Made by a program: the position numbers and the translations under genes. From positions 124,001 through 188,000 of the forward strand of contig NZ_JAUYHK010000005.1 of NCBI RefSeq assembly GCF_030690045.1: DNA of 64,000 bases, given 5' to 3'. The notes under the pieces were generated by a model. The model had not been told where the DNA came from and searched no databases. It saw only the letters and a program-made list of their open reading frames with translations. This document shows, one piece after another, positions 1 to 64,000 of the stretch. Positions within the stretch are counted from its first letter, which is position 1, and every line of letters begins with the position of its first letter. This DNA comes from Thalassospira sp. Lineage in GTDB: Bacteria; Pseudomonadota; Alphaproteobacteria; Rhodospirillales; Thalassospiraceae.

Positions 1-82
1 CAAATCCGTATATTATCAGGATGAAAACTGATCCATACTGATTTGTCCTTCGATAACGGTTTCAACCTTGTGGAGCGCTCCC

Positions 83-307
83 ATGTCCCAACCTGCCCGT
101 CGTCTGTCAGACAAGATCATTCTTGCCCATCGTCAGGCGGTGGCGGAGCGCAAGGCCGAAGTCGCCGACTTGCTGATTCAGGCGCTTGAACTTGATGCTT
201 CCTATATCGGCGGCCCGGCCACCGAACATCGCGATGATGTCGGCGATATCGAGGCGGCCTTTGAACTGCATGCCCGGTTCAAGGACGAACACGACATCGC
301 CCTTTAG
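83..307 (+). CDS. Small hypothetical protein (74 aa)
   Basis: I do not recognise this protein. It is predicted to be soluble, with no signal peptide or membrane segment, and is rich in Ala, Glu and Asp; the first half looks helical. An in-frame ATG lies 15 bases upstream, but I chose the start preceded by GGAG at a 7-base distance. The gene converges on the TetR gene, with one base between the two stop codons. A frame of similar length is open on the opposite strand, so coding status rests on the ribosome binding site and plausible codon use. Confidence 0.5.
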   Translation: MSQPARRLSDKIILAHRQAVAERKAEVADLLIQALELDASYIGGPATEHRDDVGDIEAAFELHARFKDEHDIAL

Positions 308-308
308 G

Positions 309-866
309 TCACGACACGGCAGCAATTCCATTCATAAACACGCCAACCAGATGCGCGATATGCGCGTGCGGTGAACTGTCATGCTCGGTAGCAAGCGAGA
401 TTGCGACCGCAACACATATCAGATCGTTAAAGCTGATATCCGGTCGAACAGCCCCGGCATTCTGCGCACGCGCCAGTAATCGGGCCCCTTCCCCGGTCGT
501 TGCGAGACATCCGGCCGTTCCAATCTGGAGAACCGTGCCGAGCGACGCCGCAAACCCCCGATAAAGATTCGAATATTGCACGAGTTCTTCAAGATAGGTG
601 CGCAAGGCGTCCAGAGGGTCAAGATCGGCTGCTCTGGACCGGCTTGTCTCCGCAAAAGACAGGAACCGGGCGCTGTATGTCGCGGCCAAAAGAGCCTCGC
701 GCGTAGGAAAGCGGCGATATAGCGTCCCGATCCCGACCCCGGCACGTTTTGCCACCTCGTCCAGAGAGGCACCGGCCCCTCGCTCCAGAAAGACTTCCTC
801 GGCTGCGGCAAGGATTCGCTCCTTGTTCAGCTGCGCATCGGCACGCAATGGGGTTTCGTCGACCAA
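309..866 (-). CDS. TetR/AcrR family transcriptional regulator
   Basis: A 185-residue one-domain repressor. The N-terminal helix-turn-helix reads DEVAKRAGVGIGTLYRRF, the classic TetR signature; the rest is the variable ligand-binding, dimerising domain. The frame stays open upstream to an ATG inside the operator, but a TTG codon with GAGG nine bases upstream fits the usual N-terminus (VDETPLRADAQ) much better, so I start there. It diverges from a short-chain dehydrogenase gene, and the shared intergenic region holds two palindromes, so it very likely represses both itself and the dehydrogenase. The inducer is unknown. Confidence 0.88.
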   Translation of the reverse strand: MVDETPLRADAQLNKERILAAAEEVFLERGAGASLDEVAKRAGVGIGTLYRRFPTREALLAATYSARFLSFAETSRSRAADLDPLDALRTYLEELVQYSNLYRGFAASLGTVLQIGTAGCLATTGEGARLLARAQNAGAVRPDISFNDLICVAVAISLATEHDSSPHAHIAHLVGVFMNGIAAVS

Positions 867-892
867 AATAATCCGCCTCACTTTGACTTGCA

Positions 893-940
893 AGTGGAGG
901 ATACCTCCATATAATAAGTGGAGCAATTCTCCACTTATTA
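893..940. promoter_or_regulatory. Paired TetR-type operators between divergent genes
   Basis: Two inverted repeats share the half-site AAGTGGAG. The one nearer the dehydrogenase has perfect 12-base arms (TAATAAGTGGAG and its complement, 912-923 and 929-940) around a 5-base spacer. The one nearer the regulator has TGGAGG/CCTCCA arms (895-900 and 904-909). Their placement between a TetR gene and its divergent neighbour is the standard arrangement for autorepression plus target repression. Binding by this TetR is inferred. Confidence 0.75.
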
Positions 941-958
941 ACAAAGAGAGCAGATAAC

Positions 959-1702
959 ATGACGAAACGATTCGAAAACAAGGTCGTGGTGATCACGGGC
1001 GGAACGGACGGCATCGGTTTGACAACCGCCAGATCGTTCGCAGCCGAAGGTGCCCATGTTTACGTCACAGGCCGGCGGCAAGACCGTCTGGACGAGGCGC
1101 TCAGGGAAATCGGCAACGGCGCCATTGGTGTTCAGGGCGATGTCAGCAATCTTGCCGACATCGACAGGCTGTACGCGCAAATAAAGCGCGATCACCGCCG
1201 TGTGGACGTGGTATTCGCAAATGCCGGTGTGTCGGAATCCGCCCCCATTGGCAGCATCGAAGAAGACCATTTTGACCGCGTCTTTAACATCAACGTCAAA
1301 GGCATGGTCTTCACCGTGCAAAAGGCCCTACCCCTGATGTCCGATGGCGGCGCTGTGGTGTTGGCGGGATCGGGTGCCGGCAGCAAGGGCTTTGCCAATC
1401 TGTCTATCTATAGCGCCACCAAGGCGGCGATCCGCTCGTTTGCACGAACATGGACGACCGATCTGAAAAGCCGGGGCATTCGTGTGAACGTCGTTTCACC
1501 CGGTATGGTCCTGACACCCGCGATGCAGACCTATCTGCAAAACAATACCGGTGCAGAAGAATGGATGCAGCAAGCCATTCCGTTCGGCAGACTGGCCCGG
1601 ACCGAAGAAATTGCCAAGACGGTGCTGTTTCTGGCATCGGACGAAAGCAGCTTCATAGGCGGCGAGGAACTGCTTGTCGATGGCGGCTTCGTCGCGGTCT
1701 GA
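959..1702 (+). CDS. SDR family NAD(P)-dependent oxidoreductase
   Basis: A classical short-chain dehydrogenase/reductase of 247 residues, the usual size. The cofactor motif TGGTDGIG lies at residues 13-20, the NAG motif at 88-90, and the catalytic triad is Ser138, Tyr151 and Lys155 (YSATK). The C-terminus (SFIGGEELLVDGG) is that of FabG-like and glucose-dehydrogenase-like members. The substrate cannot be read from sequence. Gly-Arg-Arg after the second strand (TGRR) suggests NADP(H) preference. It is divergent from and probably controlled by the adjacent TetR; small-molecule detoxification is a common role of such pairs. Confidence 0.92.
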   Translation: MTKRFENKVVVITGGTDGIGLTTARSFAAEGAHVYVTGRRQDRLDEALREIGNGAIGVQGDVSNLADIDRLYAQIKRDHRRVDVVFANAGVSESAPIGSIEEDHFDRVFNINVKGMVFTVQKALPLMSDGGAVVLAGSGAGSKGFANLSIYSATKAAIRSFARTWTTDLKSRGIRVNVVSPGMVLTPAMQTYLQNNTGAEEWMQQAIPFGRLARTEEIAKTVLFLASDESSFIGGEELLVDGGFVAV

Positions 1703-1854
1703 AAACATGGCGCAAGGCATCCGTCTTGCGACGTCACGAAAATTTCTAGGCAATTTCGCGGCGAAACACCGGCGCAAAGTCGGAGTTTCGCCGCCCTGCC
1801 CGGATGATCACGATGTGATGCGGCGCGGCCCGAGAACCGGCCCTCCTATCCACT
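1703..1854. other. Intergenic stretch with a hairpin
   Basis: No gene is visible. A perfect 10-base inverted repeat (GCGGCGAAAC at 1758-1767 and its complement at 1785-1794) encloses a 17-base loop. No T-run follows, so it is at best a weak terminator for the dehydrogenase gene. Confidence 0.4.
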
Positions 1855-1992
1855 TTGCGCAACGACTATCCACTTAATGTCAGAAAACGACTTTCGCCTG
1901 CCTGTCACGGCGGGTTTGGCCTTGATACCAGTCAACTTACCAGCAAACTTGCACTCAGCCGCATGATGTCGGTTGCCAACGATGACACCCAA
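1855..1992 (+). pseudogene. Relic of an autotransporter 3' end
   Basis: About 80 bases here (1914-1992) match the last part of the autotransporter gene downstream (about 3827-3905) at roughly three bases in four. The translation GFGLDTSQLTSKLALSRMM mirrors GLGFDTGPLKSTLALNHMM, and both continue SVANDD. The match stops before the usual C-terminal strand and the Phe residue, and nothing like the rest of the barrel lies upstream. I read this as the decayed remnant of a former tandem copy. It is in frame with the downstream gene, which makes the frame misleadingly long. Confidence 0.65.
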
Positions 1993-2139
1993 TTTATGAA
2001 ATTGATTTTTAATCATGCACTGATATCTCGCGTCCGGGTAAATTATATTGTTTATAAATCAACCTATGCAGCCATCCCTGTTTTCGGCAACCAGGAGATA
2101 AAAGACCAGGCAGGGGGAAAGGGGGCTGAGGGGACATAT

Positions 2140-3948
2140 ATGGGCACATCTCTTTTCAGGAGACCCGTCGTGCTGGGCATGGCACTGGCGGGCACGGTAT
2201 CGACATTTTCCGCTGAAGCTTTTGCCAAAAGTGCGGGTTGTACGCAGTGGACGTTCAACGGAAATTCAAACGGCGTAAGCGGTTCGAACCTGGCGTTCGA
2301 GGTGAACGAAACGGCATCCATCAGCCTCACCGAAAACAACGGCACCGCGGACACTTACACCTTCACCTATACAGACATCGCCAACGGCAACCAGACAATC
2401 ACCCGTAACGGAACGATCAATATCGGCGGTATGGTAAATGAAACCATCACCATACCGCGAAATACAACCAGCGGTCGGTTGAATTTGGTGATTAACACCG
2501 GCGGCCAGACTGCGGTGACATTGTCATGCAACGAAGCGGTAGAACCCAGCCCCGAAACCGAAACACCAGAGAGCAGCGAATCCACAACATCTTCGACCGT
2601 CATCTCATCTGTGTCGCGGTCCCAGACGACCGTGATCGCACAGAATATCGGCGCACGAATTTCCGCCGTTAGCACCCCGGCTGGCACCGCAACGGGCGGA
2701 TCGACCGGCATCGGCAGTGGCAGCACCGGAACCAGCGACAACGATGATGCAAATGCCAACCTTGTCGATGATCCGGCTTATCACCGCCACACCACCAGCC
2801 TGACCAAAGATGATAACGGCTTGCGCCGTATCGCCATGATGGGCAGTTTCGACAGTTCAACCGGCGAAGGCATGCACATGCTGGGCCTTGGCCCGACAGA
2901 TCAGGGCAATACCGGCGGTGCCAGTGGTGTTGACGGTCGCTCCGCTTTTGCGACGGCATCTCCCTTCACGGTTTGGGGGCACGGGTCGTATACGTCGGTC
3001 GATAACGACTATGTCAGAGGTGCCAATGACAATCGCTATGACGGTGATGTCTGGGGCTACAATGTCGGACTGGATTACAGGTTTGCCGAAAGCCTGACGG
3101 CGGGTCTGTCCCTCGGATATAACGATACCGACCTTACCACGTCCTTTAATGACGGTTCCTATCAGGAAAAGGGATGGGTTGTTTCACCCTATGCGATCTA
3201 CGCCCCCATCAGGGGGCTGATCATTTCCGGTCAGGCCGGTTTTGGCATGGGCGACATTGATGTGACGCGCGATAACAATGCGGTGTCGGGCAAGACCGAT
3301 TCAGACATGTGGTATGCCGCCGTCAACACGTCCTATCGGGTCAGCCCGATAGAAACCCTGTCGGCGGTATCTTTCACCCCGTCACTGGCCTTTATTGCGG
3401 CCCGCAAAACGGTTGATGGCTACACCGAAAGCGACAACACCGTCGTTGCCGAAACAACCTCGAACACCCGTCAGATCAAACCGGCCATCGAAGCCGCCTA
3501 TGATTTCGCACCGACCCAAAACCTGACCATCTCGCCCTTCCTTGAAGCCGGCCTGATTTACGATTTCACCGATGAAATCAACAATGACAAAACCGCGTTC
3601 AATATTGGGGGCGGTGTACGCCTGTCTGACAGCCTCACGGGGCTGAATGCCGCCCTTGAAGGCAATTATCTTGCCAGTCGTTCGGACTATAGCGAATATA
3701 CCATTGGCAGCACGATCATTTACGGTTTTGAACTTGCAGGCGATGACGGGCGTTCAATCGGGATCGTCACACCATTTTTCGCCAGCAACCTCAACGAATA
3801 TGGCAATCAACGCATCCGTGCCGGCTTGGGTTTTGATACCGGCCCCCTCAAAAGCACACTTGCCCTCAATCACATGATGTCGGTCGCCAATGATGACGAT
3901 GACACCGACACCAGTACGATCGAAATCCGTGTATCGATGCCTTTCTGA
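2140..3948 (+). CDS. Autotransporter-type outer-membrane beta-barrel protein
   Basis: A 602-residue protein, secreted and then inserted in the outer membrane. Residues 1-28 form a signal peptide (RR, then a hydrophobic core, ending AEAFA). Residues 30-135 are a Thr/Asn-rich beta-strand domain with two cysteines, followed by a Ser/Thr/Glu-rich linker to about residue 200. From about 280 to the end, alternating aromatic and polar strands end in the terminal Phe typical of BAM substrates (SMPF). The frame is open for another 95 codons upstream, but GAGGGG six bases before this ATG and the signal peptide fix the start. The passenger is short and has no recognisable catalytic motif, so adhesion or a structural role is more likely than protease activity. 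Confidence 0.82.
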   Translation: MGTSLFRRPVVLGMALAGTVSTFSAEAFAKSAGCTQWTFNGNSNGVSGSNLAFEVNETASISLTENNGTADTYTFTYTDIANGNQTITRNGTINIGGMVNETITIPRNTTSGRLNLVINTGGQTAVTLSCNEAVEPSPETETPESSESTTSSTVISSVSRSQTTVIAQNIGARISAVSTPAGTATGGSTGIGSGSTGTSDNDDANANLVDDPAYHRHTTSLTKDDNGLRRIAMMGSFDSSTGEGMHMLGLGPTDQGNTGGASGVDGRSAFATASPFTVWGHGSYTSVDNDYVRGANDNRYDGDVWGYNVGLDYRFAESLTAGLSLGYNDTDLTTSFNDGSYQEKGWVVSPYAIYAPIRGLIISGQAGFGMGDIDVTRDNNAVSGKTDSDMWYAAVNTSYRVSPIETLSAVSFTPSLAFIAARKTVDGYTESDNTVVAETTSNTRQIKPAIEAAYDFAPTQNLTISPFLEAGLIYDFTDEINNDKTAFNIGGGVRLSDSLTGLNAALEGNYLASRSDYSEYTIGSTIIYGFELAGDDGRSIGIVTPFFASNLNEYGNQRIRAGLGFDTGPLKSTLALNHMMSVANDDDDTDTSTIEIRVSMPF

Positions 3949-3972
3949 TAACAGCCCCGATACAATGAACAA

Positions 3973-3998
3973 GCCCCCGGTCACAGATCGGGGGTTTT
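3973..3998 (+). terminator. Rho-independent terminator of the autotransporter gene
   Basis: Stem CCCCCG/CGGGGG with a nine-base loop followed by TTTT, 25 bases after the stop codon. Confidence 0.8.
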
Positions 3999-4134
3999 GC
4001 ATTTGGCCAGACATCCCGTCTGATCAATTGTTTATCGGCGGGAACAACTTACCCAAAGCCGCGTTGTGATTTCAGTTACACCGGTTCCGGTTTCCGGGAT
4101 ACGCGCAAATCCAAACAAAATAACAGGAGCCCCC

Positions 4135-4347
4135 ATGCCCATCAGTCGTCTTGCAGGCATCGTCATTTGTATCATCGGCATTGCCCTTTTGATCGTTGGC
4201 TTCAACGCATCCGACAGTGCCGCCGATCAGTTGTCCGAAACCTTCCTTGGCCGTTACACCGATGAAACCGTCTGGTATCTGGTGGGCGGTGCGGCGGCGG
4301 CCATCGGGGGGCTCATCCTGATGATGTTTGGGGCCAAGGCCCGCTAA
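4135..4347 (+). CDS. DUF3185 family small membrane protein
   Basis: A 70-residue protein with two hydrophobic helices (about residues 5-24 and 44-64) separated by a polar stretch containing ASDSAADQLSETFLGRYTDE. This layout matches the DUF3185 family of small inner-membrane proteins of unknown function. The start is set by AGGAG six bases before the ATG; an upstream in-frame ATG would add 23 unlikely residues. It appears monocistronic. Confidence 0.75.
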   Translation: MPISRLAGIVICIIGIALLIVGFNASDSAADQLSETFLGRYTDETVWYLVGGAAAAIGGLILMMFGAKAR

Positions 4348-4360
4348 ATTTCCGCGATCT

Positions 4361-4413
4361 GTGTGTTGCCATTGTTTCCCCAACCCGCCCTTTCGCGGAC
4401 AATGGCAACACAC
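4361..4413. repeat. 15-base perfect inverted repeat
   Basis: The arms GTGTGTTGCCATTGT (4361-4375) and its exact complement (4399-4413) flank a 23-base loop. It begins 14 bases after the DUF3185 stop and lies about 85 bases before the dioxygenase start. There is no T-run on either side, so it is not a normal terminator. It could be a dyad operator, an mRNA-stabilising hairpin or a dispersed palindromic repeat. Confidence 0.7.
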
Positions 4414-4496
4414 TGTTGACGAACCATGACTGGTCAGGGGGACGAAACAGGCACATATTCACACTCAATATTGTTTGAATGTCGAGGTGCCCCACC

Positions 4497-5315
4497 ATGA
4501 CCAGCCCGGTTTCTACCGCACAGCACGGCAATCTTGCGCCGATCTTCATCTCGCATGGCTCGCCGATGCTGGTTGCCCGCCAAAGCACCCCGGCCTTTGA
4601 TTTCTTTGCCACCGAACTGGGAACCGAACTTGACGGTGCCCGCGCCATCCTGATGGTATCGGCCCATTGGCAAACCGCCACCCCGACCATCTCCACCGCC
4701 GCGCGACCCGAAACCATCCATGATTTTTACGGCTTCCCCAAACCGCTTTATGACCTGCGTTATGATGTTGCGGGCGATCCGGAACTGGCCGCCGACATCG
4801 CCAATCTGATCGGCGCTGCGACCGATGCCACCCGCGGGCTGGATCACGGGGCATGGATGCCGATGATTCTGGCCCGTCCCGCCGCCGATATTCCGGTGTT
4901 TCAGCTGTCCATGCTGGCGCAGGGCACCCCGGCCGATCATTATACGCTGGGCCAAAAACTGCGCAATTTGCGCGATAGGGGCGTTCTGGTAATCGGCAGC
5001 GGGGCCATGACCCATAATCTGCACCTGCTGGACCAGCATGACGGCCCGCATGTCGTGGACTGGGCCCGCGATTTCAGCAACTGGATGATCGATCATGCCT
5101 CGGCGCGGGATATTGACAGTTTGCTTGATTATCGCGCCCGTGCGCCCCACGCCGTGCGCGCCCACCCCGAAGACGATCATCTGATGCCGTTTTTTGTCGC
5201 GCTGGGTGCTGCCGATGCCAATTATGACGGTCATATCCTGCATGACAGCTACGAATTTGGCACTCTGGCCATGACTGCCCTGCGCTTTGCCACCCCCGCC
5301 GGGGCGGAAAGTTAA
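4497..5315 (+). CDS. ygiD: DODA-type extradiol aromatic ring-opening dioxygenase (YgiD-like)
   Basis: A 272-residue enzyme of the LigB/DODA superfamily; the E. coli homologue YgiD is a 4,5-DOPA extradiol dioxygenase with non-haem metal. Landmarks are the N-terminal FISHGSPM (metal-ligand His), the conserved SAHWQT, DHGAWMPM with a ligand His, and VIGSGAMTHN with the later HPEDDHLMP segment. The ATG with GAGG nine bases upstream is preferred to one six codons earlier. It converges on the TetR gene, with five bases between the stops. The physiological substrate in this organism is not evident. Confidence 0.85.
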   Translation: MTSPVSTAQHGNLAPIFISHGSPMLVARQSTPAFDFFATELGTELDGARAILMVSAHWQTATPTISTAARPETIHDFYGFPKPLYDLRYDVAGDPELAADIANLIGAATDATRGLDHGAWMPMILARPAADIPVFQLSMLAQGTPADHYTLGQKLRNLRDRGVLVIGSGAMTHNLHLLDQHDGPHVVDWARDFSNWMIDHASARDIDSLLDYRARAPHAVRAHPEDDHLMPFFVALGAADANYDGHILHDSYEFGTLAMTALRFATPAGAES

Positions 5316-5320
5316 CGTCG

Positions 5321-5947
5321 TTAATTTTCGACCGGCTTGTCGCCACGGTGCAACCAGATACCGCGCACCTGAAGTTCGACCAGTTCGCGCAGGGTGGCGC
5401 ACATGTCCTCGCTGTCAAAATTGCCCGAACTCATATGGTCGTGAATGGTGAATAAAAACAGCGCCATGATGGTTTTGAAAACCAGCACCGGGTCAAGATC
5501 CGGGTCAATTTCACCATTCAGCTGTGCTTCTTCAATAATCGCCCGGGTGGCGGCGATCAGGCCGCTATTGGCCATCACCTGATGCACCGCCCCCTTGCGC
5601 GGGGAAAAGGCAATCTGGCTCATCAATACCCGCCACATTTCCGGCTGCAAACACACCTGTTCAAACCGGCAGGCGGCAACATGCATCAGTTTGTCCGGCA
5701 AAGACCATTCCGGGTCCATGGTATGCAGGGCGCGTTCGATCACGGCGGCCATCTGATCGCCGACACAGGTCACCAGCAATTCTTCCTTGGTCGGAAAATG
5801 CGCAAAAACCGTGCCTTCGGCCACCCCGGCCCGCTGGGCGATCTCGCGGGTGGATGTCGCATCGAACCCGGCCGATCCAAAACAGTGCCGGGCGGCTTCC
5901 AGAATTTTTTCGCGGGTTTCCTCGCGGCGCTGCGAACGGATATTCAT
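5321..5947 (-). CDS. TetR/AcrR family transcriptional regulator
   Basis: A 208-residue repressor. The HTH is in residues about 28-47 (STREIAQRAGVAEGTVFAHF), and the remainder is an all-helical ligand domain. The start is chosen at the ATG preceded by AAGGGGAA rather than eight codons earlier. The gene lies downstream of the DMT transporter on the same strand, and the 63-base gap is filled by overlapping palindromes that probably bind this protein. The arrangement suggests autoregulation, and perhaps control of the neighbouring exporter. Confidence 0.87.
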   Translation of the reverse strand: MNIRSQRREETREKILEAARHCFGSAGFDATSTREIAQRAGVAEGTVFAHFPTKEELLVTCVGDQMAAVIERALHTMDPEWSLPDKLMHVAACRFEQVCLQPEMWRVLMSQIAFSPRKGAVHQVMANSGLIAATRAIIEEAQLNGEIDPDLDPVLVFKTIMALFLFTIHDHMSSGNFDSEDMCATLRELVELQVRGIWLHRGDKPVEN

Positions 5948-5960
5948 CGGATTCCCCTTA

Positions 5961-5990
5961 AATGAGCACACTCATTGAGTAAACTCATTT
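5961..5990. promoter_or_regulatory. Overlapping palindromes, candidate TetR operator
   Basis: Two adjoining dyads built on the half-site (A)ATGAG: AATGAG-N4-CTCATT at 5961-5976 and TGAGT-N2-ACTCA at 5976-5987. They lie just upstream of the TetR start codon, as expected for an autoregulatory site. TGAGT-like half-sites are common for this family. Confidence 0.7.
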
Positions 5991-6010
5991 ATCTGCAATC
6001 ATGTCCCCCG

Positions 6011-6940
6011 TCAAGCGGTCGGTATTTTGCGCCGCTGCCGGTGATCGCGCAACGCCATCAGGCTGTGCAGCGCAAGGGTGGCAATCACAATCCCCCCGGC
6101 AATAAAGGTCACCGCGGTTGGCACTTCGCCAATAAAAATCCACACCAGGATCGATCCGAAAATCGCCTCGGCCAGCATGATCAGCCCGACCTCGGCGGCG
6201 GGAATATGTTTTGCCCCGCGTGAAATCAGGGTGAATGACAATGGCAACACCAGACAGCCCAGCAACAGCAACCAGACGAAATCCAGCCCGGCAATCGCGG
6301 CTGGATGGGACATTGGCGCGACCACGGCGGTTGCCAGAAATGCCCCGGCCATCATCGCCCGCACACTGTCGATATGGATTTTGACGCCCAGTACATTGAA
6401 ATAACAGGCCAGACACACCGCCGTTCCCAGCGCCAGCAAATCCCCCTTCATATTGACCCCGCCCAGCCCCTGCCCGACAATCACCGCCAGCGAGACAAAC
6501 ACCACAATCGAGGCAATCCAGGTACGCAGCGCCTGTTGGCGCCGAAACAAAAACACCCCGATCAGCCCGGCAATCAGCGGCGTCGCCGCAATAATCACCA
6601 GCGTATTGGCCACATCGGTATTTTTGATCGACAGGATGAAACACAGGCTGGTGCCGCCATAAAATGCCCCGGCCAGCATGTCATCGCGTGTCGGCATCAC
6701 CGCATGGCGCAAGGATTGCCGCCGCCGCACCCCGCGCCACACCGCCGCCAGCAACAGGGTCAACCCCAATAACAGCAACCGCCAAAAGGCCGTCGTCATC
6801 TCATCGGCCCCGATCAGCCGCACCAGCAAGGCATCGGGGCTCAGGATCGTCACCCCGGCCAGAACGAACCAGCCGCCATGCCATCCTGTTTGTGCCTTTG
6901 CCCCGTCGGTCATTGCCCCGTCCTGTTGTTTCCCCGTCAT
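6011..6940 (-). CDS. DMT family transporter (EamA, drug/metabolite exporter)
   Basis: A 309-residue inner-membrane protein with about ten hydrophobic helices in two EamA halves, the usual length for the family. Features include the N-terminal GGWFVLAGVTILSPDALLVR and the conserved second-half segment GAKHIPAAEVGLIMLAEAIF followed by GSILVW. Family members export amino acids, nucleobases or drugs, and substrate is not predictable. An internal Met at residue 10 is an alternative start. The TetR gene lies just downstream on the same strand. Confidence 0.88.
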   Translation of the reverse strand: MTGKQQDGAMTDGAKAQTGWHGGWFVLAGVTILSPDALLVRLIGADEMTTAFWRLLLLGLTLLLAAVWRGVRRRQSLRHAVMPTRDDMLAGAFYGGTSLCFILSIKNTDVANTLVIIAATPLIAGLIGVFLFRRQQALRTWIASIVVFVSLAVIVGQGLGGVNMKGDLLALGTAVCLACYFNVLGVKIHIDSVRAMMAGAFLATAVVAPMSHPAAIAGLDFVWLLLLGCLVLPLSFTLISRGAKHIPAAEVGLIMLAEAIFGSILVWIFIGEVPTAVTFIAGGIVIATLALHSLMALRDHRQRRKIPTA

Positions 6941-7110
6941 GATGTTGTTTGTGCGACAGTTTTACCCAAACCACAAATCATCATTGCTGATGCGCTCTAT
7001 TAGCCCTGCTTATGTCGCTTTTTGCCTGCCGGGCGTTAAAGAAACGGTTTCGTTTGCCGCCTTTCACCGATAAGCTGCGCAGCACATTTCGCCCCCAAAG
7101 GAGACACACC

Positions 7111-7575
7111 ATGTCTGGAAAAATCGAAACCCGCCTTGCCGACCTTGGCATCACCCTGCCCGCCGCCAATGCCCCGGTCGCCAATTATGTGCCCTATGTG
7201 CAATCGGGCAATCTGGTGCATGTTTCCGGCCAGATCACCATGGAAAATGGCGAATTGAAATTTGTCGGCAAGCTCGGCCGCGATTATGACGTGGAACAGG
7301 GCCAAAAGGCCGCCCGCCTCTGCGCGCTCAATCTGATTGCGCAATTGCGTGCCGCGATTGGCGACCTTGATAACGTCACCCGCGTTGTCAAACTCAACGC
7401 CTTTGTCAATTCCATGCCCGATTTCACCGATCAGCCCAAGGTGGTCAATGGCGCATCGGACACCATGGTCGAAATTTTCGGCGATGCTGGCAAACATGCC
7501 CGTGCCGCTGTCGGCGTGGCGTCGCTGCCGCTGGGTGTGGCCGTGGAAATCGACGGAATTTTTGAAATCGCCTGA
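7111..7575 (+). CDS. RidA family protein (YjgF/YER057c/UK114)
   Basis: A 154-residue RidA-type protein. The family deaminates reactive enamine/imine intermediates released by PLP enzymes. Seen here are the N-terminal YVQSGNLVHVSGQI strand pair, the LNLIAQLRAAIGDLDNVTRV helix, and the RAAVGVASLPLGVAVEIDGI segment that carries the conserved arginine. It belongs to the longer (about 150-residue) subgroup rather than the 128-residue RidA subgroup proper, so strict imine deaminase activity is not assured. GGAG seven to eight bases upstream sets the start. Confidence 0.9.
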   Translation: MSGKIETRLADLGITLPAANAPVANYVPYVQSGNLVHVSGQITMENGELKFVGKLGRDYDVEQGQKAARLCALNLIAQLRAAIGDLDNVTRVVKLNAFVNSMPDFTDQPKVVNGASDTMVEIFGDAGKHARAAVGVASLPLGVAVEIDGIFEIA

Positions 7576-7605
7576 TCGCACCCGACACAACCCGCAACAA
7601 TCCCC

Positions 7606-7633
7606 AAAAGCCGGGCCCATCGCCCGGCTTTTT
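7606..7633 (+). terminator. Rho-independent terminator of the ridA-like gene
   Basis: Stem GCCGGGC/GCCCGGC, five-base loop, flanked by AAAA and TTTTT. It may also act in the reverse direction. Confidence 0.85.
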
Positions 7634-7710
7634 CATGCGCAAAGGGTGCGGCACAAAAAGCCGATCAGACCGGCATTAAAAACAGTCTCGCCCGGCAATA
7701 ACAGGCCCGC

Positions 7711-8052
7711 TCAATGTCTGCCGGAAATGGCGTTCAGCCCGACAACACCGCCAATAATCATCACCAGAAACAGCGCTTTTAAGGCACTTGCCGGTTCCTT
7801 GAACACCAGAATGCCAATCACCGCCACCACCGCCGTCCCCAGCCCGGACCACACCGCATAGGCCGTACTGATCGGCATGACGCGCAAGGTCAGGGCCAGA
7901 ACCCAGAAACTCAACCCGTAAAGCGTCAGGCTCAGCACGGTAAAGCGCCAGTCGCTGAATCCGTTGGAAAATTTAAGCGACGTTGTCGCGCACACCTCAA
8001 GCGTGATCGCGCCCAACAGATAAATCCACGCCGTCATGGCCGTCATTGTCAT
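7711..8052 (-). CDS. Small multidrug resistance (SMR) family transporter
   Basis: A 113-residue protein with four transmembrane helices, the standard SMR size. The essential membrane Glu is in ITLEVCATTSLKFSNGF, and the helix 3 motif is YAVWSGLGTAVVAVIG. SMR proteins are dual-topology proton antiporters that expel cationic drugs or guanidinium. The overall pattern is closer to EmrE/Qac types than to Gdx, but I cannot be certain. The start may be a few codons later (MTAW); the upstream AGGA supports the first ATG. Confidence 0.88.
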   Translation of the reverse strand: MTMTAMTAWIYLLGAITLEVCATTSLKFSNGFSDWRFTVLSLTLYGLSFWVLALTLRVMPISTAYAVWSGLGTAVVAVIGILVFKEPASALKALFLVMIIGGVVGLNAISGRH

Positions 8053-8250
8053 GTTTCCTGCTTTGCAAACCCGGCATCCTACCCGTAATTATCCGGGGCA
8101 ATGCAACTGATCGGCCTTGCAGGCAAGTGAAATTTTCAAGACGCCCCCGCCCGATGATGAACGGGCCAGGCAAATCGGGCGGCAAAGCCGTTGCGTACAA
8201 ATCCATATCAAGGCACATTGCCCCAAAGCAGACAGGCAGGAAACCATATC

Positions 8251-9453
8251 ATGATCACCACCGACATTCTGATAGCAGGCGGCGGCATTGCCGGCATGAG
8301 TGCGGCGGCACGGCTGGCCGCCGATGGTCATGAGATCATTCTGGTTGACCCCGCCCCCGCCAGCCCGGATCACAATGCCGCCAACCACCCCGATCTGCGC
8401 ACCACCGCCTTTTTACAGCCGGGCATTGCCACCCTGACCCGTGCCGGGGCGTGGCAGGCGATGCAGGATAACGGCGCGATGTTGCGCGTCATGCGGATCA
8501 TTGATGCGGGCGGGGCCGAACGCACCCCGCGTCAGACCGCCGATTTTGACGGCATCGAAACCGGTCACGGTCATTTCGGCTGGAACATTACCAACCGGAC
8601 GGCCCGCACCGCCTTGCTGGCCCGGCTGGCCGGATTGCCCAATGTGCAATTCCTTCAGGGGGTTGCGGTGACCGGCATGGCACCCGGCACAGATACCGCC
8701 ACCGTCACCCTGTCGGATCAGCAAACCATCGCCACCCGGCTGGTCATTGCCGCCGATGGCCGCGATTCGGCCCTGCGCGACATGGCCGGAATCACGCATC
8801 GCCGCTGGCAATATGATCAGTCCGCCCTTGTCTTTGCCGTCACCCATGATCGGCCGCACGACAATATTTCCACCGAAATCCACCGCACCGGCGGGCCATT
8901 GACCCTTGTGCCGATGCCCGATCACAATGGCAAACCCTGCTCGTCCGTGGTCTGGATGACCCCGGCCCGGCGGGCCGACACATTGTTTGCGATGGATGAT
9001 GCCACCCTGTCGCAAACCCTGATGGATGAAACAATGGGCCTGTTTGGCACGCTTGCGGTCACAGGGGGCCGTGCCGTCTGGCCGATGATCTCGCAAATCG
9101 CCGCCCGCCTGACCGGCCCGCGCCTTGCCCTGATTGCCGAGGCCGCCCATGTCGTCCCGCCAATTGGCGCACAAGGATTGAATATGAGCCTGCATGACAT
9201 CGAAACCCTGGCCGGGCTTTTGGCCACCGCCCGCAATGACGGCGACGATATCGGTGCGGCCCGTTTGCTGACCCGCTATCACCGCCGCAATTTCCCGCGC
9301 ATGGTGGCGCGGGTCGGCGGCATTGATATCCTGAACCGCGCGGCGATGGCCGAACCCCGCCCGCTGCGCGATTTGCGCTGTCTTGGCCTGACCGCACTCA
9401 ACAAAATCGCCCCGCTCCGCAAACTGGCAATCCGGGCCGGGATTGGCGAATAA
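8251..9453 (+). CDS. UbiH/UbiF/COQ6-family FAD-dependent hydroxylase
   Basis: A 400-residue class A flavoprotein monooxygenase that probably hydroxylates the aromatic ring during ubiquinone biosynthesis. The FAD dinucleotide motif GGGIAGMSAA is at residues 10-19, the DGRDS motif is near 168, and the second FAD motif reads AEAAHVVPPIGAQGLNMS, the alphaproteobacterial variant of GDAAH. AGGA nine bases upstream of the ATG sets the start. Which ring position it modifies cannot be told; alphaproteobacteria use UbiL, UbiH, UbiF or UbiM in different combinations. Confidence 0.85.
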   Translation: MITTDILIAGGGIAGMSAAARLAADGHEIILVDPAPASPDHNAANHPDLRTTAFLQPGIATLTRAGAWQAMQDNGAMLRVMRIIDAGGAERTPRQTADFDGIETGHGHFGWNITNRTARTALLARLAGLPNVQFLQGVAVTGMAPGTDTATVTLSDQQTIATRLVIAADGRDSALRDMAGITHRRWQYDQSALVFAVTHDRPHDNISTEIHRTGGPLTLVPMPDHNGKPCSSVVWMTPARRADTLFAMDDATLSQTLMDETMGLFGTLAVTGGRAVWPMISQIAARLTGPRLALIAEAAHVVPPIGAQGLNMSLHDIETLAGLLATARNDGDDIGAARLLTRYHRRNFPRMVARVGGIDILNRAAMAEPRPLRDLRCLGLTALNKIAPLRKLAIRAGIGE

Positions 9454-9495
9454 TCACGCCCCACAAAGAAGGTTTTTTCCGTCACCCCCGCGAAC

Positions 9496-9546
9496 ATGGC
9501 AATCTTCGCCATATAAATTGACATGATTTGCCACAGGCACTAGCCT
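9496..9546 (+). promoter_or_regulatory. Promoter and dyad upstream of parDE
   Basis: TTGACA at 9518-9523 and TAGCCT at 9541-9546 are separated by 17 bases, a good sigma-70 promoter. A dyad ATGGC-N7-GCCAT (9496-9512) sits just upstream and could be the ParD autoregulatory site. Confidence 0.6.
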
Positions 9547-9568
9547 GATCCTCGCAAAGGAGCATGCC

Positions 9569-9814
9569 ATGGCAACGATGAATGTGTCCCTGCCCGATCA
9601 GATGAAAACATGGGTCGAAAGCAGAACAACCAGCGGCGATTACAGCAATGCCAGCGATTATGTCCGCGATCTGATCCGCAAGGATCAGGAACGCCAGACC
9701 GCCATCGCCACCCTGCAAGCCGCCATTGACGAGGGCCTGCAAAGCGGCATTGCTGAAAATTTTGACGCGACCGACTTCAAGCTGCGCATGCGCGAGCGCC
9801 ATGTCGTCCGCTAG
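9569..9814 (+). CDS. parD: ParD-family antitoxin, type II toxin-antitoxin system
   Basis: An 81-residue antitoxin. The N-terminal ribbon-helix-helix (MATMNVSLPDQMKTWVE) should bind the operator as a dimer. The Ser-Gly-Asp-Tyr and NASDYVRDLIRKDQ segment is typical of ParD, and the acidic C-terminal tail should wrap the toxin. AAAGGAG precedes the ATG. The 3' end overlaps the toxin start by 14 bases, giving translational coupling with antitoxin first. Confidence 0.92.
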   Translation: MATMNVSLPDQMKTWVESRTTSGDYSNASDYVRDLIRKDQERQTAIATLQAAIDEGLQSGIAENFDATDFKLRMRERHVVR

Positions 9815-10121
9815 GTCTGCCGGTTATCAACTGACACACAAGGCAATTGCCGATCTGGACGACATATGGCGTTACAGCGCGGAAACATGGTCTGTCGCCC
9901 AGGCCGACCGATTCATTGACGATCTTGTGCATTTGTTTGATATCCTCGCCGATATGCCAACGATGGCGCGCGAACGCCCGGAATTCTCCCCGCCGGTCCG
10001 CCTTCATCCCTTTGGCTCATCGCTGATCGTCTATCGCGTTGATCCCGATCACATCACTATCCTGCGCCTTTTGGGCGGTTCGCAAAACTGGCAGGACATC
10101 CTGCATGCGATTGACAGATAA
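9801..10121 (+). CDS. parE: ParE/RelE superfamily toxin
   Basis: A 106-residue toxin of the ParE branch, which targets DNA gyrase. The N-terminal YQLTHKAIADLDDIWRYSAE and the C-terminal IVYRVDPDHITILRLLGG are the conserved ParE core. The start inside parD is fixed by family alignment, since the frame is open further upstream only by chance. Toxin and antitoxin appear intact, so the module may be functional. Confidence 0.9.
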   Translation: MSSARSAGYQLTHKAIADLDDIWRYSAETWSVAQADRFIDDLVHLFDILADMPTMARERPEFSPPVRLHPFGSSLIVYRVDPDHITILRLLGGSQNWQDILHAIDR

Positions 10122-10139
10122 GCAGGCCGGGCCGCATCC

Positions 10140-10688
10140 TCACACAACCCGCGCCGGATTCCCCACCACCGTCACCCCCGGCGGCACATCCTTTGTCACC
10201 ACCGCCCCGGCACCGACAATTGCATCATCGCCAATATGGATCCCGGCCAAAATCACCGCCGCCCCGCCGATCCAGACATTCTTGCCAATCGTCACCGGTT
10301 TGGCGATTTCAAGGCCGCCTTTGCGCAAATCCGCATCCTTGTGATGCTGCGCACAATAGATTTGCACATGCGGGCCCAACATCGTGCCATCGCCAATCAT
10401 GACCGGCGCGCTGTCAAGGATCACACATCCGGTATTGATAAACACCCCCGCCCCCAGCGTGATATGAATACCGTAAGAACAATGAAACGGCGCCTCGATC
10501 CGCGCATCATCGGCACAGGCCGCAAACAGGGCACGCAATGTCGCGCCGATATTGCCGCGCCGGTCGGGGTGGGTGGTGCTGTGGTCAAATGCGGCGGCGC
10601 GGGCAGCACTGCGCAATTTTTCAAGTTCCGGGTCAAGGCAGCAATACCATTCCCCCACCGCCATTTTGTCGCGTTCCGTCCGGTGCAT
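10140..10688 (-). CDS. Sugar O-acetyltransferase (Maa/LacA/NodL type)
   Basis: A 182-residue left-handed beta-helix acyltransferase. The Maa domain (MAVGEWYCCLDPELEKLRSAA) is followed by hexapeptide repeats (ITLGAGVFINTGCVILD, VTIGKNVWIGGAAVILAG, IGDDAIVGAGAVVTKDVPPG). The catalytic His is in IYCAQHH, where the usual His-Pro is His-His. It transfers acetyl from acetyl-CoA to a sugar; the acceptor is not predictable. It lies in the same orientation as, and downstream of, the cupredoxin-like gene. Confidence 0.88.
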   Translation of the reverse strand: MHRTERDKMAVGEWYCCLDPELEKLRSAARAAAFDHSTTHPDRRGNIGATLRALFAACADDARIEAPFHCSYGIHITLGAGVFINTGCVILDSAPVMIGDGTMLGPHVQIYCAQHHKDADLRKGGLEIAKPVTIGKNVWIGGAAVILAGIHIGDDAIVGAGAVVTKDVPPGVTVVGNPARVV

Positions 10689-10754
10689 CTTTCCCCCGCC
10701 CTGTTTGGGTTTCTGATGCCAGAATGCCCGATACGGCGGGGGAAAGGAAAGCCG

Positions 10755-11246
10755 TTATTCCACAATCAGCCGGTAATTGGGCGTCGGGTTTAACGGACAG
10801 GAATAAACATATTCACCGGGCGTCAGGGTGACGGCGTAATCCTTTGTCTTGCCCTGACGCAGCCCACCGCCAGACACCGAAATCTTCTGGTTCAAAATCT
10901 TGTCGGTCCAGTCATAGTCAACATCGCGGATCCAAAAGCCCAGCTCATAGGGCACATTTTCATTGGCAACGCGAAAAATGAAATCCCCGGCACTGACCCG
11001 CATGACATTCGATTGCGCCAGCCGTTGCGCCCCGCTGTCGCCATTGATGGTTTCACAATCGGCTTTCTTGCGGGTTTCATAACCATGATCCTTGCCTTCG
11101 GGTTCCAGAAACTGACACCCGGTTTGCGTCAGTTCAATCACCTGCGGGGCGGCATGGGCAGTGGCGGGCATCATTGCCGCAGCCAGAACCCCGGCACATC
11201 CGGCCAGCCCGGCCATCCGCCATCTCCGCAACACGGTCTTTTCCAT
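10755..11246 (-). CDS. Secreted cupredoxin-like protein
   Basis: A 163-residue exported protein. Residues 1-32 form a signal peptide ending AHAA. The mature part has two Cys (TGCQFLEPEG and KADCETING), then beta strands resembling a cupredoxin (MRVSAGDFIFRVANENVPYE) and a closing segment GEYVYSCPLNPTPNYRLIVE. The closing Tyr-x-Cys resembles the copper loop, but the downstream His and Met ligands are absent, so a normal type 1 copper site is unlikely. GGAG nine bases upstream supports the start. Function unknown. Confidence 0.6.
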   Translation of the reverse strand: MEKTVLRRWRMAGLAGCAGVLAAAMMPATAHAAPQVIELTQTGCQFLEPEGKDHGYETRKKADCETINGDSGAQRLAQSNVMRVSAGDFIFRVANENVPYELGFWIRDVDYDWTDKILNQKISVSGGGLRQGKTKDYAVTLTPGEYVYSCPLNPTPNYRLIVE

Positions 11247-11394
11247 CCTCTTGCTCTCCTGATGCAGCGCCCCGCCCTCCCTGTGACGGGGGGCAAGGCA
11301 GGTTATCGATCTGCACAGTCTGGCCGCCTGACCGCCAAATCGGAAATCAAGACCACATCACACTACAGCGAGCCACCCGCGAGCAAATAACCCC

Positions 11395-12219
11395 TCAGAC
11401 GATCAGATTGCCGTTTTCATCAAAAAACGGATAAGGCCCGTCAAAATGTCCGATATAACTGGTATGGGTCATCAACCCCTGTTGCGGCGACCAGAAATGC
11501 AAATGCATCGCCGGGGGTTCCATGATAAAGGCCGACGGCCCGTCGGGCCGCACATCCAGTGCCACCTGATGCGCCACCGATGGCCCGATGCTGATCGGCA
11601 CCCCCTGCCACACACAATGAATGGCCCGGTGGACATGGCCGCAAATCAGGCCGATCACCCCATCCGATTTGCGCAGCAACCCGCCCAGTTCATCGGCACC
11701 GTCGCCAAGATTTTGCACATCCATATGACGAATGCCGGTCAAAACCGGCGGATGATGCATGAAAATCAGCCGCGGCCTGTCGGTCGCAATCGCCAGTTCA
11801 TGGCGGAGCCAGTCCAGCCGTGCGGCGCACAATTTCCCGCCCGGCATGCCTTCGTCAAGGGTATCAAGGCCAATCAGGCGCACCGGGAAATCATCAATCA
11901 CATATTGCAAAAACGGCTGGTCCGCTGTCACCGGAATCGCCTGTGGAAAGGCGGTGCGTAACGGTTCCCGCCGGTCATGGTTTCCCGGCACCATGTAATA
12001 GGGAATGGTCAGGCCGCGCAAAATGTCGCGCACCAGCCCATATTCTTCTGCCGTTCCCAAATCGCCAATATCGCCGGTAAACAAAACAATATCGGGCCGG
12101 GGATCAAGCGCCATGACATGGCGCACGGCATTTTCCAGTGCCCCGGCGGTATCCACCTTGCGATAGGCCAGACGACGACCTGCACCGATATGCAGGTCGG
12201 TTATTTGTGCAATCAACAT
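11395..12219 (-). CDS. Class III metallophosphodiesterase (CpdA/GpdQ-like)
   Basis: A 274-residue calcineurin-like phosphoesterase. The two-metal motifs are all present: D8-x-H10, GD near residue 50, GNHD at 79-82, the MHHPP block, and GHVHRA near the C-terminal third. The family hydrolyses cyclic nucleotides or glycerophosphodiesters. It is the last gene of an ABC import operon, 15 bases after the ATPase gene, which argues for hydrolysis of the imported compound rather than cAMP turnover. That assignment is inference. Confidence 0.85.
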   Translation of the reverse strand: MLIAQITDLHIGAGRRLAYRKVDTAGALENAVRHVMALDPRPDIVLFTGDIGDLGTAEEYGLVRDILRGLTIPYYMVPGNHDRREPLRTAFPQAIPVTADQPFLQYVIDDFPVRLIGLDTLDEGMPGGKLCAARLDWLRHELAIATDRPRLIFMHHPPVLTGIRHMDVQNLGDGADELGGLLRKSDGVIGLICGHVHRAIHCVWQGVPISIGPSVAHQVALDVRPDGPSAFIMEPPAMHLHFWSPQQGLMTHTSYIGHFDGPYPFFDENGNLIV

Positions 12220-12234
12220 TCCGGAAACTTTCCT

Positions 12235-13296
12235 TCAGGCCCTGCGCGGGAAAATCATCAATTTGTCGCGATCAATACGCAGATGCACGGCTTCGCCAAT
12301 CCGCACATCGCGCTCTGCATCCGCATCCACCGTCATCAGGGCATCGCCAATCCCCGCCACCGACAGGCGGGTGCGGTCCCCCAGATAGGCGGCACTTTCG
12401 ACAATCCCGGAAAAATGGGCGTCGTGCTGTTCGCTCAGGGCCATCGTATCGGGCCGGAAAAACACATCGACATCCCCCGGCGCCATGCCGTCCCCGCCCT
12501 GCGGTTCCAACGCCACCCGGAATTCCCCGACATGCAATGTCCCTTGCGCAAAGGTTGCGGGCAGGCAATTGGTCGTGCCGATAAACCCGGCAACAAAGGC
12601 ATTTTGCGGATGACCATAAATGTCGCGCGGGGTGCCGATCTGGGCGATACGGCCCTTTTGCATCACCACAATCCGGTCGCCCAACGCCATCGCTTCTTCC
12701 TGATCATGGGTGACGTAAATCGCCGTAATCCCCAATTGACGCAAAAGCGAATTGATTTCGGTGCGCAGCCGTGTGCGCAATTTCGCATCCAGTGCCGTCA
12801 ACGGTTCGTCCAGCAACAACACACGCGGTTCCACCGCAATGGCCCGCGCCAGCGCCACCCGTTGCCGCTGTCCGCCCGAAAGCTGGTCAATCCGGCGATG
12901 GGCCAGATTGTCGATATGCATCATTTCCAGCATCCGCATGACGCGCCTGTCGCGGTCATCGCGGTTGATTTTCAACACTTTCAATCCATAGGCAACATTC
13001 TGGGCTACCGTCATATTGGGAAACAGCGCATAGGACTGAAACACCATGCCCACCCGCCGGTCTTCAATCGGCAAACGGGTCACATCATCGCGATCAAACA
13101 GGATCTGCCCCCCGGCATCGGGATATTCCAGCCCGGCAATCAGCCGCAAGGCCGTGGTCTTGCCACATCCCGACGGCCCCAGCAGGACAATCGTTTCCCC
13201 GCCCTCAATCGTCAGGTCAAACGGTTCAAGCGCCTGCGTGCCATCGGCAAAGGTTTTGGCGCAATGGCGCAATTCAATACGGGTTTTTTGAGTCAT
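12235..13296 (-). CDS. ABC transporter ATP-binding protein
   Basis: A 353-residue import ATPase with a C-terminal regulatory (TOBE-like) domain. Walker A is GPSGCGKTT near residue 37, the Q-loop VFQSYALFP, the signature LSGGQRQR and Walker B VLLLDEP. It is of the PotA/FbpC/PhnT type. Its start overlaps the stop of the second permease by ATGA. It energises the importer encoded with it. Confidence 0.92.
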   Translation of the reverse strand: MTQKTRIELRHCAKTFADGTQALEPFDLTIEGGETIVLLGPSGCGKTTALRLIAGLEYPDAGGQILFDRDDVTRLPIEDRRVGMVFQSYALFPNMTVAQNVAYGLKVLKINRDDRDRRVMRMLEMMHIDNLAHRRIDQLSGGQRQRVALARAIAVEPRVLLLDEPLTALDAKLRTRLRTEINSLLRQLGITAIYVTHDQEEAMALGDRIVVMQKGRIAQIGTPRDIYGHPQNAFVAGFIGTTNCLPATFAQGTLHVGEFRVALEPQGGDGMAPGDVDVFFRPDTMALSEQHDAHFSGIVESAAYLGDRTRLSVAGIGDALMTVDADAERDVRIGEAVHLRIDRDKLMIFPRRA

Positions 13297-14132
13297 GACA
13301 TATCCTTGTCATCGGTTACGGTCTTGCGCGGATCGGGTTTCTGCCAGTTGGCCAGAACCTGCATCGCAATCAGCAACGGCATGATCAGCACAAAGAAAAT
13401 CAGGGTATAGGCACTGCCGATTTCCAGCCGCATCGAGGCATAGGAATCGGCAAGCCCGACCGGCAGGGTTTTGGTCAATGGTGTATGCAGCATCCAGGTC
13501 AGGTTGAATTCCCCGATGGATAACGTCACCACCATCAACGATCCGGCCAGAATGCCGGGCCGGGCATTGGGCAGGATCACGGTGAAAAACCGCCGCCAGA
13601 ACCGCGCCCCAAGGCTCGCCGCCCCTTCTTCAAGGGCACGCAGATCAATCGCCGACAAAATCGCCGAAACCGACCGCACCATGAATGGCAGGGTAAACAG
13701 CACATGCCCGGTCAGAATAAACAGCGGACTGGTCCGATATCCGGGAAACCCGCCATACGTGATCAGCAAGGCCAGCGCCAGCGCCAACCCCGGTATTGCC
13801 ACCGGCAGGGTCAGCAATTCCTCGAACAGGCGTGACAGCCTGCCCGGACAACGCACCAATACATAAGCCAGCGGCACCCCCACCACCAGCGTCACCGCCA
13901 GACAGGCCAGCGCCAGCCAGACCGACAATAAAATACTGTCCGAATACAGCATCCAGACTTCGCCGACCCAGCGCAATGTCAGGCCGGATTTCAGCCCCTG
14001 AAACACATTGACCGTCACCCCGGCCAGCATCGACATCACAATCGGCACCAGAATGAACAGGCATAACAACAAAGTCAGGACAAGCTGCGCGTAAAAGCCC
14101 CGGCTGCGCGGGGTGGTGTTTTTCACCGTCAT
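13293..14132 (-). CDS. ABC transporter permease, second subunit
   Basis: A 279-residue inner-membrane permease with about six helices and the cytoplasmic EAA loop (ALEEGAASLGARFWRRFFTVILPNARPG). The start MTVKNTTPRSRGF is set by an ATGA overlap with the first permease; the longer open frame upstream reads through that gene in the wrong phase. It pairs with the neighbouring permease in a PotBC/PhnUV-type importer. Confidence 0.9.
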   Translation of the reverse strand: MTVKNTTPRSRGFYAQLVLTLLLCLFILVPIVMSMLAGVTVNVFQGLKSGLTLRWVGEVWMLYSDSILLSVWLALACLAVTLVVGVPLAYVLVRCPGRLSRLFEELLTLPVAIPGLALALALLITYGGFPGYRTSPLFILTGHVLFTLPFMVRSVSAILSAIDLRALEEGAASLGARFWRRFFTVILPNARPGILAGSLMVVTLSIGEFNLTWMLHTPLTKTLPVGLADSYASMRLEIGSAYTLIFFVLIMPLLIAMQVLANWQKPDPRKTVTDDKDMS

Positions 14133-15007
14133 GTCGAAATCCCCGCCGATGGCCCGGCAATGGTTCGTACCGCCGCCAGACACGCCCATGTCATCAATCC
14201 CAACGCAATGCTGAGCGATGCCGCAACCGCCGTATTGGCGTTCAAGGTAAATTCGGTATAGATCACCATCGGCAACACATTGATTTCGGTCGCCAGTGTA
14301 AAGGCCGTCCCGAACGCCCCCATCGCGGTGGCAAAACAGATCGCCCCCGATGAAATCAGGCCGGGCATCAGGCCGGGCAAAATCACATCGCGCACCACCC
14401 GCCATCCCGGCGCGCCCAGCGACCGGGCCGCTTCTTCCAGTGCGATATCGAGTTTTTCCGCCGACGCCATCACCGCCAGAATCACCCGGGGAATGGAAAA
14501 ATACAGATAGCCGACAAACAAACCGGCAATGTTATAGGCAAAAACCCAGCGTTCCCCGGTCAGGGCATTGGAAATTTCGGCCAGAACCCCCTGCCGCCCG
14601 GCCAGCATGATCACCATAAATCCGACAACCACCCCCGGAAAAGACAGCGGCAAGGTCAACAGCGCCTTGACGATGCTGCGTCCCGCAAACCGGTTGCGCA
14701 CCAGAAAAAGCCCGGAAACGCAGCACAGCACAAGGGCGACCACGGTCACACCGGCCGACATCGCCAGGGTCTGGATCAGACTGCCCAGATAACGCGGATT
14801 GGTCAGAATGATAAAATAGGTGGCAAGCCCGTCCGGCCCGTCGGCCACCGCCAGCGCCACCCGCGCCAAAGGCAACAGGAAAAACGCCACGACCACCATC
14901 ACACCGGGCACCGCCAGCATCGTCAGGATCAGACGATCCGGCCCGGCTGTTATCTTCGGCAAGAAAGGGTGGCGCGAACGCCACCCCCTGAGTTTTTCAA
15001 AAACCAC
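14129..15007 (-). CDS. ABC transporter permease, first subunit
   Basis: A 292-residue permease with about six membrane helices and an EAA loop (ALEEAARSLGAPGWRVVRDVILPGLMPG). It starts at GTG directly after the TAG stop of the substrate-binding protein gene, so the two are tightly coupled. Homologues in family terms are PotB, FbpB and PhnU. Confidence 0.9.
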   Translation of the reverse strand: MVFEKLRGWRSRHPFLPKITAGPDRLILTMLAVPGVMVVVAFFLLPLARVALAVADGPDGLATYFIILTNPRYLGSLIQTLAMSAGVTVVALVLCCVSGLFLVRNRFAGRSIVKALLTLPLSFPGVVVGFMVIMLAGRQGVLAEISNALTGERWVFAYNIAGLFVGYLYFSIPRVILAVMASAEKLDIALEEAARSLGAPGWRVVRDVILPGLMPGLISSGAICFATAMGAFGTAFTLATEINVLPMVIYTEFTLNANTAVAASLSIALGLMTWACLAAVRTIAGPSAGIST

Positions 15008-16015
15008 CTAGCGAACCTCTTGCAGATAACGTTCGGCAAAGCCGGTCTGGACTTCGGCCATTTTCGCGTAATCCACCGGACGGGCGCGGTCATAATCCGC
15101 CGCCGGCAGGAATTTGGCCGCGGCTTCGGGTGACATGGCATCGGCAATCACCGGGCGCAAAAACGCATTGGCCCAATGGGCCTGTCCGGCATCGGACATC
15201 ACATAATCCAGAACTTTTTTGCCGTTGTCGGCATGGCCCGAATTTTTAACAAGGCTCATGACATAAGGCACAATAACCGTGCCTTCCTGCGGAATGACAA
15301 AAACGGCATTGCTGTCGTCCTTGTATTTCGCCCGATAGGCATTGAAATCATAATCAATCAGGATCGGAATTTCGCCCGACAGCACGCGCGCATAGGCGGT
15401 CTGTTTGGGAACAATCGGGTCATTGGCCTGCAACCGTTTGAAAAAATCGATCCCCGGCCCGAAATCATCCAGCGTCCCGCCCATCGCACCATTGATGGCA
15501 ACCGCCCCGACATAACCGACAAAGGCGCTGGACGGATCAAGATAACCGACCATGCCCTTATATTCCGGCTTCAACAAATCCGACCAGCTTTGCGGGACCG
15601 GCGCACCATCAAGGGCATCTTCATTGACAAACAGGCCCAACGTGCCGGAATGGATCGAAAACCATGCGCCTTCCGGGTCTTTCAGCCCGTCGGGAATCCG
15701 GTCAAAATTCGCCGGTTTATAAGGGGTGACAACGCCTTCTTCATCGGCCTTGATCCCGAACGACACACCGTAATAGGCAATATCGGCAACCGGATTGTTC
15801 TTTTCGGCAATCAATTGTGACAGGGTCTGACCGGAATTCTTGTTATCCCCCGGCACATTGATCCCGATATCGCGGGCGATGTTTTTAAGTTGCCCGCCCC
15901 AATCGGCCCATTCCGGCGGACAATTGTAACAAATCGCCACATCATCGGCGGCAAAGGCGGGCTGGGTCAGTGCCGCCACAAAGGCGGCCCCCATGATCAG
16001 TCGTTTGAAATCCAC
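15008..16015 (-). CDS. ABC transporter periplasmic substrate-binding protein
   Basis: A 335-residue exported solute-binding protein of the PotD/AfuA/PhnS fold. The GTG start preceded by AGGGAGA gives a clean signal peptide ending QPAFA; an ATG eight codons upstream is less likely. Mature residues begin ADDVAICYNCPPEWADW, an unusual Cys-Tyr-Asn-Cys that could form a disulphide. Later landmarks are GLFVNEDAL, GYLDPSSAFVGYV and LIDYDFNAYRAKY. The substrate is unknown; the operon's phosphodiesterase points to a phosphate ester or phosphodiester. Confidence 0.88.
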   Translation of the reverse strand: MDFKRLIMGAAFVAALTQPAFAADDVAICYNCPPEWADWGGQLKNIARDIGINVPGDNKNSGQTLSQLIAEKNNPVADIAYYGVSFGIKADEEGVVTPYKPANFDRIPDGLKDPEGAWFSIHSGTLGLFVNEDALDGAPVPQSWSDLLKPEYKGMVGYLDPSSAFVGYVGAVAINGAMGGTLDDFGPGIDFFKRLQANDPIVPKQTAYARVLSGEIPILIDYDFNAYRAKYKDDSNAVFVIPQEGTVIVPYVMSLVKNSGHADNGKKVLDYVMSDAGQAHWANAFLRPVIADAMSPEAAAKFLPAADYDRARPVDYAKMAEVQTGFAERYLQEVR

Positions 16016-16026
16016 GGCTATTCTCC

Positions 16027-17055
16027 CTATAATGGGCATGAAGTGACGAGCCGGGAGGGTCCGATTGACTCTCCCTCGCTCAGGTAATGGGGCAAAAGCA
16101 AGCTTCGCGGTTTTGCTTCCCCCGTTATCAGGCCACGCAGGAGCGCAAGCGCCTGTCGGCCCATCTCATGGGTGGGTTGAACAACCGAACACAATTTCGG
16201 CTGGATCAGCCCACCCACCGCAATACCGTCAAAACCGGCAACCGACACATCGTCTGGCACCCGAAGGCCCAGCTTGCGACAGGCACCGATGGCGGCAATG
16301 GCAAGAATGTCATTGGAACAGACCAGGGCGGTTACCGGCTTCTCGCCCTGTAAAATCCCCCCCAGAACATTTTCAAGATCGGTATCTTCAAACCCGACCT
16401 CGATCAGGGGCGCATCCGCGATCCCTGCCCCGGCCAACGCACGGGCGAACCCTTCGTAACGCTGCCGGGATCGGTCCGAACTGGAAAAACGCCCGGCGAC
16501 CATGGCAAAATTCCGGTGCCCGGCGGCCAGCAAATGACAGGTCATGTCATGGGCCGATTGCGCATTATCAACACTGACGGCGGCAATATCGGGATTGGTC
16601 GGCTGGTTATACAACAACACAAACGGAATATTTTCGCGGGTCAACATCCGCACAACCGGGCTGTCATCGGCATTGGTCACCGTCAGGATCAACCCGTCCA
16701 CCCGATTATCCAGCAAGGTTGAAACCGCTTCGGCCTCGTGCTCGGCGCTGTAATTGGAGGCCGTCAGCAAAACCGTCAGTCCGGCGGCGCGGGCTTCCTG
16801 TTCGATGCCCTGCACAGAATCGGCAAAGACCGGGTTGCTCAGCGTCGGCACCAGAACGCCAATTGATCGCGATTGCGCCGCCTTCAGGCGTCGCCCGTTG
16901 ATATTGGGGCGATAATTCAAAACCCGCATCGCGGCATTGACGGTTTCCACCGTTTCCTGCCGGACCTCGCCGGGAAAATTGATCACCCGTGATACCGTTG
17001 CCACCGACACGCCCGACTTGCGGGCAACATCGCGCATGGTTGCTTTTGCATTCAT
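16027..17055 (-). CDS. LacI family transcriptional regulator
   Basis: A 342-residue repressor. The N-terminal HTH (MRDVARKSGVSVATVSRVIN) is followed by a hinge and a periplasmic-binding-protein-like ligand domain (SIGVLVPTLSNPVFADSVQG). The ATG with GGAG eight bases upstream was chosen over one 13 codons earlier. It is the first gene of the operon, 11 bases before the binding-protein gene, and probably represses the whole operon through dyads found upstream. Confidence 0.9.
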   Translation of the reverse strand: MNAKATMRDVARKSGVSVATVSRVINFPGEVRQETVETVNAAMRVLNYRPNINGRRLKAAQSRSIGVLVPTLSNPVFADSVQGIEQEARAAGLTVLLTASNYSAEHEAEAVSTLLDNRVDGLILTVTNADDSPVVRMLTRENIPFVLLYNQPTNPDIAAVSVDNAQSAHDMTCHLLAAGHRNFAMVAGRFSSSDRSRQRYEGFARALAGAGIADAPLIEVGFEDTDLENVLGGILQGEKPVTALVCSNDILAIAAIGACRKLGLRVPDDVSVAGFDGIAVGGLIQPKLCSVVQPTHEMGRQALALLRGLITGEAKPRSLLLPHYLSEGESIGPSRLVTSCPL

Positions 17056-17107
17056 TGCCTGCGCTCCAAAACCGCAGGCGAATTTACAGATCAACCAAGA
17101 CTCTTCG

Positions 17108-17152
17108 ATAACGGTTATGTTGCATTTTTATGAATAAATGAAACGTTTACAT
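17108..17152. promoter_or_regulatory. Candidate LacI-type operators
   Basis: ATGAAACGTTTACAT (17138-17152) has the central C-G palindrome AAACGTTT typical of LacI/PurR-family operators. A second dyad, ATAAC-G-GTTAT (17108-17118), lies 19 bases nearer the lacI-type gene. The pair sits upstream of that gene in the gap after the LysR gene and is a plausible autoregulatory region for the transport operon. Confidence 0.6.
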
Positions 17153-17209
17153 TGCCGGAAAACCGGGACTTTTTTCGTTTCTGTTTGGCAATGAATAAAG
17201 TGCCTTCCG

Positions 17210-18244
17210 CTATCGCGCCAGATCATCGGGCAAAGGGTACCAGTCCAGCGCGGCAGGCAGGTGCAAGTGCGGGGCCTGTTCAATCACCATGGCAAGGAAT
17301 ATCCGCGCAACCGGCGACAGGCTTTTGCTGTGCCGCGTGATCACGCCGATCTGGCGGCGGCGTTCCGGCCCCTGCAACGGCACAAAACAAAGCCCCCCGG
17401 CCCCCGACATATCGGGCAACCGGGCGGCCAGTTCGGGCAAAATGGTAATTCCCACCCCTTCGGCCACCATCGCCGCCAGGGTCAGGGTATTTGATGTTTC
17501 GACCACCGGGCGCGGCAAAACCGATACCGCCCGCGCGGCCCCCGATGCCTGCCCCGGTTTGTCGGCCCCTATACCGGTATCTACACCGCTGTCAGCCTCG
17601 CCCAAAAGGCCCGGCTGCGCCATCACAACCCCGGTTCCCGATTCCGGGCCCAGCCCGACAAAATTCTCGCCACTCAATTCCGCCCAATGCAAACTCTCGC
17701 GCACCGCAAACCGGTGATCGGCCCGGCACAAAACCCCGAACCGGTCGGAAAATAACGGGCTGAATCGGATATCGGCCATCGCCTGCCATTCCCCGGCAAG
17801 CCCGAAATCCGCCTCATTGCGGGCGACCGCCTCGTGGACTTCCCCGGCATTGCGTTCATCCAGACGCAGCCGCGCATCCGGGTGATCGGCGACAAATCGC
17901 GAAATCACAGCGGGCAAAATCCGCGTCAGAACCGACGGGGCGGCGGCAATCGTGATGGTGCCGCCAATCCCCTTTGACAGCGCGTCCAGATCATTCAACG
18001 CCTCGTCAAAATCCCCAATCAGCCGTCGCGCCACCGGCAAAAACCGCTCCCCGGTCGCGGTCAGCGACACCGTGCGCGTCGTGCGGTCAAAAAGGGCCGC
18101 CCCCGTCACATCCTCAAACTGACGGATGGTGGCGGTCAGGGCCGGGGGCGTTAATCCCAGATAATGCGCCGCCGCACTGAAAGACCCGTGATCGGCAATG
18201 GCCACAAAGGCGCGCATATGACGAATATTGAGTGATGACAGCAT
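17210..18244 (-). CDS. LysR family transcriptional regulator
   Basis: A 344-residue LysR protein. The N-terminal winged HTH (FVAIADHGSFSAAAHYLGLT then PALTATIRQFED) is followed by a substrate-binding domain. The domain carries an unusual Gly/Ala/Asp-rich insertion of about 25 residues in the middle, making the protein longer than the usual 300. It is followed on the same strand by the LacI-type operon, but the operators between suggest separate transcription. Target genes are not evident. Confidence 0.88.
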   Translation of the reverse strand: MLSSLNIRHMRAFVAIADHGSFSAAAHYLGLTPPALTATIRQFEDVTGAALFDRTTRTVSLTATGERFLPVARRLIGDFDEALNDLDALSKGIGGTITIAAAPSVLTRILPAVISRFVADHPDARLRLDERNAGEVHEAVARNEADFGLAGEWQAMADIRFSPLFSDRFGVLCRADHRFAVRESLHWAELSGENFVGLGPESGTGVVMAQPGLLGEADSGVDTGIGADKPGQASGAARAVSVLPRPVVETSNTLTLAAMVAEGVGITILPELAARLPDMSGAGGLCFVPLQGPERRRQIGVITRHSKSLSPVARIFLAMVIEQAPHLHLPAALDWYPLPDDLAR

Positions 18245-18411
18245 GGTTTCCGATGTCCGTTCCTGTAAATGTGCGCCTGCCCCCCAGGACCATAGCGCCC
18301 AATCCCAATGCGGGCAAAAAGCTTCTCATTGTTTTACATCGCCAAATGCTACTTTAAAGGGCATTCTGGTGCGCACCTTCCCTGCGGACAACAGAGAGCG
18401 ACGTCAAGAGC

Positions 18412-19713
18412 ATGACAGAAGACGGAAAACAGGAAACACCAACGCTGGAAGGCGAAGCCGCCCTCGACCTATGGCGCAAGGGACGCGACGTATGGAACAG
18501 GTGGATTGATCAACATCCGGGCTGGAATATCAGTTTTGACGGTGTAGATTTTTCAACCGAACGGAATTCCGAAGGGAAACTCTTTTTCGCAGGTTATCAT
18601 TTCGGCGATGGCGACGTGAACTTCTCTGGAACCACTTTCGGTAACGGCACCGTAAACTTCTCTGGTGCCACTTTCGGCGACGGGGATGTGAATTTCAGAC
18701 ATGCTTCTTTCGGCAAAGGCAACTTGATCTTCTCGAATGCGAATTTTGGCAACGGTGACGTGAACTTCTCTTTCGCCACTTTCGAGGACGGCAATGTGAA
18801 ATTCTCTAAAGCCACTTTCGGAGATGGTGAAGTTAGCTTCAAAAGCACTAATTTCGGTAACGGTGAAGTCAAATTCGATGACGTTACCTTCGGTGATGGC
18901 AAATTAATATTCAACAGAGCAAAATTCACAGATATAATTTTTCTTCCACACTATTTGGGGTCACTAAGTTTTGAAGCCTATGGAATTTCAGTCAATAACT
19001 TGGCTATTTTTGGTTTTTTTACCTCCGCTAGTAAACTGAAATATTTTAGTTTGGAATGGGCATCGTTTGGCGGACCTCTCCTGTTGAATGGCACTCTGGA
19101 CATCGTGCCGGATCTTCGGTCCACCCGATATTCGCATCAGGTTGACCTCAGCACATTAAACGTCAAACTGCGGCGTAAATGGCATAAACTCAGTTGGCCA
19201 CCGAAACTCTCGTCCGTGGCAAAACATCCAGAGGATGCAGCCCGGTTAAGACGCCTCAAAGAAATTGCTGAAACCAACAAGGACCATCAGGCCGCCTTGC
19301 GGTTTTCTGCCGATGAAAACAGGGCGCGGCGATGGCTGGAAACATCGTGGTTTGGGTCGGTTCTCGACATGGCTTTCAGCGCGTGTAGCAACTACGGTCA
19401 AAGCATCCTGCGGCCCTTTGTGGCCCTATTCGTGCTCGCCGTCGCCAGCATGGCCCTCTATAAAAAACTGGCAGTGGCAACATTCGCCGCGTGGTGGACG
19501 GGTCCGGGTTGGGGGCAATCGCTATTCTTGTCGATCAGCAACAGCCTGCCTTTCCTTCCGCAATCGCGGAGCTTGCGAGAGGGCGCGCTAAAAGCACTTT
19601 ATCCCGGTGATCCGGGCTTTTGCGTCGATGTCCTCATGATCGGGCAAGGCGTTCTCAGTTTCGTTTTCCTGTTCCTGATCGGTCTGGGTCTGCGCAACCG
19701 TTTCCGTCTATAG
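18412..19713 (+). CDS. Membrane-anchored repeat protein with nine 12-residue repeats
   Basis: A 433-residue protein in three parts. Residues 64-171 are nine 12-residue repeats of the form F-G-(D/N)-G-x-(V/L)-x-F-x-x-(A/T)-x, likely a right-handed beta-helix related to Pentapeptide_3 proteins (spacing Phe-5-Phe-7-Phe rather than 5 and 6). Residues about 285-320 are a charged linker. The C-terminus has two membrane helices (YGQSILRPFVALFVLAVASM and GQGVLSFVFLFLIGLGL). The Tyr-Gly-x-Ser-x-x-Arg-Pro-Phe motif before the helices recurs in other pentapeptide-type membrane proteins. Function unknown. The part after the repeats is visibly AT-richer than its neighbours. The start lacks a strong ribosome binding site. 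Confidence 0.75.
   Translation: MTEDGKQETPTLEGEAALDLWRKGRDVWNRWIDQHPGWNISFDGVDFSTERNSEGKLFFAGYHFGDGDVNFSGTTFGNGTVNFSGATFGDGDVNFRHASFGKGNLIFSNANFGNGDVNFSFATFEDGNVKFSKATFGDGEVSFKSTNFGNGEVKFDDVTFGDGKLIFNRAKFTDIIFLPHYLGSLSFEAYGISVNNLAIFGFFTSASKLKYFSLEWASFGGPLLLNGTLDIVPDLRSTRYSHQVDLSTLNVKLRRKWHKLSWPPKLSSVAKHPEDAARLRRLKEIAETNKDHQAALRFSADENRARRWLETSWFGSVLDMAFSACSNYGQSILRPFVALFVLAVASMALYKKLAVATFAAWWTGPGWGQSLFLSISNSLPFLPQSRSLREGALKALYPGDPGFCVDVLMIGQGVLSFVFLFLIGLGLRNRFRL
18601..18924 (+). repeat. Nine tandem 36-base coding repeats
   Basis: Nine in-frame units of 36 bases encode the 12-residue repeat of the membrane protein. Copies share TTCGG-(C/T)-(G/A)A-(C/T)GG and AA(C/A)TTC cores but are well diverged. 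They have no spacers and lie wholly within one reading frame. Confidence 0.85.
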
Positions 19714-19787
19714 GGCAAAACACCCCCGTCAAATGCGTCCCCCGATATCGAACGGATGCGCCATCACGGCGGCTGGTTTGGCCGCCA

Positions 19788-19810
19788 ATTATTCACTAAA
19801 AATGAATAAT
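19788..19810. promoter_or_regulatory. Palindrome upstream of the ydiJ-like gene
   Basis: ATTATTCA-N7-TGAATAAT is a perfect 8-base dyad in an AT-rich patch about 75 bases upstream of the dehydrogenase start. It is a candidate operator for an unidentified regulator. Confidence 0.45.
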
Positions 19811-19886
19811 ACTTCATAATTTTCAATTTGTATATTCAATGCCGGTGCGGTCAAATGGGGGCAGAGAGAGATTTTGCGAGCACCCC

Positions 19887-22800
19887 ATGATCCCGAAACT
19901 GACCCCCGACCGCAGTCTGGATGATCTGAGCCTGGCATTTTTGCGCACCCTGCAAAACGAGGGCAAATATCGTGGCGATATCCATGCCGATTATCCCGCC
20001 CGCCTGATCCATGCCACCGATAACAGTGTGTATCAGGTAATGCCGGTTGCCATTTTGCATCCGCGCAGCGGCGATGACATCACCGCCATCATGGAACTGG
20101 CCGGGCGGCCTGCCTTTCGCGGCATCAAACTGACGCCGCGCGGCGGCGGTACGGGCACCAACGGGCAATCGCTGAACAATACCGTGATTGTCGATACTTC
20201 CCGCCACCTGAACCGCATTCTGGATTTTGATGCCGAAAAACGGCTGGTGCGGGTTGAACCGGGCGTGGTTCTGGAACAGCTCAACGCCTGGCTCAAACCG
20301 TACGGCTTTTTCTTTCCGCCCAATGTCTCCACCGCCAACCGGGCGACGATTGGCGGCATGATCGGGTCCGACAGTTCGGGCAAGGGATCACGGATTTACG
20401 GCAAAACCAGCCATTATCTCCATGAAATGACCACGGTGCTGGTGGATGGCACCGAACTGGTCAGCCGCGCCCTTGACAAAGACGAAGCCGACCACGAAGC
20501 CGCACGGCCCGACCGCATCGGCGCGATTTACCGCAAGGTGCGCGATGAAATCGCACCGCGCCGCGCCCTGATCCAATCGGTATTCCCGGAAATGAATCGT
20601 GGCATGACCGGCTATAACCTGAAAGAAGCCGTGCGCGATGATGGCGGCATGGATCTGGGCTTTTTGATTGCCGGGGCCGAAGGCAGCCTTGGTCTGACCC
20701 GCGAGGTCACCTTGCGGGTCATTCCCCTGCCAAAATTCAAGGCCCTGACGGTTCTGCGATATGACAGTTTTGATGCCGCCCTGCGCCATGTCGGGGCCTT
20801 GTTGAAATTTGATCCGGTCGCCATTGAATCGATTGACGACAAGGTGATGGCGCTGGCCCAGCAGGATGAAAGCTGGCACTTGCTGGCAAAATTACTGGGG
20901 ACCGAGGGCGAAGCGGTGCCGACACGCGGCTTTAACGTCGTCGAATTTGCCACCGACGATGCCGCTGATCTTGCCCGTCAGCAGGCCGCATTGCAGGCCC
21001 ATCTCGCCGCCCATCCCGATGCACCGCACGCGCCCACCGGCTGGGTGCAGGCAACCGATGCCGGGCAAATTGCCGCCATCTGGTCGATCCGCGCCAAGGC
21101 GGTCGGGTTGCTCGGCAATCTCGAAGGCAAACGTCGCGCCACCCCCTTTGTCGAGGATACCGCCGTTCCGCCGGAAAACCTTGCCGATTTCATCGCGGAA
21201 TTTCGCGCCTTGCTCGATGCAGAAGGCCTGGATTACGGCATGTTCGGCCATGTCGATGTCGGCTGCCTGCATGTCAGGCCGTTGCTTGATATGTGCGACG
21301 ATGAAGACGAAGCCCGCCTGCGCCGGGTGTCGGACAAGGTTGTCGCCCTGACCCGCAAATATAACGGCCTGATCTGGGGCGAACATGGCAAGGGATTTCG
21401 CGGTGAATATTCACCGGCCTATTTCGGGCCGGAACTGTATGATGTGCTGCGCCGCATCAAGCAGGAATTCGATCCCGAAGGCCAACTGAACCCCGGCAAG
21501 ATCGCCTCGCCCTTTTCGCGCGATATTCCGATTACCGCGATTGACGCCGCCCCGTTGCGCGGCCATTTCGACCGCCAGATCGACGCAAAACTGCGCGATG
21601 AATATCTGAATGCCACACGCTGTAACGGCAATGGTGCCTGTTTCAATTATGATCTGGCCGATGCCATGTGCCCGTCTTACAAGGTGACGCGCGACCGCGT
21701 TCATTCGCCCAAGGGCCGGGCGGGCCTGATCCGCGAATGGATCCGGCAACGCAGTGTCGGCAACGATGCCGATGCCCCCGAACTGGCCTTTGCCAATGCG
21801 CGGGATTTTTCCCATGATGTCTATGATGCGATGGCCGGGTGCCTGTCGTGCAAGGCATGTGCGGGGCAATGCCCGGTCCGGGTCGATATCCCCGAAATGA
21901 AATCACGGTTTCTCGAAGCCTATCACCAACGCTACAAACGCCCGATCAATGATTATGGGGTTGCACAGCTTGAAACCCTCGCCCCCCTGATGGCAAAGGC
22001 CCCCTTGCTGTTTAACACCCTGACCGGCCTGCCCCCGCTGCGCTGGCTTCTGGCCCGCACCATCGGGCTGGAAGATTTGCCGATGCTCAGCCGCCGCAAC
22101 CTGAAATCCGCCCTGCGCGACCGGGGCATTGCGCCGTTTGATGCGGCACAGCTTGCCGCCCTGTCACCGGCACAAAAGGCCGGATCGGTGATGCTGATTC
22201 AGGATTGTTTCACCAGCCATTATGACGCGGATGTGGTGATCGCCCATGTCGATCTGCTGCAAAAACTGGGCTATCGCGTGTTTGTGCCGCCCTATCGCCC
22301 CAATGGCAAGCCATTGCATGTCAAGGGCTTCCTCAAACGGTTTGACCGGCTGGCGGCCCGCAATGACGCCACATACCATGCCCTTGCCCAACAGGGCATT
22401 GCGATGATCGGGATCGAGGCCAGCGTCACCCTGACCTATCGACAGGAATATGCCCAGCGCCTTGAAAACCGCCCGGATTATGCCATTCGCCTGTTTCATG
22501 AATGGCTGCATGATGAAATTGCCACAGGCCGCCTGACCCCGCCCCCGGTCAAACCCGGCGCCGGTGTTAATGGCGTTAACACTGCAACCGCCAACGCAAC
22601 CACAAACGCCACCGCCACCCTGTTCCCCCATTGCACCGAAAAAACATCGATCCCCGATGTCACGGTGAAATGGCAGAAAATCTTTGCGGCCTTTGGCCTG
22701 ACCCTGAGCGGGGAACGCACCGGATGTTGCGGCATGGCCGGGGTCTATGGCCACGAAACCGCCCACCGGGAAACCTCCCGCGCCCTTTATGATCAAAGCT

Positions 22801-22934
22801 GGCAGAAAAAAGTCGCCACCACCGGCCTTGAAAACATGCTGGTCACCGGCTTTTCCTGCCGCTGTCAGGTCAAACGGTTTGAGGGGGCAAAGCCGAAACA
22901 TCCTGTTGAATATCTGTCGGCTCTGCTAAACTGA
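19887..22934 (+). CDS. ydiJ: FAD-binding and Fe-S dehydrogenase (YdiJ family, D-2-hydroxyglutarate type)
   Basis: A 1015-residue protein matching E. coli YdiJ in length and layout. An N-terminal FAD PCMH domain (GGGTGTNGQSLN, GGMIGSDSSGKGSRIYGKTS) is followed by the GlcD-type C-terminal domain (MFGHVDVGCLHVRP, GEHGKGFRGEY), a ferredoxin-like region (CNGNGACFNYDLADAMCPS and CLSCKACAGQCPV), and a C-terminal CCG-type domain (GCCGMAGVYG, SCRCQVKRFEG). The family oxidises D-2-hydroxyacids, notably D-2-hydroxyglutarate, and passes electrons to the respiratory chain. The start MIPKLTPD is placed by similarity to YdiJ; an ATG 16 codons upstream has no better ribosome binding site. A short Asn/Thr/Ala-rich stretch interrupts the last domain. 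Confidence 0.9.
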   Translation: MIPKLTPDRSLDDLSLAFLRTLQNEGKYRGDIHADYPARLIHATDNSVYQVMPVAILHPRSGDDITAIMELAGRPAFRGIKLTPRGGGTGTNGQSLNNTVIVDTSRHLNRILDFDAEKRLVRVEPGVVLEQLNAWLKPYGFFFPPNVSTANRATIGGMIGSDSSGKGSRIYGKTSHYLHEMTTVLVDGTELVSRALDKDEADHEAARPDRIGAIYRKVRDEIAPRRALIQSVFPEMNRGMTGYNLKEAVRDDGGMDLGFLIAGAEGSLGLTREVTLRVIPLPKFKALTVLRYDSFDAALRHVGALLKFDPVAIESIDDKVMALAQQDESWHLLAKLLGTEGEAVPTRGFNVVEFATDDAADLARQQAALQAHLAAHPDAPHAPTGWVQATDAGQIAAIWSIRAKAVGLLGNLEGKRRATPFVEDTAVPPENLADFIAEFRALLDAEGLDYGMFGHVDVGCLHVRPLLDMCDDEDEARLRRVSDKVVALTRKYNGLIWGEHGKGFRGEYSPAYFGPELYDVLRRIKQEFDPEGQLNPGKIASPFSRDIPITAIDAAPLRGHFDRQIDAKLRDEYLNATRCNGNGACFNYDLADAMCPSYKVTRDRVHSPKGRAGLIREWIRQRSVGNDADAPELAFANARDFSHDVYDAMAGCLSCKACAGQCPVRVDIPEMKSRFLEAYHQRYKRPINDYGVAQLETLAPLMAKAPLLFNTLTGLPPLRWLLARTIGLEDLPMLSRRNLKSALRDRGIAPFDAAQLAALSPAQKAGSVMLIQDCFTSHYDADVVIAHVDLLQKLGYRVFVPPYRPNGKPLHVKGFLKRFDRLAARNDATYHALAQQGIAMIGIEASVTLTYRQEYAQRLENRPDYAIRLFHEWLHDEIATGRLTPPPVKPGAGVNGVNTATANATTNATATLFPHCTEKTSIPDVTVKWQKIFAAFGLTLSGERTGCCGMAGVYGHETAHRETSRALYDQSWQKKVATTGLENMLVTGFSCRCQVKRFEGAKPKHPVEYLSALLN

Positions 22935-22969
22935 TTCCGTTATTCTGGATAACCGACGCCGGTGCAGAT

Positions 22970-23269
22970 ATGAACAATGCAGATATGAACAATATGGATG
23001 TGCGCGATATCATCGCGGCCAAAGACGCAAACAGCGGCGGCCATGCCCTGCCCACCGCATATGCCCGTCGTATCTTCATGGAAATTGATCCTCCGCTGAC
23101 CGTATGGCGCGATTATCGCGGCATGACGCAGCGCGACCTTGCCCGGAAAGCCGGGATTGCACCCGGTTATCTGTCGAAAATCGAAAACGGCAAAAAAGCC
23201 GGGTCGCTTGACGCATGGCGCAAACTCGCCGCCGCCCTTGATGCCCCGATTGATGCGCTGGTGGCCTGA
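22970..23269 (+). CDS. XRE-family helix-turn-helix protein
   Basis: A 99-residue DNA-binding protein. Its HTH occupies residues about 48-95 (RGMTQRDLARKAGIAPGYLS then KIENGKKAGSLDAWRKLA). The first 40 residues are less conserved. The start is uncertain: a short direct repeat ATGAACAAT occurs twice there, giving alternative Met codons. It resembles solitary antitoxin-like regulators, but no toxin gene adjoins it. It lies 35 bases after ydiJ and may be cotranscribed. Confidence 0.8.
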   Translation: MNNADMNNMDVRDIIAAKDANSGGHALPTAYARRIFMEIDPPLTVWRDYRGMTQRDLARKAGIAPGYLSKIENGKKAGSLDAWRKLAAALDAPIDALVA

Positions 23270-23287
23270 CAAAGGAAAAACCCCGCC

Positions 23288-23617
23288 GTGATCCGCCATA
23301 TCGTCCTGATCAAATTCAAACCGGATATCAACAAAGCCGCAATCAACAACCTGTTTGACGCACTGGCAACCCTTGGCGACCAGATCGCCGAAATGCGCGG
23401 CTTTGACGGCGGAATATCGGTCAGCCCGGAAAACCTCGAACAGGGTTTCCGGCACGGCTTCAGCATTGATTTCGACGATGCCAAGGCGCGGGATGCCTAT
23501 CTGGCCCATCCCCGACATCAGGCACTGGGCGCAGAACTGGTCAAGGCCGCCAATGGCGGGATTTCAGGGCTGATTGTGTTTGATTTGGAAGTACAGGTGT
23601 TTAGTCCCCGCCTTTGA
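23288..23617 (+). CDS. Dabb family stress-responsive A/B barrel protein
   Basis: A 109-residue ferredoxin-like Dabb domain protein. Typical segments are IRHIVLIKFKPD at the N-terminus, the GFDGGISVSPEN turn and the AYLAHPRHQALG helix. The domain forms dimers and occurs in stress proteins and some cyclases; no enzymatic activity can be assigned. GTG start with AGGA about 11 bases upstream. Its stop overlaps the start of a short downstream frame. Confidence 0.8.
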   Translation: MIRHIVLIKFKPDINKAAINNLFDALATLGDQIAEMRGFDGGISVSPENLEQGFRHGFSIDFDDAKARDAYLAHPRHQALGAELVKAANGGISGLIVFDLEVQVFSPRL

Positions 23618-23784
23618 TGGTGCGGGTCGCCTGTAAACCTTTCGGGTTCAGTTATCCGGATTATGCAGATGGCGTAATCGATAGCCGTATTGTCATTGAA
23701 GACTTCTTCCTTGGCGGTAACAATGTCGTTGAATTGCTGGTTGACGAAAATCAGCAAGCCTTTGACCTTACCATATTTCTCTAA
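23617..23784 (+). CDS. Short ORF coupled to the Dabb gene (55 aa)
   Basis: The TGA of the Dabb gene overlaps this ATG (TGATG), a common coupling arrangement. The 55-residue product begins MVRVACKPFGFSYPDYADG and ends DENQQAFDLTIFL. It has normal-looking codon use and mixed hydrophobic/acidic composition. I do not recognise it. It could be a real small protein or the surviving 3' end of a deleted gene; the abrupt change to the sigma-54-driven unit downstream favours a junction here. Confidence 0.4.
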   Translation: MVRVACKPFGFSYPDYADGVIDSRIVIEDFFLGGNNVVELLVDENQQAFDLTIFL

Positions 23785-23851
23785 CTGAGTTGCGCGAGCA
23801 CTCTCCGATCTTTAGCCATAGGATCGGGGAGGTTCCTGTCAGCCACTCTAC

Positions 23852-23867
23852 TGGCACGAAAATTGCT
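23852..23867 (+). promoter_or_regulatory. Sigma-54 (RpoN) promoter
   Basis: CTGGCACG-N4-TTGCT matches the -24/-12 consensus YTGGCACG-N4-TTGCW at every position. The -24 GG is at 23853-23854 and the -12 GC at 23865-23866. Transcription would begin near 23877, about 30 bases before the first of two paralogous genes. A hairpin (CCGATC/GATCGG) lies just upstream. No other perfect match was noticed in the window. The enhancer-binding protein is unknown. Confidence 0.75.
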
Positions 23868-23907
23868 GATTGCGAGCACAACCTGAATGAGAACACAGGA
23901 GGTCAAA

Positions 23908-24489
23908 TTGACTGCAATTTTCGCATCGCAAAATTTCGTCCACTTAGCGCAAGTGTCTGAGGGTCATATTGGACGACCGACCGAAATGGCCAATGAAATG
24001 CTCGCCCGCGAGAGAGACCATCTCCGTGCCAAGATCGAATATGACAGCAAAGCCCAACTGGAATGGCAAAATGCACAGCCAATCTATTCGGGTTTCCGGT
24101 TGAATGGTGAACTGGTTGGTATGATCGGTGTGAATACCGGGTTTACCGGCAGCGGCATTTCCGATGGTGGCGCGTACCAGCGCGCAATAGAAGTTGCCAA
24201 ACAAACAGGGTTAACTGGCGAAGCCTTTGCCAAATATGCCACAGATCAGGTGTCCCAGGCACTGAAAGCCCGTTATGGCGACCGTATCGAAGTCGAAGTC
24301 TATGATACAGAAAATCGTCCGACATCCGGTGAAATGCACACAGAAATGTTCGGCCCGCCCGCCTCAACACCGGACACTCCCAAATTCAATGACAGCGAAC
24401 TCGCCTGGATGAAAGTCTTCGCGCAACTCTATTCGCAAAATTTCGGTGAGGATCCGTTTGCCGGTTTGGATGTTCCGTACGACCAGTAG
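23908..24489 (+). CDS. Conserved protein of unknown function, tandem paralogue A
   Basis: I do not recognise this 193-residue protein. It has no signal peptide or membrane helix. An N-terminal polar helical region (about residues 25-60) leads to a core beginning NAQPIYSGFRLNGELVGMIG, then GFTGSGISDGGAYQRAIEVA, then EVEVYDTENRPTSGEMHTEM, and the tail ends FGEDPFAGLDVPYDQ. A TTG start fits best: AGGAGG lies five bases upstream, and the context is homologous to the ATG start of the next gene. The 95-residue core is 75 of 95 identical to paralogue B. A consensus sigma-54 promoter precedes it. Confidence 0.7.
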   Translation: MTAIFASQNFVHLAQVSEGHIGRPTEMANEMLARERDHLRAKIEYDSKAQLEWQNAQPIYSGFRLNGELVGMIGVNTGFTGSGISDGGAYQRAIEVAKQTGLTGEAFAKYATDQVSQALKARYGDRIEVEVYDTENRPTSGEMHTEMFGPPASTPDTPKFNDSELAWMKVFAQLYSQNFGEDPFAGLDVPYDQ

Positions 24490-24535
24490 GTCATCAAGCC
24501 GACTGAAACCCGAAAAACCCGACTTCTGACATGCC
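24481..24535 (+). repeat. Duplicated 3' flank of the tandem paralogues
   Basis: The last codons of paralogue A plus about 45 bases after its stop recur after paralogue B at 25131-25184 with one substitution and one deleted A. The noncoding part is thus better conserved than parts of the coding region, which points to recent duplication or gene conversion, or to a functional 3' element. Confidence 0.8.
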
Positions 24536-24560
24536 TGATGACAATGAGATGGAGGCAAAA

Positions 24561-25139
24561 ATGACAACTATTTCTTCGACTGTGACTATTGGACAGCAAA
24601 ACCGGGTTCAGGCAGAATTCAAATCTGGTCTGGATGATTTTACCAAAGACCTGATGGTGCAACAAAAAGAATGGTTGGCAGCAAAACTTGCATATGACGG
24701 TGAAGCTCAACGGGCTTCGCAAAATGCTCAACCAATACATACGACCTTTCGGCTGAACGGAAAACTGGTAGGAATGATCGGTGTGAATAGCGGTTTTACT
24801 GGCACCGGAATTTCCGATGGTGGTGCGTATCTGCGCGCAATAGAAGTTGCCAAACAAACAGGGTTAACCGGCGAAGCCGCTACCGATTATGCAAGTGAAC
24901 AGGTGTCTCAAGCATTAAAAGATCGCTATGGCGTAAATATAGAAGTCGAAGTCTTTGAACCGGGAAATCGTCCGACAACTGGCGAGATGCACACAGAAAT
25001 GTTCGGTGAGGCAACCTCCCTGTATGAAGGGATGAGTTCAGACTGGATGGCCTATATCAAGCATTTCGCTCAGACTTACGCCCAGACTTTTGGCGAAGAT
25101 CCGTTTGCCGGTTTGGATGTTCCGTATGACGACCAGTAG
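24561..25139 (+). CDS. Conserved protein of unknown function, tandem paralogue B
   Basis: A 192-residue paralogue of the preceding gene, sharing the core (FRLNGKLVGMIGVNSGFTGT, SDGGAYLRAIEVAKQTGLTG, NRPTTGEMHTEMFG) and the tail FGEDPFAGLDVPYDDQ. The N-terminal 45 residues and the 25 residues before the tail have diverged. ATG start with GGAGG five bases upstream. The 71-base gap from paralogue A holds no terminator, so both are probably expressed from the sigma-54 promoter. Function unknown; the lack of export signals suggests a cytoplasmic role. Confidence 0.72.
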   Translation: MTTISSTVTIGQQNRVQAEFKSGLDDFTKDLMVQQKEWLAAKLAYDGEAQRASQNAQPIHTTFRLNGKLVGMIGVNSGFTGTGISDGGAYLRAIEVAKQTGLTGEAATDYASEQVSQALKDRYGVNIEVEVFEPGNRPTTGEMHTEMFGEATSLYEGMSSDWMAYIKHFAQTYAQTFGEDPFAGLDVPYDDQ

Positions 25140-25184
25140 GTCATCAAGCCGACTGAATCCCGAAAACCCGACTTCTGACATGCC

Positions 25185-26323
25185 GGTTGGCAGGATGCTG
25201 ACCGGTTCGTTTTTTCCTACACCAAGGTATTGGCTCAAAGGTGTAGGAATAATGTGCCTTCGATCATGCATTTCTTTGCCCCCCTCTCGCCCGATTGAGC
25301 AAAAGACATATTGAGATGATGCTCAAAACTGTTTCTGTTGCTCCGGCTGGTGACCTGCTTCCGCAAAACCAGCCAGTGAAAATGCTGCACCACAGATACC
25401 CTCCCCTGACGGCGGTGACGACGACAAAGGGGCAATCCGGCCAAAGCCCACCCACCCGTCTTTCCGGCAGAGTCCGTGCCCGCAAATGCGAACGCAGGAC
25501 TCCCTGCCGCCGCCGGGCATTTGTCCCCTCGCCAACCGGACCCGCCGCAAGACAGCCCCCGCTTTCGGGGCTGTGGCAACAAAGGCGCACCCCGCCCAAA
25601 GCCTGCCTTTCCCGTGACCACGGGCACCGGACAAACCTCGGGCATCTGCCTGCCTCGCCAACAAGCCCGCCAAAGGTCCCGTCGCCCGCTCCCGCCCCTC
25701 CCCGGTCAGGCCCGACGCTGCCGGATCATGCCGGATGCCATTCCGGGCAGGCAAGCCGCCCACAAGACGCAATTCGGGCGTCTTGATCTTTGGCCGGGTC
25801 AGACCGCCTACGCACTACCCCCGTAATGGCTTTTCCACCCGCCGGTTATGGTCATGCGATTTCGCTTTCCAATCTGTCTGTCATTTTGCCGCTGCATCAT
25901 CGTCTCTTTCATCTGGCCCAAACGCAAAAACCCGCAAGGTACAAGCCTTGCGGGTTTCGGTCCGGGCGCATTTGCCCCGTTGATTTTTCTGTTATGCCAC
26001 AACGAAAAGAACAAAGCAAGAACTTTTTTCAAAAAATCTGAAAAAACTTTGCTTGCGCACTGTCGGCCGGTCAAAAATGATTTAAAAACAATATGTTGAA
26101 CATACACACAGAAGGCAAAAAACATGTCGGCATTCTCTGATCCGGGCGCAAAGGGAGCAGTTTGCGCAAGATCAAAGACCGGAACAACAGTTTGATTTAG
26201 AACCACTCCTGTTTGCAAAATGCCGAGGGGCGTTTGGGATGTGGTCCTGCACCCCACATTGATGACCATCAGTCATCAACCCGGCATTTTGCGTGGCACC
26301 GCCGGACGATTTCAGGAGCGACA
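25185..26323. other. 1.1 kb region without a convincing gene
   Basis: Frames are open on both strands in the GC-rich part (about 25400-25800), but none has a good ribosome binding site or protein-like composition. Visible structure: a 10-base inverted repeat TTCCTACACC/GGTGTAGGAA (25214-25223 and 25240-25249); TTGAGCA/TGCTCAA and GGCTGGT/ACCAGCC dyads near 25300-25380; ACAGCCCC/GGGGCTGT near 25550; and CAAGACGC/GCGTCTTG (25763-25785). The last 300 bases are AT-rich and hold no clear promoter. It may be decayed DNA or a structured RNA locus. Confidence 0.4.
25929..25958. terminator. Bidirectional Rho-independent terminator-like hairpin
   Basis: AACCCGCAAGG/CCTTGCGGGTT, an 11-base perfect stem with a six-base loop, preceded by AAA and followed by T. 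It lies within the gene-free region with no gene ending nearby on either strand. Confidence 0.65.
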
Positions 26324-27319
26324 ATGAAAAGCCTCAAACGGATAGTGATTGTTCTGGTGTTGGTGGCGGTGGCCGCCGGGGCCGGGTATTATGGCTGGCA
26401 GCAACAACAGGATGAGTTGCCCCGCTATATCGCGTTCGGCAATGGCCGGATCGAGGCCGAAACCGTCCATATCGCCGCGAAATATGCCGGGCGGGTTGCC
26501 GATGTTCTGGTGCAGGAAGGCGATTCGGTCAAATCGGGCGATATTCTGGCACGCATGGATACCGCCGAACTCGAAGCAAGCCTTGCCAAGGCCCGTGCCG
26601 AGGTCGCCCGCGCCGAACAGGCGGTGTCGGAATCCCGCGCCGAAATTGTTCAGCGCGAAAGCCAGTTGAATTTTGCCCGGCAACAACTGGACCGCGCCAC
26701 CGAATTGCTGAAACGCGATAATATTTCCCGCGAACAGGCCGAACAGCGCCGCTCCGAACGCGATATTGCCGAGGCGGTTCTGGTTGCAGCAAGGGCCCGT
26801 CTGGTCAGTTCCGAACGGTCGGTCGAGGCAGCAGAGGCCGAAGCAAGGCGGGTGCAAATCCAGATTGACGATTCGGTCCTGAAAGCCCCGCGTGCCGGGC
26901 GCGTGCAATATCGCCTTGCCGAACCGGGCGAGGTTCTGGCATCGGGCGGCAAGGTGATCACCCTGCTCGATCTGACCGATGTGTATATGACGGTGTTTTT
27001 GCCAACCAGTCAGGCGGGTCTGACCTTTGTTGGCAATGAAGCCCGCATCGTTCTGGACGCCGCACCCGATTTTGTCATCCCCGCCCTGATTTCCTTTGTG
27101 TCGGCCGATGCGCAATTCACCCCGCGCGAGGTCGAAACCAAAAGCGAACGCGAAAAACTGATGTTCCGGACCAAGGTGCAGATCGATCATGATTTGCTGG
27201 CCGCCCATATTGAAAAGGTCAAAACCGGCCTGCCGGGTGTTGCCTATGTTTCATTGGGGCGTGGCGGGGAATGGCCGGAATTCCTGACGGTTGCCCTGCC
27301 GCCGGAGGCCGCGCAATGA
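26324..27319 (+). CDS. HlyD/YhiI-type membrane fusion protein
   Basis: A 331-residue periplasmic adaptor. One N-terminal membrane anchor (residues 5-24) precedes the lipoyl half-motif ([20 protein letters not shown]), a long coiled-coil hairpin (about 75-180), the second lipoyl half ([20 protein letters not shown]) and a beta-barrel domain. AGGAG with a six-base gap precedes the ATG. It overlaps the ABC gene by ATGA. With RbbA- and YhhJ-like partners this reproduces the E. coli yhiI-rbbA-yhhJ arrangement. Confidence 0.9.
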
Positions 27320-30063
27320 GCGAAACCGCCCCTTTTGCCGTGCGGCTCAGGGATGTTTCGCATCATTACGGCAAAATCACTGCCTTTGACACGGTGACGC
27401 TTGATCTGCCCGGCGGCAAGACCATCGGTTTTATCGGCCCCGACGGGGTTGGCAAATCAACGATCCTTGGCGTGATTGCCGGGGCGCGCAAGGTACAGGC
27501 CGGGCGGGTGGAAACACTGGGCGGCGATATGGCAACCGACCGCCACCGCAACGCGGTATCGCCGCGCATTGCCTATATGCCCCAGGGGCTGGGCAAGAAT
27601 TTGTATATGGATCTGACGATTGCCGAAAATCTGCATTTTTTCGGCCGTCTGTTTGGGCAGGGCAAGGCAGAACGCAATCGCCGGATCGAAACACTGGTGC
27701 GCAGCACCGGGCTGTCGCCATTTGTCAACCGCCCGGCGGGTAAATTGTCCGGCGGGATGAAACAGAAACTGGGCCTGTGTTGCGCCCTGATCCATGATCC
27801 GGATTTATTGATTCTGGACGAACCGACAACCGGGGTCGATCCGTTATCACGCCGCCAATTCTGGGAACTGATTGACCGTATCCGGGCGGAACGCCCCGGC
27901 ATGACCGTGATTGTCGCCACCGCCTATATGGACGAGGCCGAACGGTTTGACCTGCTGATTGCCATGAATGACGGCAAGGTTCTTGCCACCGGCAGCCCGG
28001 ACGAAATTCGCCATCAGGTCGGCGCCGACAGTCTGGAAAGTGCGTTTATCGCCCTTCTGCCCGAACAAGACCGCCGCAACCATCATCAATTGCACATTCC
28101 GCCGCGCCCCAAAGACGACGGCACACCGGCGATCATTGCCGATGGCCTGACCCGCCGTTTTGGCGATTTTGTTGCGGTGGATCATGTCAGTTTCCGCATT
28201 CAGCGCGGCGAGATTTTCGGGTTTCTGGGGTCAAATGGCTGTGGCAAGACCACCACCATGAAAATGCTGACCGGGTTGCTCCCGGCTTCCGAAGGCACGG
28301 CGCAATTATTCGGGCAACCCGCCGATGGCAATGATTTCGCCATGCGCGAACGGGTTGGCTATATGTCGCAGGCCTTTTCGCTTTATTCCGAACTGAGTGT
28401 CCGGCAAAATCTGGATTTGCATGCCCGGCTGTATCATTTGCCGCGTGCGGGAATCCCGGCCCGCATTGAAGACCTTCTGACGCGCTTTGGCCTGACCGAA
28501 CATGCCGATGCGATGGCCGATGACCTGCCTTTGGGGGTGCGGCAACGCCTGTCTTTGGCGGTGGCGATCATTCATGACCCGGAAATGCTGATTCTGGATG
28601 AACCGACATCGGGGGTTGATCCGGTGGCACGGGACCAGTTCTGGCAATTATTGATTGATCTGTCGCGCAAACAGGGTGTGACGATTTTTATTTCCACCCA
28701 TTTCATGAACGAAGCCGCGCGGTGCGACCGCATATCGCTGATGCATGCGGGCAAGGTTCTCGACAGCGACACCCCCGCTGCCCTGACGCAAAAGCGCGGG
28801 GCGAAAACGCTGGAAGATGCCTTTATCGCCTATCTGGAAGAAGCCAGCGGCCCCGCCACCCCGCAAGAAGATACCCCGCCCACAGCTTCAACCACAGCCA
28901 ATGATGCCCCCCAAACACCCCATACCGCCCCGCGCCGGTTTTCATCACGTCGTCTGCTGGCCTACAGCCTGCGCGAAACCATGGAACTGATCCGCGATCC
29001 GATCCGCCTGACCTTTGCCTTGCTGGGTACGGCCCTTTTGATGATGGTGTTTGGCTATGGCATTACATTCGATGTTGAAAACCTGAAATATGCGGTGCTG
29101 GACCGCGACCAGACGCCGCAAAGCCGCACCTATCTGGAAAGTTATGCCGGGTCGCGCTATTTTGATGAACAGGCCCCCTTGCGCGATCATGCCGATATGG
29201 ACCGGCGGCTGAAATCCGGCGAAATTACGCTAGCCCTTGAAATTCCGCCGGAATTTGGCAAAAAACTGTTGCAGGAACGCACGCCGGAAATCGCCGCATG
29301 GATTGATGCCGCCATGCCGTTTCGTGCCGAAACCGTGCATGGTTATGTACAAGGATTGCATCAAACCTATCTGGGCGAAATGTCGCGCCAGATGACCGGC
29401 GATATCCCCGATTTCCTGCCTGCCAATATCGAAACGCGCTATCGCTATAATCAGGATTTCAAAAGCGTCTTTGCGATGGTGCCGTCGGTGATTGCCCTGA
29501 TGCTGATTTTCATTCCCGCCATTCTGATGGCGCTGGGCGTGGTGCGCGAAAAGGAACTGGGATCAATCACCAATCTGTATGTCACACCGGTCAACCGGCT
29601 GGAATTCCTGCTCGGCAAACAATTGCCCTATATCGTGCTGGCGATGATCAATTTCGGCATTCTGGTGGTTCTTGCCCTGCTGGTATTCGGGGTAACGGTC
29701 AAGGGCAGCTTTTGGGCGCTTTTGGCCGGGGCGTTTTTATATGTCATCGCCACCACCGGCGTCGGACTTTTGATTTCGTCTTTTGTCAAAACCCAGATTG
29801 CCGCCCTGTTTGGCACCGCCATCCTGACGATTGTGCCCTCGGTCCTGTTTTCGGGCATGATGCAACCGGTATCGTCGCTATCGGGCGGGGCAGCGCTTAT
29901 TGGCACGATTTTCCCCACCAGCCATTTCCTGACGATCAGTGTCGGCACCTTTACCAAGGCACTGGGATTTTCCAGTTTGATCCCGGAATTCCTCGCACTG
30001 GCAGTTTTCCTGCCGGTCCTGACCATCGCCAGCGTCCTTTTCCTTGGCAAGCAGGAACGATAA
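27316..30063 (+). CDS. rbbA: ABC transporter ATP-binding/permease fusion (RbbA type)
   Basis: A 915-residue fusion of two ATPase domains and an ABC-2 permease, close to the 911 residues of E. coli RbbA. The first nucleotide-binding domain has [17 protein letters not shown] and [13 protein letters not shown]. The second has GSNGCGKTT, a degenerate signature (LPLGVRQR) and [13 protein letters not shown]. From about residue 545 the ABC-2 half begins, with one helix, a large periplasmic loop, and five helices near the end. A Pro/Thr-rich linker joins the halves. RbbA was named for ribosome association, but the neighbours indicate an export pump. Confidence 0.9.
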
Positions 30064-30064
30064 G

Positions 30065-31195
30065 ATGAAACGCAGCCTTGAAAACATCTATCGTCTGGGG
30101 GTCAAGGAACTGTTCAGCCTGCGTTATGACGTGGTGTTGCTGATCCTGATTGTCTGGTCCTTTTCCTTTTCGATCTGGTCGGCGGCGACCGGCATGTCGC
30201 ATGATCTGAACAATGCGGCAATCGCCATTGTCGATGAAGACCGCTCGCAATTGTCATCGCGCATCACCGATGCGTTTCTGCCGCCCTATTTCAATAGCCC
30301 GGCTAGGATTGCCTTTGCCGATATTGATCCGGGTATGGATGGCGGGGAATATACCTTTGTTGTGGTGATCCCCTCAAACTTCGAGGCCGATATTCTGGCT
30401 GGTAACAAACCCGATATTCAGGTCAATATCGACGCCACTGCCATGATGCAGGCCGGGATTGGCGCCACCTATATCAGCAGCATTCTGGCACAGGAAATCA
30501 GCCTTCTGGTTTCCCCAGATCCGGCGGCGCAAACCGACCCGATTGATCTGAATATCCGTTATGCCTTCAATCCCAATGTGACCAGTTCCTGGTTCACCAG
30601 CGTCATGCAGATCATCAACAATGTCACCATGTTGTCGATTGTGCTGACCGGGGCCGCCCTGATCCGCGAACGCGAACATGGCACGATTGAACATTTGCTG
30701 GTGATGCCGCTCGGCCCGTTTGAAATCATGATGGCCAAGGTCTGGGCCAACGGATTGGTGATTCTGGTTGCCTGCGCATTTTCGCTGTTGCTGGTGGTGG
30801 AACTGATGTTGCGGGTGCCTATTGCCGGGTCGGAAATGCTGTTTTTCGCCGGAACCGCGCTTTATCTGTTTTTCGCCACCGCCCTTGGCATTTTCCTTGC
30901 GACACTCGCACGTTCCATGCCGCAATTTGGCTTGCTGTTCATGCTCGTGATCCTGCCGATGCAATTGCTTTCCGGCAGCAACACCCCGCTTGAAAGCCAG
31001 CCACAATTACTGCAAACCATCATGCAGGCGGTGCCCTCCACCCATTATGTCAGCTATGCCCAGGCGATCCTTTATCGCGGGGCGGGGATTGATATTGTCT
31101 GGCCGCAATTTGCCCTGGTGGCCGGAATTGGCGGCCTGTTCTTCATTTTCGCCGCCCTGCGGTTCCGGCAAAGTATTTCGGTGTTGCGATCCTGA
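30065..31195 (+). CDS. yhhJ: ABC-2 type permease (YhhJ-like)
   Basis: A 376-residue permease starting one base after the rbbA stop. Topology is one N-terminal helix (about 22-43), a periplasmic domain of about 140 residues, then five helices. The conserved segment REREHGTIEHLLVMPLGPFE is the ABC-2 signature before the helical bundle. It should pair with the permease half of RbbA to form the export channel, with the HlyD protein reaching an outer-membrane factor encoded elsewhere. Confidence 0.9.
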   Translation: MKRSLENIYRLGVKELFSLRYDVVLLILIVWSFSFSIWSAATGMSHDLNNAAIAIVDEDRSQLSSRITDAFLPPYFNSPARIAFADIDPGMDGGEYTFVVVIPSNFEADILAGNKPDIQVNIDATAMMQAGIGATYISSILAQEISLLVSPDPAAQTDPIDLNIRYAFNPNVTSSWFTSVMQIINNVTMLSIVLTGAALIREREHGTIEHLLVMPLGPFEIMMAKVWANGLVILVACAFSLLLVVELMLRVPIAGSEMLFFAGTALYLFFATALGIFLATLARSMPQFGLLFMLVILPMQLLSGSNTPLESQPQLLQTIMQAVPSTHYVSYAQAILYRGAGIDIVWPQFALVAGIGGLFFIFAALRFRQSISVLRS

Positions 31196-31224
31196 ACGAA
31201 GATGCCGGTATCGACAGCCAATAA

Positions 31225-31479
31225 TTATCCGTGGCGCAGCTTGAAAAACAGGATGGTGGCGGCAAGGATGAAGGTCAGACCATTGGCAATGATCACCGGC
31301 CAGTCGCCCATCATCAACCCATAGACAAACCACAGCGCAATGCCGGTACACAGCACCAGAAACATGCCCAGCGAAATATCAGCGGTGGATCGGGTGCGCC
31401 AAGTGCGGATGACCTGCGGTAAAAAGGCGATGGTGGTCAGCGATCCGGCCAGAAGCCCCAGAACGGTTTCAAATGTCAT
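31225..31479 (-). CDS. SemiSWEET family sugar transporter
   Basis: An 84-residue three-helix protein of the MtN3/SWEET family, matching the roughly 85-residue length of bacterial SemiSWEETs. The Pro-Gln motif is in TTIAFLPQVIRTWRT in helix 1, followed by STADISLGMFLVLCTGIALW and the helix 3 Asn in IIANGLTFILA. It works as a dimer in the inner membrane as a sugar uniporter. The ATG preceded by GGAAGG was chosen over one 18 codons upstream. Confidence 0.88.
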   Translation of the reverse strand: MTFETVLGLLAGSLTTIAFLPQVIRTWRTRSTADISLGMFLVLCTGIALWFVYGLMMGDWPVIIANGLTFILAATILFFKLRHG

Positions 31480-31639
31480 CGCCCAATCCTTCCCCATGCC
31501 GAGTAGCATCAACCACACCTGATTTGAATGCATTCAACATAGAATTTGACGACAGGCAAGCGGGAAAAAATCATGCCCGCCTGGCGGCAAAAGCAATTGC
31601 GAAAAACGTCGTAAAAACAGGATCACAGCCCGGAAACAC

Positions 31640-31665
31640 AAAACCCCGCCGGAGACCGGACGGGG
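31640..31665 (-). terminator. Terminator after the tRNA-Val genes
   Basis: On the minus strand CCCCG-T-CCGG/CCGG-CGGGG with a three-base loop is followed by TTTTG. It begins a few bases beyond the 3' end of the distal tRNA gene. Confidence 0.75.
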
Positions 31666-31671
31666 TGGGGA

Positions 31672-31748
31672 TGGTGGGCCTAACAAGACTCGAACTTGTG
31701 ACCTCTCGCATGTCAAGCGAACGCTCTAACCAACTGAGCTATAGGCCC
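31672..31748 (-). tRNA. tRNA-Val (anticodon GAC)
   Basis: The 77-base cloverleaf has acceptor stem GGGCCTA/TAGGCCC, D-stem GCTC/GAGC, anticodon stem TTCGC/GCGAG with loop TTGACAT (anticodon GAC), T-stem ACAAG/CTTGT with loop TTCGAGT, discriminator A and an encoded CCA. Identical to the copy 30 bases upstream on the same strand. Confidence 0.97.
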
Positions 31749-31778
31749 CCGGTATTGTATCAAGATTGTGCTAAAAGA

Positions 31779-31855
31779 TGGTGGGCCTAACAAGACTCGA
31801 ACTTGTGACCTCTCGCATGTCAAGCGAACGCTCTAACCAACTGAGCTATAGGCCC
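31779..31855 (-). tRNA. tRNA-Val (anticodon GAC), second copy
   Basis: Same sequence, fold and encoded CCA as its neighbour. On the minus strand this copy is transcribed first. The 30-base spacer has no terminator, so both are probably made from one transcript. Confidence 0.97.
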
Positions 31856-32063
31856 TTTTATCCATCTTTTATATGCGCTCAGACACCGGAAACAGACTAT
31901 GCTGTTTCAACCATCCAAGGCGCAGCGGTATTTAGCCCAAGCCTTGCAGCGGCGCAACCCCCCAATTGGCTTTTTGCCAAAAAATCTTCATGACAGGGCG
32001 ACGTGCCTGCAACAGATTGCTATGATGTGTCCTTCCGGGAAGAAGCAGCACCAAGAAAACCAT

Positions 32064-32933
32064 ATGAACAATTTGCCCAGCACCCTTTCTGCCCGCGGCC
32101 CGGCAACCGTTATTTTGCCAAGGCAGCAAACCCTGCCGGTGATTTTTGCATCCCCGCATTCGGGGCGCAATTACCCCGATGACATGATATCGCGTGCACG
32201 CATTGATGCCTTCATGCTGCGCGCCTCCGAGGATGCCTTTGTCGATCAGTTGTTTGCCGCCGCCCCGCGGCTGGGTGCCCCCCTGTTATGTGCTAATTTC
32301 CCTAGGGCTTATGTCGATGTCAATCGCGGCGCGATGGAACTTGACCCGCGCATGTTCGAGGGCCGCCTGCCCGATGATGCCGATATTCATTCGATGCGCG
32401 CCCTGTCGGGGTTGGGTTCGATCCCCCGTGTGGTGTCTGGCGGGGTGGAAATCTACAAGGGGTTGCTGCCAGTCGATGAGGCGCTGGCGCGGATCGAAAA
32501 ATGTTATTATCCCTACCACCAGGCGCTACAGCATCTGATTGACACGACCCGTCGGCAGTTTGGCTATTGCATTCTGATTGATTGCCATTCGATGCCCGGG
32601 GATTCAACCAACAGCCTGAAAAATCGCGTTGATCTTGTTCTGGGCGATTGTTATGGAAGATCGTGCCATCCGGCGTTGACCCGTTTTGCCGACGACTTTC
32701 TGCGCCAGACCGGCTATGACCCGTCCCATAACGATCCTTATGCCGGGGGATATTGTACCCGGCATTACGGACAACCGGACCAAAAGGTCCACAGCCTGCA
32801 AATTGAACTGAACCGAACCCTTTATATGGACGAAAGCACCATCACGCCCCATGACGGTTTTGACGTTTTGCGCGGCCAGATGAGCGATCTGATCGCCCAT
32901 TTTCATGACCTTGACGGGAACTTTTTCCGATGA
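32064..32933 (+). CDS. N-formylglutamate amidohydrolase family protein
   Basis: A 289-residue metal-dependent amidohydrolase. Landmarks are VIFASPHSGRNYP with the first metal His, the FPRAYVDVNR block and LIDCHSMPG with the second His. The family releases formate from N-formylglutamate in the Hut pathway, but many members stand outside hut operons and have other N-acyl or formyl substrates. No hut gene is nearby. The first ATG with family-like context was chosen; the ribosome binding site is weak. It overlaps the GNAT gene by ATGA. Confidence 0.85.
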   Translation: MNNLPSTLSARGPATVILPRQQTLPVIFASPHSGRNYPDDMISRARIDAFMLRASEDAFVDQLFAAAPRLGAPLLCANFPRAYVDVNRGAMELDPRMFEGRLPDDADIHSMRALSGLGSIPRVVSGGVEIYKGLLPVDEALARIEKCYYPYHQALQHLIDTTRRQFGYCILIDCHSMPGDSTNSLKNRVDLVLGDCYGRSCHPALTRFADDFLRQTGYDPSHNDPYAGGYCTRHYGQPDQKVHSLQIELNRTLYMDESTITPHDGFDVLRGQMSDLIAHFHDLDGNFFR

Positions 32934-33511
32934 CCCTGCAAACCGACCCGCAATTAGCCAATCTGGTCATCCGCGAGGCCCGGCCCGAAGATTTCGCCCG
33001 CATTGCCGAAATTTACGGCCATCATGTTTTGCATGGCCTTGCCTCGTTCGAGGAACGCGCCCCGGAAATCGCCGAACTGACGGCACGCTGGCAACATGTC
33101 CGCGAACGCGGCCTGCCCTATCTGGTGGCCGAAATGGATGGCCGGGTCGAAGGATTTGCCTATGCCGGGGCCTATCGCCCGCGCCCGGCCTATCGATTTA
33201 CCGTCGAAGACACGATCTATATCGCGCCCGACATCGTCGGCAAGGGGGCCGGTCGCGCCCTGCTATCGGAACTGATCACGCGCTGCACCGGCCTCGGATA
33301 CCGGCAAATGGTGGCCGTAATTGGGGATTCCGCCAATGTCGCCTCGATCGGCCTGCATGCGCGCCTTGGATTTCGGGTGGCAGGCACATTGCAATCGGCG
33401 GGGTTCAAGCTGGGCCGCTGGGTCGATAGCGTGATCATGCAGCGCGGTCTGGGCGATGGTGATGGCACCGATCCCCTCAAAGACCCGGTAACGACATCAC
33501 TGGCGCGATAA
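32930..33511 (+). CDS. GNAT family N-acetyltransferase (Pat/bar-like)
   Basis: A 193-residue acetyltransferase. The pattern IREARPEDFARIAEIYGHHV, ASFEERAPE and AYRPRPAYRFTVEDTIYIAP followed by GKGAGRALLSELI (acetyl-CoA pyrophosphate loop) is that of the phosphinothricin/methionine sulfone acetyltransferase group. Such enzymes acetylate amino-acid-like amines. ATGA overlap with the amidohydrolase suggests linked acylation and deacylation of an amino acid derivative, which is inference. Confidence 0.88.
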   Translation: MTLQTDPQLANLVIREARPEDFARIAEIYGHHVLHGLASFEERAPEIAELTARWQHVRERGLPYLVAEMDGRVEGFAYAGAYRPRPAYRFTVEDTIYIAPDIVGKGAGRALLSELITRCTGLGYRQMVAVIGDSANVASIGLHARLGFRVAGTLQSAGFKLGRWVDSVIMQRGLGDGDGTDPLKDPVTTSLAR

Positions 33512-33522
33512 TGACCGCCGCC

Positions 33523-34155
33523 CTAGCTTTTCTGAAAAGCAAGATGAACACCGAGCCCGACCAGAACCGAACCACCAACACGTTTCATCAGGCGTTGTGC
33601 CGATCCTGAACGGCGCAACCGCATCAGTACCGCCCCGGCCAGCAAGACACAGACAATATCGGCCGACGAAAACATCAGGTTCACAATCACACCCAGAATG
33701 ACGAACTGCATCCAGACCGGGAAAGCCGCCGAGGCATCAATGAATTGCGGCAGAAAGGCAACAAAGAAAATCGCCGTTTTCGGGTTGAGGATTTCGACGG
33801 CAATGCTTTCAAAAAAGGCGCGAAGCCCCGATTTCGGCCTGGTCCCGGCCAATACAATATCCGGCGAGACCTTGCTGCGAAACAGCGAAATGCCAAGCCA
33901 GATCAGATAGATCGCCCCCATCGCCTTGACGATTGTATATAAAATCGGAACGGCATGAAACAAGACGGACAACCCGGCAGCAGCAGCAAGCACATGCACA
34001 TAACCGCCAAGATGAATGCCAAAAGATGCCATCAGACCGGACCATCGACCTCGCGCCACGGTCTGGGCAGCGGCATAGAGCATGGCTGGCCCCGGAATAT
34101 AGGCAAAAATCACCGTTGTTGCCAAAAACGCCAGCAGTAATTCAGTCGATGGCAT
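33523..34155 (-). CDS. LysE/RhtB family translocator
   Basis: A 210-residue amino-acid exporter-type membrane protein with about six helices. The N-terminal FAYIPGPAMLYAAAQTVARG carries the conserved Pro-Gly-Pro of the family, and GAIYLIWLGISLFRSK is the third-helix motif. GGAGG six bases before the ATG fixes the start. It converges on the GNAT gene. Export substrate not predictable. Confidence 0.9.
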   Translation of the reverse strand: MPSTELLLAFLATTVIFAYIPGPAMLYAAAQTVARGRWSGLMASFGIHLGGYVHVLAAAAGLSVLFHAVPILYTIVKAMGAIYLIWLGISLFRSKVSPDIVLAGTRPKSGLRAFFESIAVEILNPKTAIFFVAFLPQFIDASAAFPVWMQFVILGVIVNLMFSSADIVCVLLAGAVLMRLRRSGSAQRLMKRVGGSVLVGLGVHLAFQKS

Positions 34156-34296
34156 GGGATCCTCCTGTTGCGGCATCCGATAGGATCATATTACCGATAC
34201 ACAGGCAATCCTGACAGATCACCGCCGCCCCCGAACGACACCCCACCCTGGCGCACACCGCAGCGCACAATAACATCCTGAAGTTGAATCACCAGA

Positions 34297-34402
34297 CAAA
34301 AAAAAGGCTGCCTGTGACAGCAGCCCAAGTCTAGGGAGGAAACGTCCAAGAAACGAGCGACAAGTCGCTCGCCGGAGTGTGCTGCGTCCTACCGCAGCGC
34401 AC
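34297..34402 (-). ncRNA. MmgR/ar8-like trans-encoded small RNA
   Basis: A self-contained minus-strand locus of about 106 bases. Order from the 5' end: a hairpin (CTGCG/CGCAG with a GTG/CAC extension, 34379-34402), a perfect hairpin CGAGCGA/TCGCTCG (34354-34371), an unpaired stretch with TTTCCTCCCT (34333-34342), and a terminator GGCTGC/GCAGCC followed by eight T. The two hairpins, anti-Shine-Dalgarno-like core and terminator match my memory of the alphaproteobacterial MmgR (ar8) family, an Hfq-bound sRNA. A start near 34402 is implied by the promoter. Any open frame across it ignores this structure. Confidence 0.75.
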
Positions 34403-34408
34403 AAATGG

Positions 34409-34437
34409 ACATTACCCATAAAATTTGTGCCTCGCAA
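34409..34437 (-). promoter_or_regulatory. Sigma-70 promoter of the small RNA
   Basis: On the minus strand TTGCGA and TAATGT are separated by exactly 17 bases and lie six to seven bases before the first hairpin. Upstream is a very AT-rich stretch. Confidence 0.6.
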
Positions 34438-34725
34438 CAATTTTCTGACTGTTTTTTTATCATTTTATTTTATGATCATTTTTTAATCATAATTTCACGC
34501 AAATGACACTTTTTCAATCCGCCGATGCCACAAAATCCGGCAATTGACCCTGTGTCATCATCTGGTGGCACAACGGGAATCGGAAAAAATCCCCATCAAA
34601 TAAGTGCGACTCTGAACCGGTTTTCCGCATTCAGGTCCTTTGAAATGATATTTTTTGATAAAAACACGCGGATTTGAACATAATTCAAGGCCAATTTGCA
34701 CCCGATTCGCTCCGCCCGCCAAAAG
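34438..34725. other. AT-rich intergenic region
   Basis: No gene seen. The first 60 bases are strongly AT-rich with a dyad TTATGAT/ATCATAA (34470-34476 and 34486-34492) upstream of the sRNA promoter, possibly an UP-element or regulator site. The remainder has no recognisable feature. Confidence 0.4.
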
Positions 34726-34757
34726 AAAACCCCGGTCACCATCGGAAACCGGGGCTT
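34726..34757 (-). terminator. Terminator of the dgcN-dgcA operon
   Basis: On the minus strand CCCCGGT/ACCGGGG with an 11-base loop is followed by TTTTC, about 20 bases after the dgcA stop. Confidence 0.8.
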
Positions 34758-34776
34758 TATCGATCATAAATGCGGG

Positions 34777-35757
34777 TTATCCCCAAAGGGCGCGGTCCGG
34801 TAGCCCCATAATACCCCGATCAAAGGACAGGCCATTTTCGCGGTCTTTGGCCATCCAGAGCGGACCATCCAGATCGACGATACGCGCACGGGCCGCCACC
34901 ACCATTGCCGGGGCCATTGCCAATGACGTGCCAACCATGCAACCCACCATCAACTGCATACCCGCCTGCTCCGCCGCATCAGCCAGTTCCAGCGCCCCGG
35001 TCAGACCACCGGTCTTGTCGAGTTTGATATTGACCATGTCATATAACCGCGACAGGCGTGGAATATCGGCGAGGGTATGAACCGATTCATCGGCACATAA
35101 CAAAACCGGGCAATCAAACCCCGCCAGACCGTCATCCTGCCCGGCGGGCAAGGGTTGTTCGATCATATCAACGCCCAGCGCATCCAGTTCCGCCCCGATA
35201 TCGACCAGAAGGTCCAGCGACCACGCCTCGTTGGCATCGACGATCAGGCGGGCATTCGGTGCCCCTTCCCGCACGGCACGCACCGATTCCAGAACGTTTT
35301 CGCCATTGAGTTTGAGTTTCAGCAAGGGTGCGGATGCCGCCTTTTTCGCGGCCTCGCGCATGGCATCGGGCGTATCAAGGCCCAATGTTTCGGCGGTGAT
35401 CAGGCCCTGGGGTGCAGGCACCCGGATCAGCTCCCACGCCCGTTTGCCATAACGTTTGGCCTCCAGATCCCAATACGCGCAATCAACCGCATTGCGGGCC
35501 GCACCGGCCTTCATGGCATTCTGCAATTCCTTGCGGGTCATGCCATGCGCCATTGCATCGGATATTGCCTGAATATCGGCAATCACACCGTCAACGGTTT
35601 CGTCATAGCGGGCATAGGGCACACATTCGCCGCGCCCGGTAAATTCGCCGTCCGACAGCATGACCACCACCACATGGGCCTCGGTCTTTGCCCCGCGTGA
35701 AATTTTAAACGCGGTGCGCAGGGGCCAGACTTCGGAGACGACCTGTAATTCGGGCAC
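34777..35757 (-). CDS. dgcA: N-acetyl-D-glutamate racemase DgcA (enolase superfamily)
   Basis: A 326-residue member of the muconate-lactonizing subgroup of the enolase superfamily, originally grouped with dipeptide epimerases. LLKLKLNGE carries the catalytic Lys-x-Lys; IVDANEAW, MIEQPLPAG and LCADESV give the three metal ligands; NIKLDKTGGL carries the second lysine. It starts at GTG, two bases after the dgcN stop, with GGAG seven bases upstream. In marine bacteria DgcN and DgcA together convert D-glutamate through N-acetyl-D-glutamate to the L form; the pairing here supports that name over L-Ala-D/L-Glu epimerase. Confidence 0.82.
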   Translation of the reverse strand: MPELQVVSEVWPLRTAFKISRGAKTEAHVVVVMLSDGEFTGRGECVPYARYDETVDGVIADIQAISDAMAHGMTRKELQNAMKAGAARNAVDCAYWDLEAKRYGKRAWELIRVPAPQGLITAETLGLDTPDAMREAAKKAASAPLLKLKLNGENVLESVRAVREGAPNARLIVDANEAWSLDLLVDIGAELDALGVDMIEQPLPAGQDDGLAGFDCPVLLCADESVHTLADIPRLSRLYDMVNIKLDKTGGLTGALELADAAEQAGMQLMVGCMVGTSLAMAPAMVVAARARIVDLDGPLWMAKDRENGLSFDRGIMGLPDRALWG

Positions 35758-35758
35758 G

Positions 35759-36763
35759 TTAAATCTCCAACAGCTTGTCAACAATCGGGGCAACGCCGGT
35801 CCGAACCGGATCAACGCAAGGCAATCCGAATTCCGCGGCAACATCGGCCAAAAGCCGGGTCGCGGCGGCTTCGTCCAGCGCCTTGGTATTGATCGCAATC
35901 CCGACAACCTTGCAATCCGGATTGGTCAGGCGGGCATGAGTCAGGTTCAATTCCATCGTGGTTTTCAGATCGGGCACCTTATATCCCGGCAGACCGCGCA
36001 TATGGGTGCGGGTCGGTTCGTGACAAATCACCAGCGCATCGGCCTGTGCCCCATGCAACAACCCCATCGACACCCCGGCAAAGGAGGCATGCGACAGGCT
36101 GCCCTGCCCTTCGATCACGTCCCAATGGTCCGGCTCATTGGCCGGGGCGATGGTTTCGACCGCACCGGAAATAAAATCCGAAATCACCGCATCAACCGAA
36201 ATGCCTTCACCGGCAATGAAAATGCCGGTCTGGCCGGTGGCGCGGAAAGTCGCCTTTTGGCCGCGTTTTTTCAATTCGGCCTCAATCGCCAGCGTCGTAT
36301 ACATCTTGCCGACCGAACAATCGGTGCCAACCGCCAAAGCACGCTTGCCCGGACGTTTTTCGCCATTGCCAACCGGCAGGGTGCCGTCGAAATGGCGCAC
36401 ATCAAACATCGAACAGCCTTTTTCGCGCGCGCGTTCCACCAATTCTGGTATGGTTGTCAAACGGGTATGCAAACCGTTGGCGATATCCATTCCGGCATCA
36501 AGGGCAGCCAGCAGGGTTTCCATCCAGGCAGGGCCAATAATGCCGCCACGGTTGGCAACACCCAGAACCAGAGTCCGAACACCGGCCGCCTTGGCCTCGG
36601 CAATGGTCATATCGGGCAAACCAAGATCGGCCTGACAGCCGGTCAGACGTAATTGCCCTTTGCACCATTGCGGGCGCCAGTCCGCAATACCGATGGCGGT
36701 TTTGGCGGCCAGTTGATCGGGCGCATCGCCCAGAAACATCAGATAGGGATGATCGATTTTCAT
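35759..36763 (-). CDS. dgcN: DgcN (DUF1611 family), N-acetyl-D-glutamate synthesis
   Basis: A 334-residue DUF1611 protein with a P-loop (GTDCSVGKMYTTLAIE, about residues 147-162) and conserved blocks GVANRGGIIGPAW, GQTGIFIAGEGISVDAV, VIEGQGSLSHASF and VICHEPTRTHMRG. The family was uncharacterised until DgcN was linked to D-glutamate catabolism as an N-acetylating enzyme. AAGGAGG precedes the ATG. It is the first gene of a two-gene operon with dgcA. Confidence 0.82.
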   Translation of the reverse strand: MKIDHPYLMFLGDAPDQLAAKTAIGIADWRPQWCKGQLRLTGCQADLGLPDMTIAEAKAAGVRTLVLGVANRGGIIGPAWMETLLAALDAGMDIANGLHTRLTTIPELVERAREKGCSMFDVRHFDGTLPVGNGEKRPGKRALAVGTDCSVGKMYTTLAIEAELKKRGQKATFRATGQTGIFIAGEGISVDAVISDFISGAVETIAPANEPDHWDVIEGQGSLSHASFAGVSMGLLHGAQADALVICHEPTRTHMRGLPGYKVPDLKTTMELNLTHARLTNPDCKVVGIAINTKALDEAAATRLLADVAAEFGLPCVDPVRTGVAPIVDKLLEI

Positions 36764-36913
36764 AATTACCTCCTTGACCAGCGTCCAGCCGCTGCCCTTA
36801 TAATCTTTGACCGACTATAACGCGAAACGGATGTGACCCGCCAGATATTGTCTTTGGGCTTATTCTGCAAACAGCCCGGATATCAGCAGTAAATTCTGAA
36901 ATATCAACCAAAT

Positions 36914-36996
36914 ATCGAATTTTTATCGAAAATTATCGCACACAAACCTCTTTTCTTGCGTATACATCCCGTAAAAACCGATAAAAACGCAAGAAA
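36914..36996. promoter_or_regulatory. Phased direct repeats and dyad in the divergent promoter region
   Basis: ATCGAA, ATCGAA and ATCGCA start at 36914, 36925 and 36935, one helical turn apart. Downstream a perfect dyad TTTCTTGCGT/ACGCAAGAAA (36952-36961 and 36987-36996) flanks 25 bases. They lie between dgcN and the glutamine-synthetase-like gene and are candidate regulator sites for one or both units. Confidence 0.55.
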
Positions 36997-37038
36997 CTGC
37001 AATCATTGAAGGACTGGCGTGAAAGCGCCCGACTAAAT

Positions 37039-38388
37039 ATGAGCACCGACCTTAATCAGTGGCTAACCGAACGCGGCATCGAAGAAGTCGAATGTATTGT
37101 GCCCGACATGTCCGGGGTGGCGCGGGGCAAGGTTTTGCCAACGGCAAAATTCCTGCGCGGCCTTGAAAATCAGAGCCTTGCCATCCCTGAAGCCATTTTC
37201 GCCCTGACCGTGACCGGCGGTTATCCCGAGGATACCGACGCCTTTCTTGATCCGGCTGAAAAAGATGTTTTGATGGTGCCTGACCCGGAAACCATCCGGG
37301 TTGTGCCGTGGTATGAAGAACCGACCGCCCAGATCATTTGCGACTGTTATCATTTTTCCGACGAACCGGTTTCGATTGCCCCACGCCATGTTCTCAAACG
37401 TGTTCTGCACGAATTTGAAAAACTGGGCATGAAGCCGGTAATCGCTCCGGAACTGGAATTTTATCTGGTCGCCAAAAACACCGATCCGGACAATCCGCTG
37501 GAACCGCCGATTGGCCGATCTGGTCGCCCGGAACGGGCATCGAACGCCTTTGGCATTGATGCGATTAACGAATTCGACCCGTTGATCGAGGATTTGTACG
37601 ATTATTGCGAGGCGATGAATATCGACGCCGATACCATGAGCCACGAATCGGGCCCCGCCCAGCTTGAAATGAATTTCAATCATGGCGATGCCCTTGAACT
37701 GGCCGATCAGGCGTTTTTGTTCAAGCGAACCTTACGTGAAACCGCCCTGAAACATGGTGTTTATGGAACTTTCATGGCCAAGCCGGTCGGCAATCATCCC
37801 GGCAGTGCAATGCATATCCATCAAAGTCTTGTGGATTTGAATACCGGCCAGAATTTGTTTGCCAATGCCGATGGCTCCAATTCCAAGCTGTTTTTGAATT
37901 TCATCGGCGGCTTACAGCGATATCTGCCTGCGGCCATGCCGCTTTTGGCCCCGAACATGAACAGTTACCGCCGGTTACAGCCATGGTCGGATGCGCCGAT
38001 CAATATGCACTGGGCGCTGGATAACCGCACCGTCGGCCTGCGTCAGCCCAATGGCCCGGCCAGTGCGCGCCGCATCGAAAACCGCATTCCCGGTGCCGAT
38101 GCCAATCCCTATCTGGCCTTTGCCGCATCGCTGGCCTGCGGGCTTTTGGGGATCGAGGAAGAAATCGATCCCACCGCCCCGATTGAAGGATCGGGTTATG
38201 ACCGGGCGCATTCCCTGCCCCGCCATATTCACGAGGCACTGGCGAAATTCAACCGCTGCAAACCGTTGAAAGACCTGTTGGGCGAGGAATTTTCCGCTGC
38301 TGTGCAGGCGGTAAAGGAAGCAGAATGGGATGCCTACCAGACCGTGATCAGCGCCTGGGAACGTGAACATTTGCTGCTGAATGTCTGA
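37039..38388 (+). CDS. Glutamine synthetase family protein (PuuA-like glutamate-polyamine ligase)
   Basis: A 449-residue type III-like glutamine synthetase homologue. The N-terminal beta-grasp (VECIVPDMSGVARGKVLP) lacks the Asp-50 loop of true GlnA. The catalytic domain shows APELEFYL and QLEMNFNHGD (metal ligands), GSAMHIHQSL, and NRTVGLRQP with AYLAF-like NPYLAF near the end. No GlnA adenylylation Tyr block was seen. It lies before a polyamine importer, so gamma-glutamylation of putrescine or a related amine is the likely role. The ATG has a poor ribosome binding site; a TTG 33 bases upstream is an alternative start. Confidence 0.83.
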   Translation: MSTDLNQWLTERGIEEVECIVPDMSGVARGKVLPTAKFLRGLENQSLAIPEAIFALTVTGGYPEDTDAFLDPAEKDVLMVPDPETIRVVPWYEEPTAQIICDCYHFSDEPVSIAPRHVLKRVLHEFEKLGMKPVIAPELEFYLVAKNTDPDNPLEPPIGRSGRPERASNAFGIDAINEFDPLIEDLYDYCEAMNIDADTMSHESGPAQLEMNFNHGDALELADQAFLFKRTLRETALKHGVYGTFMAKPVGNHPGSAMHIHQSLVDLNTGQNLFANADGSNSKLFLNFIGGLQRYLPAAMPLLAPNMNSYRRLQPWSDAPINMHWALDNRTVGLRQPNGPASARRIENRIPGADANPYLAFAASLACGLLGIEEEIDPTAPIEGSGYDRAHSLPRHIHEALAKFNRCKPLKDLLGEEFSAAVQAVKEAEWDAYQTVISAWEREHLLLNV

Positions 38389-38394
38389 TTGAAG

Positions 38395-38426
38395 TGTTGC
38401 GCCAGACATTTTATTCTGGCGCAACA
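38395..38426. other. Hairpin after the glutamine-synthetase-like gene
   Basis: TGTTGCGCCAGA/TCTGGCGCAACA, a 12-base perfect stem with an eight-base loop, begins seven bases after the stop. No T-run follows. It may be a 3' stabiliser limiting read-through into the binding-protein gene. Confidence 0.6.
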
Positions 38427-38609
38427 ATCTTCCATAAAACAAGGTTGCATCTTCACTTTATGCGAAAAACACCGATAATTCGCATCTTGTGTTTGACAAA
38501 AACCTGATGCATTTCAAGGATTGTAACCGGGAACTCTTCCCAAGTCCTTGGGGGGAAACGGAAACAAGATACGGTTTTTCAAACGCTGCCACATGGGAGG
38601 CACTGCGAA

Positions 38610-39716
38610 ATGAAATTTCTCGCTAAAAGCACCAGCCTTGTTGCTTTGGCTGCGGCCTTGTCGGGCATGAGCCTGTCGGCATCGGCCCAGGAAGTCCTCA
38701 ATATCTATAACTGGTCCGATTATATCGGCGAAGAAACTGTCGCCAATTTCGAGGCCGAATACGGTGTTAAGGTCAATTACGACGTTTATGACAGCAATCA
38801 GGTCGTCGAGGCCAAATTGCTGGCGGGCAATTCCGGCTACGATCTTGTCGTGCCGACCCTTGCCGATGCCAAACGCCTGATCGAAGGCGGTATTTTCCAG
38901 AAAATCGACAAATCGAAACTGGAAAATTACGGCAATCTTGATCCGGTCATCCTCAAACAAACCACCAAGGACGACCCAGAAAATGCCTATGCCGTTCCTT
39001 ATCTTTGGGGCACCAACGGCTATGGCTATAACGTTGCCAAGGTTAAGGAACTTCTGGGCGATGATGCACCGGTCGATAGCTGGGCGCTGATTTTCGATCC
39101 GAAATATGCCGAACCGCTGTCGAAATGCGGCCTGACGCTGCTCGATGATCCGGGTGAAATCGTGCCGCTGGTCAATTTCTATCTGGGTAATGTTACCGAC
39201 GGCGCACCAACCTCGGAAAGCATCGCAACGGCAATGGCCGAGCTTGAAAAAATCCGCCCGTTCATCACCTATTTCCACAGTTCGCAATACATCAACGATC
39301 TTGCCAACGGCAATGTCTGCGTGTCTGTCGGCTGGTCGGGCGATGTCGGGCAGGCATCCACCCGTGCGGCCGAGGCTGAAAACGGTGTCGAACTGGAATA
39401 TGTCATCCCCAAGGAAGGCACCCTGATCTGGTTTGACATGATGATGATTCCGGCCGATGCCCCGAATCCGGATCTTGCGCATAAATTCATCGATTACATC
39501 CTGCGTGCCGATGTCGGTGCCGATCTGGTGAATTATGTCGAATATGCCGGTCCGAATCTGGCCGCAATGGACCTGATCAGTGACGAGATCAAAGAAAATC
39601 CGGGCATTTTTCCAAACCAGGAAGTCAAGGAACGCCTGCGTTCCAAGGTTGAACCCGGTCCGCGTGAACTGCGCGAACGCACCCGTTTGTGGACGCGCCT
39701 TAAAACCGGTCAGTAA
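38610..39716 (+). CDS. potF: Polyamine ABC transporter substrate-binding protein (PotF-like)
   Basis: A 368-residue periplasmic protein. Signal peptide residues 1-26 end in ASAQ. The mature start EVLNIYNWSDYIGEETVANF, the YDSNQVVEAKLLAGNSGYDL block and PYLWGTNGYGYNV are signatures of PotF/PotD proteins; WSD and the Tyr/Asp residues contact the amine. The final RLWTRLKTGQ is the usual end. GGGAGG precedes the start. A strong hairpin terminator separates it from the rest of the operon. Confidence 0.92.
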   Translation: MKFLAKSTSLVALAAALSGMSLSASAQEVLNIYNWSDYIGEETVANFEAEYGVKVNYDVYDSNQVVEAKLLAGNSGYDLVVPTLADAKRLIEGGIFQKIDKSKLENYGNLDPVILKQTTKDDPENAYAVPYLWGTNGYGYNVAKVKELLGDDAPVDSWALIFDPKYAEPLSKCGLTLLDDPGEIVPLVNFYLGNVTDGAPTSESIATAMAELEKIRPFITYFHSSQYINDLANGNVCVSVGWSGDVGQASTRAAEAENGVELEYVIPKEGTLIWFDMMMIPADAPNPDLAHKFIDYILRADVGADLVNYVEYAGPNLAAMDLISDEIKENPGIFPNQEVKERLRSKVEPGPRELRERTRLWTRLKTGQ

Positions 39717-39742
39717 AGCCTGAACGGTTTGGATCTTTCCGG

Positions 39743-39773
39743 CAAGGCGCGGTTTTTACCGCGCCTTGTTTTT
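39743..39773 (+). terminator. Terminator between potF and potG
   Basis: CAAGGCGCGGT/ACCGCGCCTTG, an 11-base perfect stem with a four-base loop, followed by TTTTT. It should reduce transcription of the membrane components relative to the binding protein or force a separate promoter in the following 240 bases, where I see no clear hexamers. Confidence 0.85.
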
Positions 39774-40010
39774 GCCCGTGCCATGACTCGTCATCGCGAT
39801 TTGGGTCGTTGCCGAAAAATATCCCCGAACCAGCCCCAATATCTGCCTATTTTCTGAACAGCGGCAGGACTGCTCCCCGGTTTTTCAGCACAAAAGATCA
39901 TAATTTGTTCAAAATTTCGCACAGCCCTCTTTACAGATTGCGGAATTGCTTCATCCTGATAAGCAAATCAAATCAGGACAATATCGGTAACATCAGACGG
40001 GAGATGCTGG

Positions 40011-41171
40011 GTGTCACAGGGGGACAAACAACAGGCACAGGAATGTGTGCAAACAAGCCAGCCTTGGAATAATCCGGATGCCGTGCCTTTTATCCGGTTT
40101 GAACATGTCACCAAAAAATTCGGCGATTTTTTTGCCGTGGATGATGTGTCCCTTGATATTTATCGTCATGAACTGTTTGCCCTTCTCGGCGGGTCGGGCT
40201 GCGGCAAAACCACGCTTTTACGCATGCTGGCAGGGTTTGAAGAACCCAGCGATGGCAAGATTTATATCGATGGGGCCGATATGTCGGGCGTTCCGGCCTA
40301 TGAACGCCCGACCAATATGATGTTTCAGTCCTATGCCCTGTTCCCGCATATGAGCGTCGAACAGAATGTCGCCTTTGGCCTGCATCAGGATGGCTTGCCA
40401 AAATCGGAAATTCGCGACCGCGTCGAAGAAATGCTCAATCTGGTGCAGATGGGCAAATTCGCCAAACGCAAACCCCATCAATTGTCCGGTGGCCAGAAAC
40501 AGCGTGTCGCGCTGGCGCGATCGCTGGTGAAACAACCCAAGGTGCTGTTACTGGACGAACCGTTGGGTGCGCTGGATAAAAAGCTGCGCGAACAGACCCA
40601 GTTTGAACTGGTCAATATTCAGGAAAAGGTCGGCACCACCTTTGTCATGGTCACCCATGATCAGGAAGAAGCCATGACAATGGCCTCGCGCATTGCCGTG
40701 ATGAATGAAGGTGTGATCAAACAGACCGGAACCCCGTTTGAGCTTTATGAATATCCCAACAGCCGCTTTACCGCCAATTTTGTCGGTCAGGTCAATCTGC
40801 TGGAAGGCATTCTGGTTGATGATAACGAAAAATATGCAATCATCCATTCCGAGGCCGCAGGCGGCGATATTTACATCGATCACGCCGTTTCGGGCCATGA
40901 AGGCATGACATTCTGGGTCGCCTTGCGCCCCGAACGGATCCGGCTTTCCGACAGCCAACCGGCGGAAACAAAATATAACTGCCTGCCCGGCAAGGTCGAG
41001 GAAATCGGCTATCTTGGGGGGCTGTCCACCTATCATGTCCGTCTGGACAGTGGCACCCGCATTAAAATCAGCGAACCGAATTCAACCCGGCATATCGAAC
41101 CGCGCTATACGTGGGAAGATCGCGTCTGGGTCTCGTGGGAGGCCGGTGCAGCAACGGTTCTAAGCCAATGA
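40011..41171 (+). CDS. potG: Polyamine ABC transporter ATP-binding protein (PotG-like)
   Basis: A 386-residue ATPase. Walker A is GGSGCGKTT near residue 63, followed by MMFQSYALFPHMSVEQNVAF, LSGGQKQR and VLLLDEPLGALDKK. The C-terminal TOBE-2 domain begins after about residue 290. GTG start preceded by GGGAG seven bases upstream. The stop overlaps the potH start by ATGA. Confidence 0.93.
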   Translation: MSQGDKQQAQECVQTSQPWNNPDAVPFIRFEHVTKKFGDFFAVDDVSLDIYRHELFALLGGSGCGKTTLLRMLAGFEEPSDGKIYIDGADMSGVPAYERPTNMMFQSYALFPHMSVEQNVAFGLHQDGLPKSEIRDRVEEMLNLVQMGKFAKRKPHQLSGGQKQRVALARSLVKQPKVLLLDEPLGALDKKLREQTQFELVNIQEKVGTTFVMVTHDQEEAMTMASRIAVMNEGVIKQTGTPFELYEYPNSRFTANFVGQVNLLEGILVDDNEKYAIIHSEAAGGDIYIDHAVSGHEGMTFWVALRPERIRLSDSQPAETKYNCLPGKVEEIGYLGGLSTYHVRLDSGTRIKISEPNSTRHIEPRYTWEDRVWVSWEAGAATVLSQ

Positions 41172-42097
41172 GCGGAACAGCCCCAACCCCCAAACAACGG
41201 TTCGACCGCTGGATGGTGCGCAATGGCCGCTATCTGGTGATTGGTATTCCGTTTTTCTGGCTGATGCTGTTTTTTCTGGTGCCGTTTCTGATCGTCCTGA
41301 AAATCAGCTTTGCTACCGCCGAATATGCCCAACCGCCTTATAGCGCGCTGTTTCAATGGGTGGATCAGGGCATCAATATTGCCCTGAATTTCGGCAATTA
41401 CCTGTTTTTGCTTAGTGACAGCCTGTATGTCACCGCCTATCTGAATTCGATCCGGATTGCCGCGATTTCAACCGTAATCACGCTTCTGATCGGCTATCCG
41501 ATGGCCTATTACATCGCCCGCTCCAGCGGCACGGTGCGCAGTGTATTACTGATGTTGGTGATTTTGCCGTTCTGGACCAGTTTTTTGATCCGGGTTTATG
41601 CCTGGATCGGCATTCTGGACCGCGAAGGGCTGATCAATGCAGCCTTGCTGGGTCTGGGCATTATTTCCGAACCGCTGATCATGCGACAGACCGAATTTGC
41701 CGTCTATATCGGCATTGTTTACACCTATCTGCCTTTCATGATCCTGCCGCTTTATTCCACGCTGGAAAAAATGGATGGCAGTCTGGTTGAGGCCGCCCTT
41801 GATCTGGGTTGCCGCCCGTGGAAGGCCTTTGCCCGGGTGACGCTACCCCTCTCGTTGCCCGGTATTCTGGCGGGATCGCTTCTGGTTTTTATTCCGGCCG
41901 TTGGGGAATTTGTCATTCCGGAATTACTGGGTGGGCCCAATACCCTGATGATTGGTCGGACCCTGTGGGATGAATTTTTTGCCAATCGCGATTGGCCGAT
42001 TGCCTCAAGTGTCGCAATTGCCATGCTGTTGTTTCTGGTCGTGCCAATCATGTGGTTCCAGAATCTTCAGGGATCGGAAAAGGGGGACGGGAAATGA
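41168..42097 (+). CDS. potH: Polyamine ABC transporter permease (PotH-like)
   Basis: A 309-residue inner-membrane permease of six helices. The EAA loop is LVEAALDLGCRPWKAFARVT and the C-terminal GGPNTLMIGRTLWDEFF is typical of PotH/PotB. ATGA overlaps on both sides couple it to potG and potI. Confidence 0.92.
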   Translation: MSGTAPTPKQRFDRWMVRNGRYLVIGIPFFWLMLFFLVPFLIVLKISFATAEYAQPPYSALFQWVDQGINIALNFGNYLFLLSDSLYVTAYLNSIRIAAISTVITLLIGYPMAYYIARSSGTVRSVLLMLVILPFWTSFLIRVYAWIGILDREGLINAALLGLGIISEPLIMRQTEFAVYIGIVYTYLPFMILPLYSTLEKMDGSLVEAALDLGCRPWKAFARVTLPLSLPGILAGSLLVFIPAVGEFVIPELLGGPNTLMIGRTLWDEFFANRDWPIASSVAIAMLLFLVVPIMWFQNLQGSEKGDGK

Positions 42098-42927
42098 ATG
42101 GCAAACGCTCCACATTTCTGTTCAGCGCCTTGGTTTTCGGATTTGCTTTTTTGTATCTGCCGATCCTGCTGGTGATCATTTATTCGTTTAACGAAGGCAA
42201 ACTGGTTACTGTCTGGGCCGGGTTTTCGTTTAAATGGTATGCCACGCTGTTTTCCAATCAGGGCATGATTGACGCCGCCTGGAACAGCCTGCGCATTGGC
42301 GTGTTATCGGCCACCTTGGCCCTTGCCATTGGCACGCCTGCGGGCCTTGTGATGGCGCGGTTCGGGCGTTTCAAGGGCCGCACCCTGCTGTCGGGCATGG
42401 TTGCCGCCCCATTGGTGATGCCCGAAGTCATTACCGGTCTGTCCCTGTTGTTGCTGTTTGTGACACTGGAACAACTGGTGGGCTGGCCCGCCGGGCGCGG
42501 CATGACAACCATTGTGATTGCCCATACGACATTCTGTTCCGCCTATGTCGCAGTGGTGGTGCAATCACGCCTGTCGGGGATGGATATTTCGGTTGAAGAA
42601 GCCGCCATGGATCTGGGCGCACGACCGGGCAAGATTTTCTTTGTCATTACCCTGCCGATGATCCTGCCTGCCCTTCTCGCCGGGTGGCTGTTATCCTTTA
42701 CCCTGTCGCTTGATGATCTTGTGATTGCCAGTTTTGTGGCCGGGCCGGGATCAACCACCTTGCCAATGCGGGTGTTTTCATCGGTGCGGCTGGGCGTTTC
42801 GCCCGAAATCAATGCGCTGGCAACCCTGATCATTCTGGCGGTGACCATCATGATCGTGATCGCCAGCATTCTGATGGTCCGGTCTGACCGCCGCGCCCGG
42901 GCATCCCGCGCAACATCGGGCACATAA
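42094..42927 (+). CDS. potI: Polyamine ABC transporter permease (PotI-like)
   Basis: A 277-residue permease. The first helix and FLYLPILLVIIYSFNEGKLV are classic for PotI/PotC, and the EAA loop is SVEEAAMDLGARPGKIFFVI. It completes the importer with potFGH. Its end is followed by a bidirectional terminator. Confidence 0.92.
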   Translation: MNGKRSTFLFSALVFGFAFLYLPILLVIIYSFNEGKLVTVWAGFSFKWYATLFSNQGMIDAAWNSLRIGVLSATLALAIGTPAGLVMARFGRFKGRTLLSGMVAAPLVMPEVITGLSLLLLFVTLEQLVGWPAGRGMTTIVIAHTTFCSAYVAVVVQSRLSGMDISVEEAAMDLGARPGKIFFVITLPMILPALLAGWLLSFTLSLDDLVIASFVAGPGSTTLPMRVFSSVRLGVSPEINALATLIILAVTIMIVIASILMVRSDRRARASRATSGT

Positions 42928-42949
42928 ACAGACAAAATACCCAAAAACA

Positions 42950-42982
42950 AACGGCGCCCGGCATAATGCTGCGGGCGCCGTT
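42950..42982. terminator. Bidirectional terminator between potI and a TetR gene
   Basis: AACGGCGCCCG/CGGGCGCCGTT with an 11-base loop, followed by TTTTC on the plus strand and by TTTGTTTTT on the minus strand, serving two convergent genes. Confidence 0.9.
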
Positions 42983-43003
42983 TTCATTGCGGGCGGGTAG
43001 GTG

Positions 43004-43714
43004 TCACACCTTGTTTTGCTGGATTTTATCCATGCAGATCGTTCGATGCATATGCGGGATTTGCGCCCGCCAGAATTCCAGAACGGCGGTGCGGGCCGCG
43101 GTAGGGAAATCCAGAATGAAATCATCCAGCGCATTTTGCCGCATCAATCCGATCACCCGATCAGGCAATTGCGACATTTGCCACAACCCCAGAATCAGCG
43201 CATAGGAATTGGTCATCAAAAGGCGCGCCTGCTCCGGTTTCACATTGTAAATTTCCGAAATCCCTCCGGCGAAACGCTTGACCATCCCGGCGACAAACCG
43301 TTTGTGGATCAACAGGTTTTCGTCATCCGTCCCCTGTTCCAGAACCCCGTGCGACAGGGATGCCAGATGCATGAATTTGGAACGCGCAATCAAATATTCG
43401 ACAAAGGCACTGGCAACGCGGGTCGCGTCACGATCCTGCGGGGCGCGCAAACATTCCTGCTCGATCACCGCCAGATTGTTCTCGCACCAGCTTTTCATAT
43501 GCCGCTGCAAAACTTCCAGAAACAGCGTTTCCTTGCTTGAAAAATAAAGATAAAGCGTCCCTTTGGCCAGATTGGCACGTGTTGCCACATCGGCCGCCGA
43601 TGGTAATTGACCATCGCCTTCCAGAAATAACGCCTCGGCTGCATTTAGAATATCAGTCCGCCGTCGCAGCTTTTGTTCATGACTGCGCGCCCGGACCAGG
43701 CATTCCTGTTCCAT
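43004..43714 (-). CDS. TetR/AcrR family transcriptional regulator
   Basis: A 236-residue regulator, slightly long for the family. HTH segment SAADVATRANLAKGTLYLYF at residues about 39-58. The C-terminal domain contains FVEYLIARSKFMHLASLSHG, found in a subgroup of TetR proteins. It is convergent with potI. Ligand and targets unknown. Confidence 0.88.
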   Translation of the reverse strand: MEQECLVRARSHEQKLRRRTDILNAAEALFLEGDGQLPSAADVATRANLAKGTLYLYFSSKETLFLEVLQRHMKSWCENNLAVIEQECLRAPQDRDATRVASAFVEYLIARSKFMHLASLSHGVLEQGTDDENLLIHKRFVAGMVKRFAGGISEIYNVKPEQARLLMTNSYALILGLWQMSQLPDRVIGLMRQNALDDFILDFPTAARTAVLEFWRAQIPHMHRTICMDKIQQNKV

Positions 43715-43830
43715 CGTTTATATTCCCCCAACATTCTCCCTGCTCTATTAATGCCCTGTTGGGGGGCCTTGAGTCAAACATCCTGTCCATAAGTGTGGCA
43801 ATCGCCATCCACCTGTCCTCAAGTCGCAAA

Positions 43831-44289
43831 TCAGACGGGCAATTCGGTCGTGCGTTTGACTTCGCGCAGGGTGATGACGGTTTGCACCCGTTCGACACCA
43901 GGTAACTGGGTCAGAACTTCACTGTGGATGCGTTCATAATCAGCGGTGTTGCTATAAACAACATGCACCAGATAATCGCTTTGCCCGGCCAGAAGATAAC
44001 ATTCCACCACCTCGGGCACGGACTGGATTTCCTTTTCAAATTCTTCCAGGGCCGCTCGTGTCTGACGGGCGATGGAAATATTGACAAAGGCATTGCCCGG
44101 CTTGCCAATGCGGACCGGGTTTAACAGCATGGCATAACGGTCAATCAACCCGGCTTCTTCCAGAAGGCGCACCCGGCGCAAACAGGCCGATGCCGACAGA
44201 TTGACCTTTTCCGCCAGTTCGGCGTTGCTGATCCGTCCGTCGCGTTGCAACAGCCGCAGGATCATCCGGTCACGATCATCAATCTGCAT
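43831..44289 (-). CDS. Lrp/AsnC family regulator
   Basis: A 152-residue protein of typical Lrp size. N-terminal HTH (ISNAELAEKVNLSASACLRR) and C-terminal RAM domain (VVECYLLAGQSDYLVHVVYS). AGGGA about nine bases upstream favours the second of two nearby ATG codons. It diverges from alanine dehydrogenase and, as in other alphaproteobacteria, should be its alanine- or leucine-responsive activator (AldR/Lrp type). Confidence 0.9.
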   Translation of the reverse strand: MQIDDRDRMILRLLQRDGRISNAELAEKVNLSASACLRRVRLLEEAGLIDRYAMLLNPVRIGKPGNAFVNISIARQTRAALEEFEKEIQSVPEVVECYLLAGQSDYLVHVVYSNTADYERIHSEVLTQLPGVERVQTVITLREVKRTTELPV

Positions 44290-44445
44290 TCGCATATTCC
44301 CTAATTCAAATGGCCATACCTTAAAATATTCTGCCAACAATACCACTTTTCAGGAGCCAGATTGAAGGGAAATTGCCCTAAATTTGCGGTATCCTTCAAT
44401 AATAACCATAAAAGCCGGAAACCTTCAGATCAGGGAGAGAGCACC

Positions 44446-45561
44446 ATGTTGATCGGTGTGCCAAAAGAAATCAAAAACCATGAATATCGCGTTGGCCTGA
44501 CCCCGACATCGGTCCGCGAAGTTGTCGCGCATGGCCACGCGGTGCTTGTTGAAACCAATGCCGGGGCGGGTATTGGCTGTTTCGATGCCGATTATGTTGC
44601 CGCCGGGGCCAAAATTGTTGCCAGCCCGGCTGAAATTTTTGCCACCGCCGATATGGTGGTCAAGGTCAAGGAACCGCAAAAGGTCGAATATGAACAACTG
44701 CACAAGGGCCAGTTGTTATTCACCTATTTGCATCTTGCCCCCGATCCGCAACAGACCGCAGGCCTGATGAAATCCGGTGTGACCGCCATTGCCTATGAAA
44801 CCGTGACGGACCGCAATGGCGGCCTGCCGCTTTTGGCCCCGATGTCCGAAGTGGCCGGACGCATGGCCGCTCAGGTTGCCGCCGCCGCCCTGCAAAAGGC
44901 CAATGGCGGATCGGGCATTCTGATGGGCGGGGTGCCCGGTGTTGCCCCGGCCAAAGTTGTTGTGATTGGCGGCGGGGTGGTCGGTATCAATGCCGCGCGG
45001 ATTGCGGCCGGCATGGGGGCGGATGTCACCATTCTGGACAAAAACCTGCAACGCCTTGCCTATCTCGATGATGTGTTTGGGCCACGCATCAAAACCCAAT
45101 ATGCCACGATTGACGATACCGAATCTTTGGTTCTGGCCGCCGATGTGGTGGTTGGGGCGGTCCTGATCCCCGGTGCGGCGGCACCCAAGCTGGTCAAACG
45201 CGATCAGCTCAAACGCATGAAACCGGGATCGGTTCTGGTCGATGTGGCGATTGATCAGGGCGGCTGTTTTGAAACATCGCACGCCACCACCCATGCCGAC
45301 CCGATCTATATCATTGATGATATCGTGCATTATTGCGTTGCCAATATGCCCGGTGCCGTTGCCCGTACATCAACCTTTGCGCTGAACAACGCCACATTGC
45401 CCTTTACGCTGGCGCTGGCTGACAAGGGCTGGAAAAAAGCCTGTCAGGATGATCCGCATCTGGCCGCCGGGCTGAATGTCCATGACGGACAAATCACCTA
45501 TGAAGCCGTCGCGCGCGATCTTGGCCTTGACTATGTGCCGTTGGCAAAAATTTCGGGCTGA
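44446..45561 (+). CDS. ald: Alanine dehydrogenase
   Basis: A 371-residue NAD-dependent enzyme interconverting L-alanine with pyruvate and ammonia, exactly the family length. The N-terminus MLIGVPKEIKNHEYRVGLTP is diagnostic, with the active-site Arg15 and a Lys in KVKEPQ. The Rossmann motif is VIGGGVVGINAA, and LAPMSEVAGRMA and GVPGVAPAKV are conserved. AGGGAGA precedes the ATG. It is divergent from the Lrp gene. Confidence 0.95.
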   Translation: MLIGVPKEIKNHEYRVGLTPTSVREVVAHGHAVLVETNAGAGIGCFDADYVAAGAKIVASPAEIFATADMVVKVKEPQKVEYEQLHKGQLLFTYLHLAPDPQQTAGLMKSGVTAIAYETVTDRNGGLPLLAPMSEVAGRMAAQVAAAALQKANGGSGILMGGVPGVAPAKVVVIGGGVVGINAARIAAGMGADVTILDKNLQRLAYLDDVFGPRIKTQYATIDDTESLVLAADVVVGAVLIPGAAAPKLVKRDQLKRMKPGSVLVDVAIDQGGCFETSHATTHADPIYIIDDIVHYCVANMPGAVARTSTFALNNATLPFTLALADKGWKKACQDDPHLAAGLNVHDGQITYEAVARDLGLDYVPLAKISG

Positions 45562-45585
45562 TCGCGGTCACCCTCCACCAGAACG

Positions 45586-45621
45586 ACAGGGCGGCAGATC
45601 AATTCCGCCCTGTTTGCTTTT
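45586..45621 (+). terminator. Terminator of ald
   Basis: ACAGGGCGG/CCGCCCTGT with a ten-base loop, followed by TTGCTTTT. Confidence 0.75.
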
Positions 45622-45674
45622 CACAGGATTGTGTTAGCATCGCCGCGTCATTGGAAACGTAATCAGGGGGCATC

Positions 45675-46316
45675 ATGGAAATTTCAATGCTGATCGGCGC
45701 CATGGTGGCAGCGGCCATTTATACATTGACCCCCGGCCCGGCCTTTCTGGCGATGCTGGGCATCGGGGCGGCACAGGGGCGCGGGGCCAGTGCCGGTTTC
45801 CTGTTCGGGCATTTTGCCGGGGACATGATGTGGGCCAGTCTGGCCCTTGTCGCCATCATCGGATCACGGGTTTTAAACCCGATGATGTTTGATATTCTGG
45901 CGATGATTTGTGGGGTTTATCTGTTCTGGCTGGGGGTGCGGGCCGTGATGGCAAAACGCCGAATCGATGGCAGTGTCGATATCATCGTCAAACGTCCGTG
46001 GCGGCGCGGCTTTATTTTCGGCATCACCAATCCCAAGGGATATCCGGTGGCGGTGGCGATGTTTACCGCCCTTTTGGCCAAAGATGCCGCCTTTCTGGAT
46101 TGGAGCAGCATGACGGGGCTGCTCAGTGCGGCAGCAGTTGGTTTTTTGCTGGCCGATATGATCCTGATCTGGGTTGTCGGCCTTGGCGTTTTGCGCCGGT
46201 TTTACCAGCGCCATGAAATCTGGATCGTCCGGGCAACCGGCGTCCTTTTCATCGGCTTTGCCATTCAGGCGATCATGAGTTCCCTGCCCGGCCTTGCGGG
46301 CTGGCGCAGACCCTAA
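45675..46316 (+). CDS. LysE/RhtB family translocator
   Basis: A 213-residue amino-acid exporter-type protein with about six helices. YTLTPGPAFLAMLGIGAAQG has the Pro-Gly-Pro motif and GVYLFWLGVRAVM the third-helix motif. It shares only low similarity with the other LysE protein in the window. Its stop overlaps the 3' end of the LysR gene on the other strand by 4 bases. Confidence 0.88.
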   Translation: MEISMLIGAMVAAAIYTLTPGPAFLAMLGIGAAQGRGASAGFLFGHFAGDMMWASLALVAIIGSRVLNPMMFDILAMICGVYLFWLGVRAVMAKRRIDGSVDIIVKRPWRRGFIFGITNPKGYPVAVAMFTALLAKDAAFLDWSSMTGLLSAAAVGFLLADMILIWVVGLGVLRRFYQRHEIWIVRATGVLFIGFAIQAIMSSLPGLAGWRRP

Positions 46317-47236
46317 TCCGTCATTGTCGCTGTATCGGCGGCGAATTGCCGGGCGGCATCGACAAAATGCCGTACCACCGGTGACATGCTGTTGATCGGC
46401 CATGCCAGTGACAAATCCACGGAGTCGCCGGGTAATTCCGGCATCGGCGCATAAACGACATCAGGATGGGGCGTATGCGTCACCCAGTTCGGTGCAATAC
46501 CCACCCCGATTCCGGCGGCAACCATTGCCACAATCCCCATCGTATGCCCGATTTCCTCGGTGATATTCAGGTTTATGCCGTGACGGCGGGCATATTGCAT
46601 CACAACATTCTGGTAACTGATGCCCAAAATCGGTGCATAGGCCATATAAGGCAGTCCGGCAAAATCGCGTAACGTGATGTTTTTCTTGTCCGCCAAGGGA
46701 TGATCCGCCGGGATCAAACCGACAAATCCCTCGCTGAACAGATGTTCGATATTTAAATTCGCCTTGGTCCGTGGGGGGCGAATAAAGGCGACATCAATTT
46801 TATGTTCCGCCATCAGGTCCAGTTGTTCATTCGTCGTCAGGATTTTGATATCGATCCGTGTATCCGGGCAGCGTTGGCGAAACAGCCGGATGATTTGCGG
46901 CAGGCAAATATGGATAACCGGCGAAACGCAGCCAATGGTCAACTTCCCGCTAGCCTGCCCCATCACCAGACGCGCCGCATCAACGCCGATTTCCACCTGG
47001 GAAATCGCGTTACGCGCCTTTTCCAGAAAGACACTTCCGGCCTCGGTTAACTGCACACTGCGCGTCGTGCGTTCCAGCAATTGCACGCCGATGCGTTCTT
47101 CCAGTTGTTTGATTTGCTGACTGAGCGGGGCCTGCGCAATGCCCAATCGTTCAGCGGCACGCCCGAAATGCAGTTCGTCGGCGACACAGATAAAATAGCG
47201 CAAATGCCGAAGTTCGATGCGATTATTGATACTCAT
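46313..47236 (-). CDS. LysR family regulator of the TRAP operon
   Basis: A 307-residue LysR protein. Winged HTH: RYFICVADELHFGRAAERLG then QAPLSQQIKQLEERIGVQLL, similar to the CatR/BenM-type group. The effector domain includes LTIGCVSPVIHICLPQIIRLF. It diverges from the TRAP transporter genes, with an AT-rich 128-base gap, so it probably activates that operon in response to its substrate. Confidence 0.9.
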   Translation of the reverse strand: MSINNRIELRHLRYFICVADELHFGRAAERLGIAQAPLSQQIKQLEERIGVQLLERTTRSVQLTEAGSVFLEKARNAISQVEIGVDAARLVMGQASGKLTIGCVSPVIHICLPQIIRLFRQRCPDTRIDIKILTTNEQLDLMAEHKIDVAFIRPPRTKANLNIEHLFSEGFVGLIPADHPLADKKNITLRDFAGLPYMAYAPILGISYQNVVMQYARRHGINLNITEEIGHTMGIVAMVAAGIGVGIAPNWVTHTPHPDVVYAPMPELPGDSVDLSLAWPINSMSPVVRHFVDAARQFAADTATMTD

Positions 47237-47364
47237 TAGATATAAATACCATCAATATATATATTGGACAAGATCAATCCAGTTCGGTCTATTAACCGTC
47301 AGAGAGGCGATCATGCCCAGCCATAACAATCCGGCGGGACTGATCCACATGGAGACGTGAAACA

Positions 47365-47886
47365 ATGCAACAAACAGAATCCCCTCCGCCCCAAAAGGCT
47401 ACCGACCTTGCCCTGCCGTTCAAAATTCTGGTCGGTGCGGCACTGGCGATGATTGTCATCCTGACGTTGTCGCAGGTGTTTTTCCGATATTTCCTGTCCA
47501 GCCCCATTCTATGGAGCGAGGAACTCAGTCGCCTGACCGTGGTCTGGATGACTTTTATTGGCGCCGCCGTTGTGTGCTGGCAGGGGCGTCATCTGGCCGT
47601 TGATGTGTTTGTCGCCCGGTTACCCACCCGCGCCCGTCAGATCCTGCGCCACGTCAACCAGCTTTTGGCAATCGGGTTTCTGGTGATCATGACCTACAAA
47701 AGTTTCCGGATCGTCCGGCTTGAAAGTTTTCAGGATATGAGCGTCCTGCCCCTGCCCGGCGGAACGGTGCGGCTTGCCGCCACGGTTGGCGGCATTCTGA
47801 TGATTGTCGCCCTGCTGGCCCGTTTGTTTCTGGCCCGTCGTTTCCGGTCATCCGCACAGGATGACTATGATTCTTCTGCAATGTAA
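47365..47886 (+). CDS. TRAP transporter small permease (DctQ)
   Basis: A 173-residue membrane protein with four helices, the small subunit of a TRAP importer. The motif WSEELSRLTVVWMTFIGAAV is the DctQ signature. GGAG ten bases before the ATG. The large permease follows after 11 bases. TRAP systems use a sodium gradient, suiting a marine organism. Confidence 0.9.
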   Translation: MQQTESPPPQKATDLALPFKILVGAALAMIVILTLSQVFFRYFLSSPILWSEELSRLTVVWMTFIGAAVVCWQGRHLAVDVFVARLPTRARQILRHVNQLLAIGFLVIMTYKSFRIVRLESFQDMSVLPLPGGTVRLAATVGGILMIVALLARLFLARRFRSSAQDDYDSSAM

Positions 47887-47897
47887 GGGCAGGCAAA

Positions 47898-49175
47898 ATG
47901 ACTGTTGCGCTTATTCTTATCCTGCTTGTCATTCTGTTGCTGATGGGAATGCCGCTGGCATTTGCCATGGGGGTGACGACCACGGCCTATCTTTATCTGA
48001 CCGGCATTGATGCCGGGATGCTGACCCAGCGAATGACCGCCTCCATCGACAGTTTTCTGATCCTTGCCATTCCGTTTTTCTATCTGGCAGGCGAACTGAT
48101 GAATGCCTGCCGCCTGACGGACCGCATCATCGGCATGTCCCGCGCCTTGGTCGGCCATATTCATGGTGGTCTGGCACAGGTCAATATTTTCGCCAGCATG
48201 ATCTTTTCGGGCATGTCCGGTTCGGCCACCGCCGATACCACCGCCCTGGGTTCCGTCCTGATTCCGGCGATGAAAAAAGAAGGCTACCCTGCACCGTTTT
48301 CTGCCGCTGTCACCGTGGCATCGGCGCTGGTGGGACCGATGATCCCCCCCAGTGTGGCATTGGTGATTTATGGTACGCTTGCCAATGTCTCAATCGGACG
48401 TCTGCTGATTGCCGGGGTCATTCCCGGCGTGGTGATCATACTGACCCAGATGGTTTTCACCTATTTCGTCGCCCGCCATCACAATTATCCGCGTTATCCC
48501 CGCGCCAGCATCGGGGAAGTCACCGATTCACTGCTCAAGGGCGGGCCTGCCTTGCTGTTTCCGGTGATCATTGTCGGCGGCATTTTGCTGGGTATTTTCT
48601 CGCCCACGGAATCGGCGGCAATTGCGGTGCTGTATGGCGTTGTCCTTGGGTTTTTGTATCGTCAGATGACCTTGCGCAAACTGGGTTCGGTTCTGGTTGA
48701 TGTCGGGCTGGGCAGTTGCCGGATTTTGCTGATTGTCGCAGCATCCGCCGCCTTTAGCTGGGTCATGGTGCGTGAAAATGTGCCGCAAGGCATCGGCATG
48801 GCCATTGGCAATATCTCCAGCGATCCGTTGATCGTTCTGACCATTATGCTGGTGGTTCTGGTACTGGTCGGACTGTTTATGGTCGCCTCTTCGGCCGAAA
48901 TCGTCCTTACCCCCATTCTGGTGCCGGTCATCCTGCAATTTGGCATTGATCCGGTTCATTTTGGCGTCCTGATGGTTTTTACCCTGATCATTGGCGGGGC
49001 AACACCGCCGGTCGGCATCCTGATGTTTATCGCCCAGGATATCGCCAAGATATCCCACGGCCAGATGGTCCGTGCGATGGTGCCGTTTTACATCCCCCTT
49101 TTCATCGCCGTGGTCTTGCTGGCTGCTTTCCCGCAGATCACCCTTTTCCTGCCAAACCTTGTGTTTGGTTCCTGA
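47898..49175 (+). CDS. TRAP transporter large permease (DctM)
   Basis: A 425-residue protein with about twelve helices. Typical blocks are MGMPLAFAMGVTTTAYLYL, FSGMSGSATADTTALGSVLI, ALVGPMIPPSVALVIYG and GGATPPVGILMFIAQDIAK. It is the ion-coupled transport subunit and pairs with the DctQ subunit before it and the DctP protein encoded after the creatininase. Confidence 0.93.
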   Translation: MTVALILILLVILLLMGMPLAFAMGVTTTAYLYLTGIDAGMLTQRMTASIDSFLILAIPFFYLAGELMNACRLTDRIIGMSRALVGHIHGGLAQVNIFASMIFSGMSGSATADTTALGSVLIPAMKKEGYPAPFSAAVTVASALVGPMIPPSVALVIYGTLANVSIGRLLIAGVIPGVVIILTQMVFTYFVARHHNYPRYPRASIGEVTDSLLKGGPALLFPVIIVGGILLGIFSPTESAAIAVLYGVVLGFLYRQMTLRKLGSVLVDVGLGSCRILLIVAASAAFSWVMVRENVPQGIGMAIGNISSDPLIVLTIMLVVLVLVGLFMVASSAEIVLTPILVPVILQFGIDPVHFGVLMVFTLIIGGATPPVGILMFIAQDIAKISHGQMVRAMVPFYIPLFIAVVLLAAFPQITLFLPNLVFGS

Positions 49176-49199
49176 TCCTGACTGTTTTCGGAGACTTGA

Positions 49200-50039
49200 A
49201 TGTCGGTTGCATCGACGACACACAAACACCTGCTTAAAGACATGACCTTTCTGGAATTCCAGGATCGTCTGACCGAAGATCCGGTAATCTTGGTTTCGCT
49301 GGGGTCACAGGAAGAACAGGGTCCGGTTGCCCCGATGGGTGACTATATGCTGACCGATGTTCTGGCAGGTCGCATCGCACAAAAATCCGGGGCGATTGCC
49401 GCCCCGATTATCCCGTTTGGCTATGCCGATTATTTCCGGACGGTGCCCGGCGGCGTGCAACTGCGTGCAGAAACCTTTGTCGCCGTTCTGACCGACATTA
49501 TCGAAAATTTCACCGACCACGGCATCAGCAAAATCGTCATTCTGAACGGTCATAGCGGCAATTACCCGCTGATTGATCAGGTAATTCGCAACATCAAACG
49601 CGAACAGGGTCTTTTGATCCCCTGCCTGAATTTATGGCGGCTGATCCCGGCTGCGATGTGGCAGGAACTGCATCCTGATCTGGGTATGAAGGCATTCGGT
49701 CACGGTGGCGATCCCCTGACCTCGGTTTATTTGCATCTGTTCCCGGAACTGATGCGCATGGATCTTCTCTCGCACGAGGAGAAGAAAGGCGATCTTCTGG
49801 GCCTTCCCACTGCCGGGTTGGCCGGAATTCGCTTCAGGGACAGCGAGGTTGCCCTTGCTGTTGATGTGACCGATCGTTGCGGCAACGGCATCGCAGGCGG
49901 CGCGCCGGAACATTCCAGCGCCGAAAAAGGTGAAAAAATCGCCACCTATCTTGTCGATTATTGCAGCGATTTCATCACTCATTTTGCCACACAAAATCCA
50001 CGCACTGAAACCAAAAAAAACGGGAGTCTTCGGACATGA
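49200..50039 (+). CDS. Creatininase family amidohydrolase
   Basis: A 279-residue metal-dependent cyclic-amide hydrolase fold. Metal ligands are expected in LGSQEEQGPVAPMGDY (Glu and Asp), VILNGHSGNYPL (His) and GHGGDPLTS with the following Glu region. Family members include creatininase, 3-dehydro-scyllo-inosose hydrolase and formamide-forming enzymes in cofactor pathways. Placement inside a TRAP operon, between the permeases and the binding protein, suggests it opens or cleaves the imported substrate. The stop overlaps the DctP start by ATGA. Confidence 0.87.
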   Translation: MSVASTTHKHLLKDMTFLEFQDRLTEDPVILVSLGSQEEQGPVAPMGDYMLTDVLAGRIAQKSGAIAAPIIPFGYADYFRTVPGGVQLRAETFVAVLTDIIENFTDHGISKIVILNGHSGNYPLIDQVIRNIKREQGLLIPCLNLWRLIPAAMWQELHPDLGMKAFGHGGDPLTSVYLHLFPELMRMDLLSHEEKKGDLLGLPTAGLAGIRFRDSEVALAVDVTDRCGNGIAGGAPEHSSAEKGEKIATYLVDYCSDFITHFATQNPRTETKKNGSLRT

Positions 50040-51016
50040 ATACGAAACTGAAAACAGCCCTGTTATCACTGGGGCTTACTTTTGGCGCGATAAGTGCCAG
50101 TCAGGCTGCCACCGAAATCCGCTATGCGCTGTGGGCCAATCAGGGAGAAGCCCAATATGAAGGCGCGCTGGAATTCAAGCGCGTCGTCGAAGCAGAATCC
50201 GATGGCAAATATAGCGTCACCGTTTATGGCGGTGACCAGTTAGGCACACCGCGCGAACTGTTTTCGCAACTGGCGCTTGGCATTACGCAAATTTCTGCCA
50301 GCGGCGATCCCGGTATGAAGGAAATCGAATATCTTGCTATTCCCTATCTGATGAAGGGGCTTCAGAATTACGCCGAAGTTCTCGAAACCGATTTTGGCAA
50401 GGCCTGGAACCAGCAACTGATTGAAGAACGCGAATTGCGCCTTCTCGGCTTTATGCCGCGCAATCCGCGCCAGATCAGCGCCAATATTGAAATCAATTCG
50501 ATTGACGATCTCAAGGGGCTGAAATTGCGGTCGCCGGAACGCGATTACTACGTCAAATCACTCTCAGCATTGGGGGCCAACCCCACCCCGATGGCCTTTG
50601 CCGAAGTTTATACCGGTTTGCAGGCCGGGGTTGTGGACGGGCAGGAAAACCCCGTCGAAACGATCCATGCCGCCAAATTTTACGAAGTCCAGAAATCCAT
50701 CGCCATGGTCGATTACATCAGCAAACCGGCCTATGTGATGATCAGCAATACCTTCTGGGAAGGGTTGAGCAACGAAGACAAGGCCCTGATGACGCGTGCC
50801 AATGATGCGTCGAACACTGTGATCAACGGGCTTCTGCCCAAACAGACAGAACAAATGATCGACGAAATGAAAGCCGCCGGGATTACCTTTACCCATCCCG
50901 ATCTGGCACCCTTCATCGCAGCGACCCAATCGGTCCGCGATGAACTGGGCACGGCCACTTGGGGCGATGATGTCTATCAGCAGATCGTCACCATCGGCCA
51001 AAAAGACTTCAATTAA
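50036..51016 (+). CDS. TRAP transporter substrate-binding protein (DctP)
   Basis: A 326-residue periplasmic protein. The signal peptide (residues 1-24) ends SQAA. DctP blocks seen are TVYGGDQLGTPRELFSQLAL, LKGLKLRSPERDYYVKS with the substrate carboxylate Arg, ALGANPTPMAFAEVYTGLQ and GVVDGQENP. The conserved Arg implies a carboxylate group on the substrate, consistent with an N-acyl amino acid or similar. Confidence 0.92.
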   Translation: MNTKLKTALLSLGLTFGAISASQAATEIRYALWANQGEAQYEGALEFKRVVEAESDGKYSVTVYGGDQLGTPRELFSQLALGITQISASGDPGMKEIEYLAIPYLMKGLQNYAEVLETDFGKAWNQQLIEERELRLLGFMPRNPRQISANIEINSIDDLKGLKLRSPERDYYVKSLSALGANPTPMAFAEVYTGLQAGVVDGQENPVETIHAAKFYEVQKSIAMVDYISKPAYVMISNTFWEGLSNEDKALMTRANDASNTVINGLLPKQTEQMIDEMKAAGITFTHPDLAPFIAATQSVRDELGTATWGDDVYQQIVTIGQKDFN

Positions 51017-51054
51017 CCCGATACCCGGCCCGTTTCTGACAGGATAACACGACC

Positions 51055-52254
51055 ATGACTTCTGCCCCGCTTGAATTGCTCATTGATGATATCGTCGATG
51101 AAATTTCAGACAATCTGATTGCCATCCGGCGCGACTTGCACCGGTTTCCCGAACTGGGCTTTGAGGAAGTCAAAACCTCAAGGAAAATTTGCGATTATCT
51201 TGAAGACAATCGCATTGTCTATCGTTCCGGATTTGGCAAAACAGGGGTGGCAGCCGTCATCAATCCTGATGAAACGGGCCGGATCATCGGTGTGCGCGGC
51301 GACATTGATGCCCTGCCCATCCTTGAAAAATCTGGCCTGTCATTCGCGTCGGAAAATTCCGGCGTCATGCATGCCTGCGGCCATGATGCCCATACAGCCA
51401 TTGCGCTGGGCGTTGCCACCGTCCTGTCACGGCTTGCAGACCGCCTTCCCGGTCGCGCGATGATCGTCTTTCAACCAGCTGAAGAAGGTCTGGGCGGGGC
51501 GCGGGCGATGCTGGCCGATGGTCTGTTTGACTGGATGCGTCCCGATATCATGCTGGGCTATCATAACTGGCCCCTGTTGCCCGGTGGTGTGATTGGCTGG
51601 CATCCAGAGGTGTCGTTTGCGTCGTCTGATCCGTTCGATGTTGTGATCGAAGGGATATCAGGACATGGTGCCCACCCCCATTTGTCGGTCGATCCCATTG
51701 TTGCCGCCGCCCAGTTCATCTTGCAGGCACAAACCATCGTCAGCCGTGAAATCGCGCCGCTGAGTGCCGCAGTCGTTACAGTTGGCCGCATTGATGGCGG
51801 CAGTGCGCGTAACCAGATCCCGGATCGGGTCACCCTGCAAGGGGCGATCCGCACCCAGTCCGAAGATATCCGCATCGCAACACAGGATGCCCTGAAACGC
51901 ATCGCCAAGGGTATTGGCGATGCGACCCGCACCAAAATCCATGTTGATTTCCTGCAAGGTGTTGGTGTGGTCCGCAGCAACCCGGTCATTCTGGAATCGG
52001 TGGTCGATACCGCCCGCGACATTCTGGGCGATGAAAATGTTGTCTGCCTGCCACAGGGATCAATGGGCAGCGAGGATTTCGCCGAATTTTCGGCCCTTGT
52101 CCCCAGCGCACATTTACGGATTGGTTCCAAAGCCACCGACCGCACCACGATGCTTCATCGCAGTGATTTCGATCTGGATGAACGGTGCATTGCAACGGCT
52201 GTCCGTGTACTTAGCGCCGCCGTTTTCCGCCTGATGCATGCAAACAACACATAA
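51055..52254 (+). CDS. M20 family metallo-amidohydrolase
   Basis: A 399-residue enzyme of the hippurate hydrolase/IAA-amino acid hydrolase group. Metal and catalytic residues are in HACGHDAHTAIALGVA, QPAEEGLGGARAML (catalytic Glu pair), GHGAHPHLSVDPI (dimer domain) and GSEDFAEFSALVP. It removes acyl groups from N-acyl amino acids. It lies 38 bases after the DctP gene and ends the operon at a strong terminator, so it likely finishes degradation of the TRAP substrate. Confidence 0.92.
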   Translation: MTSAPLELLIDDIVDEISDNLIAIRRDLHRFPELGFEEVKTSRKICDYLEDNRIVYRSGFGKTGVAAVINPDETGRIIGVRGDIDALPILEKSGLSFASENSGVMHACGHDAHTAIALGVATVLSRLADRLPGRAMIVFQPAEEGLGGARAMLADGLFDWMRPDIMLGYHNWPLLPGGVIGWHPEVSFASSDPFDVVIEGISGHGAHPHLSVDPIVAAAQFILQAQTIVSREIAPLSAAVVTVGRIDGGSARNQIPDRVTLQGAIRTQSEDIRIATQDALKRIAKGIGDATRTKIHVDFLQGVGVVRSNPVILESVVDTARDILGDENVVCLPQGSMGSEDFAEFSALVPSAHLRIGSKATDRTTMLHRSDFDLDERCIATAVRVLSAAVFRLMHANNT

Positions 52255-52301
52255 CCGGACACCCTGGGAACGGACCAAGTCTCCCCCGTTCCTAACTGAA
52301 G

Positions 52302-52335
52302 CCGGGCCATCTTTTTAAGATGGCCCGGTCTTTTT
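52302..52335 (+). terminator. Terminator of the TRAP operon
   Basis: CCGGGCCATCTT/AAGATGGCCCGG, a 12-base perfect stem with a three-base loop, followed by TCTTTTT. It ends two bases before the ilvD stop, so the convergent ilvD transcript probably uses the same hairpin. Confidence 0.92.
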
Positions 52336-52337
52336 AA

Positions 52338-54182
52338 TCAGCCTTCAACCTGCGATACATCGCGCACAGCGCCCATATCGGCGCTGGTTGCCATGGCGGC
52401 ATAGGCGCGCAGGGCCGGGGTGATTTTGCGCGGGCGCGATTTCACCGGTTTCCAGCCTTTTTTGTCCATTTCCTCACGACGTGCCGCCAGAATAGCGTCA
52501 TCCACCGCGATTTTGATGGTGCGGTTCGGAATGTCGATATCGATCATATCGCCCGCTTCGATCAGGCCAATTGCGCCACCGGCCGCTGCCTCGGGCGAAA
52601 CGTGACCAATCGACAGTCCCGACGTACCGCCGGAAAAACGGCCATCGGTAATCAGCGCACAGGCCTTGCCCAGCCCCATCGATTTCAGATAGCTGGTCGG
52701 ATACAGCATTTCCTGCATACCCGGCCCACCTTTGGGACCTTCATAGCGAATGATGACCACATCCCCCGCCTTGACCTCGCCACCCAGAACCTTGGCCACC
52801 GCCTCGTCCTGACTTTCACAAATCACGGCCGGGCCGCTGAATTTCAGGATGCTTTCATCCACACCGGCAGTTTTGACAATGCAGCCCTTGGGTGCCAGAT
52901 TGCCAAACAAAACGGCAAGCCCGCCATCCTTGCTATAGGCATGCGCCATATCGCGAATACAGCCGTCTTTTTCATCGATATCAAGGCTGTCCCAATAGCG
53001 TTCCTGACTGAATGCCACCTGTGTCGGCACCCCGCCGGGGGCCGCGGAAAAGAATTTATGAACCTTGGCATCGCTGGTGCGGCGGATATCCCATTTTTCC
53101 AATGCCTCGGCCATGGTTTTGCTATGCACGGTCGGAACATCGGTATGCAACAATCCACCGCGTTCCAACTCGCCCAGAATGCGCATGATACCACCAGCCC
53201 GATGGACGTCTTCCATGTGATATATCGGATGGCTCGGTGCGACCTTGGACAGGTGTGGCACCTTGCGCGACAGGCGATCCATGTCTTGCATCGTAAAACT
53301 GACTTCGGCCTCAAGCGCAATCGCCAGCAAATGCAAAACCGTGTTGGTTGACCCCCCCATCGCGATATCAAGCGCCATGGCGTTTTCAAAGGATTTGAAG
53401 GTCGCAATACCACGCGGGGTCGCGGTGATGTCGTCTTCTTCGTAATAACGTTTGGCCAGACGGACCGATGTCCGGGCGGCTTCAAGGAACAATTCCTGAC
53501 GCGCCGCATGGGTTGCCAGAACCGATCCGTTCCCCGGCAAGGCAAGGCCAAGGGCCTCGGCCAGACAATTCATCGAATTGGCGGTAAACATGCCCGAACA
53601 GGACCCGCATGTCGGACAGGCCGACCGCTCAACGGTTTTGACCTGTTCATCGGAAATCTTGGGATCGGCGGCCTGTACCATCGCATCAACCAGATCAAGG
53701 TGGTGTTCCTTGCCATCAATTATGGCTTTCCCGGCCTCCATCGGCCCACCCGAAACAAAAACAGCCGGAATGTTCAGGCGCATCGCCGCCATCAACATGC
53801 CCGGCGTGATTTTGTCGCAGTTGGAAATGCACACCATCGCATCGGCGCAATGGGCATTGACCATATATTCGACGGAATCGGCAATGATTTCACGCGACGG
53901 CAGGCTATAAAGCATGCCGTCATGGCCCATCGCAATACCGTCATCAACGGCAATTGTGTTGAATTCCTTGGCAACGCCACCTGCGGCCTCAATCTCACGC
54001 GCCACCATCTGCCCCAGATCCTTGAGATGGACGTGACCGGGCACAAACTGGGTAAAACTGTTGACGACCGCAATGATCGGTTTGTCGAAATCTTCGTCTT
54101 TCATACCCGTGGCGCGCCAAAGGCCGCGCGCACCGGCCATATTGCGACCATGTGTTGTTGTACGGGACCGATATACCGGCAT
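52338..54182 (-). CDS. ilvD: Dihydroxy-acid dehydratase
   Basis: A 614-residue Fe-S dehydratase of branched-chain amino acid and pantothenate biosynthesis, close to the 616 of E. coli IlvD. Cluster cysteines are in [13 protein letters not shown] and [39 protein letters not shown] and [20 protein letters not shown] are further signatures. AGAGAGAGG precedes the ATG by about nine bases. Confidence 0.96.
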
Positions 54183-54250
54183 GGAACGAACCTCTCTCTT
54201 TCAGACTGATTTTATTTATATGCCTTCTAACACGGACATGGCGCATTTTG

Positions 54251-54278
54251 ACAGTATTTTGGCCGAAAGTTTCTGCAA
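54251..54278 (-). promoter_or_regulatory. Candidate promoter of ilvD
   Basis: On the minus strand TTGCAG and TACTGT are separated by 16 bases, giving a leader of about 65 bases before ilvD. No leader peptide rich in branched-chain residues was found. Confidence 0.4.
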
Positions 54279-54323
54279 ACCTGCCTTGCGGGTATTTTTG
54301 ATACAGACCGGATTTGCCCGCAG

Positions 54324-54343
54324 AGGCCCTTGACGGGCCTTTT
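54324..54343 (+). terminator. Terminator-like hairpin in the ilvD upstream region
   Basis: AGGCCC/GGGCCT with a five-base loop, followed by TTTT on the plus strand. No plus-strand gene ends before it. Confidence 0.45.
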
Positions 54344-54364
54344 ACACCAAATCCTACACCAAAT

Positions 54365-54498
54365 ACCAAGCATCCCACCCCATTGGATAGGAGATATCGG
54401 AAAACAACTCCCGTATTCTAAGGTCCGATTATCGCCGCCAGGCGATTCTCCCACTCCCATTCTCACCCCGCCCTGCTTGCAGGGTCGGGGCTTTTTTT
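54365..54498 (+). ncRNA. Candidate small RNA upstream of the SPINDLY-like gene
   Basis: A strong orphan terminator (CCCCG-CCCTG/CAGGG-T-CGGGG, T-run of seven) ends at 54498, yet the only upstream gene is on the other strand. Before it are a hairpin ATCGCC-N4-GGCGAT (54431-54446) and an unpaired pyrimidine-rich stretch with two CTCCCA blocks. A weak promoter (TTGACG-N17-CCTACA, 54330-54358) would start a transcript of about 130 bases. No matching RNA family recognised. Confidence 0.4.
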
Positions 54499-54591
54499 GT
54501 GTGGCCTGCATACCGATAACTGCAAATTCCTGCTTTATTTATGCTACGTTATCCCTGACAAGAAAGAATGATCTTTAAGGTAAGCGAAGCC

Positions 54592-56679
54592 ATGACGCCC
54601 GAAATATCGACGCTGCTGCGGCGGGGTCTTGCCGCCCATGAAGGCAATCGTCCGGCCGAGGCCGAACAGATTTATCGCCGCGTCCTTGTTCTTGCCCCCC
54701 GTCATCCCGAAGCCGAACATCTGCTGGCGACCATTCTGACCCGTAATGGAGAACCGCGCGAGGCGCTGGAACTGTTTGAAAGCTGCCTGCCGCGCATGGG
54801 GGCCAATCCGGCCGCAAGGTGCAATTATGCCATTGCGCTGGAGGCCGTCGGCCAGACCGACAAGGCGCTCGACGAATTCCGGCTGGCGATCAGTTATCAC
54901 GGCGATTTCCCCACCGCGCTGTTTCATCTGGCCCGGCTGGAAAAGGCACGCGGCAATTACGGCCAGACGGTTGATTTGCTGGGGCGGCTTTTGAATTTGC
55001 ACAAGGCCGATCATGCGGCCTTTTTGCTGTTTGCCGAAGCCTTGCATGCACTGGGCCAGACAGAAGCCGCCCTGAAAGCCTTTGACAGTGCCGCAGAAGC
55101 CGCACGGCTTGAGGCCGACAAGGTTAATGCGGTGGGCGAGGCCCTGTTGAGGTTGCGCTATTTGCCTCAGGCCCAAAACCTGTTTCAACGCGCCATCAGC
55201 CTCCAGCCAACCCATGTTACCGCCCTGATCAATCTGGCCGTCTGCCTGATGCATCAGGGCCAATCGGGCAAGGCGGTTGCCCTGCTGCGCGCGGCACAAT
55301 CGATTGCGCCCAACCTGCCGGAAATTGACGCCCATATGGCCGATATCCTGATTACCACCGGGCAGGTGGCCGAAGGAACCGATCTTTTGGCCGGGCTGGT
55401 CGAACAACATCCGTTGCGGGCAGATTTGCATCGCAAGCTGATAGCAGCCCTGCTTTACCGACCGGAATTTGATGGTCCGAAATATCTTAAACAGGCCAGA
55501 TTATGGGCGCGCAGCCATTTACAGCCTCACCAGCCCGCAAAATTCATCCATAACAACCATCCGGACCGGCGGTTGCGCATTGGCTGGGTATCGCCGCATT
55601 TTTACGATCATCCGATGCGCAATCTTTTGATGGATATGATCCGCCATCTGAACCGCAACGAGGTTGAACTTTATTTTTATGCCGCCGTGTCTCGCCCCGA
55701 TGATGTCACCCGGCAATGGCAGGCTATCGCCGATGGCTGGCGCGATATTTACAATCACCCCGCCGATCAGATTGCGGACCGCATCCGCCGCGACAAAATC
55801 GATATCCTGATGGATCTGGGCGGTTATGACGATGAACAGCCGCTGGCGGTATTCGGATTGCGACCGGCCCCGATTCAGGCCAGCCTGTCGCGGGCCTCGA
55901 CCGGCATTTCACAAATGGATTATATCATCACCCATGCGATGGGCCTGCCCGATGGGGCAGCGGAAAACCGCCTGTATGGCGAAAGCGTTTATCGTCTGGC
56001 GAATTCCTGTTTTGGCTATACCAGTCATGATGAAGACCGGTCGATTGCCCCGCTACCCGGCATGATCAACGGATACATCACCTTTGGCAGTTTTGCCCGA
56101 CTGGCGAAAATCAGCGATGCGATCCTGAATTGCTGGGCGCGAATCATGAACCGGGTGCCCGACAGCCGCCTGATCGTCAAGGCGGCCGGGCTGGATGACA
56201 CATATTGCCGCCGTCATTTTCTGGACCGCGCCCGTCAGGCCGGGTTGAACCCCGACCGGATGGAATGCTTCGGCCATCTTCCGCGTGACCGACATCTTGC
56301 GCTGTATGGCCGGATCGACATCGCGCTGGACAGCTTCCCGCATAGCGGGGCGATGACCAATTGCGAATTTTTATGGCATGGCGTGCCTTGCATCACCCTT
56401 GCCGGGCAGGGACAGCATGCCCGCACCGGGGCGTTCGTCTTGCATGATATCGGGCTGGATGCGCTGATTGCCAATACACCGGCCGGATATGTGGACAAGG
56501 CGGTATTGCTGACCGGGGATATTGACGGATTATCGGCCCTGCGGCGCGGCCTGCGCCAACGCATGGTCAAATCACCCCTGATGAATTATCGCGCCATTGC
56601 CGCCGGATACGAAGAAGCATGGCGCGATATGTGGGCCATCTGGTGCAAAAACCAGAATAATCTGCTTACGCCTGAATAA
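54592..56679 (+). CDS. SPINDLY/OGT-type glycosyltransferase with TPR domain
   Basis: A 695-residue GT41-family protein. Residues 1-290 are about seven TPR units (for example ALDEFRLAISYHGDFPTALF). The catalytic half begins with RLRIGWVSPHFYDHPMRNLL, where the His equals the conserved OGT/SPY His. Then come DILMDLGGYDDEQPL, GLRPAPIQAS, FGSFARLAKISDAILNCW, and the donor-binding block DIALDSFPHSGAMTNCEFLW followed by GVPCITLAGQ. Eukaryotic homologues attach O-GlcNAc or O-fucose to Ser/Thr. No signal peptide, so cytoplasmic. The ATG at MTPEIS follows AAGG; an ATG eight codons earlier is possible. Its last 14 bases overlap the HAD gene on the other strand. Confidence 0.87.
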   Translation: MTPEISTLLRRGLAAHEGNRPAEAEQIYRRVLVLAPRHPEAEHLLATILTRNGEPREALELFESCLPRMGANPAARCNYAIALEAVGQTDKALDEFRLAISYHGDFPTALFHLARLEKARGNYGQTVDLLGRLLNLHKADHAAFLLFAEALHALGQTEAALKAFDSAAEAARLEADKVNAVGEALLRLRYLPQAQNLFQRAISLQPTHVTALINLAVCLMHQGQSGKAVALLRAAQSIAPNLPEIDAHMADILITTGQVAEGTDLLAGLVEQHPLRADLHRKLIAALLYRPEFDGPKYLKQARLWARSHLQPHQPAKFIHNNHPDRRLRIGWVSPHFYDHPMRNLLMDMIRHLNRNEVELYFYAAVSRPDDVTRQWQAIADGWRDIYNHPADQIADRIRRDKIDILMDLGGYDDEQPLAVFGLRPAPIQASLSRASTGISQMDYIITHAMGLPDGAAENRLYGESVYRLANSCFGYTSHDEDRSIAPLPGMINGYITFGSFARLAKISDAILNCWARIMNRVPDSRLIVKAAGLDDTYCRRHFLDRARQAGLNPDRMECFGHLPRDRHLALYGRIDIALDSFPHSGAMTNCEFLWHGVPCITLAGQGQHARTGAFVLHDIGLDALIANTPAGYVDKAVLLTGDIDGLSALRRGLRQRMVKSPLMNYRAIAAGYEEAWRDMWAIWCKNQNNLLTPE

Positions 56680-57310
56680 ATCCATCGGCAAACAGCCGGT
56701 CCACCGCCGCGGCCAGATCATCGGCAACAAACCGGGCCTGTGCGGCGCCGGGCAAATTGGCCTCGACCGCACCATGCCCGGTACGGACCATCACCCCGTG
56801 CGCCCCGGCATTTCGGGCGGCTTCCAGATCGCTGATTTTATCGCCGATAAAAATGCTGTCTTGCAGATTGATGGCAAATTCCTGGGCGGCGGCGTGCAAC
56901 ATTGCCGGTCCCGGCTTGCGGCACGGGCTGTCTATGTCATAGGGATCAAGGCCATCGGGATGATAGGGCGAATAATAAATCCCCTGAAGGGTCGCATCTT
57001 CTGTGGCCAGCATCCCGATCAGGGCTTCGTGCAGATCGCGCAGACCGTCTTCGGACAGCATGCCGCGCGCCACACCGGACTGGTTGGTGATAATAATCAC
57101 CGGCACCCCGGCATCGTTCAGCCGGGCAATTGCCGCAGCCGTGCCGGGAATCAGGGCCAGATCCTCGACCTTTGACAGATAATCGACTTCTTCATTGACC
57201 ACACCATCACGATCCAGAAACACTGCTGGCAATGGATGGCGCAAATCGCGCCAGCGCGGGGCCGGATCGATAAAATGGCGGCGTACAAAGGAATAATCGG
57301 TTTCGGTCAT
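56666..57310 (-). CDS. HAD-IIIA family phosphatase (GmhB/HisB-N-like)
   Basis: A 214-residue phosphatase. Motif I is AVFLDRDGVVNEEV, motif II IIITNQSGV, the CRKPGPAML block carries the motif III Lys, and motif IV is FIGDKISDLEAA. This is the D-glycero-D-manno-heptose 1,7-bisphosphate phosphatase group. The usual zinc-binding Cys/His loop between motifs II and III is mostly lost: only one Cys and one His remain in YYSPYHPDGLDPYDIDSPCR. Substrate therefore uncertain. A longer frame upstream is ignored since GmhB-like proteins start close to MTETDY. Confidence 0.85.
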   Translation of the reverse strand: MTETDYSFVRRHFIDPAPRWRDLRHPLPAVFLDRDGVVNEEVDYLSKVEDLALIPGTAAAIARLNDAGVPVIIITNQSGVARGMLSEDGLRDLHEALIGMLATEDATLQGIYYSPYHPDGLDPYDIDSPCRKPGPAMLHAAAQEFAINLQDSIFIGDKISDLEAARNAGAHGVMVRTGHGAVEANLPGAAQARFVADDLAAAVDRLFADGFIQA

Positions 57311-57533
57311 TTGATGGCCTGCCCTGTTATTTACACTCTCCTCAAAATGGCCTTGTCCCCCGGCCACGGCAAGCCTGCAATTATCAAACACCCGAAAAAA
57401 TCGTTTCGCTTTGCCATAACACCTCCTCCCCCGACAGAAAATTGCAAAATGGTATTACCATTATTCACTTGTCTTGGCGGCGCACCTCATGACAATTTCG
57501 CAAGGACCAATCTTGCCGTGGGGATGACACATC

Positions 57534-58409
57534 ATGTTTGCCGATATTTTTGCCATTCTGGCCCCTGTTTTTATCACGACGGGGCTGGGTTTTTTCTGGG
57601 CGCGGGCGGGCAAACATTTTGATACCTCGCTGGTGACCTCCATCGTCACCTATTTCAGCACCCCCTGCCTGACCTTTGCCGCTCTGGCCTCGGTCGAACT
57701 GGCGGGCGGGACATTGTTATCGATGGGGACAGCGGCGGTGGCGGCCAATATTGCCTTTGTGCTGATTGGCTGGCCTATTTTGAAAATCTTCAAATTGTCG
57801 CCGCGCACCTACCTGCAATCCCTGACCTGGCCGAATGTCGGCAATGTCGGATTGCCTCTGTGCATGCTGGCCTATGGGCCCGAGGGGCTGGCGCTGGCCG
57901 TGGCGTTTTTTGCCGCCTATATCGTGTTGCAACTGACCGTCGGGGTGGCGTTTGTCGCCGGGACCTTTACCCTGAAATCCCTGATCCAGATGCCGATCAT
58001 TCCCGCCACCCTGATTGCCGCCGGGTTTCTCGCCACCGATACCACGGTGCCGGTCTGGCTTTACAACACCACCAATCTGATCGGGCAACTGACGATTCCG
58101 TTGATGTTGTTCACGCTTGGCGTCTCGCTGGCGCGGCTCAAACCGGTCAGTCTGGCCCGCAGCACCGCCCTTGCCGTCTTGCGGCTGGCGATGGGATTTG
58201 GGGTTGGCGTCGGAATTTCGGCGATCATGGGTCTGACCGGGATTGAACGCGGCGTTGTCATTTTACAATGCACCATGCCGGTTGCGGTGTTCTGTTACCT
58301 GTTTGCGCAGCTTTACAACCGCGAACCCGAAGAAGTGGCCGGCATTGTCATTGCCTCAAGCTTCCTTGCCGCCGTGATTCTGCCGGGGTTGCTGTGGTAT
58401 GTGCTGTGA
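57534..58409 (+). CDS. AEC family transporter (auxin efflux carrier superfamily)
   Basis: A 291-residue inner-membrane protein with about ten helices. Landmarks are ILAPVFITTGLGFFWARAG, WPNVGNVGLPLCMLAYGPEG and MPVAVFCYLFAQLYNREPEE, matching the bacterial malonate/organic acid carriers of the AEC family. Probably secondary transport of carboxylates; direction unknown. The start is at ATG with a weak ribosome binding site. Confidence 0.87.
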   Translation: MFADIFAILAPVFITTGLGFFWARAGKHFDTSLVTSIVTYFSTPCLTFAALASVELAGGTLLSMGTAAVAANIAFVLIGWPILKIFKLSPRTYLQSLTWPNVGNVGLPLCMLAYGPEGLALAVAFFAAYIVLQLTVGVAFVAGTFTLKSLIQMPIIPATLIAAGFLATDTTVPVWLYNTTNLIGQLTIPLMLFTLGVSLARLKPVSLARSTALAVLRLAMGFGVGVGISAIMGLTGIERGVVILQCTMPVAVFCYLFAQLYNREPEEVAGIVIASSFLAAVILPGLLWYVL

Positions 58410-58439
58410 AGCATATGGCGAAACAAACAGGCGTGATTC

Positions 58440-58976
58440 TCAGTTCCAGCCCATTTTTTCAAAATCATCGCGCCGAAACACCGCATCGCAATCCAGATAA
58501 TATTCGTCAAGCTGCGGCGGTTTGACAGATGTGCCGGACAGCATCGCATGTACCTGTCCGCGATGATGGGTTTGATGAACAAACAGATGCGACAGGGTGG
58601 CGGCAACGGTTTCATGCACAATGTTGCCGTCGCCGCGCTCAATCGCAATCTGGCGGGTGGCATCCACATCTCTCAGGCCTTGGCAAAACGCCATGATGCG
58701 ATCATCCTGATCGCGTTGGGCGGCGGAAAGCTGGACGACATCATCGAACGGGTTTTCAATTTCAAAAACCGAATATCCCCGCCCCTGCCCGGTCAGGGCG
58801 TCAAAATAATACCAGTCCACCGTCAGCATATGATTGAGTGTTTGCAGGATGCCCGGAAAAAACGAGGTGCGCGGTGCGATCAGTTCAGCATGGGAAAGCT
58901 GCTGGCATGCCGCCAAAAGCCGGTAATTGGACCATGCATTGTTACGCGCCTGATCATAAAATGATGTGCCGGGCAT
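58440..58976 (-). CDS. DinB family protein
   Basis: A 178-residue four-helix-bundle protein of the DinB/YfiT superfamily. The metal triad is His49 in TLNHMLTVDWYYFDAL plus two His in LFVHQTHHRGQVHAML. Some members are thiol transferases (bacillithiol or mycothiol), but most are uncharacterised. It converges on the AEC gene. Confidence 0.88.
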   Translation of the reverse strand: MPGTSFYDQARNNAWSNYRLLAACQQLSHAELIAPRTSFFPGILQTLNHMLTVDWYYFDALTGQGRGYSVFEIENPFDDVVQLSAAQRDQDDRIMAFCQGLRDVDATRQIAIERGDGNIVHETVAATLSHLFVHQTHHRGQVHAMLSGTSVKPPQLDEYYLDCDAVFRRDDFEKMGWN

Positions 58977-59082
58977 GGGCTTCTCCGCTTGCGGTCATCG
59001 GGTAAAACGGTCCAAAATCAGGGCCAACTGTCCCATCGGGTTCAGGATCGGTTTGATCCACCATTTTGCCAGAAATGCAGCC

Positions 59083-59436
59083 ATGACCGAAACACCAAAA
59101 CTCATCCCCCGCCTGCGCCTGAAACTGGGTGATCAAATCGCCCTTGGGCCGGGCAAGGCGGATTTGCTGGACGGCATCGCCCGCACCGGGTCGATTGCCG
59201 CCGCCGGGCGCGAGATGGGGGTCAGTTACAAACGCGCATGGTTGCTGATCGAGGCGATGAATGCCTGTTTTGGCGCACCCGTGATCGAAACCCGCAAGGG
59301 CGGCAAAACCGGCGGCGGGGCGGGTCTGACCGAACTGGGCACCGAAATCCTTGCCCGCTATCGAAATATTGAAACCATTCTGGAAAATCAGGCTGCGGCT
59401 GAAATCGCCGCCTTGCAGGACCTGATCGCCCCCTGA
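59083..59436 (+). CDS. ModE-type winged-helix regulator without TOBE domain
   Basis: A 117-residue protein equal to the N-terminal DNA-binding half of ModE. RLRLKLGDQIALGPGKADLL is followed by the HTH IARTGSIAAAGREMGVSYKR and LIEAMNACFGAPVIETRKGG. The molybdate-binding di-MOP domain of E. coli ModE is absent. It is the first gene before modABC, so it probably represses molybdate uptake, but sensing must be indirect or use a separate domain. The frame is open 39 codons upstream, but this ATG matches the family start. Confidence 0.85.
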   Translation: MTETPKLIPRLRLKLGDQIALGPGKADLLDGIARTGSIAAAGREMGVSYKRAWLLIEAMNACFGAPVIETRKGGKTGGGAGLTELGTEILARYRNIETILENQAAAEIAALQDLIAP

Positions 59437-59475
59437 CATGTCGCGCAAAACCATTGACTTTGACAATCCGGCAAG

Positions 59476-59499
59476 CGATAGGTTTATTCATACATATCG
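59476..59499. promoter_or_regulatory. Candidate ModE box upstream of modA
   Basis: CGATA-N14-TATCG is a dyad with an AT-rich centre (TTTATTCATACA), similar in shape to ModE operators. It ends 13 bases before the preferred modA start, which supports a promoter here and that start. Confidence 0.45.
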
Positions 59500-59512
59500 A
59501 TTGGGATTTACG

Positions 59513-60295
59513 ATGATGCGATTGCGCCCCCGCCTCATACTGGCGATCCTGCTTCTGACCGGGTTGCTGAATGCACGGCAATCGATGGCACAGGAAGATG
59601 TCCCGTCAATTGCCGCGGCGGCGTCCATCCAGTTTGCCCTGACAGAAACGATCCAGGCCTTTCACGATCAGACCGGCCGTGTTGTGCAGGCGACATACGG
59701 ATCATCTGGCAATTTTGTCCGCCAAATCCGGCAAGGTGCGCCGTTTGAGATGTTTTTATCTGCTGATGAGAAATTCGTGCTGGATCTGGCCGCAGATGGC
59801 CTGTCCCAAAACGACGGCGATGTTTATGCCACCGGGCGTCTTGTGATCATGGTGCCGCATGGATCGCCCCTTGTCGCCGATGGCACGCTTGAAGATGTGC
59901 GCGCCGCCCTTGCCGACGGGCGACTTGGTCGTTTTGCCATTGCCAATCCCGAACATGCTCCTTATGGCGCACGCGCCAAAGAGGTCCTCAGCCATGCCGG
60001 GTTGTGGGATGCCCTTCAGGACAGGCTGGTTTTTGGCGAAAACATTGCCCAGACGGCCCAATTTGCGACATCGGGCAATGCCGAAGGTGGATTGATTGCC
60101 TATTCCCTTGCCCTGTCGCCAACGGTTGCCCCACTTGGCACCTTTCAGCTTATCGCGGAATCGTGGCATACCCCGTTGCGGCAACGCATGGTGTTGCTGA
60201 AAGACGCAGGCGAAACCGCGCAGATATTCTATGATTTTGTCAAATCGCCTGCGGGGCAGGCAATTCTGGCAAAACATGGCTTTGCCGCGCCCTAA
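59513..60295 (+). CDS. modA: Molybdate ABC transporter substrate-binding protein
   Basis: A 260-residue periplasmic protein. Signal peptide about residues 1-26 (RPRLILAILLLTGLLNARQS then MAQ). AAAASIQFALTETIQAFHDQ, YGSSGNFVRQIRQGAPFEMF and LSADEKF are ModA signatures, and the oxyanion-binding Ser residues are in AAAS and GSSG. An in-frame ATG 25 codons upstream directly follows the regulator's stop, but it would bury the signal peptide. Confidence 0.92.
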   Translation: MMRLRPRLILAILLLTGLLNARQSMAQEDVPSIAAAASIQFALTETIQAFHDQTGRVVQATYGSSGNFVRQIRQGAPFEMFLSADEKFVLDLAADGLSQNDGDVYATGRLVIMVPHGSPLVADGTLEDVRAALADGRLGRFAIANPEHAPYGARAKEVLSHAGLWDALQDRLVFGENIAQTAQFATSGNAEGGLIAYSLALSPTVAPLGTFQLIAESWHTPLRQRMVLLKDAGETAQIFYDFVKSPAGQAILAKHGFAAP

Positions 60296-60313
60296 GATCG
60301 GGAACCGGACAAT

Positions 60314-60982
60314 ATGGATTGGCAAGCACTTTGGCTGTCGCTGCGCCTTGGGGGAATGACCGTCGTCATCCTCATGCCGATTGCCATCCTTGTCGGGCGC
60401 TGGCTTGCCGTCACCCCGATCCGGGGCAAGGGAGCGCTGGAGGCAGTGTTGGCTCTGCCGCTGGTTCTGCCGCCCACGGTATTCGGGTTTTACCTGCTGG
60501 TCGCATTCGGGCAGACCAACTGGGTCGGGCAGACATGGCGGGTGATTTTCGGATCGTCGCTGGTCTTTTCGTTTGAAGGTATTCTGATCGCATCCATCAT
60601 CGTCAATATTCCCTTTGCGGTGCAGCCGGTGCAGCGGGCCTTCGAGGCCATCGGTCCCGAATTGCGCGAGGCGGCGCAAAGTTGCGGCCTGTCTTTCTGG
60701 CGCGGCCTGTGGCGGATTGAATTGCCGCTGGCATGGCCGGGAATTTTGACCGGCATGGTCTTGACCTTTGCCCATACTCTGGGCGAATTTGGCGTGGTTT
60801 TGATGGTGGGCGGGTCGATCCCCGGCGAAACCAAAACCGTCGCCATTGCCATTTATGACCGGGTGCAGGCCTTTGATGATCAGGGGGCCGCAATCATGTC
60901 GGCTGTGTTGCTGGTTATTTCACTGGCAACGATTGCCCTGACTTTTATTCTGACACGACGGCTGGGGCGGCGATATGACTGA
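60314..60982 (+). CDS. modB: Molybdate ABC transporter permease
   Basis: A 222-residue permease with five to six helices, standard for ModB. The LALPLVLPPTVFGFYLLVAF block and the EAA loop ELREAAQSCGLSFWRGLWRI are diagnostic, as is AHTLGEFGVVLMVGGSIPGE. Its last eight bases overlap modC. Confidence 0.94.
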   Translation: MDWQALWLSLRLGGMTVVILMPIAILVGRWLAVTPIRGKGALEAVLALPLVLPPTVFGFYLLVAFGQTNWVGQTWRVIFGSSLVFSFEGILIASIIVNIPFAVQPVQRAFEAIGPELREAAQSCGLSFWRGLWRIELPLAWPGILTGMVLTFAHTLGEFGVVLMVGGSIPGETKTVAIAIYDRVQAFDDQGAAIMSAVLLVISLATIALTFILTRRLGRRYD

Positions 60983-62045
60983 TCATGCTGATCATGCCCC
61001 CGGCCTGTCGGTTTCCCTACGGGAAAACGCCCCCATTCCGCTGGATCTGGCCTTTTCGGTCCGCCCCGGCGAGGTTTTCGCCCTTGTCGGCCCGTCAGGC
61101 AGTGGCAAATCCACGACCCTGCGCAGCATTGCCGGGCTGTATCGTCCGCAATCGGGCAGAATCACATCCGCGAATGATTGCTGGCTTGATACCGCGTCAA
61201 AACACTATGTTGCGGCCAATCGGCGGCGGATCGGGCTGGTGTTTCAATCCTATGCCCTGTTTCCCCATCTTGATGCCCTTGCCAATGTGACCGAGGCAAT
61301 GGGCGACCGTCCGCGTTCCGAACGCCATGATGCCGCGATGGCCCTGTTGGCGCGGGTCCATCTGGACGGGCTGGAAAACCGCCTGCCCCGGCAAATTTCA
61401 GGCGGGCAACAACAACGGGTGGCGGTGGCCCGTGCCCTTGCCCGGCGACCCGATGTGCTGTTGCTGGACGAACCCTTTGCCGCTGTGGATCGCATGACAC
61501 GCACCAGTCTGCAACGCGAACTGATTGGCCTGCGGGCCGATCTTGACATGCCGGTGGTTCTGGTCACCCATGATCTGGACGAAGCCGCCCGGCTGGCCGA
61601 CCGCATCGGGGTGCTGGTGGCGGGAAAATTATTGCAGACCGGAAATGTAGCCGATGTGATGCAACACCCCGTCTGCCCGACCGTGGCGCGGATTATTGGC
61701 CTGCCCAATATTTTGACCGGGATTGTCACACAGACCGCCGATGGCATCGACTGGAACGGTCAGATTTTACATACCGATGCCATCCTGCCCCTACCGGGCA
61801 CGAATATTTCTTTTTGCCTGCGGCCTGATGCACTGGATATTGACCCCAAAGGCACAATCCCCGTCACCATCATGGAACGGACGGTTTTGGGGGCGATTTG
61901 CGAAATCCGCCTTGCGGTGCAGGATGACATTCTGACCCTGCATGTGCCGCTGCGCGATCATGACCGGTCGGACTATGCGCCCGGCACCGTCACAAATCTT
62001 GCCATCCCCGCCCACGCCATTCACGTCATGGCAAACGACGGTTAG
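60975..62045 (+). CDS. modC: Molybdate ABC transporter ATP-binding protein
   Basis: A 356-residue ATPase. Walker A GPSGSGKST (about residues 39-47), Q-loop VFQSYALFP, signature ISGGQQQR and Walker B VLLLDEP. The C-terminal 110 residues form a MOP-like regulatory domain. It completes the molybdate importer and converges on thiD with four bases between stops. Confidence 0.93.
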   Translation: MTDHADHAPGLSVSLRENAPIPLDLAFSVRPGEVFALVGPSGSGKSTTLRSIAGLYRPQSGRITSANDCWLDTASKHYVAANRRRIGLVFQSYALFPHLDALANVTEAMGDRPRSERHDAAMALLARVHLDGLENRLPRQISGGQQQRVAVARALARRPDVLLLDEPFAAVDRMTRTSLQRELIGLRADLDMPVVLVTHDLDEAARLADRIGVLVAGKLLQTGNVADVMQHPVCPTVARIIGLPNILTGIVTQTADGIDWNGQILHTDAILPLPGTNISFCLRPDALDIDPKGTIPVTIMERTVLGAICEIRLAVQDDILTLHVPLRDHDRSDYAPGTVTNLAIPAHAIHVMANDG

Positions 62046-62049
62046 GCGG

Positions 62050-62850
62050 TTATTCGCCCGTCACCGGATGGGCATGATTCAGCGGGCCATTGCCCTTGCC
62101 AAAATTCGGTGCGGTGCGGATCGCCTCGCGGACAAAGGCGCGGGACCGGGCAACGGAATCCGACAGGCTCATACCCTGGGCAAGGCCGGTGGCAATCGCA
62201 CTGGCCAGTGAACAACCCGTACCGTGATTGTTTTCCGACGGAATACGATCATCCTCAAACCCTTCGATCACGCCATCCTTGCGCCACAGAATATCGACGA
62301 TTTTTTCGCCCTCGGCATGTCCACCCTTGACCAGAACCGCCCGCGCCCCCATCGCGCCGATTTTTTCAGCAGCAGCAATCATGTCGGTTTCAGAGGTGAT
62401 TTTAAGTCCCGAAAGCACTTCGGCCTCGGGAATATTGGGGGTCAGAACGGTGGCGCGTGGCACCATCAGCCGGATCAGGCTGTCCACCGCATCTTCGTTC
62501 AATAACCGTGATCCGCTTTGCGAAATCATCACCGGATCAATCACAGCCGGAAGGCCTTTGGCCTTGCCATCCAGCAATTGCGCCACTGCCTCGATCACCG
62601 GAACGCTGTGCAACATGCCGGTCTTGATCGCATCGGCACCGATATCATCAAGCATCAATTCCGCCTGTTGAAGAATAAAGGCCGGATCAATGCCCAAAAC
62701 ACCAAAAACGCCCCGGGTGTTTTGCGCTGTCAGGGCGGTAATCGCCGTCGCGGCATAGCCACCCAGAACCGTGACGGTTTTGATATCGGCCTGAATCCCG
62801 GCCCCGCCGGAACTGTCCGATCCGGCAATGATCAAAACGCGACCTTTCAT
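62050..62850 (-). CDS. thiD: Hydroxymethylpyrimidine/phosphomethylpyrimidine kinase
   Basis: A 266-residue ribokinase-fold kinase of thiamine synthesis, the usual ThiD length. N-terminal VLIIAGSDSSGGAGIQADIK, central VIDPVMISQSGSRLL and TPNIPEAEVLSG, and the active-site loop NNHGTGCSLASAIAT. It starts 24 bases after the glmM stop, probably in one transcript. Confidence 0.94.
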   Translation of the reverse strand: MKGRVLIIAGSDSSGGAGIQADIKTVTVLGGYAATAITALTAQNTRGVFGVLGIDPAFILQQAELMLDDIGADAIKTGMLHSVPVIEAVAQLLDGKAKGLPAVIDPVMISQSGSRLLNEDAVDSLIRLMVPRATVLTPNIPEAEVLSGLKITSETDMIAAAEKIGAMGARAVLVKGGHAEGEKIVDILWRKDGVIEGFEDDRIPSENNHGTGCSLASAIATGLAQGMSLSDSVARSRAFVREAIRTAPNFGKGNGPLNHAHPVTGE

Positions 62851-62874
62851 CGGAATTTCCTTTCAGTCAGAAAA

Positions 62875-64000
62875 TCAGGCAGACAACGCGGTGATTTCGG
62901 CAATGATGCCATCGACAATCCGTTCAACCTTGGCAGCATCGTCGCCTTCGGCCATGACGCGGATCAACGGTTCAGTACCCGATTTGCGGATCAGAACGCG
63001 ACCATCGCCGTTAAATGATTTTTCGGCGTCCGTAATGGCAGAAATCACGCTGTTGGCAGATAACGGGTCGCTGCCTGCGACATAGCGCACATTTTTAAGA
63101 ATTTGCGGCAGGGGTTCAAACACCCGCGACATTTCCGAAACCGGGCCATCGCCCGATGCCATGACCGCCAGAACCTGCAAGGCCGCCAGCAAGCCATCAC
63201 CAGTCGAGGCATAATCAGACAGCACAATATGGCCCGATTGTTCGCCGCCGACATTGCAATCAAGGGCGCGCATCTGTTCGACCACATAGCGGTCGCCAAC
63301 CTTGGTGCGGATCAGGCGCACACCACAGGTTTCCAGAAACCGTTCAAGTCCCAGATTCGACATCACGGTCGCCACCAGCGCATTGCCACGCAATTTTCCG
63401 GTTTTTTGCCAGTGCGCAGCAACAAGGCCCATCAACTGATCACCATCAATCAGGCGACCGTTTTCGTCGCACATCTGCAAGCGGTCGGCATCCCCGTCCA
63501 GTGCAATGCCCAGATCGGCCTTTTCGGCCAAAACCCGTTCGCACATGGTGGCGGTGTGGGTCGAACCGCAATGATCATTGATGTTAAAGCCATTGGGATT
63601 GGTGCCAATGGTAATCACATCCGCCCCCAATTCGCGCAAGACCTTGGGCGCGACGCTATAGGCCGCACCATTGGCGCAATCCAGCACAATGCGCAGGCCC
63701 TCAAGCGTCACATGCGGCGGCAACGAAGCCTTGACCGCCTCGATATAGCGCCCCGGCGCATCGTCGATGCGCTGCGCCCGGCCCAGCTTGTCGGCCGAAA
63801 CCAGCATCGGCGACAGGTCGCTATCCATCATGTCTTCGATTTCAAGTTCGACCTCGTCCGACAATTTGAATCCATCGGGGCCAAACAGCTTGATACCGTT
63901 ATCCTGATAGGGATTGTGGGATGCGGAAATCATCACACCAATATCGGCCCGCATGGATCGGGTCAGCATCGCCACCGCCGGGGTCGGCATCGGCCCGACC
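62875..64000 (-). CDS. glmM: Phosphoglucosamine mutase, N-terminus beyond the window
   Basis: The visible 375 codons continue off the window edge; about 75 N-terminal residues are missing. The enzyme converts glucosamine-6-phosphate to glucosamine-1-phosphate for UDP-GlcNAc and cell wall synthesis. [12 protein letters not shown] is followed by the catalytic phosphoserine loop [20 protein letters not shown], the metal-binding LDGDADR, the GGEQSGHIV sugar-binding loop and [12 protein letters not shown] phosphate loop. The first internal ATG (63990) is not the true start, since upstream codons match the family. Confidence 0.95.

What the first reader, a model, noticed from the sequence alone, without database searches (positions are those of the whole stretch)
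23852..25184. Sigma-54-driven tandem pair of proteins of unknown function
A full-consensus -24/-12 promoter precedes two adjacent paralogues that I cannot place in any family. Both are about 190 residues, have strong AGGAGG-type ribosome binding sites, a core 75 of 95 residues identical, and the shared C-terminal tail FGEDPFAGLDVPYD. RpoN control implies a regulated physiological role such as nitrogen, motility or envelope response. Conserved short motifs (GFTG-x-GISDGGAY, NRPT-x-GEMHTEMFG) look like a functional core rather than drift.
Basis: partly seen in the sequence, partly recalled or inferred. Interest (0 to 1): 0.72.

Follow-up and report, generated by a model that had tools for sequence, protein, structure and literature searches.

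The report
Sigma-54-driven orphan protein family, probably flagellar
Two adjacent bacterial genes of unknown kind belong to an undescribed protein family in which nearly every member carries the same special on-switch (a sigma-54 promoter), the switch this bacterium also uses for flagellum genes, so they may be accessory or secreted products of the flagellum.

Summary
TGGCACGAAAATTGCT (23852-23867) is a full-consensus sigma-54 site before a two-gene unit: A (TTG 23908-24489) and B (ATG 24561-25139). A and B share 75 of 95 core residues. No Pfam, NCBIfam, PDB-sequence or PDB-fold match was found. The genome is a Thalassospira.

I found 36 homologous genes in 32 genomes (30 of 297 of the order, 2 of other orders). 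A -24/-12-like site precedes 34 of 36, at -48 to -68 from the start in 32. The exceptions are B (second in its unit) and one outlier (L054). Two late, remote homologues, found by profile alone, also had it.

In this genome sigma-54 sites also front fliD, flgH and other flagellar genes, and FlbD-type and FliX genes are present. FlbD-like palindromes occur before some homologues, but not before the window subfamily (0 of 4). The proteins have uncharged N-termini, no signal peptide and few cysteines (5, 47 expected).

Best reading: accessory proteins of a sigma-54 flagellar regulon, perhaps exported by the flagellum. Sigma-54 control is well supported by sequence, the flagellar link is probable, and export is conjecture. 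No expression data were available.

The parts
23852..23867 (+). sigma-54 (-24/-12) promoter TGGCACGAAAATTGCT, 56 nt before the TTG start of gene A
   Evidence: site conserved before 34 of 36 homologous genes
23897..23902 (+). ribosome-binding site AGGAGG of gene A
   Evidence: sequence
23908..24489 (+). gene A, 193 aa, TTG start; orphan-family protein
   Evidence: homologues
24561..25139 (+). gene B, 192 aa, paralogue of A, no promoter site of its own
25182..25206 (+). terminator-like hairpin followed by a T-rich tail after gene B
   Evidence: one found, 2.2 expected by chance
23801..23831 (.). inverted repeat CTCTCCGATC...GATCGGGGAG just upstream of the promoter; role unknown, not conserved in the three nearest homologues

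Best explanation
A and B are one sigma-54-dependent operon of an undescribed, fast-diverging, cysteine-poor orphan protein family found patchily in flagellated members of the order of Thalassospira. RNA polymerase with sigma-54 opens the promoter at 23852 when an enhancer-binding activator is active. The activator is most likely the flagellar one (FlbD, controlled by FliX), so the proteins are made together with late flagellar parts. The products are small soluble proteins with a flexible, weakly charged N-terminus, a selected alpha/beta core and a variable tail. They most likely act as accessory proteins of the flagellum, possibly exported through the flagellar type III channel. Shown by sequence: the promoter and its conservation, homology, selection on the core, lack of a known domain. 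Inferred: operon, flagellar timing, activator. Conjecture: export.
For: (1) 34 of 36 homologous genes score 13 or more within 110 nt upstream; background 2.2% of random windows of held loci, 2.7% of windows and 1 of 45 ORF upstream regions of this window. (2) Two remote homologues added late by profile alone (E 7.7e-9 and 0.003) score 17.0 and 15.7. (3) Of 36 relaxed sigma-54 sites in the genome (control 8), the 30 whose downstream genes I looked at include fliD, flgN-like, flgH and a flagellin, as well as the family paralogue L003 (Pfam). (4) In 4 of 6 congeners an exact site lies about 93-94 nt before a listed flagellin match. (5) An FlbD-type activator (sigma-54 interaction domain E 8.4e-71) and FliX (2e-33) are encoded. 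(6) A palindrome CGGCARNWNYTGCCG lies before fliF, fliD and flgH and before some homologues: 13/13 in L007 and L008, 11/13 in L003, L016 and L038, and one in L150. (7) Family: 5 Cys in 4,562 aa, 47 expected; residues 2-20 charged 0.14 against 0.23 in 175 ORFs. (8) 30 of 30 carriers in the order have flagellin, 29 of 30 have FliX.
Against: The window subfamily has no ftr-like palindrome (0 of 4 promoters), nor an NtrC- or NifA-like one above shuffles. The genes I could name beside homologues at 8 loci were not flagellar. The family is patchy even in the genus (21 of 29 genomes), so it is not needed for flagella. Flagellin and FliX are common in the order (249 and 255 of 297), so co-occurrence says little. 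FliF, FliX, FliW and FlaG, which are not classic export substrates, are also Cys-free. The palindrome consensus was drawn by eye from five of the promoters later scored, so their scores are partly circular.
Confidence: 0.45

Rival explanations
1. The operon is sigma-54-dependent but driven by a non-flagellar activator (nitrogen, carbon or envelope stress); the proteins are cytosolic adaptors or enzymes of that response.
For: The window subfamily lacks ftr-like palindromes (0 of 4). Some other sigma-54 sites of the genome precede solute-binding proteins of ABC transporters (L077, L078, L086). The named neighbours at homologous loci are not flagellar.
Against: No NtrC- or NifA-like site above shuffles at the window subfamily. 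Homologues of the same family carry ftr-like palindromes.
Confidence: 0.3
2. Part of the flagellar regulon but cytosolic: a regulator, chaperone or assembly factor in the manner of FliX, FlaG or FlgN.
For: Small soluble Cys-poor proteins without signal peptide; FliX, FliW and FlaG share the Cys-free composition.
Against: Patchy occurrence and rapid divergence are unusual for assembly factors; no Pfam match.
Confidence: 0.2
3. The promoter match is chance and the gene pair is drifting.
For: Single -24/-12 matches do arise by chance: 8 reversed-control matches against 36 for the relaxed pattern.
Against: Site kept at nearly constant spacing in 34 of 36 homologues; core dN/dS about 0.2 or less.
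Confidence: 0.03

Closest known systems
FlbD/FliX-controlled sigma-54 flagellar genes of Caulobacter (ftr sites)
   Same: -24/-12 promoters; FlbD-type activator and FliX present; palindromes before fliF, fliD and flgH. PMC3930126 (passages seen) states that FlbD binds ftr sites, with ftr4 upstream of fliF. Downstream ftr elements are named in a reference title seen in PMC3096577.
   Different: Genes lie outside flagellar clusters and have no known flagellar domain; the window subfamily has no recognisable ftr. The Caulobacter ftr letters themselves were not seen in any call (recalled resemblance only).
Non-flagellar proteins exported by the flagellar type III system (Campylobacter Cia/FspA type)
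   Same: Works-like resemblance: orphan genes, no Sec signal, weakly charged N-terminus, few Cys. PMC2764114 seen as search listing and start of abstract only.
   Different: No sequence relation was tested; export not testable here. That FspA is sigma-28-dependent is recalled.
FliX / FlaG / FlgN (cytosolic flagellar helpers)
   Same: Small Cys-poor proteins of the same regulon
   Different: No Pfam match of A, B or 13 further homologues to these families

Membership tests
sigma-54 (RpoN)-dependent promoters | -24 GG and -12 GC elements with 10-base spacing, consensus TGGCAC-N5-TTGCW | tested here: met
   Exact match at 23852-23867; conserved at 34 of 36 homologous genes
sigma-54 (RpoN)-dependent promoters | Expression lost without RpoN | not testable with these tools
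   No expression data
FlbD flagellar regulon | FlbD-type activator and FliX in the genome | tested here: met
   Pfam: Sigma54_activat 8.4e-71, HTH_8, weak receiver; FliX 2e-33
FlbD flagellar regulon | ftr-like enhancer near the promoter of the window pair | tested here: not met
   Best score 4.4 (maximum 21.8; reached by 89% of 380-bp background stretches) in -230..+150 of the window promoter; 0 of 4 in its subfamily. A degenerate site cannot be excluded.
FlbD flagellar regulon | ftr-like enhancer near promoters of other homologues | tested here: inconclusive
   11/13 or better in 5 of 21 family promoters, one more in L150; the rest 8-10. Consensus drawn partly from L007 and L008.
Flagellar type III export substrates | No Sec signal or membrane segment; weakly charged flexible N-terminus | tested here: met
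   No hydrophobic N-terminal stretch in 18 proteins; charge 0.14 against 0.23; residues 1-22 of A have pLDDT under 50. Shared by many cytosolic proteins, so not specific.
Flagellar type III export substrates | Secretion that depends on the flagellar export gate | not testable with these tools
   Needs experiment
Any Pfam or NCBIfam family | Score above the curated cut-off | tested here: not met
   A and B: best Pfam E 0.053, best NCBIfam E 0.015, both below cut-off; 15 family members in Pfam: best E 0.017, each family hit by one member
Known folds (PDB) | Clear fold match of the predicted model | tested here: inconclusive
   Foldseek best E 0.62; VIA-align best Z 4.0 (68 residues, rmsd 3.1); model from 3 sequences, mean pLDDT 74.6

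The most novel reading that the evidence does not exclude
The family is a class of flagellum-coupled secreted proteins in free-living marine and related Alphaproteobacteria: stand-alone genes that travel with their own sigma-54 promoter, are switched on by the flagellar assembly checkpoint and are exported through the flagellum, i.e. a non-pathogen counterpart of the flagellar secretome of Campylobacter.
Probability: 0.2. Interest if true: 0.8.

Novelty: new variant of a known kind. Interest (0 to 1): 0.58.

Why it matters
A promoter that is kept while the protein diverges to 15-25% identity is a strong sign that timing of expression is the essential trait of this family. If the flagellar link holds, it adds an accessory, patchily kept set of proteins to the alphaproteobacterial sigma-54 flagellar programme, and makes flagellum-dependent secretion in free-living marine bacteria testable with one rpoN, flbD and export-gate mutant each. 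It also shows that promoter conservation can identify members too diverged for routine sequence search (L151, E 0.003).

Tried and rejected
Domain searches: A and B in Pfam and NCBIfam; 15 members in Pfam and PHROGs (PHROG best E 0.011, families without function); PDB sequences (best E 0.13; profile best E 0.15, a plant-pathogen avirulence protein, taken as chance); PDB folds (the VIA list is mostly proteasome subunits at Z 4.0 or less, taken as chance). PADLOC was not searched.

Plasmids and phages: no tblastn match at E 0.01. Rfam: none at gathering in 22900-26300.

Activator of the window pair: ftr, NtrC and NifA consensus found nothing above shuffles or background in its subfamily. Consensus words for NtrC and NifA are recalled.

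Rows dropped: of 42 genomes with a match at E 1 or better, I count 30; of the other 12 (E 0.027 to 0.92) I read two (G103, G092: lipoprotein-like proteins, different sequence, no site above 11.2) and did not look at the other ten. Three matches at E 0.12-0.61 among 80 non-carriers (80 of the 267 non-carriers were sent) were not looked at. In one search the FlgK row was out of frame and is ignored; the label '/12' should read '/13'.

Weak points: start codons of several homologues were chosen after seeing the site; the 36 genes are not independent (about a dozen subfamilies); the scoring matrix was written from the textbook consensus by hand (recalled). A second background, upstream regions of 351 ORFs of held loci, gives 4.8% at score 13; it includes family and flagellar genes. 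L013-L015 have a weak -24 element (TGGTCT, score 13.0). For L048 the start is unclear (-27 or -108); it also carries an in-frame stop in the match. The p value for N-terminal charge (0.0017) treats related proteins as independent.

Literature: five searches; none of the titles and abstract starts listed described this family. That is the only basis for calling it undescribed, besides the family libraries. Passages read by term search in PMC3930126, PMC3096577, PMC7911332 and PMC7064773; no paper was read whole.

Full report
What is there. The site TGGCACGAAAATTGCT lies at 23852-23867, one of 10 exact places in the 4.23-Mb genome against 2 for the reversed control. Gene A (193 aa) starts at TTG 23908 behind AGGAGG at 23897-23902; gene B (192 aa) at ATG 24561. 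They are 63% identical over 167 aa, with 75 of 95 identical core residues. B has no site of its own; a terminator-like hairpin follows B. The core is under selection (A/B dN 0.13, dS 0.66; A/T. lucentensis dN 0.16, dS 1.04), with gene-conversion-like patches between A and B.

The family. One protein finds 16 of 150 related genomes; a 15-row profile finds 32 genes in 28 of 297 genomes of the order; a wider profile adds one gene each in G345 and G628 of other orders among 385 genomes of the class, and a third adds G174 and G179. Total 36 genes in 32 genomes. In the genus 21 of 29 genomes have one or more, in at least three unrelated places. No Pfam, NCBIfam or PDB sequence match is significant. 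The model of A (mean pLDDT 74.6, pTM 0.55; the other four models 66.8 to 47.9; core about 58-150 better, residues 1-22 below 50) is alpha/beta with two to three strands, two long helices, one strand and two helices; no fold match.

The promoter is the most conserved feature. Scoring the 110 nt before each start, 34 of 36 genes reach 13.0 or more (27 of 28; L012, L030, L044, L048, L059, L150, L151); 32 of the 34 lie at -48 to -68, L047 at -81, L048 is unclear. Exceptions: B, and L054 from another order (best 4.4). Chance levels at 13: 2.2% of random windows, 2.7% in this window, 1 of 45 ORF upstream regions of this window, 4.8% of 351 ORF upstream regions that include family and flagellar genes. 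Related rows are not independent, but every one of about a dozen subfamilies other than L054 has the site. L150 and L151 are the cleanest test: found by profile after the pattern had been noticed, scores 17.0 and 15.7, while two other weak profile matches that turned out to be unrelated lipoprotein-like proteins have none.

What sigma-54 does in this genome. The relaxed pattern has 36 places against 8 in the control. I examined 30 of them. Four lie in one flagellar cluster on contig C13: before fliD, an FlgN-like gene, flgH, and 171 nt before a flagellin, inside the preceding gene. Others precede the family paralogue L003, two further orphans without Pfam match or not tested (L090, L081), and solute-binding proteins of transporters; several are probably chance. 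In 4 of 6 congeners an exact site lies about 93-94 nt before a listed flagellin match (the lists are capped). The cluster encodes an FlbD-type activator next to an flhA-like gene, and FliX.

Activator site. By eye I saw palindromes CGGCARNWNYTGCCG before L007, L008, L090, L081 and flgH. The core GGCARNWNYTGCC has 33 places in the genome against 15 in the control, among them one about 115 nt before fliF and one by fliD, in line with FlbD acting at ftr sites, including one upstream of fliF, in Caulobacter (PMC3930126, passages). Of 21 family promoters 5 reach 11/13 or more; L150 has one 66 nt before its site. The window subfamily has none (0 of 4), nor an NtrC- or NifA-like site above shuffles. 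So flagellar control is probable for the family and open for the window pair.

Features that fit export. In 18 proteins residues 2-20 have 14% charged residues against 23% in 175 ORFs, with no hydrophobic N-terminal stretch. In 21 proteins there are 5 Cys in 4,562 aa against 47.4 expected; 17 of 21 have none, against 74 of 314 background pieces of 200 aa. Flagellin, FliD, FlgE, FlgG, FlgL and FliK of this genome have none either, but so do FliF, FliX, FliW and FlaG, so this is suggestive only. All 30 carriers of the order have a flagellin match and 29 of 30 have FliX (the missing one, G111, is 67% complete), but 249 and 255 of 297 genomes have these anyway.

Genome places. The subfamily of L033, L034, L038-L043, L045 and L050 lies behind tandem tRNA-Thr(GGT) genes at 10 of 10 loci; 10 loci of other subfamilies have no tRNA within the fetched stretch. 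The eight loci read have neighbours that I could name only from memory of their sequences, none of them flagellar. Together with patchiness this looks like genes that move or are lost together with their promoter.

Verdict. Sigma-54 control is well supported; membership in the flagellar regulon is my best reading; export is a testable conjecture. Nothing here is an experiment.

Noticed in passing
G000:C10:533538 (L090; L106:6102-7511 -): A second kind of orphan: 470 aa, Ala/Ser/Thr-rich, no Cys, no Pfam match, with a sigma-54-like site and a perfect ftr-like palindrome.
   Followed up: partly
G000:C5:14216 (L081; same contig as the window, outside it): A third kind of orphan: 167 aa, no Cys, sigma-54-like site and a perfect ftr-like palindrome downstream of it.
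   Followed up: partly
L033, L034, L038-L043, L045, L050: One subfamily sits behind tandem tRNA-Thr(GGT) genes at 10 of 10 loci.
   Followed up: partly
window 24200-24260 and 24487-24535 / 25137-25184: Gene-conversion-like near-identity of parts of A and B and of their 3' flanks, inside otherwise diverged genes.
   Followed up: partly
window 23617-23784 +: Open frame of 55 codons that overlaps the stop codon of the Dabb-domain gene and ends 67 bases before the promoter; unknown.
   Followed up: no
window 18412-19713 +: 433-aa protein with tandem short repeats of the kind xFGxGxVxFSxATF, pentapeptide-like by eye.
   Followed up: no
L068 (G628), about 8858-13479: The one homologue without a sigma-54 site lies between an RTX-like repeat protein and what look like type I secretion genes (by eye).
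   Followed up: no
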